This document shows positions 1-64,000 of a stretch of 64,000 bases of DNA, piece by piece. Source of the DNA: Emcibacter nanhaiensis. Lineage in GTDB: Bacteria > Pseudomonadota > Alphaproteobacteria > Sphingomonadales > Emcibacteraceae. A model generated the notes under the pieces. That model had not been told where the DNA came from. It worked only from the letters and a program-made list of their open reading frames with translations, and did not search any database. The stretch lies in assembly GCF_006385175.1 (NCBI RefSeq), contig NZ_VFIY01000005.1, positions 255,501 through 319,500 on the forward strand, given 5' to 3'. The position numbers and the translations under genes are program-made. Numbering within the stretch: position 1 is the stretch's first letter; every line of letters begins with the position of its first letter.

Positions 1-408
<408 letters not shown>

Positions 409-453
409 GTGCCGACCGAAAAAGAAATTATTGTAAACTCAGGAGAAACTTAA

Positions 454-1473
454 ATGTCCTATAAAGTCGCTGTCGTAGGTGCGACAGGTAATGTCGGCCG
501 GGAGATGCTCAATATTCTGCATGAGCGCCAGTTCCCGGTTTCTGAAGTGGTCCCGCTGGCGTCACGCCGGTCCATTGGCCAGGAAGTGACATTCGGGGAC
601 ACCACCATTAAGACCAAATGTCTGGATGACTATGATTTCTCCGACACGGATATCGCCCTGATGTCTGCCGGTGGAAGTGTTTCCAAGGCCTTTGGCGAAA
701 AAATCGGCCAGCAGGGCTGTGTCGTGATCGACAACAGCTCCCATTTCCGTATGGACCCGGATGTGCCGCTGGTGGTGCCGGAAGTCAATGCGGACGCCAT
801 TGCCGGCTATACCAAGAAAAACATCATCGCCAACCCCAACTGCTCCACGGCCCAGCTGATGGTGGCCCTGAAGCCGTTGCATGACCGCGCCAAAATCAAA
901 CGCGTGGTGGTCTCCACTTACCAGTCCGTATCCGGCAGCGGCAAGGCGGCCATGGATGAACTGTGGAGCCAGACCCGGGCGATCTTTGTCAATGACCCGA
1001 TCGAACCGGAAGTCTATCCCAAGCAGATCGCCTTCAACGTGATCCCGCATATCGATGTATTCATGGACAACGGCGATACCAAGGAAGAATGGAAAATGGT
1101 TGTCGAAACCATGAAAATCCTGGATCCGGACATCAAGCTCACCGCCACCTGCGTGCGGGTGCCGGTGTTCCTGGGCCACAGTGAGTCCGTGAACATTGAA
1201 TTCGAAAATCCGCTCAGCGCCGACGAGGCCCGCGAAATCCTGCGTACGGCCCCCGGCCTGATGGTGGTCGACAAGCGCGAGGACGGCGGCTATATCACCC
1301 CGATCGAAGCGGCCGGTGAATTCGCCACCTATGTCAGCCGGATCCGCGAGGACGAGACTCAGCCCAACACGCTGAATCTGTGGTGCGTGGCTGACAACCT
1401 GCTGAAAGGCGCGGCGCTGAACGCGGTGCAGATCGCGGAAAGCCTCTGCAATAACTATCTCAAGAAAGCATAA
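454..1473 (+). CDS. asd: Aspartate-semialdehyde dehydrogenase
   Basis: Reduces aspartyl phosphate to aspartate semialdehyde with NADPH, the branch point to lysine, diaminopimelate, methionine and threonine. The protein has 339 residues, the usual length. It opens with the nucleotide-binding loop VGATGNVGREM; NPNCSTAQL contains the catalytic cysteine, Cys130. An AGGAGA ribosome binding site sits just upstream of the ATG. The gene follows leuB closely and is closed by a strong hairpin terminator, so it ends the leu/asd transcript. Confidence 0.97.
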   Translation: MSYKVAVVGATGNVGREMLNILHERQFPVSEVVPLASRRSIGQEVTFGDTTIKTKCLDDYDFSDTDIALMSAGGSVSKAFGEKIGQQGCVVIDNSSHFRMDPDVPLVVPEVNADAIAGYTKKNIIANPNCSTAQLMVALKPLHDRAKIKRVVVSTYQSVSGSGKAAMDELWSQTRAIFVNDPIEPEVYPKQIAFNVIPHIDVFMDNGDTKEEWKMVVETMKILDPDIKLTATCVRVPVFLGHSESVNIEFENPLSADEAREILRTAPGLMVVDKREDGGYITPIEAAGEFATYVSRIREDETQPNTLNLWCVADNLLKGAALNAVQIAESLCNNYLKKA

Positions 1474-1516
1474 TGTAAGGCAAATATACGCTTTCCTGAA
1501 ATTTTATGCTGGAAGA

Positions 1517-1549
1517 GGACGAGTGAAATTTCACTCGTCCTTTTTTTTA
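1517..1549 (+). terminator. Intrinsic terminator after asd
   Basis: A perfect 24-base palindrome (GGACGAGTGAAA and its complement, 1517-1540) is followed by a run of eight or more T. It separates the leuB-asd transcript from the peptidase genes. Confidence 0.9.
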
Positions 1550-1658
1550 TACAATCCGTCGTTTTTTGGTTCTGGGCGGTAGCATAGCCTGCTAGGGTCG
1601 GTCGATTAAAATTCATCGCATATGACTCTTTGTATTTTGACCAGGGGACGTAACGAAC

Positions 1659-3482
1659 ATGACCATAAAAAGAACCAGCCTACGGAAGACATTTGTTATC
1701 GGCGTCATCGGCTCGCTGATGACTGCTGCCTCCGCCTTTGCCATGGAGAAGGCGCCGGAAAATATTGACGATTTCTTCGCCCAGTATTTCGACGAAGCCA
1801 TCATGGAAACGCCGGAGGGCCTGACCTATACCCGCTATATGGAAACCCAGGGCAAGCCCTGGCGCCATGACAAACTGGACGATGTGTCCCAGGCCCATCG
1901 GGACAAGATGTTCAAGACGGAGATGGAAAATTTTGAACTTCTGAAGTCCTATGATGACAGCACACTGACCGATGCCCAGGAACTGTCCAAGGAGCTTCTG
2001 GCCTGGGATATGGCGCGCACCAAGCGGCTGCATAAATATGACGATTACGGTTATATCCAGGCCCAGAACGGCGGCCCGCTGATCGACTTCCCCAATTTCC
2101 TGAGCAACTTCCATGCGGTCAACAGCAAGGCTGACGCCGAGGATTATATCGCCCGCCTGAAGGCGGCCGGTCATCAGTTCGACCAGTATCTGGTCCGCAT
2201 CAAGGCTCAGGCTGCCAAAGGCATCATCCTGCCCAAGCCGCTGATGGAGAAAGTCATTGAAATCGGTGATGCCGCTGTCGCCACGCCGGTGGAAGAGGAC
2301 CTGCTCTATGTCACTTTCGCCGCCAAGCTGGACGGGCTCAAAGACCTGAGTGACGCGGACAAGGCCGCCCTGCTGGCCCAGGCGAAGGACGCCATCGCCG
2401 GTACCGTGCACCCGGCGTACAAGAAAATGACCGATTATCACAAGGAGCTGATCAAGAAGGCGACCAATGACGCCGGGGTGTGGAAATTCCCCGATGGCGA
2501 CAATTATTACAAAGCCATGGTCGCCAGCATGACCACCACCGACATGACGCCCGAGCAGATCCACAACATCGGCCTTGCCGAAGTGGACCGCATCCAGGGC
2601 GAGATCATGAAGATCTTCAAGAGTGAAGGCTATGACACCTCCAAAGGTTTCGAGACCCTGATCCAGGACCTCGCCGAGGAAGACCGTTTTTATTATTCCG
2701 ACGATGACGCGGGCCGGGCCCAGATCCTGGAAGATTACCGCAAGATCATCGCCGAGGTGAATGCGCGGGTTCAGGATGTCTTCAACGTGAAGCCGAAGAT
2801 GGGCGTGGAAGTGCGCCGGGTACCGGAATTCAGCGAGAAATCCGCCCCGGGCGCCTATTATACCGATCCGGCGCTGGACGGCTCCCGTCCCGGCATTTTC
2901 TGGGCCAACCTGTATGACATCAAGGCCACTCCGAAATACGGCATGCGCACCCTCGCCTATCACGAAGCAGTGCCGGGCCATCACTTCCAGATCGCCATCG
3001 CCCAGGAACTGAAGGACGTGCCGCTGTTCCGCAAGTATATGTTCTTCACCGCTTACGTTGAGGGCTGGGCCCTGTATGCCGAGCGGGTGGCCAAGGAACT
3101 TGGTCTGCAGGAAGATCCCTACAGCGACATCGGTCGCCTGCAGGCGGAACTGTTCCGCGCCGTGCGCCTGGTGGTGGATACCGGCATGCACTACAAGCAC
3201 TGGACCCGTGAACAGGCCATCGACTATATGTATAAGAACACCGGGCAGGCGATGTCCGATGTGGTCTCCGAGATCGAGCGCTATATGGTCTGGCCGGGTC
3301 AGGCGCTGGCCTACAAGGTCGGCATGCTGAAAATCCTGGAACTGCGCCAGAAGGCCATGGACGCCCTCGGCGACAAGTTCGACATCGGCAAGTTCCATGA
3401 CGTGGTCCTGACCAGTGGCGCCCTGCCGCTGTCCGTTCTGGAAGAACTGGTCGACGACTATATCGCAGAAAACAAAGGCTGA
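1659..3482 (+). CDS. Exported DUF885-family metallopeptidase-like protein
   Basis: The 607-residue protein begins with a signal peptide (MTIKRTSLRKTFVIGVIGSL, cleavage near AFA-ME), so it is exported, probably to the periplasm. It matches the architecture of DUF885 proteins, a bacterial family with a zinc-peptidase-like site: HEAVPGHH at 435-442, followed by EGWALYAE about 30 residues later, which would supply the third metal ligand. Substrate is unknown; family members are usually annotated as oligopeptidases. It lies between two terminators, so it is probably its own transcription unit. It is the first of three exported peptidases in a row. Family assignment is firm; peptidase activity is inferred from the motif. 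Confidence 0.85.
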   Translation: MTIKRTSLRKTFVIGVIGSLMTAASAFAMEKAPENIDDFFAQYFDEAIMETPEGLTYTRYMETQGKPWRHDKLDDVSQAHRDKMFKTEMENFELLKSYDDSTLTDAQELSKELLAWDMARTKRLHKYDDYGYIQAQNGGPLIDFPNFLSNFHAVNSKADAEDYIARLKAAGHQFDQYLVRIKAQAAKGIILPKPLMEKVIEIGDAAVATPVEEDLLYVTFAAKLDGLKDLSDADKAALLAQAKDAIAGTVHPAYKKMTDYHKELIKKATNDAGVWKFPDGDNYYKAMVASMTTTDMTPEQIHNIGLAEVDRIQGEIMKIFKSEGYDTSKGFETLIQDLAEEDRFYYSDDDAGRAQILEDYRKIIAEVNARVQDVFNVKPKMGVEVRRVPEFSEKSAPGAYYTDPALDGSRPGIFWANLYDIKATPKYGMRTLAYHEAVPGHHFQIAIAQELKDVPLFRKYMFFTAYVEGWALYAERVAKELGLQEDPYSDIGRLQAELFRAVRLVVDTGMHYKHWTREQAIDYMYKNTGQAMSDVVSEIERYMVWPGQALAYKVGMLKILELRQKAMDALGDKFDIGKFHDVVLTSGALPLSVLEELVDDYIAENKG

Positions 3483-3496
3483 AAAAGCTGACAGAG

Positions 3497-3527
3497 ACGG
3501 GCACCCTTGCGGGTGCCCGTTTTTTCT
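3497..3527 (+). terminator. Intrinsic terminator after the DUF885 gene
   Basis: A ten-base-pair stem (ACGGGCACCC / GGGTGCCCGT) with a TTGC loop is followed by TTTTTTCTT. Confidence 0.9.
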
Positions 3528-3551
3528 TATGGAGGAATAAAGGAGCACAAA

Positions 3552-5357
3552 ATGAGAAAATTTTTACTGACCGGTACCACGGCCCTGACCCTGGTACTGG
3601 CGGCCTGCAGCCCCGCCAGCGAGGAAAAAGCGGCGGCAAAGGCGCCGACCGCCGAAGACGCCAAGGCCTTTATCGCCGAGGTGGAAAAGGAATATAACGA
3701 CTATTATCCCTATGCGGCCCGCACCTACTGGATCCAGGCCAACTTCGTGACCGTGGACAGCAATGCGCTGGTCGCCAAGGTCAGCGCCGAAGGCACCGCC
3801 ATGGCGGTGAAGTTTGCCAACGAGGCCAAAAAGTTCAACGATGTGGAGGTGGATTTCGACACCCGGCGCAAGCTTGAACTGCTGAAACAGGGCATCACCC
3901 TGCCGGCCCCGACCGATGAAGCCGAGAACAAGGAACTGGCCGAGCTCACCTCGGAGCTGGACGCCATGTATGCCACCGGCAAGGACCCCAAGGGCCGCAA
4001 CGACCGGGAGCTGATCAAGCTGATGGCGGAAAGCCGCAATCCCGACGAACTGCTGGAGGCCTGGGAAGGCTGGCGCACCGTCTCCCCGCCGATGAAGGAA
4101 AAATACGCCCGCATGGTGGAGATCGCCAACGAGGGCGCCCGCGAGCTCGGCTACAAGGATGTGGGCGCCATGTGGCGCGCCGGCTATGACATGCCGGCGG
4201 ACGAGTTCCGGGCCGAAGCCGACCGCCTGTGGGAACAGGTCAAGCCGCTCTATACCTCGCTGCATTGTTATGTGCGCGCCAAGCTCGGTGACAAATACGG
4301 CACCGACAAAGTGCCCCAGGACGGCGCCATTCCGGCCCACCTGCTCGGCAATATGTGGGCCCAGCAGTGGGGCAACATTTATGACCTGGTCAAGCCGGGT
4401 GACAGTGATATCGGTTACGATTTGACCGCCCGCCTCAAGGCCAAGGACTATGACGAAGTGCAGATGGTCAAGACCGGGGAGAATTTCTTCTCTTCCCTCG
4501 GCTTTGCGCCGCTGCCGGAAACTTTCTGGGAACGCTCTCTGATCAAGAAGCCGCGCGACCGGGAAGTGCAGTGCCACGCCAGCGCCTGGAGCATCGACAA
4601 CAAGGATGATATCCGCATCAAGATGTGTACCCAGATCACGGCCGATGATTTCGAAACCATCCATCACGAACTGGGCCACAACTATTACCAGCGGGCCTAT
4701 AACGATCTCAGCATCCTGTATCAGAGCGGCGCTAATGACGGCTTCCATGAAGCCATCGGCGATACCATCGCGCTCAGCATCACTCCGGCCTACCTGAAAC
4801 AGATCGGCCTGATTGACGAGGTGCCGTCCGCTGAGGGCGACATCGGCCTGCTGATGAGCCGGGCCCTGGACAAGGTGGCGTTCCTGCCGTTCGGCCTGAT
4901 GGTCGACCAGTGGCGCTGGAAGGTGTTCAACGGCGAACTGACGCCCGACACCTACAACAGCGGCTGGTGGGAACTGCGTGAAAAATACCAGGGTGTGAAA
5001 GCACCGGTCGACCGTGCCGCCGATGCCTTTGACCCGGGCGCCAAATACCATATCCCGGGCAACACGCCTTATATGCGCTATTTCCTCGCCCATATCCTGC
5101 AGTTCCAGTTCCACAAGGCCGCCTGCGAGATGGCTGGCTTCAAGGGGCCGCTGCATCGCTGCACCATCTATGACAACAAGGAAGTGGGCGAGAAATTCAA
5201 CGCCATGCTGGAAATGGGCCAGAGCAGGCCCTGGCAGGAGGCCCTTCAGGCCTTTACCGGTGAAAGCGAAATGGATGCCAGCGCCGTGCTGGAATATTTC
5301 GCCCCGCTGCAGAAGTGGCTGGACGAACAGAACGAAGGCCGCAGCTGCGGCTGGTAA
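3552..5357 (+). CDS. M2-family (ACE-like) zinc peptidase, lipoprotein
   Basis: The 601-residue protein is homologous to the M2 peptidases, the family of angiotensin-converting enzyme, which are zinc dipeptidyl carboxypeptidases. The site is HHELGH, with ligands His372 and His376, and GFHEAIGD, with ligand Glu400. The 23-residue spacing between His376 and Glu400 is the spacing seen in ACE. The N-terminus LTLVLAACS is a lipobox, so the protein is probably a lipoprotein tethered at the outer membrane. The ATG at 3552 was chosen over an upstream frame start at 3507 because the upstream codons lie in the previous terminator and the lipoprotein signal starts at MRKFLL; AGGAG lies upstream. The role is probably trimming dipeptides from imported peptides. 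Confidence 0.9.
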   Translation: MRKFLLTGTTALTLVLAACSPASEEKAAAKAPTAEDAKAFIAEVEKEYNDYYPYAARTYWIQANFVTVDSNALVAKVSAEGTAMAVKFANEAKKFNDVEVDFDTRRKLELLKQGITLPAPTDEAENKELAELTSELDAMYATGKDPKGRNDRELIKLMAESRNPDELLEAWEGWRTVSPPMKEKYARMVEIANEGARELGYKDVGAMWRAGYDMPADEFRAEADRLWEQVKPLYTSLHCYVRAKLGDKYGTDKVPQDGAIPAHLLGNMWAQQWGNIYDLVKPGDSDIGYDLTARLKAKDYDEVQMVKTGENFFSSLGFAPLPETFWERSLIKKPRDREVQCHASAWSIDNKDDIRIKMCTQITADDFETIHHELGHNYYQRAYNDLSILYQSGANDGFHEAIGDTIALSITPAYLKQIGLIDEVPSAEGDIGLLMSRALDKVAFLPFGLMVDQWRWKVFNGELTPDTYNSGWWELREKYQGVKAPVDRAADAFDPGAKYHIPGNTPYMRYFLAHILQFQFHKAACEMAGFKGPLHRCTIYDNKEVGEKFNAMLEMGQSRPWQEALQAFTGESEMDASAVLEYFAPLQKWLDEQNEGRSCGW

Positions 5358-5380
5358 CAGAAGAAGTCAGGCAGAGATTG

Positions 5381-5408
5381 AAAAGCAGGCCTTCGGGCCT
5401 GCTTTTTT
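5381..5408. terminator. Bidirectional terminator between M2 peptidase and GFA gene
   Basis: Stem AAAAGCAGGCC / GGCCTGCTTTT with a TTCG loop. It has T tracts in both directions and lies between convergent genes. Confidence 0.85.
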
Positions 5409-5844
5409 ATGTGGCGGAATTGATAATCACTCTGCCGATCCAGTTTTTCCGCCGCCGCGCCAGCCGGTCGCCGCTGTCTTCGTCGTCAAAATCATGGGGC
5501 GCTTCCGGGGCAGGCACCCGGTCTGCTTCATCCAGGCTGTTGGTGTTGATGATGCCAAAGAATTGCCCCTCTGTCTCGCACAGGACAAAGGGCGCTACCC
5601 CGCAGCGGGCGCAGAAGATGAAATCGGCAGTTTTCTGGCCGAAGCGATAGCGGCCCACCTGGTCTTCGTCTGCATAGGTGATGCGCAACTCGCCGGACGG
5701 GTCGGCCACATAACGGGCCCGTTGTTTTGTACAGTAAGTACAGCCGCATTGGCGCACGGCGAACTCCGTGACCGGTTTTGACGTCACGAAGTCATAGTCG
5801 ATATTGCCGCAGTGGCAGCGGCCGTGATGAGCGTAGGAGGTCAT
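5407..5844 (-). CDS. GFA/CENP-V family zinc-binding protein
   Basis: A 145-residue protein of the family that includes glutathione-dependent formaldehyde-activating enzyme. The cysteine pattern is intact: Cys10 and Cys12 (CHCG), Cys33, Cys35 and Cys38 (CGCTYC), and Cys78 and Cys81 (CARCG), which together bind two zinc ions in known structures. Actual formaldehyde or glutathione chemistry is not demonstrated for most members, so the function is open. It is convergent with the M2 peptidase gene and lies behind the terminator of the M28 peptidase gene, so it probably has its own promoter in 5845-5860. Confidence 0.85.
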   Translation of the reverse strand: MTSYAHHGRCHCGNIDYDFVTSKPVTEFAVRQCGCTYCTKQRARYVADPSGELRITYADEDQVGRYRFGQKTADFIFCARCGVAPFVLCETEGQFFGIINTNSLDEADRVPAPEAPHDFDDEDSGDRLARRRKNWIGRVIINSAT

Positions 5845-5861
5845 AATACGAGCTTACCAGA

Positions 5862-5888
5862 TTGAAAAGAAAAGCCCTGGCGGGCTTT
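5862..5888 (-). terminator. Intrinsic terminator after the M28 peptidase gene
   Basis: Read on the minus strand: stem AAAGCCC / GGGCTTT with a GCCA loop, followed by TTTCTTTTC. Confidence 0.75.
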
Positions 5889-5911
5889 CCTGAATGGTTG
5901 TTTTTGAATTT

Positions 5912-7342
5912 CTACTTCCGGAAATCCACCCCGCTTTCGGCAGCCAGCCAGGTGAACATGGTATAGATCGCCGTGTTGAACTTCATGGCCTCCGGGTCCA
6001 CCTTGTCAAAGGTGTCGTTGTCGGTATGGTGATAGTCGAAATAGAGGCTGCCGTCCGGGGCGAACTCGACCGCCGGCATGCCGGCCTCGCCCAGCAGGCT
6101 CAGGTCAGAATCCCCCTTGGCGTCATTGGCCGCATTAAGCGACACGCCCATCGGCGCGAACAGCTCGGCCATTTCCCGGATCGCATTGAGGGCCTGCGGG
6201 CCGACACCCGGCTTCATGTCATAGATGCGGCCGACCCCGAAATCCCATTCGGCACCGATCACATGATGGTCCAGCTCGGCCCGGTTCTTTTCCAGATATT
6301 GCTTGACGCCGACCAGGCCTACTTCCTCGGCCCCGAACAGCACCACCCTGATGGAGCGTTTTGGCCGCTGCGGCAGGTCGAGGATATGCTTGGCGGCGGC
6401 CATGGTGATGGTCACGCCGATGCCGTCATCGACGGCGCCGGTGCCCACGTCCCAGCTGTCCAGGTGCGAACCGAGGATGACATAATCTTCCGGGGTTTCC
6501 CGGCCGGTCACTTCGCCGATCACGTTGGCGGTCTTGACCACTTTCTTGTCATGGCGTTTGGAGGATTGTTTCAGCTTGAAGGTGACTGGCTGGCCGCGGC
6601 GGATCATGTTGGACAGGATATCGGCATCGGGATTGGACAGGGCGGCGGCGGGAATGCCGGCTACACCCTTGTCTTCCCGCTGACCGCCGGTATGGGCCAG
6701 GCGGTTGTTGTCGGTGCCCACCGAACGCATGATATAGCCGACGGCGCCTTTCTGTTCAGCAGTCAGAGCGCCGTAGCCGCGGGCGATCACCGCCGGGCCG
6801 TAGCCTGAGCCGTCAATTTTCCGTTCCATGCGGTAGGAGACATAAGCGATCTTGCCCTTCAGGCTGCCTTCCGGCGCGGCCTCCAAGGCGGCGAAATTCT
6901 CGAATTCCACCACTTCCGCTTCAATGCCTTTTTTCGGCGTGCCGACGGACCCGCCAAGGGCGATGGCCGTCATTCTCTGCGGATAGGGGCCGGTTACTTC
7001 GGCTTCGATCTCGCCGCGCTCCCAATAGACATGGGTAACCTCTTCGGTCCAGACTTTATCGAAGCCCAGCGCCTTCATCTTGGCCACTGCCCATTTGATA
7101 CCCAGCCGGTCGCCCGGGGTGCCGACCCGGCGCGGCCCCACTTCGGTGCTCAGCGATTCGTCCAGTTCATAGGCGAGACCGGCCTCCATCGCCGTGTCTT
7201 TCAGCTCCAGGGCGGTGGCCTTCATCTCTGCGCTGAAAATGGTTGGCGTCTCGGCGGATTCCTCGGCCAGGACAGTTTGACTGAACAGGCTGCCGGTGAC
7301 GGCCAGGACGGCAAATGTGCCGGATAGTTTATTCAATAACAT
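5912..7342 (-). CDS. Exported M28-family metallopeptidase
   Basis: The 476-residue protein has an N-terminal signal peptide (MLLNKLSGTFAVLAVTG, cleavage near VLA-EE). It combines a PA-type insert domain (around residues 120-270) with the M28 di-zinc aminopeptidase/carboxypeptidase domain. GSHLDSWDVGTGAVDDG carries the first His/Asp ligands and bridging Asp; FGAEEVG carries the catalytic and metal-binding glutamates; the C-terminal DYHHTDNDT holds the last His ligand. It resembles bacterial relatives of carboxypeptidase Q. The ATG at 7342 has GGGGAT upstream and begins the signal peptide; a longer frame from 7399 would put extra polar residues before it. It is the third exported peptidase of the group. 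Confidence 0.88.
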   Translation of the reverse strand: MLLNKLSGTFAVLAVTGSLFSQTVLAEESAETPTIFSAEMKATALELKDTAMEAGLAYELDESLSTEVGPRRVGTPGDRLGIKWAVAKMKALGFDKVWTEEVTHVYWERGEIEAEVTGPYPQRMTAIALGGSVGTPKKGIEAEVVEFENFAALEAAPEGSLKGKIAYVSYRMERKIDGSGYGPAVIARGYGALTAEQKGAVGYIMRSVGTDNNRLAHTGGQREDKGVAGIPAAALSNPDADILSNMIRRGQPVTFKLKQSSKRHDKKVVKTANVIGEVTGRETPEDYVILGSHLDSWDVGTGAVDDGIGVTITMAAAKHILDLPQRPKRSIRVVLFGAEEVGLVGVKQYLEKNRAELDHHVIGAEWDFGVGRIYDMKPGVGPQALNAIREMAELFAPMGVSLNAANDAKGDSDLSLLGEAGMPAVEFAPDGSLYFDYHHTDNDTFDKVDPEAMKFNTAIYTMFTWLAAESGVDFRK

Positions 7343-7468
7343 CTTTATATCCCCGATGGTTTTTCGTTTGTTGGTGGGCAAGTCTGTCGCAGATGGCACC
7401 AGCTTTCAACCCAAATCGTCGCCATAAAAATGAATAAGCCGCATACGTCTGGCAAAAGAATATTTTGC

Positions 7469-7491
7469 GGTGCAACATCTTGCATTGCACC
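7469..7491. promoter_or_regulatory. Inverted repeat, possible operator upstream of the malyl-CoA lyase gene
   Basis: GGTGCAA, nine bases, TTGCACC: a perfect 7-base inverted repeat that also contains the inner repeat TGCAA-CATC-TTGCA (7471-7484). It lies in the AT-rich divergent intergenic region, 106 bases before the lyase start and about 130 before the M28 peptidase start. Nothing in the sequence identifies the binding protein. Confidence 0.5.
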
Positions 7492-7596
7492 AAAAAAATG
7501 TTTATAAGCAAATTTCAAAAGAAAAAAGGTTTGTGAAATAAAATAACAAAAATTCACGCCATTCCAGTAGAAGTTACAGCATTTATGAGGGAAATT

Positions 7597-8487
7597 ATGT
7601 CAAACCAGTCCAAATCCAATCAAGCGCGGCCCAGAAGAAGCGTTCTCTATATGCCGGGCTCCAACCCCCGGGCCCTGGAAAAGGCCAAGGGACTTGCCGC
7701 TGACAGCCTGATCCTGGATCTGGAGGATGCGGTGGCGGTAGATGCCAAGAGCGAGGCCCGCAGGCTGGTGGCCGAGGCCATCAAGGCCGGCGGCTACGGC
7801 AAGCGGGAACTGATTATCCGGGTTAACGGCCTGGATACCCCCTGGGGCCGTGACGATATCAAGGCCGCTTCTGAGGCCGGGCCGGATGCGATCCTGCTGC
7901 CTAAGGTGGAAAGCGCCGCCATGGTCAAGGAAGCCGAGGACCTGCTGGTGGAAAATGGCGCGCCCAAGACCACGACGCTGTGGTGCATGATGGAAACGCC
8001 GCGCGGCATCCTCCGGGCCGAGGAAATCGCCGACAGCAGTCTGCGCCTTGGTGGCTTTGTCATGGGCACCAATGACCTGGTCAAGGATCTTCAGGCCCGC
8101 CACACGCCGATGCGGCTGCCGATCCTCACCAGCCTGTCCATGTGCGTGCTGGCGGCCCGGGCGGCCGGTATTGCCGTGATTGACGGCACCTTTACCGACC
8201 TCAATGATGACGAGGGCCTTGTCGCCTCCTGCCAGCAGGGCGTGGAGCTCGGCTTTGACGGCAAGACCCTGCTGCATCCCAAGCAACTCGCCGCCGCCAA
8301 CGAGGCCTTTGCCCCGAGCGCTGCCGAAGTGGAGCATGCCCATGCCATTATTGCCGCCTTTGAAGCGGCCGAAGCCGAAGGCAAGGGCGTGGCTCTGCTG
8401 GACGGCAAGCTGGTGGAAAACCTGCATGTGGAAGTGGCGAAAAGCCTGATCGCCCAGGCCGAAATGATCAAGGAACTGGAGGCCTGA
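7597..8487 (+). CDS. HpcH/HpaI-CitE superfamily lyase, probable malyl-CoA / beta-methylmalyl-CoA lyase
   Basis: A 296-residue TIM-barrel protein of the CitE/malyl-CoA lyase group. Signatures include RSVLYMPGSNPRALEKA at the N-terminus, LDLEDAV (metal/CoA site), LIIRVNGLDTPWG, the catalytic-face glutamate in MMETPRGI, and GFDGKTLLHPKQ near the end. Likely reactions are cleavage of beta-methylmalyl-CoA to glyoxylate and propionyl-CoA, or malyl-CoA thioester chemistry. The assignment rests on the next gene, a mesaconyl-CoA hydratase three bases downstream, which makes the substrate. The start at 7597 was preferred to the ATG at 7585 because AGGGA lies at a good distance before it. Confidence 0.82.
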   Translation: MSNQSKSNQARPRRSVLYMPGSNPRALEKAKGLAADSLILDLEDAVAVDAKSEARRLVAEAIKAGGYGKRELIIRVNGLDTPWGRDDIKAASEAGPDAILLPKVESAAMVKEAEDLLVENGAPKTTTLWCMMETPRGILRAEEIADSSLRLGGFVMGTNDLVKDLQARHTPMRLPILTSLSMCVLAARAAGIAVIDGTFTDLNDDEGLVASCQQGVELGFDGKTLLHPKQLAAANEAFAPSAAEVEHAHAIIAAFEAAEAEGKGVALLDGKLVENLHVEVAKSLIAQAEMIKELEA

Positions 8488-8490
8488 GAA

Positions 8491-9558
8491 ATGGAGAAAA
8501 CCTTCACTTCAAAAACTTCTGGGGGCAATTATTTCGAGGACTTCACCATCGGCCAGGTCCTTACCCATGCCACGCCGCGCACGGTGACCGAGGGCGATGT
8601 GGCGCTTTATACCGCACTCTATGGCCCGCGCTTTGCGCTGCAGTCCTCCGACGAATTCGCCCGCGCCTGCGGTTATCCCCGCGCTCCACTCGACGACATG
8701 CTGACCTTCCATATGGTGTTCGGCAAGACCGTGCCGGATATCTCCATCAATGCGGTGGCCAACCTGGGTTATGCCGACTGTAAATTCCTCAAGCCGGTTT
8801 TTCCCGGCGATACCCTGAGTGCGGTCAGTGAAGTGATCGGCCTCAAGCAGAATTCCAGCGGCAAGAACGGCAATGTCTTTGTCCGCACCACCGGCACCAA
8901 TCAGCATGGCGACGTGGTGCTGTCCTATGTGCGCTGGGTCATGGTCAACAAGAAGGGTCCGGCCAGCCCGGCCCCGGACACGGTGATCCCGGAGCTGCCG
9001 GAGGCGGTCGCGGCCGATGATCTGGTGGTGCCGCAGGGGCTTGACTTCAGCACATATGACAGCACCCTTGCGGGCTCGGACTATTACTGGGACGACTATG
9101 AGGTGGGGGAAAAGATCAATCATGTGGACGCCATGACCGTGGAGGCGGCCGACCATATGATGGCGACCCGGCTCTATCAGAATACCGCCAAGGTCCATTT
9201 CAACCTGCATATGATGAAGGACGGCAGGCTTGGCGAGCGCATCGTTTACGGCGGCCATGTCATCAGTCTCGCCCGGGGCTTAAGCTATAACGGCCTCGGC
9301 AATGCGCCACTGATTGCCGCCATTAATGCCGGACGTCACGTCAATCCCTGCATCGCCGGGGATACGGTCTATGCCTGGACCGAGGTGCTGGACAAGGCGG
9401 AGCTTGCCGGCGAAGATCACGTGGGCGCGCTCCGGGTGCGCCTGGTGGCGACCAAGGACCATGAGCCGGCGGACCATGCCTATAAGGATGCGGACGGCAA
9501 ATATCTGCCTTCAGTGTTACTCGACCTCGACCTGTGGCTGCTGCTGCCGCGACGTTAG
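8491..9558 (+). CDS. mch: Mesaconyl-CoA hydratase (double-hotdog MaoC family)
   Basis: Hydrates mesaconyl-CoA to beta-methylmalyl-CoA, a late step of the ethylmalonyl-CoA pathway for acetate assimilation without isocitrate lyase. The 355-residue length and the two fused MaoC-like hotdog halves (about 10-160 and 190-350) match that enzyme. GNYFEDFTIGQVLTHATPRT opens the first half and SDYYWDDYEVGEKINHVDAM the second. It starts three bases after the lyase stop, with GGAGG inside the end of that gene, so the two are translationally coupled. The last 42 bases overlap the convergent permease gene. The ccr and ecm genes of the pathway are not in this window. Confidence 0.85.
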   Translation: MEKTFTSKTSGGNYFEDFTIGQVLTHATPRTVTEGDVALYTALYGPRFALQSSDEFARACGYPRAPLDDMLTFHMVFGKTVPDISINAVANLGYADCKFLKPVFPGDTLSAVSEVIGLKQNSSGKNGNVFVRTTGTNQHGDVVLSYVRWVMVNKKGPASPAPDTVIPELPEAVAADDLVVPQGLDFSTYDSTLAGSDYYWDDYEVGEKINHVDAMTVEAADHMMATRLYQNTAKVHFNLHMMKDGRLGERIVYGGHVISLARGLSYNGLGNAPLIAAINAGRHVNPCIAGDTVYAWTEVLDKAELAGEDHVGALRVRLVATKDHEPADHAYKDADGKYLPSVLLDLDLWLLLPRR

Positions 9559-10908
9559 ACGCGAGGCCTTTTCGAGATTCTCCTCGTCCCGGAAACTGTC
9601 CGGCCCAAGCAGCAGCAGGCAGGCGGCAATGCCCGCCAGCAGCCCGATCCAGCTGTCAAAATAGACCAGCATGAAGGCGGTCATCAGGGCCACTCCCCGC
9701 TCCTGGCTGGTGCGCGGCAGGGCCATGGCGATATAGGCGCAGGCGAAGCCGGTCAGGATCAGGGTCAGGATCAGGGCGATATTCAGGAACGGCTTCAGGA
9801 GCGTGATCAGCGGCAGGATCATCAGAAAGAACGGGATGGCGTAGAGATAATAGGCAGCCAGGCCGCTGAACAGCGACTGCATTTTCTCCGGCCCTTCGCG
9901 CCAGCGCTCCACAATCAGCACATGGATGCCGGTCCACAGCACGCCCTGGGTGGGGAAAAAGGGGGCGGAAATCCCCATCAATCCGTTGCGCAAGGCGACC
10001 ATCAGGTGCGAACGATTAACGTTGATGTCGATGGGGTCGTCCGGCCGGTCCTCCTGCGCCTTCTGCAGCACGGTAATGCCGGTCAGCAGGTCGCCGAACA
10101 GGATGGTATAGGTCATCAGCGTTATCGGCAGGGCGGCGACATACATCTCGAAGTCCGGCCAGCCGATGGAAAAGGGCGAGGCCTTGGCCCAGACATCCCC
10201 CAGCGGCGGCAGGAAAATTCCCCACTGGATATCAAGATGCAGTTCCCCGAGCCAGAGGCCGACCACGCCGGCGATGAAAAAGCCGGGCAGCAGGCCGAGG
10301 CTGGACAGCAGCGCCAGACCGGGGATTTTGCCCTTGAGGCGCTGGAACGGCAGGGAGAAGGTGATCAGCAGGCAGACCGCGATGGCGAGGCCGCTGGCCC
10401 AGGGCCGTTCCGCAAAATGGCTGGGATCGTCAATGAAGACCCGTTTGAAGGCGGCCAGCGCCGCGCCCAGAATGATGCCGGATTTGAGCGCCCGGGGAAT
10501 ATGGTTGATCAGTTTCTTGCCGAGCCCGGTCGCCCCCAGCAGGAACATCAGCAGGGCAAATTCAATACTCAAGGCGGACATGACCTGGAAGCGCTCCGTC
10601 GGCGTTTCATAGCCGGCGAGGACAAAGGCCAGCACCAGTGGCAGGGCCGGGGTGATCCAGCCCGGCGCATAGGGCTCGCCCAGGAACAATATGCTGGAGG
10701 CGATAAAAAACGACAGGATCATGCAGAAGGCGACCCCTTCCTCGAAACTCAGGCCGAAATAGGCAATGAGCAGGGGGACAATGGCGAGGCCGGTGGACAG
10801 GGCAACGACAACACCCTGGATAAATTCCGGCCATTCGATGCGCATATGAACAAGGGGCAGGCGAATATGCAAAAAGCCCCAGCGGCTGACGCGAGGTTCA
10901 CTAGACAT
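9517..10908 (-). CDS. Multi-pass membrane permease, SLC23/SLC26-like (NCS2-type) putative transporter
   Basis: A 463-residue integral membrane protein with about 12-14 hydrophobic segments. The order FIQGVVVALSTGLAIVPLLI, then a region with GWITPALPLVLAF, and later GDLLTGITVLQKA and FFPTQGVLWTG, resembles the UraA/SLC26 7+7 inverted-repeat fold. No substrate signature is clear: it lacks the usual NCS2 motif residues, so purine, pyrimidine or anion transport cannot be decided. There is no STAS domain; the tail is short and polar. Its 3' end overlaps mch on the other strand by 42 bases. A palindrome 57 bases before the start may be an operator. Confidence 0.65.
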   Translation of the reverse strand: MSSEPRVSRWGFLHIRLPLVHMRIEWPEFIQGVVVALSTGLAIVPLLIAYFGLSFEEGVAFCMILSFFIASSILFLGEPYAPGWITPALPLVLAFVLAGYETPTERFQVMSALSIEFALLMFLLGATGLGKKLINHIPRALKSGIILGAALAAFKRVFIDDPSHFAERPWASGLAIAVCLLITFSLPFQRLKGKIPGLALLSSLGLLPGFFIAGVVGLWLGELHLDIQWGIFLPPLGDVWAKASPFSIGWPDFEMYVAALPITLMTYTILFGDLLTGITVLQKAQEDRPDDPIDINVNRSHLMVALRNGLMGISAPFFPTQGVLWTGIHVLIVERWREGPEKMQSLFSGLAAYYLYAIPFFLMILPLITLLKPFLNIALILTLILTGFACAYIAMALPRTSQERGVALMTAFMLVYFDSWIGLLAGIAACLLLLGPDSFRDEENLEKASRLTSRQQQPQVEVE

Positions 10909-10965
10909 GGCTTCCCTATATGTTGTTTGCTTTTCCAGCTTATGTTGTTCCCCGGATTAGAACAG

Positions 10966-10979
10966 CAAACGAACGTTTG
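10966..10979. promoter_or_regulatory. Palindrome upstream of the permease gene, possible repressor operator
   Basis: CAAACG-AA-CGTTTG, perfect 6-base arms, 57 bases upstream of the permease start codon on the minus strand. The shape is typical of TetR-type operators. No regulator gene is adjacent. Confidence 0.4.
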
Positions 10980-11143
10980 GTCAAGCAACACCGCACTAGC
11001 AGGCAGGCGGTGGGGAGCGGTCAGGGAGGTGGGCTCTGACTGCGGGCCGATTAAAATAGCGGCTGACCCTGGCCACAAAATCGCCTAGGATAAGTGCTGG
11101 AATGGAAGTGACAATATTCTGACGGCTGTCCTTGGGGGATTTT

Positions 11144-13132
11144 ATGGAACGCTTTTCTTTCACGCGCCTTTTTGCACAATTTCTTTCGGCTTTACTCGCC
11201 GGGACGATGCTGTTGGTCCCGGCGGCGCAAAGCGCCGAGGACTTCAAGCCCTTCCGGCCCCATATCATCGACGGTGGTGACGATCCGGTCTGCCAGGTGG
11301 CGTTGAAGTATTACCAGCGGGTGTTTGACAGTCCCAATGGCGCAATGGGGAATGAGATTGAAGGGCCGGGGGTGAGTTATCCGCCTCTGGAAGAATTCTC
11401 CGCCAAATATGGTTCCTATCAGCTTCAGTCAATCAGATACGGCTCCATTTCCCTAGAGGGGAAGGAACGGTATCTGATTTATTACGATAGGCCTCTTTAT
11501 GGAAATGGTTATCGTTTCCATACCGGTTTTTTGACCAGTGCAGATCAATTTGCAGATTTGAAAAAGATATTGGAAGATAACTTAAAGAGTGGGACGCCAA
11601 GAGGTGTTGAGGATCTAGAAAATAGATCCGGGGTTTCAATTATATATCCAGTTCGTCCCCCACAACGACGTCCATGGAAGTCAACCGAACAGAGCTACCC
11701 GTTTCTATATAATGGTAAACTCTACATAGTTGTGGAGACCGTGCAGCGGGGAACAACCTTCAAAAATCGATCGAAAAATATTTTTAGGGTTAGTCCTGAT
11801 GGAGAAGCCTCCAACGTCTGCTTAATTGAGTTGATGCAACCGTTCGAAGATACCAATGCCAAGAATGAACTGTCTTTTTTCTCCGCCTATCATAAAACGG
11901 TTAGGGAGATGACGAGGGTTAAAGATTCCATTTGTATCCAGAGCCACACGTCTCCGGACCAACGTGCTGCAAAGAGGGGAAAGTTGCTCACCGCGATGAT
12001 GGTGTCCAGGCCCTGGGCGCTTAACAAAAGATGGGAGGCAATGGGGCGGACCGAAGGGGGATTTCGCGAAGGCTTCCAGAAAAAACATTTCTCCGACTGG
12101 AAATATCAGGATGTCTGGAGTTATCGGGAAGCCGGTGTATTGGACTCCGCCAGGCGGGACGCCAAGAGGGAACTCACTAGGTATTATAAGAAATATTTCG
12201 ATATGAGCGATGAAGAGGCTGCTCAATTGGCCGATGATGCGGTCGAGGGATTGCCAGGCGGCTATTATTCCCTGGGCGTCTACTATGAACAAAACAAGGA
12301 CTTTGATGCCTTGAAGGGGTTGATTGATGGCACGTTTTCTGACTGGTCGGCGCTAGGGGACCTGCTTACGCTAAAGCGTCAGAAGAAAATTCCGGAATAT
12401 CTTCTTCTTATGGTCGATGTCCCACAACAGATCGGCAACCTGCCTGACGCCTTGAAGGCTGATACCATCATAAATTACTTTGACAAGGATTTGTTGATGT
12501 ATGCCGCCCACATGAACAACTACGACGCGGTGAAGTATCTCCTCGCTATTGATTGGCCATTGGAGCGCGTCACTAGATTTGAACAATATCGCAGAGGGAA
12601 TTTTGTCGGGGGGTGCCATTACATCAACAGGACCAACCGCAGCGCCCTGACCTATGCGGCGGAGAATGCCTCGATCGAGCTGATCAAGCTGCTGGTCGAG
12701 GCCGGCATGGACACGGAGATCCACGACAGCCAGGGCAATTCGCTCGACTATTATATCAACCTCAATCCCCGCTTTAGTGCCGAGGACAAGGCGCTCGGCT
12801 TCAACGGCCTGCTCGCAAAATATGCTGAAGCGGAGCCGGTGACGCCATCCTTTGCTTGCGGCGGCAAACTCAGTCGGCTGGAAAGCGCCATTTGCAGCAA
12901 GCCCGGTCTTGCCATTTACGACCGGGAGCTGAGCCGGGCTTACGGCAAACTGCGCGGGCGCGATGATATCGGCGCGCAGATGAAGAAAAGCCAGGTCGAC
13001 TGGATCGGCTGGCGCACCCGGGAATGCCGCAGGTACAAAGAAGATTTCCAGCTCAACGCCTGTATCGCCCGCACCACCCGGGCCCGAATTCGATATCTGG
13101 ACTATGTATCTGAAGCTTTTGATTCCATGTGA
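11144..13132 (+). CDS. Exported protein with ankyrin repeats and a C-terminal LprI-like (DUF1311) domain
   Basis: The 662-residue protein has a signal peptide (MERFSFTRLFAQFLSALLAG, cleavage near AQSA-ED). Residues 30-430 match no family I recognise. Around 440-560 are at least two ankyrin-like repeats (DLLMYAAHMNNYDAVKYLL and SALTYAAENASIELIKLLVE). The C-terminus from about 575 has the cysteine-rich pattern of LprI-like/DUF1311 domains (FACGGKLSRLESAICSKPGL, then RECRRYKEDF and NACIARTTRARI), known from a mycobacterial lysozyme inhibitor. The ATG at 11144 follows GGGGGAT; a TTG at 11132 is less likely. From about 11430 to 12600 the DNA is clearly more AT-rich than the flanks. Function is unknown; a periplasmic protein-binding or envelope-protection role is a guess. 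Confidence 0.7.
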   Translation: MERFSFTRLFAQFLSALLAGTMLLVPAAQSAEDFKPFRPHIIDGGDDPVCQVALKYYQRVFDSPNGAMGNEIEGPGVSYPPLEEFSAKYGSYQLQSIRYGSISLEGKERYLIYYDRPLYGNGYRFHTGFLTSADQFADLKKILEDNLKSGTPRGVEDLENRSGVSIIYPVRPPQRRPWKSTEQSYPFLYNGKLYIVVETVQRGTTFKNRSKNIFRVSPDGEASNVCLIELMQPFEDTNAKNELSFFSAYHKTVREMTRVKDSICIQSHTSPDQRAAKRGKLLTAMMVSRPWALNKRWEAMGRTEGGFREGFQKKHFSDWKYQDVWSYREAGVLDSARRDAKRELTRYYKKYFDMSDEEAAQLADDAVEGLPGGYYSLGVYYEQNKDFDALKGLIDGTFSDWSALGDLLTLKRQKKIPEYLLLMVDVPQQIGNLPDALKADTIINYFDKDLLMYAAHMNNYDAVKYLLAIDWPLERVTRFEQYRRGNFVGGCHYINRTNRSALTYAAENASIELIKLLVEAGMDTEIHDSQGNSLDYYINLNPRFSAEDKALGFNGLLAKYAEAEPVTPSFACGGKLSRLESAICSKPGLAIYDRELSRAYGKLRGRDDIGAQMKKSQVDWIGWRTRECRRYKEDFQLNACIARTTRARIRYLDYVSEAFDSM

Positions 13133-13145
13133 GATATAACCAATA

Positions 13146-13163
13146 ATACAGACCTGTCTGTTT
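13146..13163. promoter_or_regulatory. 18-base palindromic element upstream of sdhCDAB
   Basis: ATACAGACCTGTCTGTTT. The core ACAGAC-NN-GTCTGT is a perfect inverted repeat. The same 18 bases occur in the opposite orientation at 18756-18773, upstream of mdh. It lies about 185 bases before sdhC and just after the stop of the preceding gene. Confidence 0.5.
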
Positions 13164-13302
13164 AAAAAATGCCATGTTACCGGCCGGTTAAGGCTCAAAT
13201 TCGGGGAAAAATGCAGGAAATTCTAAGAACAGTTCTCATCTAGGCAGTTACCCCCTTGCTCTCGGGCCGTGAAATGACTAAGACAGTTTCAGGGTGTATT
13301 GA

Positions 13303-13321
13303 GGGGACGGGAGGCGTCCCC
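13303..13321 (+). promoter_or_regulatory. Hairpin in the sdhC leader
   Basis: Perfect 7-bp stem GGGGACG / CGTCCCC with GGAGG in the loop, ending 26 bases before the sdhC ATG and just before the true ribosome binding site AAGGAG (13336-13341). It may affect translation initiation or mRNA stability. No regulator is known from the sequence. Confidence 0.4.
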
Positions 13322-13347
13322 CCTCATAAGACATAAAGGAGTAGTAG

Positions 13348-13734
13348 ATGGCTCGGGTTCAACGACCGACTTCGCCGCATCTGCAAGTCTATGCATGGGG
13401 CCTGCACATGGTCCTTTCCATTCTTCATCGCGCCACCGGCGCCGCGCTCGGGGCTGGTACCCTGCTGCTGGTCTGGTGGCTCGTGGCCCTGGCCTCGGGT
13501 CCCGAAGCCTATGACCAGTTTATTGTGTGCATGGGCAGCCTTATCGGCCGGATCATCCTGTTTGGTTTTACCTGGGCGTTGATGTTGCACCTGTGCAACG
13601 GCATCCGCCATCTGTTCTGGGACCTGGGCAAGGGCTTCGAACTTTCGACCACTGCCAAGTCCAATTATCTTGTTCTCATCTGTTCCGTAATCCTGACCCT
13701 GCTGGCCTGGGTCGTCGGTTACGGCATGATTTAG
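13348..13734 (+). CDS. sdhC: Succinate dehydrogenase cytochrome b556 subunit
   Basis: Membrane anchor subunit of complex II. The 128-residue protein has three hydrophobic helices. RPTSPHLQVY starts it; SILHRATG holds the Ser and Arg of the quinone site; LHLCNGIRHLFWD in the second helix carries the haem-ligand histidine. First gene of sdhCDAB; sdhD starts nine bases after its stop. AAGGAG precedes the ATG. Confidence 0.96.
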   Translation: MARVQRPTSPHLQVYAWGLHMVLSILHRATGAALGAGTLLLVWWLVALASGPEAYDQFIVCMGSLIGRIILFGFTWALMLHLCNGIRHLFWDLGKGFELSTTAKSNYLVLICSVILTLLAWVVGYGMI

Positions 13735-13743
13735 GAGGTCGAC

Positions 13744-14118
13744 ATGAGCTTGCGCACGCCTCTTGGTAAAGTTCGCGGACTTGGTTCCGCCAAAAACGGC
13801 ACCCACCACTGGTGGATGCAGAAAGTCACCGCCGTCGCTCTGGTGCCGCTGACCGTCTGGTTCGTCGCCAGCCTGGCCCAACTGACCCAGGCGCCCTATG
13901 AAGTGGCCCTCAACTGGCTGTCTTCGCCGATCCCGGCGATCCTGATGGTCCTGTTTGTGACCACCGGCCTTTATCACCTCAAGCTCGGCCTGCAGGTGAT
14001 CGTTGAGGATTATGTCCACGGCGAATTCACCAAGACCGTGGTCCAGATGCTGATCACTTTCGGCTGTGTCGTGCTGGCGGTGGCCGCGGTCTTCTCCATT
14101 CTTAAAGTTGCGATCTAG
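13744..14118 (+). CDS. sdhD: Succinate dehydrogenase membrane anchor subunit
   Basis: The second membrane anchor of complex II, 124 residues with three transmembrane helices. The N-terminal segment HHWWMQKVTAVALVPL is typical of alphaproteobacterial SdhD. TTGLYHLKLGLQVIVEDYVH carries the conserved His near the haem and the Asp-Tyr pair near the quinone pocket. The gene is closely spaced between sdhC and sdhA, with GGAGG before the ATG. Confidence 0.95.
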   Translation: MSLRTPLGKVRGLGSAKNGTHHWWMQKVTAVALVPLTVWFVASLAQLTQAPYEVALNWLSSPIPAILMVLFVTTGLYHLKLGLQVIVEDYVHGEFTKTVVQMLITFGCVVLAVAAVFSILKVAI

Positions 14119-14134
14119 GTCAGGAGCATAACAA

Positions 14135-15922
14135 ATGACAACAGCATACGAACTGACAGATCACGTCTATGACGCCATTGTGATCGGCGCCGGCGGCTCC
14201 GGCCTGCGCGCCGCCATGGGCATCGCTGAAAGCGGCCTCAAGACCGCCTGTATTTCCAAAGTATTCCCGACCCGGTCTCATACCGTGGCCGCCCAGGGCG
14301 GTATTGCCGCTTCGCTCGGCAACATGGGCCCGGACACCTGGCAGTGGCATATGTATGACACCGTCAAGGGTTCCGACTGGCTCGGCGACCAGGACGCTAT
14401 TGAATATATGGTGCGCCAGGCGCCGGAAGCAGTCTATGAGCTCGAGCATTTCGGCGTGCCCTTCTCCCGTACCGAGGAAGGCAAGATTTACCAGCGCCCG
14501 TTCGGCGGCATGACCACCGAATTCGGCGAAGGCCCGCCGGCCCAGCGCACCTGCGCTGCCGCCGACCGGACCGGTCACGCCATGCTGCACAGCCTGTACC
14601 AGCAGTCGCTGAAATATGACACCGACTTTTTTGTCGAATATTTCGCCATCGACCTGATCATGGTGGACGGCGAATGCCGCGGCGTGATCTGCCTCGACAT
14701 GAACACCGGTACCCTGCACCGCTTCAAGGCGCACATGACCGTGCTGGCCACCGGCGGCTACAACCGCACCTATTTCTCCGCCACCTCGGCCCATACCTGT
14801 ACCGGTGACGGCGGCGGCATGGTGCAGCGCGCCGGCCTGCCGCTGCAGGACCTGGAATTCGTGCAGTTCCACCCGACCGGGATTTACGGCGCCGGCGTCC
14901 TGATTACCGAGGGCGCGCGCGGCGAAGGCGGTTACCTGGTGAACTCCGAAGGCGAGCGTTTCATGGAACGTTATGCGCCGTCCGCCAAGGACCTGGCCAG
15001 CCGCGATGTGGTCAGCCGGGCCATGTCGGTGGAGATTTCCGAAGGCCGCGGCGTCGGCGAACACAAGGACCATATCTTCCTGCACCTTGATCACCTGGAT
15101 CCGGCGATCCTGGCGGAACGCCTGCCGGGCATTTCCGAAAGCGCCCGCATCTTCGCCGGTGTCGACGTAACCAAGCAGCCGATTCCGGTGGTGCCGACCG
15201 CTCACTATAATATGGGTGGCATCGGCTGTAACTATCATGGCGAGGTGTTGAACCCGACTGCTGGTGATCCGGACCGGATCGTACCCGGCCTGATGGCCGT
15301 GGGTGAGGCCGCCTGTGTCTCCGTGCACGGCGCCAACCGTCTCGGCTCCAACAGCCTGATCGACCTGGTGGTGTTCGGCCGTGCCGCAGCGCACCGCGTG
15401 GCGGAAGTGGTCAAGCCGAATACGGCCCACAAGCCGCTGCCGAATGACAATGCCGACCTGGCGCTTGGCCGTCTCGACAAATATCGCAATGCCAACGGCA
15501 GCCATACCACAGCCCAGATCCGCGACAAGATGCAGCGGACCATGCAGGCCGACTGCGCTGTGTTCCGTGAGCAGGGCAAACTGGATGCCGGCAAGAAAGC
15601 GATCGACGAGATCTACGCCATGTTGGCGGATGTCAAAACCTTCGACCGCTCGCTGGTCTGGAACAGTGACCTGATCGAAACGCTGGAGCTTGAGAACCTG
15701 CTGCAGCATGCGGTCACCACCATGCATTGTGCGGCCAACCGCACCGAAAGCCGTGGCGCCCACGCCCGGGAAGACTTCCCGGACCGCAATGACGAGGAAT
15801 GGATGAAACATACCTCCGCCTGGCTGGAAGACGGCAAGATCCGTATCGAATATCGTCCGGTTCACGACTATACCCTGACCGACGAAATCGATTATATCAA
15901 ACCCAAAGCCCGCGTGTATTAA
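14135..15922 (+). CDS. sdhA: Succinate dehydrogenase flavoprotein subunit
   Basis: Catalytic subunit oxidising succinate to fumarate with covalent FAD. The protein has 595 residues, the usual length. The FAD-binding motif [14 protein letters not shown] lies near residue 20; the His of SHTVAAQGG is the flavin attachment site; [20 protein letters not shown] and [18 protein letters not shown] are family signatures with the active-site Arg and the C-terminal FAD contacts. sdhB follows 12 bases downstream. Confidence 0.98.
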
Positions 15923-15934
15923 GGAGTAGAGAAA

Positions 15935-16717
15935 ATGGCTGAATTCAAACTTCCCAAAAACTCCCGCTATACCAAGGGTAAAACCTGGAAAGCCGAAGCC
16001 GGCGCCACCAACATCAAGCGCTTCAACATCTATCGCTGGAACGAGGATGACGGGGAAAATCCGCGCATCGACACCTATGAGGTGGATATCGACAAATGCG
16101 GTCCGATGGTGCTGGACGCCCTGATCAAGATCAAGAACGAGATTGATCCGACCCTGACTTTCCGCCGCTCCTGCCGCGAGGGCGTGTGCGGCTCCTGCGC
16201 CATGAACATCGGCGGTATGAACACGCTGGCCTGTACCAAGGATATTGCGGACTTCAAGGGTGATATCAATATCTACCCGCTGCCGCATATGGATGTGGTC
16301 AAGGATCTGGTACCGGACCTGACCAACTTCTATGCCCAGTATGCCTCCATCAAGCCGTGGATGCAGACCCAGACCCCGGCCCCGTCCGGCAAGGAACGTC
16401 TGCAGAGCCGCGACGACCGCGCCAAGCTGGATGGTCTGTATGAATGTATCCTGTGCGCCAGTTGCTCCACCAGCTGCCCGAGCTACTGGTGGAACTCGGA
16501 CCGCTACCTCGGTCCGGCCGTGCTGCTGCAGGCCTACCGCTGGCTGGTGGACAGCCGTGATGAAAATACCGGCGAGCGTCTTGATGCGCTGGAAGACCCC
16601 TTCCGCCTCTATCGCTGCCACACCATCATGAACTGTGCCAACACCTGCCCGAAAGGCCTCAACCCGGCCAAGGCCATCGCCGAAATCAAGAAGATGATGG
16701 TCGAGCGCCAGGGTTAA
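15935..16717 (+). CDS. sdhB: Succinate dehydrogenase iron-sulfur subunit
   Basis: Electron-transfer subunit with 2Fe-2S, 4Fe-4S and 3Fe-4S clusters, 260 residues. The 2Fe-2S ligands are in [15 protein letters not shown], with a further Cys in LACTKD; the C-terminal ferredoxin-type ligands are in [16 protein letters not shown] and [11 protein letters not shown]. Last gene of the sdh operon; followed by a hairpin terminator. Confidence 0.98.
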
Positions 16718-16750
16718 ATTTTGGGTTAGGCGATATAAATTCCAAACGAC

Positions 16751-16780
16751 AAAAGCCGGGACAATGCCCGGCTTTTCAAT
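16751..16780. terminator. Terminator after sdhB, possibly bidirectional
   Basis: Stem AAAAGCCGGG / CCCGGCTTTT with a six-base loop (16751-16776), T-rich on both sides. It also lies just past the stop of the minus-strand small gene at 16805. Confidence 0.8.
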
Positions 16781-16804
16781 TTGTCTCACATCTGGTGCGA
16801 ACTA

Positions 16805-17026
16805 TCAGTCGATGAATTCCTTGAGCAGCATGATATCGCCGATGATAAAACCATGCCGGGGGGGATGATGTTTTTCGACGATGCGCAGGGCGTCTTCCTC
16901 GGATTCCGCTTCCACTTCCAGATACCGCAGATCACCCCACGCTTTGTCATAGTTGGGGTGCTTCTTGCCTTCAGCATAGGCTTGCCGCACGGCTTCGTTA
17001 TAGATGGCAACTTCATATCGGTTCAC
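16805..17026 (-). CDS. Small uncharacterised protein, paralogue of the gene at 17183
   Basis: A 73-residue soluble protein with no signal peptide or membrane segment, and no family I recognise. It aligns without gaps over 62 residues to the product of the neighbouring minus-strand gene at 17183-17398. Shared features are YNE-V-R near the start, W-x-D in the middle, E-x-x-A then A-x-x-I, and an HP-x(3)-GF-x(2)-GD C-terminal motif; I count 20 identities. The preservation of the same spacing argues that both are real proteins. The start is GTG at 17026, with AGAGG a few bases upstream. Confidence 0.7.
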   Translation of the reverse strand: MNRYEVAIYNEAVRQAYAEGKKHPNYDKAWGDLRYLEVEAESEEDALRIVEKHHPPRHGFIIGDIMLLKEFID

Positions 17027-17182
17027 GGGATCGGCCTCTTATCGGTCTCAATAAACCTATTGTACAGCGAATAGTAAAAACCTGGTTAACAGCAACCTGA
17101 TTGTCACTGATTTACAGCCAATATATGGAATATACAACTATTTATGTTGTTCGGAGCCGGATCTTTCAGGTCTTGGCCGGCG

Positions 17183-17398
17183 TCAGGCCACGGATTCTGC
17201 AGCGTCGCCGAGGACGAAGCCCATTTTTTCCGGATGCTTGCGGCGGCAGATTTCCATGGCTTCGCCGGCGGTATGGGCGCGAATTTCGATCAGGTGCATA
17301 TCGGCCCAGCTGTCTTCCAGGGTATTGTGGGAGCGCCCGGCCCGGACGATTTCACGGACTTCCTCATTGTAGACAGGGATTTCAAATATTTTCTTCAT
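17183..17398 (-). CDS. Small uncharacterised protein, paralogue of the gene at 16805
   Basis: A 71-residue soluble protein starting at ATG 17398 with GGAAGAA upstream. Same pattern as its neighbour: FEIPVYNEEVRE at the N-terminus, SWADMHLIEIRAH in the middle, and KHPEKMGFVLGD near the end. The predicted alternation of strand, helix, strand, helix would make a small alpha/beta fold. It lies 156 bases upstream of its paralogue on the same strand, so the pair may be co-transcribed from the AT-rich region before zapE. Function unknown. Confidence 0.7.
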   Translation of the reverse strand: MKKIFEIPVYNEEVREIVRAGRSHNTLEDSWADMHLIEIRAHTAGEAMEICRRKHPEKMGFVLGDAAESVA

Positions 17399-17536
17399 TG
17401 TTCTTCCATTCCCTTTATTGTACTGCTTTGTTTACTCGTGCGTATGTGACATTTATTCGTACTTTAAAATATAGCGTATGTATAAACGGTTAAAATTTTA
17501 ATTAAATTCCAAAATCACCTGGCCAGCTTTCCAACC

Positions 17537-18736
17537 ATGACCGACGCTTCCCGCCATTCCGCTCCCTCCTCCGGCCCGCTGGCCCGCTATTACCGGCGGC
17601 GCGCCGCCGGCGAATTGCGGGAGGATCCGGTCCAGGAGCAGGTGATGGTCCGGCTGCAAAAACTGCACGAGGCGCTCAAGGGCTATGAAGAGCAGTTTGC
17701 GCCGTCAGCGAGGAACAATGGCAGGCTGTTCTCCCGCTTGCTCAGCCGCGGCAAAAAGCCGGACTTCCCGACCGGCTTTTATATATATGGCGATGTGGGC
17801 CGCGGGAAATCCATGATCATGGACCTGTTCTTCGAAGAAGCCCCCGTGAACGCCAAACGCCGGGTGCATTTCCATGCCTTCATGCTGGAGATCCATGCCG
17901 CCATCCATGAATGGCGCTATATGCCGGCCGCGGACCGGATTGCCAGATGGGGCACCGACAAGGATGACCCGATCCCGCCGCTGGCGAAAAAGGTGGCGCG
18001 GGAAAGCCGCCTGTTGTGCTTTGACGAATTCCAGGTGACCGATGTTACCGACGCCATGATTCTGGGCCGGCTGTTCGGGGAACTGATCAGGCTCGGGGTG
18101 GTGATCGTCCTGACCAGCAACCGGGTGCCGGATGATCTCTATATCGGCGGCCTGAACCGGGAACTGTTCCTGCCCACCATCGCCATGCTCAAGGACAAGA
18201 TGAATGTCATCGCCCTCGACGGTCCCACCGATTACCGCCTGGAGCGCATGAAAGGCATGCCCACCTATTACCATCCGCTGGGCGAGGAGGCGACCCAGGC
18301 CCTGTCCGAAGCCTTCTGGCGCCTGACTGACCATGATGTGGCGGACCGCTCCAAGGTCGGGCCGGAAGTCCTGGACGTAAAGGGCCGCAAGCTGACGATC
18401 CCGGTGGCGGACCGGGGGGTGGCCGTGGTGTCGTTCAAGAAAATGTGCGGCGCGGCGCTGGGCGCGGCAGACTATCTGCAGATTGCCTGGCACTATCATA
18501 CGGTAATTATGGTCGGCATTCCCAAACTTGGGCCCCATAATCGCGACGAAGCCAAGCGGTTTATCACCTTCATCGATGCGCTCTATGAAAATAATGTAAA
18601 GTTCCTCTGTTGCGCCGAGGTGCCGCCGGAGGAGCTGTATGAGGAAGGGCATGGCCATTTCGAGTTCCAGCGCACCGTTTCCCGGCTGATGGAAATGCAG
18701 AGTCAGGAATATCTGGCTAAGGGGCATGCGGTTTAA
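17537..18736 (+). CDS. zapE: Cell division protein ZapE (AFG1-like ATPase)
   Basis: A 399-residue P-loop ATPase of the ZapE/AFG1 family, associated in bacteria with Z-ring constriction and in mitochondria with respiratory-complex protein quality control. Walker A is GDVGRGKS at 85-92; Walker B is LLCFDEFQVTDVTDA; the sensor-like segment VVIVLTSNRVPDDLY follows. The gene sits between sdh and mdh, a common alphaproteobacterial arrangement. There is no clear Shine-Dalgarno sequence before the ATG, which follows an AT-rich stretch. Confidence 0.93.
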   Translation: MTDASRHSAPSSGPLARYYRRRAAGELREDPVQEQVMVRLQKLHEALKGYEEQFAPSARNNGRLFSRLLSRGKKPDFPTGFYIYGDVGRGKSMIMDLFFEEAPVNAKRRVHFHAFMLEIHAAIHEWRYMPAADRIARWGTDKDDPIPPLAKKVARESRLLCFDEFQVTDVTDAMILGRLFGELIRLGVVIVLTSNRVPDDLYIGGLNRELFLPTIAMLKDKMNVIALDGPTDYRLERMKGMPTYYHPLGEEATQALSEAFWRLTDHDVADRSKVGPEVLDVKGRKLTIPVADRGVAVVSFKKMCGAALGAADYLQIAWHYHTVIMVGIPKLGPHNRDEAKRFITFIDALYENNVKFLCCAEVPPEELYEEGHGHFEFQRTVSRLMEMQSQEYLAKGHAV

Positions 18737-20033
<1,297 letters not shown>

Positions 20034-20048
20034 TCGCGACTGACTGAG

Positions 20049-20086
20049 AACAGATAAGGGTAAGTATTTGTTTATCCTTATCTGTT
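20049..20086 (+). promoter_or_regulatory. Long hairpin between mdh and sucC, no T tract
   Basis: AACAGATAAGG / CCTTATCTGTT, extended by five more pairs including two G-U, gives a stem of about 16 bp with a six-base loop. No T run follows, so it is unlikely to be an intrinsic terminator. It could be an mRNA processing or stability element that sets mdh against suc expression. Confidence 0.6.
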
Positions 20087-20148
20087 AAGACCTAAGCCCT
20101 GTTTCTGTCGCTGTCCGACAATGCAGGGTGTTCAACAAGGAAAGCAGT

Positions 20149-21317
20149 ATGAACATTCATGAATATCAAGCGAAAGGCCTGCTGAGCCAGTTCGGGGCGC
20201 CCGTCCTGAAGGGCGGCGTGGCCTATACGGCGCAGGAAGCCGAAGCTGTGGCCAAGGAACTCGGCGGCCCGGTCTGGGTGGTCAAGGCCCAGATCCATGC
20301 CGGCGGCCGCGGTAAAGGCGGCGGCGTCAAGGTGGTGAAATCCATCGAGGAAGTCAAAAAGGTTGCCGGCGAAATGCTCGGCATGACCTTGGTCACGCAC
20401 CAGACCGGCCCGGAAGGCAAGGAAGTCCGTCGCGTCTATATCGAAGACGGCTGCGCCATTGCCAACGAACTGTACCTCAGCCTGCTGGTGGATCGCGCCA
20501 CCGGTCATGTGGCCATCATGGCCTCCACCGAAGGCGGCATGGACATCGAGGAAGTGGCCGCGGCAACGCCTGAAAAAATCATCACCATCAGCATCGACCC
20601 GGCGACCGGCCTTTCCGGCTTCCATTGCCGCAAGGTGGCCTACGGTCTCGGCCTCGAAGGCAAAACCGCGTCGGCCTGCGTCAAGGTGATTGCGTCCCTG
20701 TATAACGCCTTTGTCGAAAAAGACGCCTCCCTGCTTGAAGTGAACCCGCTGGTGGTGACCGAGGACGGCGACATGGTCGTGCTTGACGCCAAGATGGGCT
20801 TCGACGGCAATGCCCTGTTCCGCCACAAGGATGTGGTTGAACTGCGCGATCCCGATGAAGAAGATCCCATGGAGCTGGAAGCTGCCAAGCACGAACTGAA
20901 CTACATCAAGCTCGACGGCAACATCGGCTGCATGGTGAACGGCGCAGGCCTGGCCATGGCGACCATGGACATCATCAAGCTGAAAGGCGGCGAGCCGGCC
21001 AACTTCCTGGATGTGGGCGGTGGCGCCACCAAGGAACGGGTGACTGAGGCCTTCAAGATTATCCTGTCCGACAGCAATGTGGAAGGGATTCTGGTCAACA
21101 TCTTCGGCGGCATCATGCGCTGTGATGTGATTGCCGATGGTGTGGTTGCCGCAGCCAAGGAAGTTTCCCTCTCCGTGCCGCTGGTGGTGCGTCTCGAGGG
21201 GACGAATGTGGATAAAGGCAAGAAGATTCTGGCAGACTCCGGTCTGACCATTCTTTCTGCCGATGATCTGGGTGACGCCGCTGAGAAAGTGGTCAAAGCG
21301 GTGAAGGAGGCTTCCTG

Positions 21318-21318
<1 letters not shown>
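20149..21318 (+). CDS. sucC: Succinyl-CoA ligase (ADP-forming) beta subunit
   Basis: Converts succinyl-CoA to succinate with substrate-level phosphorylation. The protein has 389 residues, standard length. [19 protein letters not shown] is the typical ATP-grasp start, [16 protein letters not shown] the ATP-binding loop, and [18 protein letters not shown] and [15 protein letters not shown] the C-terminal ligase domain. The ATG at 20149 has AAGGA upstream; a GTG at 20128 would only add a non-conserved leader. Its stop overlaps the sucD start (TGATG). Confidence 0.97.
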
Positions 21319-22193
<875 letters not shown>

Positions 22194-22205
22194 CGTAACT
22201 TTAGA

Positions 22206-22240
22206 CAGGGAGGGTGCGGGAAATCCCGCATCCGGCCAAC
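22206..22240 (+). promoter_or_regulatory. sucA leader: ribosome binding site separated from ATG by a hairpin
   Basis: AGGGAGG at 22206-22212 lies 28 bases before the conserved ATG (22241). In between, GCGGG-AAAT-CCCGC (22215-22228) can fold and bring the site near the start. The alternative is a GTG at 22214 almost touching the site, which is too close for normal initiation. Confidence 0.45.
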
Positions 22241-25186
22241 ATGAGTGCAGAACTAGAAACCGAAGGTCTCTTTAACGGCTCCAGTGGAGCCTTTGTGGAA
22301 GAATTGTTTCTTCGCTATTCCAAGGATCCCAACAGTGTGGATCCGTCCTGGCAGAAATATTTCCAAGAACTGGCGGTCGACGCCCAGACGTTGATGCAGG
22401 CCGGCAAGGAAAAGACCTCTGCGTCCTGGTCGCGTAGCGACTGGCCGATGACCGGCAATGGCGCAGAGAGCTATATTGATGCCCTGGATCCCGGTTTCGA
22501 ACCGCCGGCGCCACCGAAGAAAAAGGCGGCTCCCGGCGGGGCGTCGGAAGAGGAAATCCGTTCTGCCACTCTTGATTCAATTCGTTGCCTGATGATGATC
22601 CGCACCTACCGGGTGCGTGGTCATCTGATGGCCCGGCTTGATCCGCTGGCCCTGACGGAACGTTCCTACCATCCCGAACTGGACCCGGCCACATACGGGT
22701 TCGGCGAAGAGGATATGGACCGTCCGATCTTCCTCGACAATGTTCTGGGCCTGGAAACCGCCACCGTGCGCGAAGTCCTGGAAATTGTGAAGCGGACCTA
22801 TTGTTCCTCTGTCGGTGTGGAATTCATGCACATCAACGAGCCCGAGGAAAAGGCCTGGATCCAGAGCCGTATCGAGGGCCGGGACAAGGAAATTCAGTTT
22901 ACCAACGAAGGCAAGCTCGCCATTCTCCAGAAACTGACCGAAGCCGAAGGCTACGAACAGTATCTGGCCAAGAAATATATCGGCACCAAACGCTTTGGCC
23001 TGGATGGCGGCGAAGCGCTGATCCCGGCGCTGGAAGGCATCATCAAGACCGGCGGGCATAACGGTGTGAAGGAAATTGTCATCGGCATGCCGCACCGCGG
23101 ACGCCTCAACGTGCTGGCCAATGTGATGGGCAAGCCGCACCGCGCCATTTTCCATGAATTCCATGGCGGGTCCTCCAATCCGGACGACGTGGAAGGCTCC
23201 GGCGATGTGAAATACCATCTTGGCGCCTCTTCCGACCGCGAATTTGACGGCAACACAGTGCATCTGTCGCTGACCGCCAACCCGTCCCACCTGGAAGCGG
23301 TGAACCCGGTGGCGCTCGGTAAGACCCGCGCCAAGCTGGCCCAGCGCGGCGACAAGGAGGGCACCTCCGTTCTGACCCTGCTGATGCACGGCGATGCAGC
23401 TTTCTCCGGCCAGGGGCTGGTGGCGGAATGTTTCGCGCTCAGCGGCCTCAAGGGCTACCGTACCGGCGGCACCATCCATGTGGTGGTCAACAACCAGATC
23501 GGTTTCACCACATCGCCGCATTATTCCCGCTCGTCCCCCTATCCCTCCGATATGGCCAAAGCCATTCAGGCGCCGGTGTTCCATGTGAACGGGGACGATC
23601 CGGAAGCCGTGGTTTATGTGATGAAAATCGCCACCGAATTCCGTCAGACGTTTAAGTCCGATGTGGTGGTGGATATGTTCTGTTATCGCCGCTTTGGCCA
23701 TAACGAGGGTGATGAACCCATGTTCACCCAGCCGCTGATGTACAAGCGGATCCGGAACCATCCCGGCACCCGGCAGATTTATGCCGAACGTCTGGTGCGT
23801 GAGGGCCTGATTACCCAGCAGGAAGCTGACAAAATGTATCAGGATTTCAACCGGTTTATGGATGTGGAGCTGGAAGCTGCCAGCAGCTACAAGCCGGACA
23901 AGGCAGACTGGTTCGGTGGCCGCTGGAGCGGTCTCGAACGTCCCGATGACGACCTGCGCCGTTCCGCCGGCACCGGTGTGGACACCGGCACGCTCAAGGA
24001 AATCGGCCGCGTGCTGACAGATGTGCCGGAAGGTTTCACTGTGCACCGGACCCTGCAGCGCGGTCTGGACGCCAAGGCGCAGATGTTTGAAAGCGGCGAG
24101 GGCGTGGACTGGGCGACAGCCGAGGCCCTGGCCTTTGGTACCCTGATCCGCGAAGGTCTCGGCGTGCGTCTGTCCGGCCAGGACAGCCAGCGCGGCACTT
24201 TCTCCCAGCGTCATTCCGTCTTCATCGACCAGGAAACCGAAGAGCGCTATACCCCGCTCAAGGCGCTGGCGGAAATGGAAGAGGGACCGGCTACCTTTGA
24301 AGTGATCGACAGCGCCCTGTCCGAAATGGGTGTGCTGGGCTTTGAATATGGCTATTCCCTGGCGGAACCGAATACGCTGACCCTGTGGGAAGCCCAGTTC
24401 GGTGATTTTGCCAACGGCGCCCAGGTCATTATCGACCAGTTTATTTCTTCCGGTGAGGCGAAATGGCTGCGCATGAGCGGCCTGGTGCTGCTGCTGCCGC
24501 ACGGCTACGAAGGCCAGGGACCGGAGCACAGCTCCGCCCGCCTGGAGCGTTATCTGCAGCTTTGTGCGGAAGATAACATGCAGGTGGCCAACTGTACGAC
24601 GCCGGCCAACTATTTCCATATCCTGCGTCGCCAGATGAAACGGAAATTCCGCAAGCCGCTGGTCATCATGACGCCGAAATCCCTGTTGCGCCACAAGATG
24701 GCGGTCTCCAGCCTGGATGAATTGGGTTCAGATACCGAATTCCACCGCCTGCTGTGGGACAATGCGGAAACCCATCCGGGCACCAGCATTCGCCTGAAAA
24801 AGGACAAGGATATCAAACGTGTCGTTCTTTGTACCGGCAAGGTCTATTACGAGCTTCTGGAAGAGCGTGACCGGCGCGGGCAGGACGATACCTATCTGCT
24901 TCGTGTCGAGCAGCTCTATCCGTTCCCGAAATATGCCTGCATCGACAAGCTGAAGAGCTTCAAGAATCTGGAAACAGTGGTCTGGTGTCAGGAAGAGCCG
25001 AAAAATATGGGGGCATGGACCTTTATCCAGCCCTATATCGAGGAAGCCATGGAAGAAGCCGGCACCAAGCCGACGCGACCGATTTATGCCGGCCGCAAGC
25101 CGTCCGCTTCCACAGCAACGGGTCTGGCCTCGCGCCATAAAGATGAACAGACAGCCCTGATCGATCAGGCACTCACCATCAAATAG
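22241..25186 (+). CDS. sucA: 2-oxoglutarate dehydrogenase E1 component
   Basis: Thiamine-diphosphate-dependent decarboxylase subunit of the 2-oxoglutarate dehydrogenase complex, 981 residues. The N-terminus [20 protein letters not shown] is the conserved E2-interaction helix; [19 protein letters not shown] and [14 protein letters not shown], with [10 protein letters not shown], form the cofactor site; [21 protein letters not shown] is the C-terminal pyrimidine-domain signature. The ATG at 22241 was chosen because conservation begins there; a GTG at 22214 is possible. Between sucD and sucB in the operon. Confidence 0.96.
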
Positions 25187-25239
25187 GCGGTGATCGTCAG
25201 GCTATTGAAAGAATTATAAAAGACGAAGGAGTTGGGCTA

Positions 25240-26769
25240 ATGGCCATCGAAATTCAGGTTCCGGCACTGGGTGAGTCCGTCACCGAAGCCACCGTCGGCA
25301 AATGGTTGAAATCCGTAGGCGATACGGTAGCCGTTGACGAGCCGATCTGTGAACTGGAAACAGACAAGGTTGCCCTTGAAGTGAATGCAACGGCGGCAGG
25401 TACCCTGTCCGAGATTGTTGCCGAGGAAGGCGCCAATGTGGAAGTCGGCGCGCTGCTGGCGAAAATCACCGAAGGTGAAGGAGCGGCAGCACCGGCTGCG
25501 GCTCCCGCTGCGGAAAAAGCCGAAGCCGCGCCAACAGGCGGCGGTAGTCTGGTGGAAGTTCATGTCCCGGCGCTTGGTGAATCCGTTACCGAAGCCACCG
25601 TCGGCAAATGGCTGAAGGCGGAAGGTGAAGCGGTGACCCAGGACGAACCGATCTGCGAGCTGGAAACCGACAAGGTGGCCCTGGAAGTGAATGCGCCGGT
25701 GTCCGGCGCTCTCGCCAGGATCGCGGCCCCCGAGGGAGCAACCGTCGAACTGGGCGCCCTGCTGGCGACCATTGACGGCACCGCCCAGGGAACTGCGGCA
25801 CCGAAAGCGGCGGCTCCCGCAGCGGCTGCGCCTGCTCCGGCGGCTACTGCACCTGCCGCTGCCGCACCGGCCGGCGCCAATGTGCGCGCCTCTGCTGCGG
25901 AAGTGGCAAAAGAAAAAGGCATCGATGTTTCCAAGGTTAAAGGCTCAGGCGCCGGTGGCGTGGTCACCAAGGCCGACGTGCTGGCCTATGCCTCCGGCGG
26001 CCAGGCCGCCGCGGTTGCTCCGGCTCCTGTGGCTGCTGCTGTTGCGGCGCCTGCTGAAGAAGGCGGTCTGCCGCGCGAGGAAGTGGTGCCCATGACCCGC
26101 CTGCGCCGCACCATCGCCAAACGGCTCAAGGATGCCCAGAATACCGCCGCCATGCTGACCACCTACAACGAGGTGGACATGTCTGCAGTGATCGCCCTGC
26201 GCAACCAGTATAAGGAAATTTTCGAGAAGAAACACGGCAGCCGCCTCGGCTTCATGTCCTTCTTCGTCAAGGCCTGTGTCCAGGCCCTGAAAGAAGTGCC
26301 GGAAGTGAATGCGGAGATCCGCGAAGACGCCGTCATCTATAAAAACTACTATGACATCGGGGTTGCCGCCAGCACGCCGGCCGGCCTGGTGGTTCCGGTG
26401 GTGCGCGGTTGTGAAAACCGCAGCTTCTCCGAAATTGAGAACGAGATCGCCCGCCTCGGCAAACGTGCCCGCGACGGCAAGCTGAGCATGGACGAAATGA
26501 CCGGCGGCACCTTCACCATCTCCAACGGCGGTATTTTCGGTTCGCTGATGTCTTCGCCGATCCTGAACGCGCCGCAGTCCGGTATTCTCGGCATGCATGC
26601 CATCAAGGAGCGCGCGGTGGTGGAAAACGGCCAGATCGTGGTCCGGCCGATGATGTATCTGGCGCTCAGCTATGACCACCGGATTGTTGACGGCAAGGGG
26701 GCTGTGACCTTCCTGGTCCGGGTAAAGGAAAACCTGGAAGATCCGCAGCGCCTGATTCTGGATCTTTAA
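25240..26769 (+). CDS. sucB: 2-oxoglutarate dehydrogenase E2, with two lipoyl domains
   Basis: Dihydrolipoyl succinyltransferase, 509 residues, longer than the usual 400-420 because it has two lipoyl domains. The modified lysines are expected at Lys43 and Lys145, each in [10 protein letters not shown]; linkers rich in Ala and Pro follow. A peripheral subunit-binding domain lies around 215-255, then the catalytic acyltransferase domain with the active-site [16 protein letters not shown] near the end. AAGGAG precedes the ATG. The neighbours sucA and lpd confirm the complex over a pyruvate dehydrogenase E2. Confidence 0.95.
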
Positions 26770-26803
26770 GGTCCTGGACCTCTAAAACAAGAAGGGAAGT
26801 TTG

Positions 26804-28210
26804 ATGAGCGAGACATATGACGTTGTTGTCATCGGTGGTGGTCCTGGCGGTTATGTGGCGGCCATTCGCGCCGCCCAGCTTGGCCTGAAAGTGGCCTGCG
26901 TGGAAAAACGCGGCGCCCTCGGCGGCACCTGCCTGAATGTGGGTTGTATCCCGTCCAAGGCCCTGTTGCATGCTTCCGAGCTTTATGAAGAAGCCGGGCA
27001 CGGCATGGAGAAATTCGGCATCAAGACCGGCAAGGTCTCCCTCGACCTGGATGCCATGATGGAGCATAAGTCCAAGACCGTCACCGATCTGACCAACGGC
27101 ATCGCCTTCCTGTTCAAAAAGAACAAGATCGACTATCTGGAAGGCACCGGTTCCGTCAAAGGCGCTGGCGAAGTGGCGGTCAAGCTCAACAAGGGCGGCG
27201 AGGAAAGCCTCAAGACCAAAAACATCGTCATTGCCACCGGCTCCGATGTGGCCAGCCTGCCGGGCATCGAGATTGACGAGAAGCAGGTGATCTCCTCCAC
27301 CGGCGCCCTGTCCCTGCCCAAGGTGCCGAAACACCTGGTGGTGATCGGCGGCGGCGTAATCGGCCTCGAGCTCGGCTCCGTCTGGCGCCGGCTTGGCGCC
27401 GAAGTGACGGTGGTTGAGTATCTCGATCGCATCACCCCGGAAATGGACGGCGAAGTGTCCAAGAACTTCCAGCGCATCCTGAAAAAACAGGGCATGAAAT
27501 TCATGACTTCTTCCAAAGTCACCGAGGTCAAGAAAACCAAAACCACCGTTACCGTGACCGTTGAACCGGCCGCAGGCGGCGATGCCGAGAAAATCAAATG
27601 TGACGCGGTGCTGGTGGCGGTGGGCCGACGTCCCTATACCGACGGCCTCGGCCTGAAAGAGGCCGGGGTCAACATGACCGACCGCGGCCAGGTGGAAATC
27701 GACGATCATTTCCGTACCAACGTGCCGGGCATTTATGCCATCGGCGATGTGGTGCGCGGCGCCATGCTGGCGCACAAGGCCGAGGATGAAGGCGTGGCCG
27801 TGGCCGAGGTAATCGCGGGCTTCGCCGGTCATGTGAATTATGACGCCATCCCGGGTGTGATCTATACCATGCCGGAAGTGGCTTCTGTCGGCAAAACTGA
27901 GGAACAGCTCAAGCAAGCTGGCGTCGACTATGCGGTGGGTAAATTCCCCATGTCCGTCAACAGCCGGGCCAAGACCAACGGCCAGACTGACGGCTTCGTC
28001 AAGATTCTGACTGACAAGGCCACTGACAAGATTGTCGGCGCCCATATCATCGCGGCCGATGCCGGTAACATGATTGCCGAACTTGGCCTGGCGGTGGAAA
28101 AGGGCCTGACGGCCGAGGACCTCAGCTATACCTGCCACGCCCATCCGACCGAGATGGAAGCGGTGCGCGAAGCGGCCATGGCCTCCGGCGGCAGTGCCAT
28201 CCACATGTAG
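26804..28210 (+). CDS. lpd: Dihydrolipoyl dehydrogenase (E3)
   Basis: Flavoprotein that reoxidises dihydrolipoamide with NAD, 468 residues. FAD loop [14 protein letters not shown]; redox-active disulfide in [20 protein letters not shown]-binding loop [16 protein letters not shown]-terminal active-site His in [15 protein letters not shown] at 26804, with AAGGGAAG upstream; an adjacent TTG at 26801 is less likely. It ends the mdh-suc operon, closed by a terminator. Confidence 0.97.
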
Positions 28211-28241
28211 TCCTTTGACGGACTGCTTGATCCCTGATGTA

Positions 28242-28276
28242 AAAACGGCATCCCGGTGGATGCCGTTTTCTTTTTA
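28242..28276 (+). terminator. Intrinsic terminator after lpd
   Basis: Stem AAAACGGCATCC / GGATGCCGTTTT with a CGGT loop, then CTTTTT. Confidence 0.9.
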
Positions 28277-28293
28277 TGGGCGGGCCCGGTCGA

Positions 28294-28620
28294 TCATTGG
28301 GTGTTTTTTCTGATACTGCCGTCAGTGGCGTCGACCAGAACAACCCCCTGCCGCATGCCGTAGCGGGACCCGTATTCCACCTGGACGACCCAGAGGTCGT
28401 TCTGCAATTCGGCATCGCCGATTTTTGCTGAAAACAGGGTGTGGCCGGCAATGCTGTAGCCGATTTCCCGCATAAATCTGCGGGCTTGCTGCTGCGCCTC
28501 CTCCGCGCTCAGTTGGTCGCCGGCAGGGGGCAAATCTGCTGCTGTTGCCGGGGACGGCAGGCTGGCGAGAGCCGCCAGAAGCAGCGCCAGTGTCGCGACA
28601 GATCGTGTCAGTCTTCTCAT
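28294..28620 (-). CDS. Small exported PepSY-like protein
   Basis: A 108-residue protein with a signal peptide (MRRLTRSVATLALLLAALAS, cleavage near ATA-AD). The mature part holds one PepSY-like unit: a helix EEAQQQARRFMREIGY, then strands with LWVVQVEYG and the closing VVLVDATDGSIRKN, the V-D-x-x-T/D-G-x-I ending typical of PepSY domains. Such proteins bind or inhibit partners at the envelope. AAGGAAATGAG precedes the ATG at 28620. It is divergent from a LysR-type regulator, which is a candidate to control it. Confidence 0.65.
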   Translation of the reverse strand: MRRLTRSVATLALLLAALASLPSPATAADLPPAGDQLSAEEAQQQARRFMREIGYSIAGHTLFSAKIGDAELQNDLWVVQVEYGSRYGMRQGVVLVDATDGSIRKNTQ

Positions 28621-28771
28621 CTCATTTCCTTTATAATAAGAAGAAATCATAAATAGCCGGCCAATATGGTTTCTTTGTTGAAGATATTTAAGAAAATACA
28701 ATGAGTTGATCTAAGGAAGCAAACGAGCTATTTTTATATAAATATGAGAAAAACTAATAAAAAGGATTTCC

Positions 28772-29725
28772 GTGCCCCCTTTGTCACTGGTCATGTCCGC
28801 GCTCCCCGTGTTTGATGCGGTCGCCCGCCTTGGCAGTTTCAGCCTGGCGGCGGAAGAACTGAATATTACGCAAAGCGCGGTCAGTCACCGCATCAAGCAA
28901 CTTGAACAGGCCCTCGGCATATCGCTGGTGCACAGGACCACGCGCCAGCTTGAACTGACGGCTGAAGGGCAGCGTCTGGCAGAGGCGGCCAAGCGGGCCC
29001 TGACGGAAGTCTCCCAGGTGCTGGGCCTTCTGTGCGGCGAGCGAAACGAGGGCGTTATCTCGATATCGGCGCTGTCGTCCATCGCGGTAAAATGGCTGGT
29101 GCCCCATCTGGCCGATTTTCATGACGAGCATCCGCAGCTCGGCGTGTCGGTCCTGGCCAGTGATGAAATCAGCGACCTGAGGAAAGACCCGGTCGATTGT
29201 GGATTGCGCTTTGCCACCGGAGGGTCGCCGGGGCTGCATTCGACCTATCTTGTCGGGGACTGGCTGGTGCCGTTGGCCAGTCCCGGTTTTTTCAAGGACA
29301 AGGCCGTTCCGGACAGAGCAGAGGATCTGGCGCAATTTGCCCTGCAGGAAGCGGTGTTTCCTGTCAACGCGGGAACCTACTACAGCTGGCAAACCTGGTT
29401 TGATGCCATGGGGGCAGAAGTGAGTTACCGGACTGCCGGGCCGCAGTTCAGCCGGGCCGACATGATGATCCAGGCTGCCATCGCCGGTCAGGGTATCATT
29501 CTGAGCCGGGCGATGTTGCTGGAACAGGATTTGATTGAAAGAGGCCTTCTGGTTCAGGTCGGCAAAGCCATTCCCTGCCCCTTTTCCTACTATTTCGTGA
29601 CCTTGCCGGAAAAGGCAGACTGGCCGAAAATTATTTTTCTGCGCGACTGGCTGAAAAGGGAGATGGGGAAGACGTACCGCAAAATCACCTCTTTGCTCGA
29701 CAAGCTGGATACACAGACTATCTGA
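28772..29725 (+). CDS. LysR-type transcriptional regulator, GcvA-like
   Basis: A 317-residue protein. The N-terminal winged helix-turn-helix (FSLAAEELNITQSAVSHRIK, about 22-41) is of the GcvA subgroup, followed by a LysR substrate-binding domain from about residue 95 with VISISALSSIAVKWLVPHL. The start is GTG at 28772 with AAAAGGA upstream. Inducer and targets cannot be read from the sequence; the divergent PepSY-like gene is the nearest candidate target. Confidence 0.88.
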   Translation: MPPLSLVMSALPVFDAVARLGSFSLAAEELNITQSAVSHRIKQLEQALGISLVHRTTRQLELTAEGQRLAEAAKRALTEVSQVLGLLCGERNEGVISISALSSIAVKWLVPHLADFHDEHPQLGVSVLASDEISDLRKDPVDCGLRFATGGSPGLHSTYLVGDWLVPLASPGFFKDKAVPDRAEDLAQFALQEAVFPVNAGTYYSWQTWFDAMGAEVSYRTAGPQFSRADMMIQAAIAGQGIILSRAMLLEQDLIERGLLVQVGKAIPCPFSYYFVTLPEKADWPKIIFLRDWLKREMGKTYRKITSLLDKLDTQTI

Positions 29726-29745
29726 ACCAGCCCCGGGTCCGGGTT

Positions 29746-31371
29746 TTATTTTGCCGCTTCCCCTGCCTCCAGCACGGTCAGGTTTTCCGGTTGCAACCAG
29801 TCCAGCAGGCCGATGACCTGCAGCAGGTCGCGCACCTCGCCTGTCTTGATCCGGACATGGATGCCGTTGCGTTTTTCCGGCAGGCCGCGCAGGATGTCCT
29901 CCATGCTGATGGCGAGGCTGATGTCCATAGTCTCCACATCGGCCAGGTCCAGGGTGATCCGGTCATAGCGGCTGAGAGCGTCATTGAGCAGTCGGGTCAG
30001 GTCCTTGCCGAGGCTGTAGCTTAGAGCGCCCGACAGATGCAGGGTGACCTTTTTCTGTCCGCCGCTGGTGGTTTCCACCCGAACAACATTTTCGTCGTCT
30101 TCGAGCGGGCCTTCCTCGCTCTCTTCGAATAGCCGGATCTGGCGCAGCTGGTTGCGGTTCAACCGGCTGGAATAGATCATATGCGACAGGATCAGGCCCA
30201 GGCCGATGGCCGTGACCAGGTCGGAAAAGACCGTGAGTACCAGCACCGCCAGCATCAGGAAGACTTTCTCGCCGCGCCAGACCTTGAGCCGGCGGATGAA
30301 ATCCCAGTCGAGGATATCCAGGCCCACCTTCAGCAGGATTCCGGCCAGCACCGCCAGCGGGATGTGGGCGGCGAGGCCGGAAGCAAACAGGACGATGACC
30401 AGCAGGGTCAGGGCGTGGATCATACCGGACAGCCGGGTCTGCGCCCCGGCCTTGACATTGACCACGGTGCGCATGGTGGCGCCGGCGCCGGGCAGACCGC
30501 CCAGCAGACCGGCAATGGCGTTGCCCACCCCCTGGCCGACCAGTTCCTTGTTGGAATCATGGCTGCTGCGGGTCATCCGGTCGGCGACGGTGGAGGTCAG
30601 CAGGCTGTCGATGGAGCCCAGCAGGGCCAGCATGAAGGCACCGGTGACAATCCCGGGCAGGGCGCTGAAGGGGATCTCGATGTGGGTCAGGGACGGCAGC
30701 CCAGTGGCAATTTCACCGATGGTTTTCAGTTCCGGGAAAAAGATCACCGCAACCGTGGTGCCGACAATCAACGCCAGCAGGGAGGTCGGCACGTAGCGGC
30801 TGACTGCTTTCGGGGTAATCAATGTAATTGCGAGAGACAGGCCGCCGAGCCCGAGCGAGGCCACGTCCAGGTTGGCGAGGGCATGGGGAATGGACATGAT
30901 GGCGTCAGGAATGCCCTGGTGTGCCGAATAATCGCCCAGTACCGGCAGGATTTCCATGGTGATGATGATACAGCCGATTCCCGACATGAAGCCGGAGACC
31001 ACAGGCATCGGAACATAGTTCACATAGGCGCCCAGCTTCAAAATCCCGAACATTCCCTGGAACAGGCCGGCCAGAATAACAATGGTGAACAACACATGGG
31101 GGCTGCCGCCATAGGAAACCACCAGGCCGGCCATGACGACGGTCATCGGTCCGGTAGGGCCGGAAATCTGCAGCGGTGTGCCGCCCAGCAGGGCCGCGAC
31201 GAAACCAAGCACCATGGCACCGTAGAGGCCGGCGGTGGGGCCGAGGCCGGAAGCAACACCGAAGGCGAGCGCCAGCGGCAGGGCGACAACGGCGGCGGTG
31301 ATGCCGGCAAAGATATCCTGGCGCAGGGCCGTGGAGGAACGGGGAAATACTTTCCGGAAGAAATCTTTCAT
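29746..31371 (-). CDS. SulP-family anion transporter with STAS domain
   Basis: A 541-residue inner-membrane protein of the SulP/SLC26 family, transporting sulfate, bicarbonate or similar anions. DIFAGITAAVVALPLALAF is the first helix signature; GPTGPMTVVMAGLV is the anion-binding segment; residues from about 430 form a cytoplasmic STAS domain (RITLDLADVETMDISLAIS). Bicarbonate-type and sulfate-type members cannot be separated here. The ATG at 31371 lacks a clear ribosome binding site; a TTG at 31386, five codons upstream, has a weak GGA before it and is a real alternative. Convergent with the LysR gene. Confidence 0.88.
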   Translation of the reverse strand: MKDFFRKVFPRSSTALRQDIFAGITAAVVALPLALAFGVASGLGPTAGLYGAMVLGFVAALLGGTPLQISGPTGPMTVVMAGLVVSYGGSPHVLFTIVILAGLFQGMFGILKLGAYVNYVPMPVVSGFMSGIGCIIITMEILPVLGDYSAHQGIPDAIMSIPHALANLDVASLGLGGLSLAITLITPKAVSRYVPTSLLALIVGTTVAVIFFPELKTIGEIATGLPSLTHIEIPFSALPGIVTGAFMLALLGSIDSLLTSTVADRMTRSSHDSNKELVGQGVGNAIAGLLGGLPGAGATMRTVVNVKAGAQTRLSGMIHALTLLVIVLFASGLAAHIPLAVLAGILLKVGLDILDWDFIRRLKVWRGEKVFLMLAVLVLTVFSDLVTAIGLGLILSHMIYSSRLNRNQLRQIRLFEESEEGPLEDDENVVRVETTSGGQKKVTLHLSGALSYSLGKDLTRLLNDALSRYDRITLDLADVETMDISLAISMEDILRGLPEKRNGIHVRIKTGEVRDLLQVIGLLDWLQPENLTVLEAGEAAK

Positions 31372-31513
31372 GGGTTTATCAGTCAATATCCAGAAAAAGG
31401 CTGTCGGAACAGGGCCGGATTAATGTCACAATATAACTGTTGTAGGCATCTAAATACAAATAAAATATGTATTATGATATTATTCCAGTTCTTTTGCTGT
31501 TATTCGCGAGAGC

Positions 31514-32470
31514 TCAGCGGTCCTTGGCGCCGGGATGGGCATTGTTGTAGACGTCCATCAGATAGGCGGTGTCCACGTCGGTGTAATGCTGGGTGGTGGC
31601 AAGGCTGGCGTGGCCGAGCAATTCCTGGATCGTGCGCAGGTCGCCGCCGGCGGTGAGCAGGTGGGTGGCGAAACTGTGCCGGAGCGCATGGGGGGTGGCG
31701 GACGGCGGCAGGCCCAGGGCCTCGCGCACCTTCTGGGTGGCCAGCTGCACGCTGCGGGCGCCGAGGCGTTTGCCGCGCACGCCGACAAACAGCGGCCCCT
31801 CGTCCAGCGGCCAGGGGCAGGCCTGGCGGTATTTTTCGACTGCTTCCTGCACGGCCGGGATCAGGGGCACCAGCCGTTCCTTGTTGCGCTTGCCCAGTAC
31901 CTTCAGCATGTCGCCCTCGGGCCAGTCTTCCGCATCCAGGTTGAGGGCTTCGGAAATGCGGAGCCCGCAGCCATAAAGCAGGGTCAGCACCGCGGTGTCG
32001 CGGAGCGCTACCCAGTCGCCGGGGGAGATGTTGGCAAGGTCGCCCACTTCCGCGATGGTGCGCCGGGCGGCACCCTCGTCCAGCGGCCGCGGCAGACGTT
32101 TGGGCAGTTTGGGGGACCGCACCGAGTCGATATTATCGTTATGGAGGATGCCGTTGCGGCGGCAGTATTTGTAAAAAGCCCTGAGCGCGCTGAGGGAACG
32201 GGCCATACTGGCGGGGCTGACGTCCTGGCGCCGCCGGTCGGCGAGGAAGGCGCGAAAGTCCATGGCCTTGAGGTCGGCCAGGTCCCGTTCGGTGGGGAAG
32301 TTGCCGAGATGACGGGTGAGAAACGTGAGGAACTGCCCCAAGTCCCGCATATAGGCGTCCAGGGTATGGGGCGACACCCGCTTTTCCGATTTCAGATAAT
32401 CGTGCCAGCTGCGCACCAGCGGGCGCAGCTTGGCAAAGATCAGGTCATCGAGGAGGTCCGTTTCATCCAT
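31514..32470 (-). CDS. xerC: Tyrosine recombinase XerC
   Basis: Resolves chromosome dimers at dif together with XerD, 318 residues. The N-terminal SAM-like core-binding domain has VSPHTLDAYMRDLGQFL. The catalytic domain carries Arg in YGCGLRISEALNL, Lys after KVLGKRNKERLVPL, HALRHSFATHLL, the LLGHASLATTQHYTDVD box and the tyrosine nucleophile. It overlaps DUF484 by 31 bases, the same neighbour as in many proteobacteria, which favours XerC over a phage integrase. Confidence 0.93.
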   Translation of the reverse strand: MDETDLLDDLIFAKLRPLVRSWHDYLKSEKRVSPHTLDAYMRDLGQFLTFLTRHLGNFPTERDLADLKAMDFRAFLADRRRQDVSPASMARSLSALRAFYKYCRRNGILHNDNIDSVRSPKLPKRLPRPLDEGAARRTIAEVGDLANISPGDWVALRDTAVLTLLYGCGLRISEALNLDAEDWPEGDMLKVLGKRNKERLVPLIPAVQEAVEKYRQACPWPLDEGPLFVGVRGKRLGARSVQLATQKVREALGLPPSATPHALRHSFATHLLTAGGDLRTIQELLGHASLATTQHYTDVDTAYLMDVYNNAHPGAKDR

Positions 32471-33156
32471 CTTTGCAAGTATAGGCCAAATGCGGCCTCA
32501 AGGAAGCGCAAAAGTTCGGTGCCCTGGCCGGGGGTAAACATATCCGGATCCCGGCTGCCGAAGGCCAGCAGTCCCTCGGGATAAAACTCCGTCGCCGGAA
32601 TGCGGATCAGGGCCTCGGCCTTGATCAGTTCGGTGGCCGGTCCGAAGATTTCTTCCAGCACCTCCACATCGCCGCGCAGCAGGCAGGCGTCTTCCCGGCC
32701 CAGCAGATCATCCACCTGACCCTTTTTCAGGGGGCGCACTTCGGGCAGGGGCGGCAGGGACTGTTTGTGGCCCTCCTCGAAACAGACGGCGATGACATCC
32801 ACCGACAGCATCTGCGGCCAGTCGCTGACCAGGATATGGCTCAGCTGGTCCAGCCCGCCTGCCTGCATCAGGGCAAGGGCGGCTTCATGAACCTGCTGCT
32901 GGGTCGACATATTGTTGCGGCTGGCATCGATCAGCGAGGAATGGAAATTTTTCAGTTCGCCGATTTCCTGCTGCAGTTTTTCCAGCATCACCTGCTGGAA
33001 ATCCACCACCCGGTCGCCGCTCGAGGGCCGGAACGGCGGGGTCAGGAGGGTCAGCAGGTCCGGATTGTCGACCAGGAAATCGGGGTGGCGTTTGAGCCAG
33101 TCCCGAATTTGCTCGACCGTCAGGTCATCATTGCTGCAGGTCTTTTTTTCCGGCAT
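32440..33156 (-). CDS. DUF484 family protein (GAF-like)
   Basis: A 238-residue cytoplasmic protein. The N-terminal helix bundle has VEQIRDWLKRHPDFLVDNPDLLTLL, the hallmark of DUF484, followed by a coiled segment (RVVDFQQVMLEKLQQEIGE) and a GAF-like domain ending in LLAFGSRDPDMFTPGQGTEL. Function unknown. It lies between transaldolase and xerC in a three-gene minus-strand run and overlaps xerC. Confidence 0.9.
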   Translation of the reverse strand: MPEKKTCSNDDLTVEQIRDWLKRHPDFLVDNPDLLTLLTPPFRPSSGDRVVDFQQVMLEKLQQEIGELKNFHSSLIDASRNNMSTQQQVHEAALALMQAGGLDQLSHILVSDWPQMLSVDVIAVCFEEGHKQSLPPLPEVRPLKKGQVDDLLGREDACLLRGDVEVLEEIFGPATELIKAEALIRIPATEFYPEGLLAFGSRDPDMFTPGQGTELLRFLEAAFGLYLQRWMKRTSSMT

Positions 33157-33188
33157 TGGTCCTTCCCGGTTGTTGTTCCGAGTCTGAT

Positions 33189-33842
33189 TTAGAGGATGCT
33201 TTGGCCGGTTTTTTCCCAGTCCTTGAGGAAGGCGTCCAGGCCGTTGTCGGTCAGCGGGTGTTTGAACAGCTTGTGCATCACGGCCGGCGGAATGGTCGCC
33301 ACATCGGCGCCGATGCGGGCGGCGTCTACCACGTGCAGCGGATGACGGATGCTGGCAACCAGGATCTGGGTGCTGAAATCATAGTTGTCGTAAATCACCC
33401 GGATATCCTCGATCAGGGCCATGCCGTCTTGGGAGATATCGTCGTGGCGGCCGATGAAGGGGGAAATGAAGGTGGCGCCGGCTTTGGCGGCGAGCAACGC
33501 CTGGGAGGCGGAGAAACACAGCGTCACATTGACCATCCTGCCCTGGGAGGTGAAATATTTGCAGGCCTTGAGGCCGTCCACGGTCAGCGGCACTTTCAGG
33601 GTGATCTGGTCGGAAATTTCATACAGCTTGTCGGCTTCGCGCAGGATGCCGTCATAATCAAGGGCGGTGGCTTCCGCACTCACCGGGCCGTCGACCACGT
33701 CACAGATTTCCCGGGTGACTTCGAAAATGTCCCGGCCGGATTTCATGATCAGCGACGGATTGGTGGTGACCCCGTCAACCAGGCCGCTGGCAGCCAGTTC
33801 GCGAATGTCATCAATCTCGGCGGTGTCCAGAAAAAACTTCAT
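33189..33842 (-). CDS. TalC-type transaldolase / fructose-6-phosphate aldolase
   Basis: A 217-residue small-type transaldolase. [20 protein letters not shown] and GVTTNPSLI open the barrel; the Schiff-base lysine is in [24 protein letters not shown] and [10 protein letters not shown] complete the site. Known relatives act either as transaldolase in the pentose phosphate pathway or as fructose-6-phosphate aldolase; the sequence does not settle which, though the TLCFS segment leans to transaldolase. Divergent from priA. Confidence 0.9.
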
Positions 33843-34003
33843 CGTAATATACCCTTTTAAAAATGCTGGTAAACCTTGTCAGTTCTGCCCTGTCGGTACC
33901 CTGAATTGTCCGGCAACGCAACCCTGTTGTTGCCCAAATCGTATAATATCATATAGTGACGGGACAAATTCCGAAAAGAAGAACACCCTGACAGGCAACC
34001 CCC

Positions 34004-36190
34004 GTGACCACATTATTTCCGTCCAGACGAATCCAGATCTTGCTGCCCCTGCCGCTACAGGGGGTGCTGGATTACCTTGCGCCGGACGACCTGGCGTTAC
34101 AGGAGGGGGATTTCGTCGAAGTGCCGCTGGGGTCAAAGCGGCTGCAGGGGGTGGTCTGGTCCATGGAACCGCCGCCGTCCGATGTGCCGGACGAGCGGCT
34201 GAAACATATTTACGGCCGCTTTGACCTGCCCGCCCTGCCGGACAGCCTGATGAAATTCATCGACTGGGTGGCGGCCTATACCCTGTCGCCGCCGGGCGCA
34301 GTGCTGAAAATGGCGGTCTCGGTGCCGCGCGCGTTCGAGCAGGCCAAAAGCCGCACCGCCTATCGCCTGGCTGTCGAGGATCCGGAGGAGCTGACCGCTG
34401 CCCGGCGCAAGGTTTATGACGCCGCCGTCGGCGACATGCCGCTTAGTGTGCGTGACTGGCGCGACTGGGCCGGTGTCGGCGAAGGCGTGATCCGTGGCAT
34501 GGTCAAGGCCGGGCAGATGACGGCGGTGGAGATCAGGGGCGAGGATAGCTTCCCCGCGCCGGATACGACACTGATCGCGCCCAGCCTGTCGACGGAGCAG
34601 GCGACTGCCGGGGAACATTTCCGCGACCTGGTGCGCAAGGATAAATTCCAGGCCAGCCTGCTGGAAGGGGTGACCGGGGCCGGCAAGACCGAGGTTTATT
34701 TCGAAGCGGTCCATGAAGCCCTGCTGCGCGAGGACAGTCAGGTGCTGGTGCTGGTGCCGGAAATCGCCCTCACCGCCCAGTGGCTCGACCGCTTCAAGGA
34801 CAGATTCGGCGAAGAACCGGTGATCTGGCATTCGGAACTGACCCCTGTCCAGCGCCGCCGCGCCTGGTGGGGGGTGATTCACGGCAATGCCCGGGTTGTG
34901 GTCGGGGCCCGCTCGGCCCTGTTCCTGCCGTTCCGTGCCCTCAAGCTGATCGTGGTCGATGAGGAACACAGCCCCACCTACAAACAGGAGGACGGGGTGT
35001 TTTACCATGGCCGCGACATGGCGGTGGTGCGGGCTCATCAAGCCGATTGCCCGGTGATCCTGGCCTCGGCGACGCCGTCACTGGAAACCCTGGTCAATGC
35101 GGAAAGCGGCAAATATGACTGGCTTTACCTGGGCGAACGGCACGGCCCGGCGGAAATGCCGGACATGCATGCCATCGATATGCGCAAATTCCCGCCGGCG
35201 AGCGGGGAATGGCTGTCCGATCCCCTGCGAGAGGCGCTGCAGCAGAATTTGGAACGCGGCGAACAGTCGCTGCTCTATCTCAACCGCCGGGGCTATGCGC
35301 CGCTGACCCTGTGCCGCACCTGCGGCCACCGGATCCAGTGTCCCCATTGTTCAGCCTGGCTGGTGGAGCATAAAAAGACCGGCCGCTTGCAGTGCCATCA
35401 CTGCGGCCACTGGATGAACAAACCCAGGCATTGTCCAGAATGTGACAGCGAGGACAGCCTGGTGGCCTGTGGTCCCGGGGTGGAGCGGGTGGCCGAGGAG
35501 GTGGAGCGGCTGTTCCCCGAGGCGCGCCTCGCGGTGATGGCCAGCGACGAACTCAACACGCCGGGAGAGATTCGCGAGACCGTGGCCGCGATCGTCCGCC
35601 ACGAGGTAGATATCATTGTCGGCACCCAGATTGTCACCAAGGGCTATCACTTCCCCGACCTGACCCTGGTCGGGGTGGTGGATTCGGACCTGGGTCTCAG
35701 TGGCGGTGATATGCGGGCGGCGGAACGCACCTGGCAGCAGCTGGAACAGGTGGCGGGCCGCGCCGGCCGGGCCGAAAAGCCGGGCACGGTGTTGTTCCAG
35801 ACCTTCATGCCCGAACATCCGGTAATCGACGCCCTGGTCAGCGGCGATCGGGACAATTTCCTCGAACAGGAAGCCAATGCCCGGGAACAGCGGGGCATGC
35901 CGCCGTTCGGCAAACTGGCGGCGGTGATTCTGTCCGGGGCCGATTATAATGCGGTGGTGACGGTGGCCCGGCAACTGGGCCGCGCCGCTCCGCGCCTGAC
36001 CGGGGTGCAGGTCCTTGGCCCGGCGCCGGCGCCGCTGGCCTACCTCCGGGGCAGGCATCGCTATCGCCTGCTGGTGAAAACGGAAAAACAGGTTAATATC
36101 CAGAATGTGCTGCGGGCCTGGCTGGACAGCATAAAAATTTCTGGCGGCGTCAGGCTGCAGGTGGATATCGATCCGGTTAGTTTTTTCTAG
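34004..36190 (+). CDS. priA: Primosomal protein N' (replication restart helicase)
   Basis: A 3'-5' helicase that reloads the replisome at stalled forks, 728 residues. The N-terminal 3'BD starts at IQILLPLPLQGVLDYLAP; Walker A is GVTGAGKT at 222-229; the DEEH box follows in LIVVDEEHSPTYKQ; eight zinc-binding cysteines lie between CRTCGHRIQCPHCS and CHHCG / CPECDS. The start is GTG at 34004, with only a weak ribosome binding site (ACAGG). Upstream of the F1-ATPase operon, as in many alphaproteobacteria. Confidence 0.95.
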   Translation: MTTLFPSRRIQILLPLPLQGVLDYLAPDDLALQEGDFVEVPLGSKRLQGVVWSMEPPPSDVPDERLKHIYGRFDLPALPDSLMKFIDWVAAYTLSPPGAVLKMAVSVPRAFEQAKSRTAYRLAVEDPEELTAARRKVYDAAVGDMPLSVRDWRDWAGVGEGVIRGMVKAGQMTAVEIRGEDSFPAPDTTLIAPSLSTEQATAGEHFRDLVRKDKFQASLLEGVTGAGKTEVYFEAVHEALLREDSQVLVLVPEIALTAQWLDRFKDRFGEEPVIWHSELTPVQRRRAWWGVIHGNARVVVGARSALFLPFRALKLIVVDEEHSPTYKQEDGVFYHGRDMAVVRAHQADCPVILASATPSLETLVNAESGKYDWLYLGERHGPAEMPDMHAIDMRKFPPASGEWLSDPLREALQQNLERGEQSLLYLNRRGYAPLTLCRTCGHRIQCPHCSAWLVEHKKTGRLQCHHCGHWMNKPRHCPECDSEDSLVACGPGVERVAEEVERLFPEARLAVMASDELNTPGEIRETVAAIVRHEVDIIVGTQIVTKGYHFPDLTLVGVVDSDLGLSGGDMRAAERTWQQLEQVAGRAGRAEKPGTVLFQTFMPEHPVIDALVSGDRDNFLEQEANAREQRGMPPFGKLAAVILSGADYNAVVTVARQLGRAAPRLTGVQVLGPAPAPLAYLRGRHRYRLLVKTEKQVNIQNVLRAWLDSIKISGGVRLQVDIDPVSFF

Positions 36191-36226
36191 GCCGGTCAGT
36201 TTCTTCTATGGGTGGGGAACGGGTGA

Positions 36227-37093
36227 ATGCAGAATCTTGTTGATCAGGTGTGTGAAGAGTCGGGTCTGTCCGTGGGCGAGGTCGAAGCAGCGGTCGAGAA
36301 GCTGGCAACTATGCTTCGCTCCATTCCGGCGACCATGATGTATCACTACTTGGGGCCGGAGGTGGAGCAATTCTATAGCGAAACCGGCCTCCGGGACTCC
36401 GACGCGTTCCACCGGCTGGTGCTGAGTAAATTGATCGACAGCTTCGACACAGACCAGCTGCCGCTCCGCCTGCCCGACTCCATGGCGGCGTTGTATGCGG
36501 CGGAGTTTGCCCGCATCCGCCGCAACCTGGAAGGTGCCGACTTTGCCTTTAGCTGGGACAATGACCTGTTTGCCAAGGATATGGCCATTGCCAGCGGCCG
36601 CCTGATCCCGGCGGGGCCCGGGCTGCTGGAAATTTCCGGCGTGCCGCGCAGCCTGTTGTTCAAGAGGGGGATTGGCCAGTTTTTCCGGTTTCTGGCCATG
36701 CTGCTGTTCGGCCTTGGTGGGCGGGCCCCGCTGCTGACCATCCATATCCATCTCTCCAATGTGCAACTATTTAACCCGGAAGGATGGGAAAAATCCTACA
36801 AGGTGATCGGCGAAATTCTTGAACTCAATCCGGAAATGAAAGGCCTGATGCGCCACGCTTGGTTTTTCGACCCGGTGATTGCCGAAATCAGCCCTAAACT
36901 GGCCTATCTGCGGGAGATTCCCGAACAATTTGGCGCCGGTATTTATTATCACAGCGACGAGGATGCCGATTCTGGGGCGCTGCTGCGTTCGGCCCGCCGC
37001 CGGGCGCTCTTCGAGGCGGGAGAATATACGCCCAGGGTCTATTATCTGCTGTGGCCGCGCGAGCGGCTGATCCGTTACGCCCGGACTCTCTGA
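36227..37093 (+). CDS. Uncharacterised protein between priA and atpH
   Basis: A 288-residue protein that I do not recognise. It has no signal peptide; one short hydrophobic stretch (FFRFLAMLLFGLGG, about 147-160) could be a buried helix. Notable segments are LTIHIHLSNVQLFNPEGWEK, where a His-x-His pair is followed by a polar loop, and the C-terminal YTPRVYYLLWPRERLIRYA. GGGTGA precedes the ATG. The composition matches its neighbours, so it looks native. It may be co-transcribed with priA, 36 bases upstream. Function unknown. Confidence 0.7.
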   Translation: MQNLVDQVCEESGLSVGEVEAAVEKLATMLRSIPATMMYHYLGPEVEQFYSETGLRDSDAFHRLVLSKLIDSFDTDQLPLRLPDSMAALYAAEFARIRRNLEGADFAFSWDNDLFAKDMAIASGRLIPAGPGLLEISGVPRSLLFKRGIGQFFRFLAMLLFGLGGRAPLLTIHIHLSNVQLFNPEGWEKSYKVIGEILELNPEMKGLMRHAWFFDPVIAEISPKLAYLREIPEQFGAGIYYHSDEDADSGALLRSARRRALFEAGEYTPRVYYLLWPRERLIRYARTL

Positions 37094-37215
37094 GCGCCAG
37101 GGAATGCAAGCCGTTCAGGCCCGTTCAGGGCAACAGTTTTGCGGGACAAGGGGCCTATTTAGGGCTCAATTTTGTATAAATTGGAAAAATCGTAACTTTG
37201 CGGCCAAAAGGTGGC

Positions 37216-37244
37216 TTGCACACACAGGATCACTGTGCTAGGTA
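37216..37244 (+). promoter_or_regulatory. Candidate promoter of the F1-ATPase operon
   Basis: TTGCAC (37216-37221), a 17-base spacer, and TAGGTA (37239-37244). The spacer contains the inverted repeat CACAG-GATCA-CTGTG (37223-37237), so an operator may overlap the promoter. The expected leader is about 120 bases. The rest of the 275-base gap holds no gene that I can support. Confidence 0.45.
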
Positions 37245-37368
37245 AACCCGCGCGTTAGAAATTTTTAACTGCCGCACGGGGTTTTGCATCGGGGTGAATT
37301 AAGCCATCTGACTCAGATGTTGGAACCTGTGACGGGACAGAGTTTAATAACAAGTCAAGGAAGACCAG

Positions 37369-37953
37369 GTGTCATCTGAACTATCCTCAAACATTGCTTC
37401 TGAAAAGTTGACCATTTCCGGCCTTGCCGGTCGCTATGCGGTGGCTCTTTTCGATCTTGCCAAGGAAGCAAATGCGCTGGACGATGTGGCGAAGGATCTT
37501 GCCACCCTGGAAGCGCTCCTTAACGAAAGTGCCGAACTTTCCAATCTGACACAAAGCCCCATCTTTTCCCGCGAGCAGCAGGGCAAAGCCATGGCGGCAG
37601 TTGCAGAGAAGGCCGGTCTCGGCAAACTGGTGCAGAATTTTGTCGCGGTTGTCGCCAATAACCGCCGTCTGGACCAGCTGAAAAATATTATCAAAGAATT
37701 CTCCCGGCAGCTGGCCCACCATAAAGGTGAAGTCAATGCCTCCGTGGTGACAGCGCACAAACTGAGCGATGAACAGCTTGATGCTCTGAAAGCCAAACTC
37801 AAATCCATGGTTGGAAGTGACGTGAATGTGGAAACCGAAGTGGACGAAAGTCTGCTTGGCGGCATGGTTGTCAATATCGGTTCCCGTATGATCGACAGCT
37901 CACTGAAAACTAAACTTGCTAATCTTGAAGAATCTATGAAAGAGGTTGGATGA
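37369..37953 (+). CDS. atpH: ATP synthase F1 delta subunit
   Basis: Links F1 to the peripheral stalk, 194 residues. [16 protein letters not shown] is the N-terminal helix signature; the C-terminal motif is [21 protein letters not shown], about where it is expected. The start is GTG at 37369, following AAGGA. First gene of atpHAGDC; its stop overlaps the atpA start (TGATG). Confidence 0.95.
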
Positions 37954-39482
37954 TGGACATCCGTGCAGCTGAAATTTCCAAGATCTTGAAAGAGCAGATT
38001 GCCAATTTCGGTGAGGAAGCTGAAGTTTCTGAAGTTGGTAAAGTGCTGTCCGTTGGTGACGGTATTGCTCGTGTTTATGGTCTGGACAATGTACAGGCCG
38101 GTGAAATGGTTGAATTTCCCGGCAACATTCAGGGTATGGCGCTGAACCTGGAAGCCGACAATGTGGGTGTCGTTATCTTCGGTGACGACAGCACCATTAA
38201 AGAAGGCGACACTGTTAAGCGTACAGGTAACATCGTGGACGTGCCGGTCGGTAAAGGCCTGCTGGGCCGCGTTGTTGACGCCCTGGGTAACCCCATTGAC
38301 GGCAAAGGCCCGCTGACCGATGTGAGCCGCGCCCGTATGGAAGTGAAAGCGCCGGGCATTATCCCTCGTAAATCCGTTCATGAGCCGGTGCAGACCGGCC
38401 TCAAAGCTGTTGACGCCCTGGTGCCGATCGGCCGTGGCCAGCGCGAGCTGATCATTGGCGACCGCCAGACCGGTAAAACAGCCGTTGCCATTGACGCCTT
38501 CCTGAACCAGAAGGAAATCAACGCCGGTGACGACGAAAGCAAGAAACTTTACTGCATCTACGTCGCGGTTGGCCAGAAGCGCTCCACCGTTGCCCAGATC
38601 GTGAAAGCCCTGGAAGAAAAAGGCGCCATGGAATATTCCATCGTGGTTGCCGCGACCGCTTCCGAGCCGGCTCCGCTGCAGTTCCTGGCTCCCTACACCG
38701 GTACAGCCATGGGTGAATTCTTCCGTGACAACGGCATGCACGCCCTGATCGTTCATGACGACCTGTCCAAACAGGCCGTGGCCTATCGTCAGATGTCCCT
38801 GCTGCTGCGTCGTCCTCCGGGACGTGAAGCTTATCCGGGTGACGTGTTCTATCTGCACAGCCGTCTTCTCGAGCGTGCTGCGAAAATGGGTGAGGACGCA
38901 GGTCTTGGCTCACTGACCGCCCTGCCGGTGATTGAAACCCAGGCCGGTGACGTGTCCGCCTATATTCCGACCAACGTGATTTCCATTACCGATGGTCAGA
39001 TCTTCCTGGAAACCGAACTGTTCTACCAGGGTATCCGTCCTGCTATTAACGTGGGTCTGTCCGTGTCCCGTGTGGGATCCTCCGCCCAGGTGAAAGCCAT
39101 GAAACAGGTGGCCGGTTCCATTAAACTGGAACTTGCCCAGTATCGTGAGATGGCCGCCTTCGCCCAGTTCGGTTCCGACCTGGACGCCGCAACCCAGAAA
39201 CTGCTGAACCGTGGTGCCCGCCTGACCGAGCTGCTGAAACAGCCGCAGTATTCACCGCTGGCCGTTGAGGAACAGGTTGTTTCCATCTTCGCCGGTGTGA
39301 ACGGTTACCTGGACGGTCTTGAGGTTTCTGCTGTCGGCCGCTTCGAAGAAGCGCTGCTGGCGGAAATGCACAACAAGCACAAAGACGTTCTGGATACCAT
39401 CCGGACTGAGGCCAAGCTTTCCGACGAAACCACAGACAAGCTGAAATCCATCCTGGATGGATTTACAAAAAGCTTCGTCTAA
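37953..39482 (+). CDS. atpA: ATP synthase F1 alpha subunit
   Basis: Regulatory nucleotide-binding subunit, 509 residues. [16 protein letters not shown] is the usual start; Walker A GDRQTGKT is at 169-176; the C-terminal region has [20 protein letters not shown]. Two ATG codons lie in tandem (37950 and 37953); the second is better spaced from AGAGG and overlaps the atpH stop. Confidence 0.97.
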
Positions 39483-39523
39483 CGGCGGGAAACTGAAACA
39501 GAGAAAGATAAGGACAAGTCACT

Positions 39524-40402
39524 ATGGCTAACCTTAAAGACCTCAGAAACCGTATCGCGAGTGTGCAGAGCACTCAGAAGATCACCAAGGCCATGCAGAT
39601 GGTGGCGGCTTCCAAACTGCGCCGGGCGCAGGAAGCTGCCGAGGCCGCCCGCCCCTATGCGGAGCGGATGGAGCTGGTCCTGGGTTCTCTGGCCGCGAGC
39701 ATGAAGGGCCAGCAAGGGGGTCCGGCCCTGCTCGCCGGTACCGGCAAGGACGATGTTCAGCTGGTGGTGGTCGCCACTTCCGAACGTGGTCTTTGCGGCG
39801 GTTTCAACGCCAACATCGTCAAAGGCGCCAAGGCGAAGATTGCCTCGCTGCTGGCTGACGGCAAAGACGTTAAAATCATCACCATCGGCAAAAAGGGCCG
39901 CAGCGCCCTGCGTCGTGAATTCGGATCCCGCATGATCGAGCATATCGACATGTCCCATGTGAAAAAACTGGGATTTGGCGATGTTTCCCCGATCGCGGAT
40001 CGTCTTCTCGAACTGTTCGATGCCGGTGAATTTGATGTCTGCACCCTGTTTTATGCCAAGTTCCAGTCTGCCCTGGTGCAGATTGTGACCGGGCAGCAGC
40101 TGATCCCGGCTTCGTTCAACGAAGAGAAAACCGCGGATCTGGGCGGTGCCGCCTATGATTATGAGCCGGACGAGAAGGACATTCTTGAAGACCTGCTGCC
40201 CCGCAACGTGGGTGTGCAGATGTTCAGCGCGCTTCTCGAGAATGCCGCGAGTGAGGAAGGCGCCCGTATGACGGCGATGGACAGCTCGACCCGCAACGCC
40301 GGTGACATGATCGACAGGCTGAGAACTACATACAACCGCAGCCGTCAGGCTGTGATTACCAACGAATTGATTGAAATTATTTCGGGCGCGGAAGCGCTCT
40401 GA
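39524..40402 (+). CDS. atpG: ATP synthase F1 gamma subunit
   Basis: Central rotor shaft, 292 residues. [20 protein letters not shown] at the N-terminus and the C-terminal helix ending in [20 protein letters not shown] form the coiled coil that turns inside alpha3beta3; [13 protein letters not shown] is the middle signature. Standard length, between atpA and atpD. Confidence 0.96.
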
Positions 40403-40411
40403 TCTAGCTAA

Positions 40412-41872
<1,461 letters not shown>

Positions 41873-41899
41873 GACTTACAAGTTTGAAAGGAGCCAGCA

Positions 41900-42310
41900 A
41901 TGGCCGACAAAATACATTTCGAACTGGTTTCGCCGGAAAAACTGCTTCTGTCCGAAGATGCGGACATGGTGGTGGTGCCCGGGTCTGAAGGTGACTTTGG
42001 CGTGATGGCGCATCATGCTCCGGTTGTCTCTACCCTGAAAACCGGCATCATCGAAGTCCATGACGGCGGCAGCATGAAAAAACTGCTGGTGCACGGCGGC
42101 TTTGCCGAGGTCAACCCGAACGGTCTGACCATCCTGGCCGAAGAAGCCTATGCGCCGGGTGAACTGGACCGCGCCGAACTGGAGGCCGAGCTGAAGGATG
42201 CCCGCGAAGATGTGGCCGACGCCAAGGACGACCTGCACCGCGCTCGTGCGGAAAAGGTCCGCGATCGCCTGGTGAACATTCTGGCTGCCCTGGACGAGCT
42301 GGCCGCCTGA
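41900..42310 (+). CDS. atpC: ATP synthase F1 epsilon subunit
   Basis: Rotor subunit that couples F1 to the c-ring and can inhibit ATP hydrolysis, 136 residues. The N-terminal beta sandwich has FELVSPEKLLLSEDADMVVV and PGSEGDFGVMAHHAP; the C-terminal helical hairpin is rich in Ala, Glu and Asp. Last gene of the operon, followed by a terminator. No Fo genes are present here. Confidence 0.95.
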   Translation: MADKIHFELVSPEKLLLSEDADMVVVPGSEGDFGVMAHHAPVVSTLKTGIIEVHDGGSMKKLLVHGGFAEVNPNGLTILAEEAYAPGELDRAELEAELKDAREDVADAKDDLHRARAEKVRDRLVNILAALDELAA

Positions 42311-42331
42311 GGCGAACCCAAGGAATCATAG

Positions 42332-42364
42332 AAAACCCCGCAGTTTCGGCTGCGGGGTTTTTTG
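42332..42364 (+). terminator. Intrinsic terminator after atpC
   Basis: Stem AAAACCCCGCAG / CTGCGGGGTTTT with a TTTCGG loop and a T tract. Confidence 0.92.
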
Positions 42365-42391
42365 TTGCCGTTTCTCTTGCCCGCCCTCAGT

Positions 42392-43345
42392 CTATCCCAG
42401 GGTAATCATGAACTGGCTGGCGAAATGTTCGCGCAGTTGTTTCAGGGTGACCCGGTGGTTCTGGGGCCCTTGATGGGAAATGGTCCGCGTAGCCATCAAA
42501 CTGGCGATCCGTCCTGTGGTTGGCCAGTCATGACCCATCATCAGGCCAAAGATGATACCCGCCCGATAGGCATCCCCGCAGCCGGTGGAATCCACAGGAT
42601 CTTCTGTCGGGACGGCGGGAATATTGAACCGGTTATCGCGGGTATGGATGACCGATCCTTCGATCCCGTTGGTGATGATCAGGGCATCGAGCATTTCCGT
42701 GGCCACATCGATCCGCATGTTGGTTTTTCGGGCGAACATCTGCCAGTCGCCTTCGTTGAGCACCATCCAACGGCTATGTTCCATCAACCACATCAGGTCG
42801 GTGCCGTCGAGAACGGAAACCTGCTCGCCCGGGTCCAACAGCAACGGCACATTCTGATGCGACAGTTGTTTGGTGTGGTTTTGCATCGCTTCATAGCTGT
42901 CCGGCGCAACAACGCCAAGCGCGATATCGATGTCCTTCCGGATGGTTATTTCACGGCAATGTTCCATGGCGCCGGCGTGGAAGTCAGAGATCCGGTTATT
43001 GTCCATGTCGGTGATGACATGTTTCCTGCAGGTATAGCCGTCCTCGATTTCCAGGATATAGTCGGCGGGAATGTTATGTTCCGCCATCCAGCGCCGATAG
43101 TCGCCAAAGTCCCGGCCCACTGCGGCAACAGGGAATCCCCTGAGGCCGAGCAGGTTCAGGTTATAACAAATGTTTCCGGCACTGCCCCCGAAGTCCCGGC
43201 GCATGTCGGCTGCTTTAAAGTCCACGTTCAGCATCTTGAGGTCGGCGGGCAGAATATATTCCCGAAACAGACCGTCAAATACCATTGTGGTGTTGTAAGC
43301 GATGGAACCGCAGACAAGTATTTTACCATTCCTGTCGAGTTTCAT
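42392..43345 (-). CDS. PfkB-family carbohydrate/nucleoside kinase (adenosine kinase-like)
   Basis: A 317-residue ribokinase-fold enzyme. GGSAGNICYNLNLLG is the first PfkB signature; DSTGCGDAYRAGIIFGL contains the anion hole and the catalytic Asp; LLLDPGEQ and VLNEGDWQMF shape the substrate pocket. Similar proteins are annotated as adenosine or sugar kinases, but the substrate cannot be decided. The ATG at 43345 starts the conserved fold; the frame is open back to 43408, but the extra residues are polar and unconserved-looking. Convergent with the atp operon. Confidence 0.85.
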   Translation of the reverse strand: MKLDRNGKILVCGSIAYNTTMVFDGLFREYILPADLKMLNVDFKAADMRRDFGGSAGNICYNLNLLGLRGFPVAAVGRDFGDYRRWMAEHNIPADYILEIEDGYTCRKHVITDMDNNRISDFHAGAMEHCREITIRKDIDIALGVVAPDSYEAMQNHTKQLSHQNVPLLLDPGEQVSVLDGTDLMWLMEHSRWMVLNEGDWQMFARKTNMRIDVATEMLDALIITNGIEGSVIHTRDNRFNIPAVPTEDPVDSTGCGDAYRAGIIFGLMMGHDWPTTGRIASLMATRTISHQGPQNHRVTLKQLREHFASQFMITLG

Positions 43346-43548
43346 AGCAAGTTCTTTCCTGTCCTCTTTTTTCCCGGACTCCGGATCGCCGGAAAAATCT
43401 TCAGACAAACTTTCTATGAAGGCAGGGTGACAGTTATATTACAAACTGTAATTTTTGGCCTGTTTGTGCTCCTTTTCGCCCCCTGTACCTGTTCCTGAAA
43501 GGGTGCTATGACTTTTTTTGGAAAAAAATAATTCAATGGGGATCAGAT

Positions 43549-45003
43549 ATGAAGCTGTGTCAAATTGACTGGAAAACCCTGCATCGGCACTTTCGGGGGG
43601 CGAGCTTCGGCCTTGCCCTGGCTGTGACGGCTGTCCCGGCGGCGGCAATTGAGTTGATGCCGGAAAGCCTGAAATCGCAGACGGCGGGATACAAGGCCGC
43701 CTTCACCTGCAGCGCCACCTTTAACGGCGGAAAAACGGTCGATATGATCCGGCATGATGAACTGAGCGGGATCCAGGTGGACTATCGGGACTATTTTGAC
43801 AAGTTGCCCGATGCCGTTATCAGTCACCAGGAGAAATATGTTGCCGCCTGGTTCAGCAACGACCTGCCGCCACGCTATGCCGTCTGGCGGCCGGGACTGG
43901 GCTGTGCCCAGTTGCCGCCGGGGGCGGAGCTGTCCGTGCGCGGGCATGTCCCGACAGCGGACCTTGGGCAGCCGGACGAGGGCCGGAAACGACAGGCCTG
44001 GCCGCTGGGGGAGGCGGTGCCGGAAATTGACCTCGCTTCGCCGGCCCTGAAGGCGGTGATCAATGATGCCTTCACCACTGACAAATATGGGGATCCGAAG
44101 GTCATGAGCGCGGCGCTGGTGACGACGCCGGATCAATTGTTGATCGAGCGGTACAAGGACGGCTATACGCCCTATACCTCGCAGCGGACCTGGTCGGTGG
44201 CCAAGAGCATCGCCGCAACCGTGATCGGCATCGCCGTCAAGCAGGGGCGTCTGGAGCTGAAAGCCCCGGCAAATATCCCCGAGTGGTCGGCGCCCGGCGA
44301 TCCCCGTCAGCAAATCACCCTGGAGAATCTGTTGCATATGGCCAGCGGCCTCGACAGCTTCCGGGCCGGCAACCGGACCAATTTTGTTTATTTCGGTGGC
44401 GGTGTGGTCACCGACAATGCCACCGAAAAACTGCTGGAGGCCGCCCCGGGCAAACGCTGGAAGTACGCCAACAATGACACTTTGCTGGCGGTGCGGTCCC
44501 TCAAGGCGACGCTGGGCGATACGGAAACCATGTTGCGCTATCCCACCGAACAGCTGTTCCGCAAGATCGGCATGAACAGCACCGTGGCTGAAACCGACTG
44601 GCAGGGTAATTTCATCCTGTCCAGCCAGGTCTGGAGCACGTCGCGGGACCTGGCCCGGCTCGGCATTCTCTACCTGAACAACGGCGTCTGGCAGGGGGAA
44701 AGAATATTGCCGGACTGGTGGCGGGACTTTGTCAGTACCCCGGCCCCGGCTCAGCCGCCGCTCACAGGGGCGGACGGCCGGCCGCGTCCCGGGTATGGGG
44801 CGCAGTTCTGGCTGTATGACAGCCGGTTCCCGGGATTGCCGGATGACGTGTTTGCCATGGCCGGCAACAGGGGACAATATGTGATGATCATTCCGTCCCG
44901 CAACCTGGTGATTGTCCGGCGCGGCTATGACAGTGCCGGCGGGATCCGTTTCGACATTGCCAAATTCACCGCCGATATCCTGAAAGCCATTGACCGGAAA
45001 TAA
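43549..45003 (+). CDS. Exported class C beta-lactamase-like serine hydrolase
   Basis: A 484-residue protein of the serine beta-lactamase / penicillin-binding superfamily. An N-terminal hydrophobic segment (FGLALAVTAVPAAA) looks like a signal peptide. The catalytic Ser-x-x-Lys is in TWSVAKSIAATVIG and the Tyr-x-Asn in YANNDTLL; the third motif is probably GNRGQY near the end. Relatives include 6-aminohexanoate-dimer hydrolases and esterases, so a true beta-lactamase activity should not be assumed. GGGGAT precedes the ATG. Confidence 0.85.
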   Translation: MKLCQIDWKTLHRHFRGASFGLALAVTAVPAAAIELMPESLKSQTAGYKAAFTCSATFNGGKTVDMIRHDELSGIQVDYRDYFDKLPDAVISHQEKYVAAWFSNDLPPRYAVWRPGLGCAQLPPGAELSVRGHVPTADLGQPDEGRKRQAWPLGEAVPEIDLASPALKAVINDAFTTDKYGDPKVMSAALVTTPDQLLIERYKDGYTPYTSQRTWSVAKSIAATVIGIAVKQGRLELKAPANIPEWSAPGDPRQQITLENLLHMASGLDSFRAGNRTNFVYFGGGVVTDNATEKLLEAAPGKRWKYANNDTLLAVRSLKATLGDTETMLRYPTEQLFRKIGMNSTVAETDWQGNFILSSQVWSTSRDLARLGILYLNNGVWQGERILPDWWRDFVSTPAPAQPPLTGADGRPRPGYGAQFWLYDSRFPGLPDDVFAMAGNRGQYVMIIPSRNLVIVRRGYDSAGGIRFDIAKFTADILKAIDRK

Positions 45004-45021
45004 GCCCGGCAGGGACAGGCG

Positions 45022-45948
45022 TCAGCTCTTTTCCCGGCGCAACATATAGGTCTGCAGGGTACAGTAGGCGGCTTTGAGGAAGGGGGTGGACAGCCCGGCG
45101 TCCTCGGCCCGGATCAGCATGTCACCGACCAGCTGGTCCGCCTCCACCGACTTGCCCAGCTCCATATCCCGGAACATGGAAGACGTATAGTCCGACCCCT
45201 CGCGGGTCATGGAGCTCTGCAGATAGTCAAGGGAGGCCTCGGACAGGGGATAACCGGCTGCTTTCGCTGTGCCGGCGCATTCGTCAATGATGGCAAGGGC
45301 GATATCGCGTCCGTTGCGGGTGGCCATGATATCGCCGATGCTGCCGCGCAAAAGGCAGTTGATGGCGCCCAGCACCGTGATCAGGCAGAATTTGTCCCAC
45401 AGGGCCGAGGTGATGTGACTGGAATGAGTCACGCTGATCGGCGCCCGGAGCAGCAGTTCTTCCAGCTGGCGGCAGAAGTCTAATTGTTCTTCCGAGCGTG
45501 GACCGAACGTGACATTGCCGGGCCGGGACCAGGACCGGATGCTGCCGTCCTTCTGCATGGTGCAGATATTTTTGGCAAGCCCGCCGAGGATTTTCTCCGC
45601 GCCGAAGGTCTCATCCAGCACGTCATAATGCCGGAGGCCGTTGAGCAACGGCAGGACATGGGTGTCCGGCCCGACGGCCGGGGTGATGGCCTTGATCGCC
45701 TCCTCCAGGTCATAGGCCTTGCAGCTCAGGATCACCAGATCGTAAGGCTCATCCACCTGTTCCACCAGATGGTCGGCCACGGCAATGTCATAGTCCTGGT
45801 CCGGGGTGTGAATGACAAGCCCGTTCTTTTTCAGCAGGTTGCGTCGCCGGCGGCGCACCAGAAAGGTCACGTCTGCGCCGCTGTGCAGCAACAGGCCTCC
45901 GAAATATCCTCCGATTGCCCCCGCGCCCAGAACAAGAATTCTCATCAT
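45022..45948 (-). CDS. Ketopantoate reductase (PanE/ApbA) family protein
   Basis: A 308-residue NADP-dependent reductase-like protein. MRILVLGAGAIGGYFGGLLL is the dinucleotide-binding start; SCKAYDLEEAI and the conserved Lys in LWDKFCLITVLGAINCLL match the catalytic region of 2-dehydropantoate 2-reductase. Many genomes hold several paralogues of unknown substrate, so a pantothenate role is only probable. Two ATG codons (45948 and 45945) follow GGGAG; the second has the better spacing. Convergent with the serine hydrolase. Confidence 0.85.
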   Translation of the reverse strand: MMRILVLGAGAIGGYFGGLLLHSGADVTFLVRRRRRNLLKKNGLVIHTPDQDYDIAVADHLVEQVDEPYDLVILSCKAYDLEEAIKAITPAVGPDTHVLPLLNGLRHYDVLDETFGAEKILGGLAKNICTMQKDGSIRSWSRPGNVTFGPRSEEQLDFCRQLEELLLRAPISVTHSSHITSALWDKFCLITVLGAINCLLRGSIGDIMATRNGRDIALAIIDECAGTAKAAGYPLSEASLDYLQSSMTREGSDYTSSMFRDMELGKSVEADQLVGDMLIRAEDAGLSTPFLKAAYCTLQTYMLRREKS

Positions 45949-46023
45949 CTACTCCCGAAGTATCTTTCGGGCATATATAACGGGTCGGCGGACGGAATTC
46001 CAGACCAGGCTGAGAAAAAGCCT

Positions 46024-46893
46024 TCAGGACGGTTCGCGGAAGTCCCAGGCCCCGCAGTTGCGGTAAAACACCGACGTCTGCGAACAGAGATAAGCGAGCG
46101 GCAGCGACATGAGCGGGGACAGGGCAAAGATCAGGATAAAAATCTGTTTTGGCGCCATGGCCAGGCCGGACAGGATATCCAGTCCGAACAGGGACAGGAC
46201 CAGCAGTCGCAGCAGCAGCACCAGCCCAACAGGCAGGATCAGGCCGGCCAGCACACTGAGCAGCATATGCCCGGTCAGACTGCGGGTCAGGTCCCAGGAG
46301 GACCGGAACCCCAGCCTTTTGCCAATGGACTGGGCAGAGAAAGCCAGCGACAGGCGCAGGCCGATGGCCAGGGTCAGCAGGAACAGGACCACGGCAGCCG
46401 CCAGATAGACGGCCAGTTCAATGTTTCCGATGGCTTCCACCGATCCCTGCCGGTCAAGGGTAATCTGGTTAAGAACGAACAGGACCGCGCCGCCGATCAA
46501 AAACAGCAGCACCAGCAGCACGCCGAGGAAAACCAGGATCTTGAGGCTGAAATGAAAGCTGCGGGTGATCAGCGGCCAGAATTTCCGACGCAGCAAATGT
46601 TCCGGCCCGAGCAGGAACAGCCTGTGCCAGAGAATCACCGACGGGACAAGCCAGGCAAATGTGGTCAGCATCAGGATGATAAAGGACAGGTAAAACCCTT
46701 CCGGCACCTCGGTCTGGCTGTTGGTTGAAACCAGGAAGGCATCCAGATAGCCGAGAAAGCCGGCCAGGCAAAAGGGCAGGAAGGCGAACAGGGAAATCAG
46801 GATATGCTGGAACCTGAAGTGCCACAGGCAGCCGTAGGCATCCCGAATGCAGGTCAAGATGGAGCTGTCCCGTTTTCCTGTTTCCCTCGCCAT
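46024..46893 (-). CDS. Multi-pass membrane protein, paralogue of the gene at 46906
   Basis: A 289-residue integral membrane protein with about six hydrophobic segments and no family that I recognise. It shares its layout with the gene just upstream: an amphipathic start (ILTCIRDAYGCLWHFRFQHI), a first helix, a loop with LWHRLFLLGPEHLLRR, then four more helices and a GSLFCAGLTQAY-like ending (here LPLAYLCSQTSVFYR). It starts 12 bases after its paralogue, so the two are co-transcribed downstream of rppH. Function unknown. Confidence 0.7.
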   Translation of the reverse strand: MARETGKRDSSILTCIRDAYGCLWHFRFQHILISLFAFLPFCLAGFLGYLDAFLVSTNSQTEVPEGFYLSFIILMLTTFAWLVPSVILWHRLFLLGPEHLLRRKFWPLITRSFHFSLKILVFLGVLLVLLFLIGGAVLFVLNQITLDRQGSVEAIGNIELAVYLAAAVVLFLLTLAIGLRLSLAFSAQSIGKRLGFRSSWDLTRSLTGHMLLSVLAGLILPVGLVLLLRLLVLSLFGLDILSGLAMAPKQIFILIFALSPLMSLPLAYLCSQTSVFYRNCGAWDFREPS

Positions 46894-46905
46894 GTGCCGT
46901 CCCTA

Positions 46906-47784
46906 TCAGACAATTAGGTCAGCAATATGACCCGTATCCTTGCGTGGTCCGACCAGATAGGCATAGGCCTGCGTCAGCCCGGCGCAGAACAGAGAGCCCG
47001 GCGCGAAGATAATCGGACACAGCACATATTGGGCGACAATGAAGGTCGGATCTATGGTCGCGGTTCCGTTCCCGGTCGTTGCGAGAAGGGCGGCCAGCAG
47101 GTTGAAACATGCCATATAGACCAGCCAGGCGGGAAGGAACGTCAGCAGGAAGCACAGGAACAGGGCGACCCCGTTGTTGCGGGTATAGTACCAGGCTTCC
47201 TTGAACGGGATGAATTTCCTGTTTTCGGCGATACTGATGAAGGTCATCATCATCCTGAAGGAAATACCCACCGTGAGAAGGCTGATGGCCGTGGCAATGG
47301 TCATCGCCAGGGCCCGGTTATGCTGCGGGGCCAGGTCAAGACCGCTGATGCCGGCTACAATGGACAGAACAAGGCCAAGCACCGTGGTCACCATGATGAC
47401 AAAGATCATCAGCAGGATGATCATGGCGGCGAGATAAAGCAGGTATTTCACCAGTATCCGGCCCAAGTCCGGCAGGGAAAATTTCAGAAAATTGTCCCGT
47501 CCCAGCAGATGAAGCCGGAAGAACAGCATGGTGAGGGCGACAAAGATCAGAAAGCTTGCCGCCAGATAGGATAATTGCAGTTTGCTGAGGTGGTAGGCGA
47601 TCTGCCCGTCCGCCAGGGTCATATATTTAATGACCAGAAGCTCGGGGGCAAACAGAAACAGGGTGAGCGGCAGGTAAAAAATATACGACAAAAAGATATG
47701 TTGTTTCAGGTTGGCCCGAAAGGTCAGATAGGCCTCCTTGACCACGCGAAGGACAGGTAATGTTTTTTGTTCCGGTTGTGTCAT
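46906..47784 (-). CDS. Multi-pass membrane protein, paralogue of the gene at 46024
   Basis: A 292-residue protein with about six hydrophobic helices. VLRVVKEAYLTFRANLKQHI and MLFFRLHLLGRDNFLKF correspond in place and sequence to segments of the downstream gene, which marks an old tandem duplication. Its ATG overlaps the rppH stop by four bases (ATGA), so translation is coupled to rppH. Function unknown; conserved arginine and lysine residues beside the helices suggest a shared fold rather than a transporter signature. Confidence 0.7.
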   Translation of the reverse strand: MTQPEQKTLPVLRVVKEAYLTFRANLKQHIFLSYIFYLPLTLFLFAPELLVIKYMTLADGQIAYHLSKLQLSYLAASFLIFVALTMLFFRLHLLGRDNFLKFSLPDLGRILVKYLLYLAAMIILLMIFVIMVTTVLGLVLSIVAGISGLDLAPQHNRALAMTIATAISLLTVGISFRMMMTFISIAENRKFIPFKEAWYYTRNNGVALFLCFLLTFLPAWLVYMACFNLLAALLATTGNGTATIDPTFIVAQYVLCPIIFAPGSLFCAGLTQAYAYLVGPRKDTGHIADLIV

Positions 47785-48275
47785 GAACTTCTGCCTGTAT
47801 GTTCTTGTATAATGCTGCCAAAGCGGTCGACCAGCGTTTGATAGAGATCCCGTTTGAACGGGACGATCATATCCGGCAGCTCGGATAGTTCAATCCATTT
47901 CCATTCACTGAATTCCTGATGGTCGGTTTCCAGGTTGATATCCCGGTCCTGTCCCTGGAACAGATAGACGAACCATTTCATCTTCTGGCCCCGGTAGCGC
48001 CCTTTCCAGACCTTGCCAATCAGATGGTCGGGCAGGTCATAGGTCAGCCAGTCGCCGGTTTCGGCAATCAGTTCCACCTTGTCGGTGCCGATTTCTTCTT
48101 CCAGCTCCCTGAGGGCAGCGTCTCGGGGCTCTTCGCCCTTGTCGATCCCGCCCTGGGGCATCTGCCAGGCTTCGGCGGTCTGGTCAATGCGCTGGGCCAC
48201 AAAAACCCGGCCGTCCCGGTTCAGGAGCATCATGCCGGCACAGGGGCGATAGGGGAGATTTTCTTTGTCTGTCAT
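47781..48275 (-). CDS. rppH: RNA pyrophosphohydrolase (Nudix)
   Basis: Removes pyrophosphate from the 5' end of mRNA, starting RNase E-dependent decay. The 164-residue protein has the start YRPCAGMMLLNRDGRVFVAQ and a Nudix box GGIDKGEEPRDAALRELEEE in full. PEAWQMPQGG-type residues and KWFVYLFQG match RppH rather than mutator MutT. It follows the deacetylase-like gene on the same strand and heads the run that includes the two membrane paralogues. Confidence 0.93.
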   Translation of the reverse strand: MTDKENLPYRPCAGMMLLNRDGRVFVAQRIDQTAEAWQMPQGGIDKGEEPRDAALRELEEEIGTDKVELIAETGDWLTYDLPDHLIGKVWKGRYRGQKMKWFVYLFQGQDRDINLETDHQEFSEWKWIELSELPDMIVPFKRDLYQTLVDRFGSIIQEHTGRSS

Positions 48276-48372
48276 AGGACCTCTTGGAACGGTGTGCTTA
48301 CGGCTTCTATTTTCACCAATCGGGCGTGACTTGCAAGGGGCAGCTGAACACTGTTTGTTGATGTTGACGCAA

Positions 48373-49533
48373 TTACCGGATTGGCTGGCGGTTGGCGATG
48401 GCCGTGACCGGCACCAGCTGAATACCCTTGGCCGGCAGGGTCCTGGCCCAAGCGTCGAGCTGTTCGATGGTCAGCGGGAAGGCGCGGGCAATGCCCAGGG
48501 CGGCGCCATAGGTTTTTGCGGTACTTTCCAGTTCCTTGAGGCGGGTCTGGATTTCTTCTTCACTGACCACATTGTCGATATAGCGGTTGTTGAGGGCGCG
48601 GGGCATGCCGATCCTGCGGGCATATTTGGCGGCAACGCTGTAGCGGCTGGAGCGGGAGTCCACGAACATCAGGCCGCGCCGGTGCAGTTCCTCGAGAACG
48701 GGATGAACGGCATTCTCCGAGGCGGTAAATTTTGACCCCATTTCGTTCAGCACACCCACATAGCCGGTTATCCGGGACAATACCCACATCAGGCGGTTCA
48801 TATTGTCGCGCGCGGAATATCCGGCCATCAGGGTATGCGGTCCGGGGTCATTTTCCGGATAATTCAGCGGTTCCATGGGCACCAGAAGCAGGGCCTCGTG
48901 ACCATATTCCCGGCCCATATCCACCCAGTCCTGCAGATTGCGGCCATAGGGGGTGATGGCAATATCCATTTCACCGGGCAGTTCCTTGATCGCCCGTTCG
49001 CTATATTCGGCGTTCATGCCGACAGCCTTGACCACGATGGCAATGCGCGGTGCGATGCTCAGGTCTTCATGGGGACGGGCGTATTCCTGCCAGGCCACCA
49101 GCCCGTCCGGTCCCAGCACCGGCAGCGGGCCGTCCTTGCCCTCGACCACAAGGCCCGGGTTTGGCACCTCTTTCAGGCGTATGAACTTGGTATAGGGAAT
49201 TTGCTCTTCGGCCCGGTCAGGTTCCGGTTCCGGCTCAGCCCCCGCGTCTGCCGCCTGTTCCTGCGGCTCTTCTTCGGATGTTGTTTCCTGGTCGGCAAAG
49301 GAAAGACTGTCCTCAGGGTCGGACAAAACGATAATGCTTTCCGAGGCAGCCTTCTTGTCCGGTGCGGCCTCGTCGCGCTGTTCCGCAACCTTCTGTTTGT
49401 CGGGCTCGTCAGCCGTCAGGGACAGCCAGAGAAACAGGCCGCCGAAGCAAACAAGCACAAGGACCCAGGCCGCCACCAGCGGACTGATGGTGCGTCTGCG
49501 CGTCATGGTTGGTAATTCCGGCTCGCCTGCCAT
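48373..49533 (-). CDS. Divergent polysaccharide deacetylase family protein (YibQ-like)
   Basis: A 386-residue protein with one N-terminal membrane anchor (VAAWVLVLVCFGGLFLWLSL), an acidic low-complexity linker (about 55-110) and a C-terminal NodB-like fold: PRIAIVVKAVGMNAEYSERA, ELPGEMDIAITPYG, MEPLNYPENDPGPHTL and MFVDSRSSRYSVAAKYA. The family lies beside envC and ctpA in many proteobacteria, so a periplasmic cell-wall role is likely; catalytic activity is uncertain. The ATG at 49533 has GGGAAAAA before it; the frame is open to 49602 without a ribosome binding site. Confidence 0.85.
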   Translation of the reverse strand: MAGEPELPTMTRRRTISPLVAAWVLVLVCFGGLFLWLSLTADEPDKQKVAEQRDEAAPDKKAASESIIVLSDPEDSLSFADQETTSEEEPQEQAADAGAEPEPEPDRAEEQIPYTKFIRLKEVPNPGLVVEGKDGPLPVLGPDGLVAWQEYARPHEDLSIAPRIAIVVKAVGMNAEYSERAIKELPGEMDIAITPYGRNLQDWVDMGREYGHEALLLVPMEPLNYPENDPGPHTLMAGYSARDNMNRLMWVLSRITGYVGVLNEMGSKFTASENAVHPVLEELHRRGLMFVDSRSSRYSVAAKYARRIGMPRALNNRYIDNVVSEEEIQTRLKELESTAKTYGAALGIARAFPLTIEQLDAWARTLPAKGIQLVPVTAIANRQPIR

Positions 49534-49647
49534 TTTTTCCCGGCCGTTTCCGGCCTTCCCCTTTACATTTACCTTATTCCGGTTCCCGCCGCTATCGGGC
49601 ATGATCGGGAGGCCGGGCTCAAGAGCCCGACGTCCGCCTTTTCCTGT

Positions 49648-51000
49648 TTACTCGTAATTTCTGGCGATGGCCATACCCCGGATCAGGTTGAAGGCATAGT
49701 TGAGCTGATAATCGCGCTGGGCGGTGGTCAGGTCTTCTTCCTCTTCCTCGTCTCCGGCGTCGCCGCTGGTCTGATCCTGGTCGTCACCGCTGTCCTGTTC
49801 GACATCGGCTTCTTCGTCGTCGGCTTCTTCGTCGTCGGCATTCGGGTTATCCAGGTGACCCCGCAGGCTCGCTTCACTGCGCCGGCGGGTGTTGATCGCC
49901 TCGGCATCTTCCAGGCGCAGCTGCTCGACAACCACGTCCGGGGTAATGCCGTCGCCCTGGATGCTGGTGCCGGACGGGGTGAAATAATAGGCGGTGGTCA
50001 GGCGCATGGCGCCGTTCGCGCCCAGCGGAATAACGGTCTGCACGGACCCTTTGCCGAAGGACTGGGTGCCGACAACCACGCCGCGCTGGTGGTCCTGCAG
50101 GGCGCCGGCGACAATCTCTGAGGCAGAGGCGGAGCCGCCATTGATCAGCACGACAAGGGACTTGCCGCCGATCAGGTCACCCTTGCGGGCGTTATAGCGC
50201 TGCACTGACCGGTCGTTGCGGGTCCGGGTCGATACCACTTCGCCGCGGTCCAGGAAGGCGTCGGAGACGGCAATGGCCTGGTCCAGCAGCCCGCCGGGAT
50301 TGTTGCGCAGGTCAAGCACCACACCCTGCATATTGTCGCCCAGCTCCTCCTTGATGGCGGACAGGGCTTCTTTCAGGTTTTCCTCAGTGTTTTCGGTAAA
50401 GGAGGTAATGCGGACATAACCGATCTCATCCTCGACCCGGTAACGCACCGATTTGATTTTGATCACGTCACGGGTAATGGAGATTTCCAGCGGCGCCTTT
50501 TCCCCTTTGCGGACCACCGTCAGGACAATGGGTTCGCCCACTTCGCCGCGCATTTTTTCCACGGCTTCGTTCAGGGTCAGGCCCATGACCTGTTCGCCGT
50601 CAAGGTGAGTGATATAGTCACCGGCTTTTATGCCGGCCCGTTCGGCCGGGGTGTCGTCAATGGGGGAAACCACCTTGACCACGCCGCTTTCCTGGGTCAC
50701 TTCCAGGCCGAGTCCGCCGTATTCACCGCGGGTCTGGACCTGCATATCCTCGAAATTCTTCGGGTTGAGATAGCTGGAATGGGGGTCGAGGGACGCCAGC
50801 ATGCCGTTGATGGCCGCTTCGATCAGTTCCTCGTCCTTCACTTCCTTCACATATTGCGACCGGATGCGCTCGAACACATCGCCAAACAGGTTGAGCTGTT
50901 TGTAGGTATCTGAGTTGGCGCTGTAGCTCACATCATTGACGGCCATGCCGGCGCCAAAAATACTGAGAGCGATCACAGCAGTTGCAGCAAACTTTTTCAT
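49648..51000 (-). CDS. ctpA: C-terminal processing peptidase (S41 family)
   Basis: A 450-residue periplasmic serine protease. A signal peptide/anchor (FAATAVIALSIFGAGMA) is followed by a PDZ domain (about 90-170; YGGLGLEVTQESG, then GIKAGDYITHLDGE) and the S41 core, with the nucleophile in GGSASASEIVAGAL and the general-base lysine in GTQSFGKGSVQ. The C-terminal 75 residues before the last helix are extremely acidic (runs of D and E), an unusual tail. It starts directly after the stop of the EnvC-like gene. Confidence 0.93.
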   Translation of the reverse strand: MKKFAATAVIALSIFGAGMAVNDVSYSANSDTYKQLNLFGDVFERIRSQYVKEVKDEELIEAAINGMLASLDPHSSYLNPKNFEDMQVQTRGEYGGLGLEVTQESGVVKVVSPIDDTPAERAGIKAGDYITHLDGEQVMGLTLNEAVEKMRGEVGEPIVLTVVRKGEKAPLEISITRDVIKIKSVRYRVEDEIGYVRITSFTENTEENLKEALSAIKEELGDNMQGVVLDLRNNPGGLLDQAIAVSDAFLDRGEVVSTRTRNDRSVQRYNARKGDLIGGKSLVVLINGGSASASEIVAGALQDHQRGVVVGTQSFGKGSVQTVIPLGANGAMRLTTAYYFTPSGTSIQGDGITPDVVVEQLRLEDAEAINTRRRSEASLRGHLDNPNADDEEADDEEADVEQDSGDDQDQTSGDAGDEEEEEDLTTAQRDYQLNYAFNLIRGMAIARNYE

Positions 51001-52281
51001 TTAGCCAAGTACCTTTCTGTCACGAGCAATGATCCAGGGCAGCGGATTGATAGGCATGCCTTTACGTCGGATCTCCAAATAGAGTTTCTGCCCCAGGGTT
51101 CCGGTGACCGTGCCGTCAGACGCCAGCTGAGTGGACGCCATCTGGCCGACTGGTTCACCTTTTAATACCCATTGACCGACAACCGCGTCAAGCCGGCTCA
51201 TGCCGGCCAGCAGAGTATGATAACCGTCTCCGTGGGAAATGATAAGAAGTTGCCCGTAGGAGCGGAATTTTCCTGAAAAGACAACGCGCCCGTCATGGGG
51301 AGCGATCACCGTGGCCTGGGACCGTGTATTGATGGTGATTCCTTTTGATTTACGGCCTTCCGGCGTGGTATCGCCAAAGCGGACGGCGATCGTGCCGCGG
51401 GCCGGCAGCGGAATGTTGCCTTTCGCCTGGGTAAAAGTGGAACTGCCCGAGGGCAGGGAGGCAACCTGGGCCGGGGCTGTTTCCTTGCCGGTTTCAACCT
51501 GCGGCCTGTCCTCCAGTCGTTTGGCGGCTTCGCGGGCGGCGTTCTCCCGCAGACGGTTTTCTTCTTCAATCCGCTCAATCAGTTCTTGCAGGTTTTGAGC
51601 CGTGGCGGCGAATTTTTTCAGCTTCTGGCGTTCTTGCCGGGTGGCCTGTTCCAGCTGGCGATGACGCATCTCGCGCGCACTCAACAGCTTGTTCAGTTCT
51701 TCCTGCGAGTCGCTCAGCTCGGCAAGCTCTTCCCTGAGGCCTTCCTGTTCCTGGCGGATGTCCTGGCGCAGGTCCTGCAGGTCGCCAATGTCCTGGCGGA
51801 TCGCCCGGGCCTTGCCTTCCAGTTCGGGCAGGATCACCTTCAGCAGGCTGGCGCTGCGCAGGCTGTTGACGGCCTCGTCGGGGCGGAAGGCCACCAGTTC
51901 GGGCGGTTGCTGGCTCAGGCGCTGCATGGCGCCGAGGGTTTCCGTCATCTGCCCGGTCCGGGCCTGCAGCCGCGCTTCCAGTTCCGTTTCCTGTTGTCCC
52001 AGGTCCAGCAGCTTTTCCTCGCGCTCGCTCAGGCGGCTTTCTGTGTCCTGCAGGTTTCCCGCCACCTCGACCATGCGCTGGCTGAGCTCGGAAATCTCCT
52101 GTTTGATCTGGCCGGCTTCGGTTTCATACTGGTGGGCCTTGAGGGTGGATTCCTCGATTCTCTTCTGGACGTCCTGAAGGTCCTGTTCCTGTTTGCTGGG
52201 GACCTCACCGACTGCCGGTCCTGCCGTCACCAGGCATAGCAGGAGCGAGGGGAGAATGATGTTTCTCCTCCGGCGCAGCAT
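51001..52281 (-). CDS. Murein hydrolase activator, EnvC-like
   Basis: A 426-residue exported protein: signal peptide (IILPSLLLCLVTAGPAVG), a long coiled coil (about 25-260) and a C-terminal LytM domain. In the LytM domain the metal-site residues are degenerate: GITINT replaces the usual H-x-G-I-D, and GYHTLLAGMS lacks the final His of the H-x-H. The protein is therefore a likely activator of amidases, like EnvC, and not a peptidase. The order gpmI-envC-ctpA is conserved in alphaproteobacteria. Confidence 0.9.
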   Translation of the reverse strand: MLRRRRNIILPSLLLCLVTAGPAVGEVPSKQEQDLQDVQKRIEESTLKAHQYETEAGQIKQEISELSQRMVEVAGNLQDTESRLSEREEKLLDLGQQETELEARLQARTGQMTETLGAMQRLSQQPPELVAFRPDEAVNSLRSASLLKVILPELEGKARAIRQDIGDLQDLRQDIRQEQEGLREELAELSDSQEELNKLLSAREMRHRQLEQATRQERQKLKKFAATAQNLQELIERIEEENRLRENAAREAAKRLEDRPQVETGKETAPAQVASLPSGSSTFTQAKGNIPLPARGTIAVRFGDTTPEGRKSKGITINTRSQATVIAPHDGRVVFSGKFRSYGQLLIISHGDGYHTLLAGMSRLDAVVGQWVLKGEPVGQMASTQLASDGTVTGTLGQKLYLEIRRKGMPINPLPWIIARDRKVLG

Positions 52282-52294
52282 ATGGTGAGACAGA

Positions 52295-53926
52295 TTACGC
52301 AGTAGCCCGGTTCTCCTGTTGTTGCAGCCCGTTGCCCTGTCGCTCGCCGGCGGCCACCACCTTGAGCAGGGAATGGCCGGTCATGGCGGCCGGCTGATCC
52401 AGTCCCATCAGGTCGAGCACGGTCGGGGCCACATCGGCCAGTTTGCCATTCTCCAGGGCCAGCGCCTCGCCTTGCGGCAGGTCGGCGGCGGCGGCCGGGG
52501 CATTGACCAGCAGGAACGGCACCAGGTTTGTGGTGTGGGCCGTATGCGGCTGGTCCGTCACCGGGTCCTTCATCAGTTCGATGTTGCCGTGATCGGCCGT
52601 CACCAGCATGGTGCCGCCGGCCAGTTCCAGGGCGTCGCGCAGACGGCCGAGGCTGGTATCGATGGTTTCAACCGCCTTGAGGGCGGCCTCCATGACGCCG
52701 GTATGGCCGACCATGTCCGGGTTGGCGAAATTGACCACGATCAGGTCGTATTTCTTCGAGGTAATGGCCTCGACCAGATTGTCCGTCACTTCCGGCGCCG
52801 ACATTTCCGGCTGCAGATCATAGGTGGCCACATCCGGGGACGGGATCAGGATCCGGTCTTCGCCGGCATAGACTTCCTCGCTGCCGCCGTTGAAGAAAAA
52901 GGTCACATGGGCGTATTTTTCCGTTTCGGCAATGCGCAGCTGGGTTTTGCCGCTGCGGGAGACAATCTCACCCAGGGTGTCGAGGATTTCCTCGGCCGGG
53001 AACAGGGCGGTCATATATTCGTTGAGGGCGGCGGAATATTCCACCATCCCTGTCTGGGCGGCGAATGTGATCAGCCGGTCCCGGGTGAAGCCGTCAAAAT
53101 GCGGATCCACAAAGCAGGTCAGGATTTCCCGGGCCCGGTCGGCGCGGAAGTTGGCCATCAGCAGGCCGTCGCCGTCCTTCATGCCGGCATAGTCGCCAAC
53201 CACAGCCGGCAGCACGAATTCATCGGTCTTGTCGTCGTTGTAGCTGGCCCCGATCACGGTGCGGGCGCTGTCATACTTTTCGCCTTTGGCCTCGGCCATG
53301 GCGTCGTAAGCCAGTTTAACCCGGTCCCAGCGTTTGTCCCGGTCCATGGCGTAATAGCGGCCGGAAACGGTGGCGATGGCCACATTGTCGAGACCGGCGA
53401 TGTCTTTTTCAAATTTTTCAATAAACCCGAGGGCGCTTTTCGGCGGCACATCGCGGCCGTCGAGGAAGGCGTGGATGGCGACCGGGACGCCCGCCTTGGC
53501 GCATTCCTTTGCCAGCGCAACCATATGGTCCTGATGGCTGTGCACTCCGCCCGGGGACAACAGCCCCATCAGATGGCAGGTGCCGCCGCTGTCTTTCAGG
53601 GCCGCAATCAGTTTCCTCAGGTTGTCCACCTCGCCCAGTTTGCCCTCGGCGATGCAGCTGTCAATGCGGGGCAGGTCCTGCATGACCACGCGGCCGCCGC
53701 CCAGGTTCATATGGCCGACTTCGGAATTGCCCATCTGGCCTTCCGGCAGGCCGACCGCCAGGCCGGAGGTTTCCAGAAAACCGCGCGGGCATTCTTCCAG
53801 GAACCGGTCGTAATTGGGGGTCGGAGCCAGGGCGATGGCGTTGTTTTCGCTGTCGTCACGGTAGCCCCAGCCGTCCAGAATACACAGGACAACCGGTTTG
53901 GTGGCATGAAGGGCTTTGCTGGTCAT
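52295..53926 (-). CDS. gpmI: 2,3-bisphosphoglycerate-independent phosphoglycerate mutase
   Basis: Interconverts 3- and 2-phosphoglycerate using two manganese ions, 543 residues, about 30 longer than usual at the C-terminus. PVVLCILDGWGYRDD carries the first metal ligands; GNSEVGHMNLGGGRVVMQ has the phosphorylated serine; VTADHGNIELMKD gives the last ligands. It heads the gpmI-envC-ctpA run; envC starts 13 bases after its stop. Confidence 0.96.
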   Translation of the reverse strand: MTSKALHATKPVVLCILDGWGYRDDSENNAIALAPTPNYDRFLEECPRGFLETSGLAVGLPEGQMGNSEVGHMNLGGGRVVMQDLPRIDSCIAEGKLGEVDNLRKLIAALKDSGGTCHLMGLLSPGGVHSHQDHMVALAKECAKAGVPVAIHAFLDGRDVPPKSALGFIEKFEKDIAGLDNVAIATVSGRYYAMDRDKRWDRVKLAYDAMAEAKGEKYDSARTVIGASYNDDKTDEFVLPAVVGDYAGMKDGDGLLMANFRADRAREILTCFVDPHFDGFTRDRLITFAAQTGMVEYSAALNEYMTALFPAEEILDTLGEIVSRSGKTQLRIAETEKYAHVTFFFNGGSEEVYAGEDRILIPSPDVATYDLQPEMSAPEVTDNLVEAITSKKYDLIVVNFANPDMVGHTGVMEAALKAVETIDTSLGRLRDALELAGGTMLVTADHGNIELMKDPVTDQPHTAHTTNLVPFLLVNAPAAAADLPQGEALALENGKLADVAPTVLDLMGLDQPAAMTGHSLLKVVAAGERQGNGLQQQENRATA

Positions 53927-54066
53927 TGGTTATTCATTCCGCTTCTGGCTTAATCCGGGCCGCAGCACCGAACATACATCTATATCTAAATTAGGTTAAT
54001 AGCGTGTAAAATCAAGCTTGTCAGGCCCTTTTGCGATAAAATGGGGCTTATGTGCGGGCACCGGTT

Positions 54067-54525
54067 TCAGTCCTTGTGATAGGGGTGCCCGGCAAGGATG
54101 GTGGAGGCCCGGTAAATCTGTTCCGTCAGCATCAGGCGCACCATCATGTGCGGCCAGGTCATTTTACCGAAAGACAGCAGGCGGTCGGCCCGTTCCTTGA
54201 CCCCCGGGCCATAACCTTCGGCGCCGCCAATGACAAAGGTGACGCATTGCCGGCCATCATCCTGCAATCGCTCAAGAATTTCTGCAAACTGGGGGCTGCG
54301 CATATCCTTGCCGCGCTCATCCAGGGCAATCACATAGGCATCGTCGGGGATGGCCGCCAGCAGAAGATCGGCTTCCCTGGCCATGCGTTCCGCGCCCTTG
54401 ATCGGCCGTTTTTCCTCCACTTCAGTGACGGAAACCGGCCAGGGCGTGCGTTTGACAAAAGTTTCAATGAGGTCGAGTTCAGGACCCTTTTTCAGGCGCC
54501 CGACGGCGATAATCCGGATTTGCAT
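54067..54525 (-). CDS. rlmH: 23S rRNA pseudouridine(1915) N3-methyltransferase
   Basis: A 152-residue SPOUT methyltransferase acting on helix 69 of 23S rRNA. ALDERGKDMRSPQFAEIL, TFVIGGAEGYGPGVKERAD and FGKMTWPHMMVRLMLTEQIYR form the knotted SAM site; the C-terminal YHKD closes the active site. It follows rsfS by 21 bases on the same strand. Confidence 0.96.
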   Translation of the reverse strand: MQIRIIAVGRLKKGPELDLIETFVKRTPWPVSVTEVEEKRPIKGAERMAREADLLLAAIPDDAYVIALDERGKDMRSPQFAEILERLQDDGRQCVTFVIGGAEGYGPGVKERADRLLSFGKMTWPHMMVRLMLTEQIYRASTILAGHPYHKD

Positions 54526-54546
54526 GGTCCTGCCCCGGTCCTGGTC

Positions 54547-54963
54547 CTAGGCCTCAGGCGCCATTTCGGGATGGTTGGCCTTGTCCGGGGTGAAGTCGGG
54601 CATCCACATTTTTTCCAGATTGTAGAATGCGCGGACTTCCGGGCGGAACAGGTGGACAATGACATCACCGGCGTCAATCAGGACCCAGTCAGCTTTTTCA
54701 AGGCCTTCCACCTTGCAGCTGCCAAAGCCGTTGTCCTTGACCGTCTGGATCACATGGTCGGCCAATGACGCCACCTGGCGGCTGGAACGACCGGATGCGA
54801 TGATCATCGAATCGGCAATGCTGGATTTGCCGTGAAGGCTGATTTCGGTGATTTCTTCTGCCTTTTTGTCTTCAAGGGCACTGAGGATAAGTTCCTTGAG
54901 ACTTACCGTACTGGACGGTTCCGAAGAACTTGGAATGTTCTTTGACTCCTGGGATGTGGGCAC
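54547..54963 (-). CDS. rsfS: Ribosomal silencing factor RsfS
   Basis: A 138-residue protein that binds L14 and blocks subunit joining in starvation. ELILSALEDKKAEEITEISL, SSIADSMIIASGRSSRQV and ADWVLIDAGDVIVHLFRPEV are diagnostic. The start is GTG at 54963, nine bases after the nadD stop; the ribosome binding site is weak, and no ATG lies before the conserved region, so coupling to nadD is likely. Confidence 0.93.
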   Translation of the reverse strand: MPTSQESKNIPSSSEPSSTVSLKELILSALEDKKAEEITEISLHGKSSIADSMIIASGRSSRQVASLADHVIQTVKDNGFGSCKVEGLEKADWVLIDAGDVIVHLFRPEVRAFYNLEKMWMPDFTPDKANHPEMAPEA

Positions 54964-54972
54964 GTTTGTTTT

Positions 54973-55626
54973 CTATAACCTCTCGGAATATAACGATTTT
55001 TCACGTATTGCAGTTGCTGACAAAGGATTTTTCCTGCCGTGGCAGAAAACCCATGCCGGCGGTTTCATTCCCGGCAACAGCGGAGCCTGTGTTTCGCTCA
55101 ACCGTTGCCGGTGAAATCTTTGCGCCGTTTTGCTGGCATTCGCCATCATAGAATAACCGGGACGATCAAAAATCGCAAATGGAACCAGTTCGGCGATCTG
55201 TTCCCACTTCTGCCATTTATCGAACTGGCCCAGGTTGTCGGCCCCCATCAGCCAGACAAAACGGACGTCCGGAAAGCGCTCCACAAGAATGCGCAGCGTA
55301 TCGGCGGTGTAATTTGTTCGCATCCGCTTTTCCAGGTCCATGACCGTGATGTGCGGATGGGCCGCCACCTCGCGGGCTTTGGCGACCCGGTCAGCCAGGC
55401 TCGCCATATCGCCGGTACCCTTGAGCGGATTCTGCGGCGACACCAGCCACCAGACATGGTCCAGACGCAACCGTTTCAGGGCGGCCAGGCTGATCTCCCG
55501 ATGGGCCGCATGGGCCGGATTAAAGGAGCCGCCCAGCAGACCGATGGTCATGCCGCGCCATTTGTTCCTGCCGGGCAGCAGCGGGAATTTGCCGGATAGT
55601 TTGTTTTCAGGGGCGGGTTTGACCAT
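54973..55626 (-). CDS. nadD: Nicotinate-mononucleotide adenylyltransferase
   Basis: Forms nicotinate adenine dinucleotide in NAD synthesis, 217 residues. [18 protein letters not shown] holds the nucleotidyltransferase GxFxPxHxxH motif; [13 protein letters not shown] and the C-terminal [10 protein letters not shown] (the ISxTxIR motif) complete it. The start at 55626 follows AGGGGC and overlaps the proA end by 20 bases; an internal Met (55551) just before the motif is an alternative with poorer spacing. Confidence 0.94.
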
Positions 55627-56875
55627 TGCCCCTGACCTGATATTTATAGCTAGTCAGCTGCTCGAGGCCGACCGGACCGCGGGCATGCATTTTGCCGGTG
55701 GAAATGCCGATTTCCGCGCCCATGCCGAATTCGCCGCCGTCGGCGAACTGGGTCGAGGCATTGTGCATGACAATGGCGCTGTCGACGCGTCCCAGGAACT
55801 CGGCCGCAGTTTCGGCATTTTCCGTGACAATGGAGTCTGTGTGATGCGAGCCGTGTTCGGCAATATGCTTGATGGCGCCCTCTACGCCGTCGACGCAGCG
55901 GATCGACAGGATGGCGTCCAGATATTCCGTGTCCCAGTCTTCTTCGCTGGCGGCGTTCATATCCGGGATAATTTCCCGGCATCTGGCATCCCCACGCAGC
56001 TCGCAGCCTTTTTCCCGTAGCGCCGCGGCGATCGGCGGCAGGAATTTTTCCGCCGCTGTTTCATCAATCAGCAGGGTTTCCATGGCGCCGCAAATGCCGG
56101 TGCGGCGCATTTTGGAATTGACGGCGATATTGACAGCTTTTTCCAGGTCGGCGTCTTTATCCACATAGACATGGCAGATGCCGTCGAGATGGGCCATCAC
56201 CGGCACCTTGCTTTCATTCTGAACCCGTTCAATCAGGGACTTGCCGCCACGGGGCACGATGATGTCCACCAGGCCGGCCAGGCCCAGCAGTTCGCCGACC
56301 GCGGAACGGTCCTGGGTGGGGATCAGCTGGATGGCGTCTTCCGGCAGGCCGGCGTCCTCCAGGCCCTTGACCAGGCACTGATAGATGGCCCGGCTGGAAT
56401 GGGCGCTTTCAGAGCCGCCGCGCAGGATCGAGGCATTGCCCGATTTCAGGCACAGGGCCCCGGCGTCGGCCGTCACATTGGGGCGGGATTCATAGATAAT
56501 GCCGATCACGCCGAGCGGCACCCGCACACGGGAAATATTGAGGCCGTTGGGCCGGTCCCAGCTGGCCATCACGTCGCCGACCGGATCCGGCAGTTCGGCA
56601 ATGGCTTCAAGACCGGAGGCCATGGCTTCGATACGGCCGTTGTCCAGCAGCAGCCGGTCCAGCATGGCGCCGGTGAGGCCGCGGCCCTTGGCGATTTCCA
56701 TATCCCTGGCATTGGCAGCCAGGATATCATCCTTGTGGGTCCGGAGCGCCTTGGCGGCGGCCAGCAGGGCGGCGTTTTTCTGTTCGGTGGTGCTTTCGGC
56801 CAGGATGGCAGCGGCTTCCCGGGCCGACTGACCCATGGCCAGCATCAGTTTTCTGATGTCATGTTCTGTGTTCAT
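55607..56875 (-). CDS. proA: Gamma-glutamyl phosphate reductase
   Basis: Second step of proline synthesis, 422 residues, ALDH-like fold. [20 protein letters not shown] and SVCLKSGNA-type sequence (here [16 protein letters not shown]) bind NADPH; the catalytic Cys is in [13 protein letters not shown]. The ATG at 56875 ([11 protein letters not shown]) starts the conserved region and has GGAAA before it. Lies 40 bases downstream of proB. Confidence 0.95.
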
Positions 56876-56915
56876 GTGCGTTTCCAGCGATTTTCTTTTT
56901 ACTTTGATGTAAGCG

Positions 56916-58046
56916 TTATTTAACGCCGTTTCCGGAAATAACAAGGTCGCTGCGGTGGATTAATTCCTCCCGTCCGACATATCCGAGGATTTGTTCGATC
57001 TCGTTGCTGCGGCGTCCTTTGAGCTGTCCGGCTTCCTGTGAGGAATAGGAAATCAGTCCGCGACCGATTTCTTCCCCGCTAATATCAACCACTGTGACCG
57101 TGTCGCCCCGATCAAAGGTTCCGGCGACCCGGACCACGCCGGCCGGCAGCAGGCTCTTGCCGTTTTTCAGGGCTTTCACCGCGCCATCGTCAATGGTCAG
57201 GGTACCACAGGTTTCCAGGGTTCCCATAATCCATTGTTTCTTGGCTGCCAGCGGGTTTTCCGCCGGTTTGAACCAGGTGCCGTGCCAGTCTTTGAGATAG
57301 CCGGAAACGGGATGGTTTTTGGTGCCGTTGATGATGACCATGTTGCAGCCGCCCTGGGTGGCGATCTTGCCGGCGGCAATCTTGGTGACCATGCCGCCGC
57401 TGCCGAAGCCGGTGGAAATAGGACTTCCCGCCATGCGTTCGATCTGCGGCGTGATCATGTTCACGGTAGAAACAAATTCCGCATGGGGGTTTTTGTTGGG
57501 GTCGGCCGTGTAGAGCCCGTCAATGTCCGACAGCAGGAACAGGCAGTCCGCCTCGCACATGGTGGCAACCCGGGCGGCGAGCCGGTCATTGTCGCCGTAG
57601 CGCATCTCGTCGGTGGCGACCGTGTCATTTTCATTGATCACCGGCACCACGCCCAGCTTGAGGAGCTGCAGGATGGTGTTGCGGGCATTGAGATAACGGC
57701 GGCGTTCTTCCGTGTCGCCATAGGTCAAAAGCACCTGGGCGACGGGCAGGTTATGGCGGCCCAGGCTTTCCCGGTAGGCGGCGGCCAGTTCAATCTGTCC
57801 GGCCGCGGCGGCGGCCTGGTTCTCCTCCAGCCGCTTGCCGGGCCTCAGCCCCAGCAGCTTGCGCCCGAGCGCGATGGAGCCGGACGAGACCAGGATCACA
57901 TCCTTGCCGGCGGCGCGCAGGGCGGCCACGTCCTCGGCAATGCTGGCGAGCCAGTCTTCGCGCAGCTGACCCTTGTCCGCGTCCACCAGCAGGGCGGAGC
58001 CGATTTTGATCACGATACGGCGAAAACTCTCTATGGTCTGTTTCAT
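56916..58046 (-). CDS. proB: Glutamate 5-kinase
   Basis: First step of proline synthesis, 376 residues: an amino acid kinase domain ([29 protein letters not shown]-type segment, [20 protein letters not shown]) and a C-terminal PUA domain from about residue 280. Full length, with the feedback-inhibition region intact. It follows obgE in the conserved rplU-rpmA-obgE-proBA order. Confidence 0.96.
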
Positions 58047-58116
58047 TCGGTGGCGGCTTTCAGTTGACAGTGTGGCTTGTCAAACAAACACATATACTCC
58101 CGTGCGGGCGGCTGGC

Positions 58117-59223
58117 CTAGATCGGCGACCAGCCTTCCGGATCTTCCTCCTCTTCCGGTATCTCGTCCTCATGGTCATCTGTCAGGGTGGCGGCCGACAG
58201 ATAGGGGGCCGAGGCATCGGACATATCCAGTTCCCGGGCTTCATCGACATTTTTCAGCAGCGCCCTGAGAACCTTATCCACCCCTTTACCGGAAACACCG
58301 GACAGGGGCATGATGGGAGAGTCTGTAACTTGCCTGAGCTCATCCGTCAACATTTCGATCAGTTCGTCGTCCAGCGCGTCGATTTTGTTGAGGCCGATGA
58401 TCTCTTTCTTTTGCTCCAGGCCTTCGCCATAGGCTTCCAGTTCGTGGCGGACGGTCTGGTAGGCTTCGACCACATCCTCGCCGGTGCCGTCGATCAGGTG
58501 CAGCAGGGTGGCGCAACGCTCCACATGGCCGAGGAAACGGTCGCCCAGTCCGTGGCCTTCGTGGGCGCCCTCGATCAGGCCGGGAATGTCGGCAATGACG
58601 AATTCCCGCTCGTCCACGCTGACGACGCCAAGCTGTGGCTTCAGGGTGGTGAAGGGGTAATCGCCGATTTTCGGCTTGGCCCGGCTGGTGGCGGCAAGAA
58701 AGGTGGACTTGCCCGCATTGGGCAGGCCGACCAGGCCCACATCGGCCATCAGCTTCAGCTGCAGCCAGATCCACATTTCCTCGGCCGGGCCGCCGGGGGT
58801 GGATTTGCGCGGCGCCTGATTGACGGAGGATTTGAAGGCGGCGTTGCCGACGCCGCCCCTGCCGCCTTCCAGCAGCATGATCACCTGTCCCGGTTCGGTC
58901 AGGTCGGCCAGCAGCACTTCGTGGTTTTCATCAAAAATCTGGGTGCCGACCGGCACCTTGAGCACCAGGTCTTTGCCTTGGGCGCCGGTGCGGTTCTGGC
59001 CCATGCCGTGACCGCCGCGCTGGGCCTTGAAATGCTGCTTGTAGCGATAGTCGATCAGGGTGTTGAGACCTTCCACGGCCTCGACCAGTATATGGCCGCC
59101 GCGTCCGCCGTTGCCGCCGTCGGGGCCGCCGAATTCGACGAACTTCTCGCGCCGGAAGCTGACGCACCCCTGTCCGCCGGCGCCTGAACGGGTATAGATC
59201 TTACATTGGTCGAGGAACTGCAT
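58117..59223 (-). CDS. obgE: Obg-family GTPase
   Basis: Ribosome-associated GTPase, 368 residues. The glycine-rich Obg domain ([30 protein letters not shown]) is followed by the G domain with [25 protein letters not shown] and GLNKID. The C-terminal tail is acidic ([12 protein letters not shown]). Downstream of rpmA across a 164-base gap holding the rpmA terminator, so it probably also has its own promoter. Confidence 0.95.
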
Positions 59224-59321
59224 GTTGTCGCTCTGGTCTAAACGTTTGTCGCCCCGATCATAGGCGGGGAGAGGTTATAAAAAAAGGATCAATCATAAAG
59301 GGCGTGGAAAAAGCCCAAAAG

Positions 59322-59358
59322 AAAAAGGGAATGCCGGATCAGACCCTGGGCATTCCCC
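59322..59358 (-). terminator. Intrinsic terminator after rpmA
   Basis: Read on the minus strand: stem GGGAATGCC / GGCATTCCC, 13-base loop, then TTTTTC. Confidence 0.8.
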
Positions 59359-59387
59359 TTTCGGAAACCTGTATGTTAAATTCCGGC

Positions 59388-59639
59388 TTAGTCTTCCACG
59401 TGCACGTAGCTGCGTTTCAGTTTGCCTTTGGAGAATTTAACCTTGCCGTCGGTCAGCGCAAACAGGGTGTGGTCCTTGCCCATGCCCACGTTGTTGCCCG
59501 GGTATACCTTGGTGCCGCGCTGGCGAACCAGGATGTTGCCGGCGACAACGGCTTCACCGCCGAATTTTTTCACACCAAGACGGCGACCAGCTGAGTCGCG
59601 ACCGTTACGGGAACTACCGCCTGCTTTCTTATGTGCCAT
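59388..59639 (-). CDS. rpmA: 50S ribosomal protein L27
   Basis: An 83-residue protein with the standard N-terminus [20 protein letters not shown] that reaches the peptidyl transferase centre, then [19 protein letters not shown]-type sequence (here [14 protein letters not shown]). It starts three bases after the rplU stop, so both are one transcript. Confidence 0.97.
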
Positions 59640-59642
59640 GAC

Positions 59643-60179
59643 TTACTTCTCCTCGGTTTTCTTGGTAGTGGTTTTCTTTGCGGCCGGTTTTTTAGCCGCA
59701 GTTGTCTTTTTCGGAGCTGCCTTTTTGGCCGGCGCCTTTTCTGCGGCGGCTGTCTTGGCCGGAGCAGCTTTCTTGGCAGCGGGTTTCTTGGCGGCCGGTT
59801 TGGCTTCTTCGGCTTTTTCAGCCGGTGCGGCTTCGGCTTTCTTGGCCGGGGCAGCTTTCTTCGCGGCGCCCTTGCCGATTTCCAGAACCTTCAGCACGGT
59901 CAGTTCCTGGCGATGACCTTTTTTACGGCGATAGTTCTGGCGACGTTTCTTTTTGAAAACGATAACCTTGTCACCGCGGGTCTGTTCCAGGATCTCGGCG
60001 GTAACCACAGTACCGTTGACGGTCGGGGAACCAACCTGAACACCTTTGTCATCACCGACCATCAGGACCTCGTCGAGGGTCACTTTGGCGCCGGCTTCAC
60101 CATCCAGTTTTTCAACCTTCAGGACATCATCTTTGGCTACTTTATACTGTTTGCCACCAGTTTTGACGACTGCAAACAT
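59643..60179 (-). CDS. rplU: 50S ribosomal protein L21 with a long Lys/Ala-rich C-terminal tail
   Basis: Residues 1-103 are a standard L21 ([18 protein letters not shown], then [20 protein letters not shown]). Residues 104-178 are a basic tail made of repeated KKAAPAKK / PAAKK-like units with some EE, resembling histone H1-type or AlgP-type tails and giving a protein of 178 residues. A strong promoter lies 110-145 bases upstream. The tail is in frame with no sign of frameshift, and the stop leaves the normal spacing to rpmA. Confidence 0.95.
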
Positions 60180-60248
60180 TTTGAATTCCTGTTTTTATCC
60201 TGGTCATAGCCGGTAACGAACAAGTGTCCGTATTTACAGACCGGGGTA

Positions 60249-60281
60249 TGACGATTCGTCAAACTACGGGAATCATCCCGT
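60249..60281 (-). promoter_or_regulatory. Structured leader of rplU
   Basis: Within the expected 5' leader: perfect stem ACGGGA / TCCCGT with a four-base loop (60266-60281) and the palindrome TGACGA-T-TCGTCA (60249-60261). Ribosomal protein operons are often autoregulated through such leaders; that role is inferred only from place and structure. Confidence 0.4.
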
Positions 60282-60296
60282 GTTCAGAGATGGCGC

Positions 60297-60324
60297 AATA
60301 TAGCGCCGGTAAAGCACATGTCAA
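60297..60324 (-). promoter_or_regulatory. Promoter of rplU-rpmA
   Basis: On the minus strand: TTGACA (60324-60319), 16-base spacer, TATATT (60302-60297). This is close to the alphaproteobacterial housekeeping consensus, about 118 bases before the rplU start codon. Confidence 0.75.
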
Positions 60325-60354
60325 GGTTTTTAAGGCCTTTGCGGGCAGCTTGTC

Positions 60355-60380
60355 GGTCTGTCCGGAAAAGCGGGCAGACC
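60355..60380 (-). other. Hairpin after the fnr stop, without T tract
   Basis: GGTCTGTCCG / CGGGCAGACC, nine of ten pairs, loop of six. It lies between the fnr stop and the rplU promoter on the same strand. It may end or protect the fnr mRNA, but it lacks the T run of an intrinsic terminator. Confidence 0.4.
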
Positions 60381-60391
60381 GGTGAAGGACG

Positions 60392-61162
60392 TTATTCCCC
60401 TTCAGCGATGTCGTGCAGTGCTTCCGGGTCGGTAAGAATGACGTGATGGGCGCCTTCCAGTCTGATCAGGCCGGCCTGGGCCAGCTTGGTAAACTGGCGG
60501 CTGACCGTCTCTACCGTCAGGCCGAGAAAATCCGCGACATCGGCGCGGCTCATGGGCAGATAGGCCTGGTTGACCGGATAGGTGCCGAGAAGCTTTGTTT
60601 TCTCCGCCATATACAGCAGGAAGCTGCATAGCTTTTCACTGGCCGATTTGCGCCCCAGCAGCAGCATCTGGTCGTGGGCGGACTGCAGCTCGGTGGTGGT
60701 CATGTCAAAGACCCGTTCGCCCAGCTTCGGCAGTTCGCGGAATTTTTCGGTGATTTTCCCGCGCTTGAAGCGGCAGGTCTTGACCGGGGTAATGGCTTCG
60801 GCGGTATAGGTATAGACATCCTTGCAGGCCAGGCCGAAAAAGTCGCCCGGGAACAGGAAGCCGGTGATCTGCCGCCGCCCGTCGGGCAGCATCTTGGACA
60901 GTCTGACGGTGCCTTCCTGCAGGTTGAACAGATAATCGGCCGGGTCTCCCTCGGCGCAGAGGATCTGCTTGGTGTCCCTGTTGAAGTCAGTGGAAATATC
61001 ATCCAGCAGGTTTATTTCTTCTTCATCGAGAACATTGCACATGGCAATGTGGCGGACACTGCATTTTTCACAGGCGGACTTGTGGTTGCAGTGCTCGGAG
61101 GTAATAACCCGCAATTTGGACCTGATTTCCCCGGTAGGGGATGTTTTCATGGGATTGTCCAT
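60392..61162 (-). CDS. Crp/Fnr-family oxygen regulator (FnrN type)
   Basis: A 256-residue transcription factor. Its N-terminus has Cys25, Cys31, Cys34 and Cys42; Cys31-X2-Cys34-X7-Cys42 is the FnrN-type pattern for a 4Fe-4S cluster, with a fourth ligand probably in TPVKTCRFKR. A cyclic-nucleotide-type beta roll follows (about 60-160), then a helix-turn-helix (MSRADVADFLGLTVETVSRQ). It should sense oxygen loss directly. The start at 61162 follows CAGGG; an internal Met at 61150 is possible. Divergent from a universal stress gene, with an FNR box between them. Confidence 0.92.
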   Translation of the reverse strand: MDNPMKTSPTGEIRSKLRVITSEHCNHKSACEKCSVRHIAMCNVLDEEEINLLDDISTDFNRDTKQILCAEGDPADYLFNLQEGTVRLSKMLPDGRRQITGFLFPGDFFGLACKDVYTYTAEAITPVKTCRFKRGKITEKFRELPKLGERVFDMTTTELQSAHDQMLLLGRKSASEKLCSFLLYMAEKTKLLGTYPVNQAYLPMSRADVADFLGLTVETVSRQFTKLAQAGLIRLEGAHHVILTDPEALHDIAEGE

Positions 61163-61358
61163 GTTGAAACCCTGATAATTTTCTGACCCTGAATATGTAA
61201 TAATTCATATATCGAATGGCCTGTTATGGCAACAAGAACCCGAAAAAATACTGTGTAGTTACAAATAAGGCGGTTCCGTATCTGGACCGGCGCAGATATG
61301 TCCACAGGGTATGCAGGATTTGGGTAAAAGGGGTTTTGCGTCAACGGGATGGCGAACC

Positions 61359-61376
61359 TTGACCATGTCTGGTCAA
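61359..61376. promoter_or_regulatory. Perfect palindrome next to the FNR box
   Basis: TTGACCA-TGTC-TGGTCAA, 7-base arms. Its centre lies 34 bases upstream of the centre of the FNR box. The arms are wider apart than in an FNR site, so another regulator is likely. Confidence 0.5.
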
Positions 61377-61394
61377 TTCACAGGATTATTGCAA

Positions 61395-61408
61395 TTGATG
61401 CGAATCAA
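61395..61408. promoter_or_regulatory. FNR/Anr binding site
   Basis: TTGAT-GCGA-ATCAA is an exact match to the TTGAT-N4-ATCAA consensus. The centre is about 86 bases before the usp start; activation at -41.5 would put the transcript start near 61443, which is plausible. The site could also serve autoregulation of the divergent fnr gene. Confidence 0.85.
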
Positions 61409-61487
61409 TGCTTCAATGAGGCCGGGCGAATAGGATGCACCTTACGGGTGTTCAACTCAGAATCACACAGAGAGGCGAGAAAAGCAG

Positions 61488-61934
61488 ATGACAGGCGATA
61501 AAGTAAAATTTCTGGTGGGATATGACGGCGGCGAGCTGAGTGAGCGGGCGGCGGAACTGGCGGCCGGCAAGCTGGCTACCCGGGGCGGTGGCATTCTCTA
61601 CCTGGTTTATGTGGTGGACTGGTCCGAGTTCGAGGTCATGAGCGTGGAGGAACTGGCGGTGCGCCATTCCCAGCAAATGGAACAGCTGGAAACCGCCGAA
61701 GAGGAAATCATCGCGCCGGCCAAGAAACGACTGGCGCGGGAAGGCGTGGAAATCAAAAGCTTCGTTCAGGTCGGCCATGCGGCCGATGTGATTACCTCGC
61801 TGGCCGAGGAAGAAAATGTGGAACAGGTGTTCCTGGGCCACAAGGGCAAGGGACTGCTGGCCAAGATCGGTTTGGGCAGCGTGGCCTATGGCGTGCTGCA
61901 GAAGGCCAAGGTGCCGGTGACGGTGGTGCCCTAG
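61488..61934 (+). CDS. Universal stress protein
   Basis: A 148-residue UspA-domain protein. FLVGYDGGELSERAAELAA at the start and VFLGHKGKGLLAKIGLGSVAYGVLQKAKVPVTVV at the end, quoted here in two parts (GHKGKG and GSVAYGV), form the ATP-binding G-x2-G-x9-G-like loop. It is probably induced under low oxygen through the FNR box upstream. Such proteins support survival in energy limitation. It is followed by a terminator and is monocistronic. Confidence 0.88.
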   Translation: MTGDKVKFLVGYDGGELSERAAELAAGKLATRGGGILYLVYVVDWSEFEVMSVEELAVRHSQQMEQLETAEEEIIAPAKKRLAREGVEIKSFVQVGHAADVITSLAEEENVEQVFLGHKGKGLLAKIGLGSVAYGVLQKAKVPVTVVP

Positions 61935-61971
61935 TTCCGGACTGTGCCGGCAAGAAAAATCCAATGAAAAC

Positions 61972-62000
61972 GGCCGCTTAGGATCTAAGCGGCCTTTTTG
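61972..62000 (+). terminator. Intrinsic terminator after the universal stress gene
   Basis: Stem GGCCGCTTA / TAAGCGGCC with a GGATC loop, then TTTTT. Confidence 0.88.
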
Positions 62001-62040
62001 TTCCCAGATTGGGACAGTTTGGCGGTTTGTTGCGGAATTA

Positions 62041-62057
62041 TGTCGGCTTTCTTTACA
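62041..62057 (+). promoter_or_regulatory. Conserved upstream element of the first PEP-CTERM gene
   Basis: TGTCGGCTTTCTTTACA, repeated at 62943 with one change (C to T at the seventh base). Its start is 103 bases before the TGGCAC of the sigma-54 promoter, a typical distance for an enhancer-type activator site. ATGGTT follows both copies after a short variable gap. Confidence 0.6.
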
Positions 62058-62143
62058 GTTGCATGGTTCAGGAAAAATGCCCCGATAAGTTAAAATTTAT
62101 TAACTTTTTGTTTAATAACGAAAAAATAGCGATTTTACAAAAT

Positions 62144-62158
62144 TGGCACGTTATTTGC
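62144..62158 (+). promoter_or_regulatory. Sigma-54 promoter of the first PEP-CTERM gene
   Basis: TGGCAC-GTTAT-TTGC is an exact -24/-12 element (consensus TGGCAC-N5-TTGC). It lies 57 bases before the ATG at 62215, with AT-rich DNA upstream that suits bending. Confidence 0.85.
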
Positions 62159-62214
62159 GAGGTAAGAGGGCAAGTGAAGAAATATTATGTAACCTGTAAT
62201 ATAAGAGGTTAGTT

Positions 62215-62796
62215 ATGGTAAATATCTTTAACAATATGATCAAGGCCGCAGGCCTGGCCGCGCTGATGGCTCTGGGTGGCGCTGCGGCGTCCCAGGCGGC
62301 AATTGTCAGCATTTCGGGCACCTGTCAGGCAGGATGCGACGATGTGGGGGTTGCCGACGGTACCGCCTACTCCGGTGAACTGGAACTGGTTGATTCTGTT
62401 GTCGTGCCCAACGGCTCATTTGACAATGGTGATGTCCTCGGCTTCTCCCTGGAACTTGGCAGCATGCTGATTGATGATGCTTCTGCCGTGGCCTACAACA
62501 TCTCCGGTACATTTGACGACACCGTATCCACGCTGGTTGAATTTTACATCGTGGCAACGGAGGCGCTCTTCGACGATACCGGCGAGATCATGGTGCTGAT
62601 CAGCGAGCAGTCCATTTACCGGGCCCAGGTGGATGGCTGGTGTGATACTGAGGCCTGCCTGAGCGGTTCAGCTATTGGTATTGACCTGAGCGAGCCTGAA
62701 ATCACTGTGGCTGTGGAAGCTTCCGAGCCGGCCATGCTCGGCCTGCTGGGTCTGGGTCTTGTCGGCTTCGGCCTGGCCCGCCGCCGTCACGGATAA
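62215..62796 (+). CDS. PEP-CTERM sorting-signal protein, copy 1
   Basis: A 193-residue exported protein with a signal peptide (to about residue 28, SQA-AI) and a C-terminal PEP-CTERM signal: SEPAMLGLLGLGLVGFGLAR, ending RRRHG. Such proteins are cut and anchored by exosortase (EpsH/XrtA family) and belong to surface or matrix systems. The mature part has Cys37 and Cys41 (CQAGC) and a beta-rich, acidic core. AGAGG precedes the ATG. It is a tandem paralogue of the gene at 63119. No exosortase gene lies in the window. Confidence 0.85.
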   Translation: MVNIFNNMIKAAGLAALMALGGAAASQAAIVSISGTCQAGCDDVGVADGTAYSGELELVDSVVVPNGSFDNGDVLGFSLELGSMLIDDASAVAYNISGTFDDTVSTLVEFYIVATEALFDDTGEIMVLISEQSIYRAQVDGWCDTEACLSGSAIGIDLSEPEITVAVEASEPAMLGLLGLGLVGFGLARRRHG

Positions 62797-62833
62797 GGTT
62801 TCACTATATTTATTCTGAAAATGCCAAACTTTT

Positions 62834-62862
62834 GGGCCGCCCTGCTGAGGCGGCCCTTTTTT
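62834..62862 (+). terminator. Terminator after PEP-CTERM copy 1
   Basis: Stem GGGCCGCC / GGCGGCCC with loop CTGCTGA, then six T. The same hairpin and loop recur after copy 2 (63762). Confidence 0.9.
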
Positions 62863-62942
62863 ATGGCGAGGCCGTTATTGCAGCAAATCGCCGTTATTGC
62901 GGCAAATCAATGTAGGCCACCTGTAAAATTCTGCTTCCAGGG

Positions 62943-62959
62943 TGTCGGTTTTCTTTACA
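62943..62959 (+). promoter_or_regulatory. Conserved upstream element of the second PEP-CTERM gene
   Basis: TGTCGGTTTTCTTTACA, 16 of 17 bases the same as at 62041. Its start is 102 bases before the TGGCAC of the promoter. Confidence 0.6.
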
Positions 62960-63044
62960 ACCTGTGATGGTTATTTGCCTTTTCAGTTATCCTTTTGTTA
63001 TATAAGGTGCTGTTTTATATATGTATATTTTTGTTCCTTGCCAT

Positions 63045-63059
63045 TGGCACAATGTTTGC
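63045..63059 (+). promoter_or_regulatory. Sigma-54 promoter of the second PEP-CTERM gene
   Basis: TGGCAC-AATGT-TTGC is an exact -24/-12 element, 60 bases before the ATG at 63119. It is surrounded by ATT-GGCAC context shared with the first copy. Confidence 0.85.
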
Positions 63060-63118
63060 TTGTAAATTAGGGCAGGAATGTCAAAGAAAATTGATCTTTA
63101 GAATTGGGGGTTCTCTAT

Positions 63119-63730
63119 ATGTATGAAAAACTTTCTATGTTGCTAAAGGTGCCTGTTCTGTCTGCTCTGATGACAGTCGGCGCCGTTTTCACGTCCCAGG
63201 CTGCCGTCGTGAGTATTTCCGGCATATGCCAGACCGGCTGTGGCGATGTGGGTGTGCCCGACGAAACCGGCTATTCCGGCGAGATTGAGCTTGTGGATGC
63301 TGTTGTCGTGCCCAACGGCTCCTTTGACAGTGATGATGTGCTCGGTTTTTCTTTTGAAATCGGTTCGACAACCATCAGTGACGCTTCGGCCTCCGCCTAT
63401 AATATTTCCGGCACGTTTGATGCTGCGGTTTCAACATTGGTTCAATTCTATATTGTGGCGACGGAAGCCCTGTATGACGATACCGGCGAGATTATGGTCC
63501 TCATCAGCGACGAGTCCTTCTATACTGCCAGTGTGAATGCTGTGGGGAACGGAGGAACGACAAATGACGCTGGATTTGAATTGATTATGGACTTCATCGA
63601 TTTCACTGATCAGATACAGTTCCAGGAGGTTCCTGAATTTGCTGTTGGGACAGTTTCCGAACCGGCCATGCTCGGCCTGCTGGGTCTGGGGCTTGCCGGT
63701 TTCGGCCTGGCCCGCCGCCGTCGCGGATAG
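63119..63730 (+). CDS. PEP-CTERM sorting-signal protein, copy 2
   Basis: A 203-residue exported paralogue of the gene at 62215. The signal peptide ends near SQA-AV; Cys37 and Cys41 (CQTGC) are conserved; the core keeps DVGVPDETGYSGEIELVDAV and YIVATEALYDDTGEIMVLIS. The C-terminal signal SEPAMLGLLGLGLAGFGLAR, then RRRG, is nearly identical at DNA level to copy 1. The regions before the signal (about 130-175) differ strongly. The ATG at 63119 follows GGGGG; a TTG at 63104 is unlikely. Confidence 0.85.
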   Translation: MYEKLSMLLKVPVLSALMTVGAVFTSQAAVVSISGICQTGCGDVGVPDETGYSGEIELVDAVVVPNGSFDSDDVLGFSFEIGSTTISDASASAYNISGTFDAAVSTLVQFYIVATEALYDDTGEIMVLISDESFYTASVNAVGNGGTTNDAGFELIMDFIDFTDQIQFQEVPEFAVGTVSEPAMLGLLGLGLAGFGLARRRRG

Positions 63731-63761
63731 ACAGCAATTCTGTAGAACAGTAAAAAAGAAC

Positions 63762-63790
63762 GGGCCGCCCTGCTGAGGCGGCCCTTTTTT
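63762..63790. terminator. Terminator after PEP-CTERM copy 2, likely bidirectional
   Basis: Stem GGGCCGCC / GGCGGCCC, loop CTGCTGA, then TTTTTT; the minus-strand side also runs into GTTCTTTTTTAC, so it can end the TonB receptor transcript as well. Confidence 0.88.
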
Positions 63791-63810
63791 ATGGTGAGTT
63801 CTGAAAAAGC

Positions 63811-64000
63811 TCAGAAGCCGTAATTGACGCTGAAGCGGAAATTGCGGCCCGGCAGCGGCAGCACATCCTTGAGGAAGCTGGTGTGCAGGCGCCGTTCTTC
63901 ATTGGTCAGGTTCTGGACCTGCAGGGTCAGGGCCAGGTCTTCCTCTTCCCCCATGGGCTTCCAGGACGCTTCCAGGTTTACTTCCGTATAGCCCTCGGTC
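63811..64000 (-). CDS. TonB-dependent receptor, C-terminal end (cut by window end)
   Basis: Sixty-two codons of a minus-strand gene that runs out of the window. The translation has VQNLTNEERRLHTSFLKD and ends LPLPGRNFRFSVNYGF-stop, the classic last strands of a TonB-dependent outer-membrane receptor, with a terminal phenylalanine for BAM-assisted insertion. Substrate cannot be told from this part. It is convergent with the PEP-CTERM gene. Confidence 0.88.
   Translation of the reverse strand, partial: TEGYTEVNLEASWKPMGEEEDLALTLQVQNLTNEERRLHTSFLKDVLPLPGRNFRFSVNYGF

Follow-up and report, generated by a model that had tools for sequence, protein, structure and literature searches.

A family of small single-domain proteins in Alphaproteobacteria, represented by two paralogous genes between sdhB and zapE in Emcibacter nanhaiensis

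Introduction

The described proteins that come closest in predicted shape to the gene products reported here are epsilon (RpoY, also YkzG), T7 Gp2 and eL20. Epsilon is a Firmicutes protein that occupies a cavity lying between the RNA polymerase subunits alpha, beta and beta', at a site far from where its structural relative Gp2 binds, and its loss causes no growth defect (PMC7722741). With epsilon and Gp2 bound so far apart, shape does not fix the binding site within this fold class.

Here we analyse a stretch of 64,000 nucleotides from Emcibacter nanhaiensis (the window), in which two small minus-strand genes, ORF A and ORF B, lie between sdhB and zapE. Like RpoY (PF07288; 4njc), the family formed by A, B and their homologues consists of stand-alone genes whose products have about 70 residues and a predicted order of strands and helices that resembles its own. 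It differs from RpoY in being alphaproteobacterial and multi-copy rather than a Firmicutes protein, in having no sequence match to it, and in a conserved loop, carrying H and W, that is eight residues longer. The predicted fold of ORF A also resembles that of T7 Gp2 (PF16857; 4lk0), with which the last 32 columns of the family align by profile (A-x-[ST]-x-[DE]-E-A ... GF); no such alignment is obtained for the first half, which carries the YN-x2-VR and H...W motifs, and the family genes are chromosomal and vertically inherited, not phage-borne. In predicted fold the family also resembles eL20 (L18a), but the eukaryotic protein carries a pair of such domains within 170 residues, and among the sequence matches listed for the A/B family there is none to eL20. 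Lastly, the NCBIfam entry NF033153 (Icd-like phage division inhibitor) is weakly matched by 37 of 143 family members (best E 2.1e-4), but neither by A nor by B at E up to 10.

Results and discussion

Two paralogous genes under purifying selection

ORF A (16805-17026, minus strand, 73 aa, GTG start) holds one complete copy of the domain, with residues E5, N10, V13, R14, H23, W30, P55, G59 and F60, and ORF B (17183-17398, minus strand, 71 aa, ATG start) holds the second, which is the copy that most often adjoins zapE in relatives. Between them lie 156 bases (17027-17182, minus strand) that contain the upstream region of A. The GTG start of ORF A is supported by the ATG found at the same place in its orthologue at locus L035. 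The flanking genes, given here from the ORF list as context only, are the convergent sdhB (15935-16717, plus strand) and the divergent zapE (17537-18736, plus strand). A hairpin followed by a T-run (16751-16776, plus strand; a consensus match only) sits where sdhB and ORF A converge, between their 3' ends, and is a possible terminator, the hairpin/T-run scan having found 2 such elements against 1.3 expected in shuffles. Scanning upstream of the genes for sigma-70 promoters gave no match; the motif TTAACC is present 63 bases upstream of ORF A.

An earlier, sequence-only reading of the window had described these frames as paralogues that align without gaps and are both translated, being conserved as proteins far more than as DNA. 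Our analysis bears this out. Both frames are present exactly as described, and BLASTP aligns their products with 20/61 identities, 37/61 positives and 0 gaps (E=2e-17), while the DNA of the aligned stretch is 47% identical. Each of the motifs that had been named (YNE-V-R, W-x-D and HP-x3-GF-x2-GD) occurs in both ORFs, as YNEAVR/YNEEVR, WGD/WAD and HPPRHGFIIGD/HPEKMGFVLGD. A DNA pattern of the shared residues, derived from the A and B sequences themselves, matches the window exactly 2 times against 0.00 expected over 100 shuffles, so the likeness is not due to chance, and the same residues stand at fixed spacing in the copies of relatives.

In G002, the nearest relative to have the two genes, the orthologues of A and B adjoin zapE (L035). 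Compared with these, ORF B shows a dN of 0.096 and a dS of 1.271 (dN/dS ~0.08) and ORF A a dN of 0.204 and a dS of 1.242 (dN/dS ~0.16), with the same picture in 4 further close pairs of members. A homologue of ORF B was found in 38 of 60 relatives, often as 2 or 3 tandem copies adjoining zapE. With homologues in close relatives, and dN/dS far below rather than near one, the earlier view of the pair stands: A and B are real genes under strong purifying selection. The E. nanhaiensis genome encodes a third paralogue on another contig (G000:C4:427963-428160; L005 7919-8215), a 99-residue open frame whose C-terminal tail is longer and which lies well away from both sdh and zapE.

An undescribed family within Alphaproteobacteria

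Iterated profile searching of the fetched loci brought the family to 61 members. Seven positions were invariant in a 27-row alignment (E6, N11, V14, H24, W31, P56 and G60 in B numbering), and the invariant residues were mostly polar or aromatic. Both A and B match F/Y-E-x3-[YFH]-N-x2-V-[R]-x8-H-x6-W-x24-P-x3-G-[FY] exactly and at fixed spacing, as do most loci fetched independently by protein search. In two of the alignments (A2 and A3), some rows came from loci found by a pattern demanding E, N, V, H, W, P and G-F/Y, which makes these residues invariant there by construction; they are invariant also in alignment A1, for which protein search supplied the rows, whereas more distant profile matches lose some of them.

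Of 289 genomes sampled across the class, the 27-row profile matched 25; in a phylum-wide sample of 398 it matched 6, each of which belongs to the window's class. A DNA pattern of the invariant residues recovered at least 120 stretches in named genomes; among the matches listed, all were Alphaproteobacteria or unplaced Pseudomonadota, mostly Rhodospirillales, with Emcibacterales, Kordiimonadales and Sneathiellales also represented. Copy number in the relatives searched ranged from 1 to 3 per genome. Within the window's own order, those genomes of the large family f6 that were searched with the profile yielded nothing significant, and a single protein as query gave one marginal match (E 0.008). 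The domain is thereby shown to be widespread in Emcibacterales, Kordiimonadales, Rhodospirillales and Sneathiellales and, in the searches made here, turned up in Alphaproteobacteria only.

The sequence-only reading had recognised no family, in agreement with the library searches. By hmmscan, A and B gave no match over cut-off in Pfam, NCBIfam, PHROGs or PADLOC, and the 143 members gave only scattered weak matches in Pfam and PHROGs. Searched against the PDB by sequence, the 27-row profile returned an unrelated chain as its best match (E 0.31), and our literature search found no paper on the family. A and B each consist of a single domain, and the undescribed family to which they belong has members of about 70 to 90 residues. 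Its domain is present in at least 100 alphaproteobacterial genomes yet is named by no family library searched here. Carrier genera such as Thalassospira and Terasakiella include isolated strains held in collections, which makes the family amenable to experiment.

A tree of 119 members over 69 columns was, as expected, poorly resolved. It places B with the first zapE-side copy of relatives (15 rows, SH-aLRT 95) and A with its G002 orthologue (SH-aLRT 98), and separates a third-paralogue group with a KPVGRRF-like tail (SH-aLRT 97), which the third copy of the window's genome joins (SH-aLRT 88).

Two distinct subfamilies (MLQ-x-P-x-NG...KENQSH and KYEVAIYN...DDWAD) are often found on one strand at a distance of a few hundred bases from each other; loci with both occur in named Rhodospirillales (for example L138, L141, L148, L149, L192 and L222).

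Predicted fold and a possible docking role

The AlphaFold2 model of ORF A, built from 143 relatives, has a mean pLDDT of 94 and shows a strand (2-10), a helix (11-18), a short helix (28-31), a strand (34-40), a helix (43-53) and a final strand (60-68); that of ORF B, built from 74 relatives, shows the same elements at a mean pLDDT of 89. The fold of both is thus predicted with confidence to be beta-alpha-beta-alpha-beta, with three strands and two helices. Foldseek against the PDB gave no significant match for either model (best E 0.13). For A, YkzG/RpoY ranked first (4njc_B; prob 1.00, rmsd 1.7, TMt 0.76, E=0.19), a non-significant match, with eL20 and phycobilisome linkers close behind and T7 Gp2 at rank 6 (4lk0_M, E 0.34); for B, eL20 was the best match and Gp2 appeared again. 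Superposition of A by VIA-align 2 gave Z 7.0 with eL20 (rmsd 3.0, 61 residues) and Z 6.7 with Gp2 (rmsd 1.9, 51 residues), both in the range below 8 that may reflect a common arrangement. By sequence, the RpoY profile had no match in A or B by hmmscan, with an hhalign probability of 0.8%, and none in the E. nanhaiensis genome, the same search finding B. subtilis and L. lactis. The alignment of the family profile with Gp2 covered 32 columns (P=0.00098) at an hhalign probability of only 22%, and RNA_pol_inhib (PF16857) matched 2 of the 143 members (best E 0.0041) but appeared for neither A nor B with E allowed up to 10.

We tentatively propose that the A/B domain is a small docking, or adaptor, module with RNA polymerase as its leading target, a reading that we regard as possible rather than probable. 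The domain would work by docking and not by catalysis, binding a larger assembly through a conserved surface. Read from secondary structure and not from coordinates, this surface would combine strand 1 (E5, Y9 and N10), the start of helix 1 (V13 and R14) and the loop with H23, W30, A31 and D32. RNA polymerase heads the list of candidates because epsilon and Gp2, the two best matches among small proteins, both bind it; and since the closest shapes (epsilon, Gp2 and eL20) are all held on large nucleic-acid machines, the most likely specific role would be that of a bacterial RNA-polymerase-associated small protein. That members across the family have no operon partner in common is what one would expect of an accessory protein encoded on its own. 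The repeated use of the domain, both by paralogues and in membrane-anchored proteins (described below), is in keeping with an exchangeable docking module, whose versions would each be adapted to their own partner or cellular location.

A fixed polymerase subunit fits the data poorly, as 1 to 3 copies per genome, presence in 25 of the 289 genomes of the class and the membrane versions all argue against it. Also weighing against the docking reading itself are the lack of a significant Foldseek match, the Z scores under 8, the absent sequence match to the RpoY profile and the further resemblance of the predicted fold to phycobilisome linkers, PurS and PII-like proteins. The fuller picture, namely an RNA-polymerase-associated family specific to Alphaproteobacteria, related in fold to epsilon and Gp2, with CtrA-controlled paralogues and with versions tethered through a coiled coil that would hold the polymerase, or a different large machine, at the membrane, is very improbable as a whole. 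Were docking on RNA polymerase true, the family would provide an epsilon-like accessory protein outside Firmicutes; otherwise, it would still be a family of small proteins that is conserved and has an invariant site.

The prominence of eL20 among the structural matches, as the best VIA-align match of A and the best Foldseek match of B, raises the alternative of an eL20-like mode of action, with RNA or the large ribosomal subunit as what the domain binds. We consider this doubtful, for the structural scores are non-significant, the version in A and in several relatives is acidic, the conserved residues form no basic patch, and many genomes of the class are without the domain.

CtrA-like boxes and conserved polar residues

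The motif TTAA-N7-TTAA, which we take to be the consensus of the alphaproteobacterial cell-cycle regulator CtrA, is found 70-106 bases upstream of 7 of the 10 third-paralogue genes (L043, L048, L050, L051, L054, L065 and L068), against a mean of 0.5 and a maximum of 2 in shuffles. Across family f1, the exact box occurs in 9 of 51 upstream regions compared to 4 of 118 controls (p=0.003); TTAACC half-sites are not enriched upstream (10 of 51 versus 19 of 118 controls). These counts suggest that the third-paralogue group may be under cell-cycle control by a CtrA-like box. They also bear on a second alternative, in which zapE-linked copies would act with ZapE on the Z-ring whilst other copies are switched by CtrA. 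Such a role would suit the position of zapE as divergent neighbour in 25 of the 41 loci from relatives, as well as the weak resemblance of some members to the Icd-like division inhibitor. It is nonetheless unlikely, given that the three copies of the window's genome have no exact box upstream, that members outside Emcibacteraceae rarely carry one, that zapE is no neighbour outside two families and that A and B are without an NCBIfam match; moreover, a divergent position does not in itself amount to functional coupling.

Alternatively, the conserved polar residues might serve to bind a small ligand, which would make the domain a small-molecule sensor or an enzyme subunit whose E/N/R/H/W site holds a metabolite or a metal. 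The mostly polar or aromatic character of the invariant residues is consistent with this, as is the presence of PII-like and PurS folds among the Foldseek matches of A, but these come with a prob of 0.2-0.6 and high rmsd, and we hold a ligand-binding role to be quite unlikely.

Gene neighbourhood

From its place within a TCA-cycle and respiratory block, the pair had also been taken in the sequence-only reading to hint at a link to metabolism or membrane complexes, and this part does not hold. The order sdhB-family-zapE, proposed there as a context to be sought in homologues, is retained in just two families of the order and gives way elsewhere to different neighbours. Among the 41 loci from relatives, 12, all of them in families f1 and f4, have sdhB at a distance of up to 2.5 kb, and 109 of the 120 named-genome loci, among the matches listed, have no sdhA, sdhB, sdhD, zapE, mdh or sucC nearby. 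Instead of forming operons with their neighbours, family genes mostly lie on the other strand, and no widely recurring same-strand partner was seen across the loci compared. Frequent neighbours in Rhodospirillales, again mostly on the opposite strand, are acyl-CoA synthetase-like, DsbA-like and polygalactosaminidase-like genes. Since sdhB adjoins the family in few lineages and no partner recurs, its adjacency is local, inherited gene order and not evidence of a metabolic role; with genes that stand alone and neighbours that vary elsewhere, a metabolic link is unsupported.

That A and B serve as accessory or assembly factors of succinate dehydrogenase, or of another respiratory complex, is for its part very improbable. 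In the window sdhB does adjoin the pair, but A and B are convergent with it and not co-transcribed, and the genome has SdhE elsewhere: the sole match to the Sdh5/SdhE profile (PF03937) is at G000:C4:30864-31082, on another contig, and neither A nor B matches that profile. The link to succinate dehydrogenase was rejected on gene order. An origin as a phage remnant or as part of a toxin-antitoxin system is scarcely credible, since the weak matches to small phage families in the beta-alpha-beta half stand against the lack of any family match in viral contigs, of any short member in viral contigs, phage records or plasmids (the last searched with ORF B) and of any PADLOC match, and against inheritance in place beside zapE over many genera.

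In genus g5 (L036-L041 and L070-L073), 2 or 3 tandem copies lie between zapE and genes that we named by eye from sequence as YkuD-, PspC- and PspA-like, which there take the place of sdh; these copies may conceivably be linked to envelope stress.

Membrane-anchored coiled-coil versions

In several genomes the domain also forms the C-terminus of longer proteins, which combine a coiled coil with a single membrane segment predicted at the N-terminus (L087, L103 and L231-L238), features judged by eye together with coiled-coil-type Pfam matches. Those Pfam matches were rejected as a guide to family identity, as they reflect the coiled coil only. Proteins with this architecture of membrane segment, coiled coil and C-terminal domain are encoded at L231 7823-9079, L232 6995-8138, L233 7351-8475, L234 2681-3864, L235 7611-8117, L236 7272-7811, L237 7451-8685 and L238 5067-6175. 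Often they are the products of a pair of adjacent genes, whose copies of the domain are then partly degenerate.

Coiled-coil versions were observed in Azospirillum-like and other Rhodospirillales. An adjacent gene pair of the membrane-anchored type lies on a large plasmid of Indioceanicola profundi (Azospirillaceae) at NZ_CP030128.1 211249-212399 (L239 3914-5064); its first gene was matched by tblastn, and both genes are annotated as hypothetical protein.
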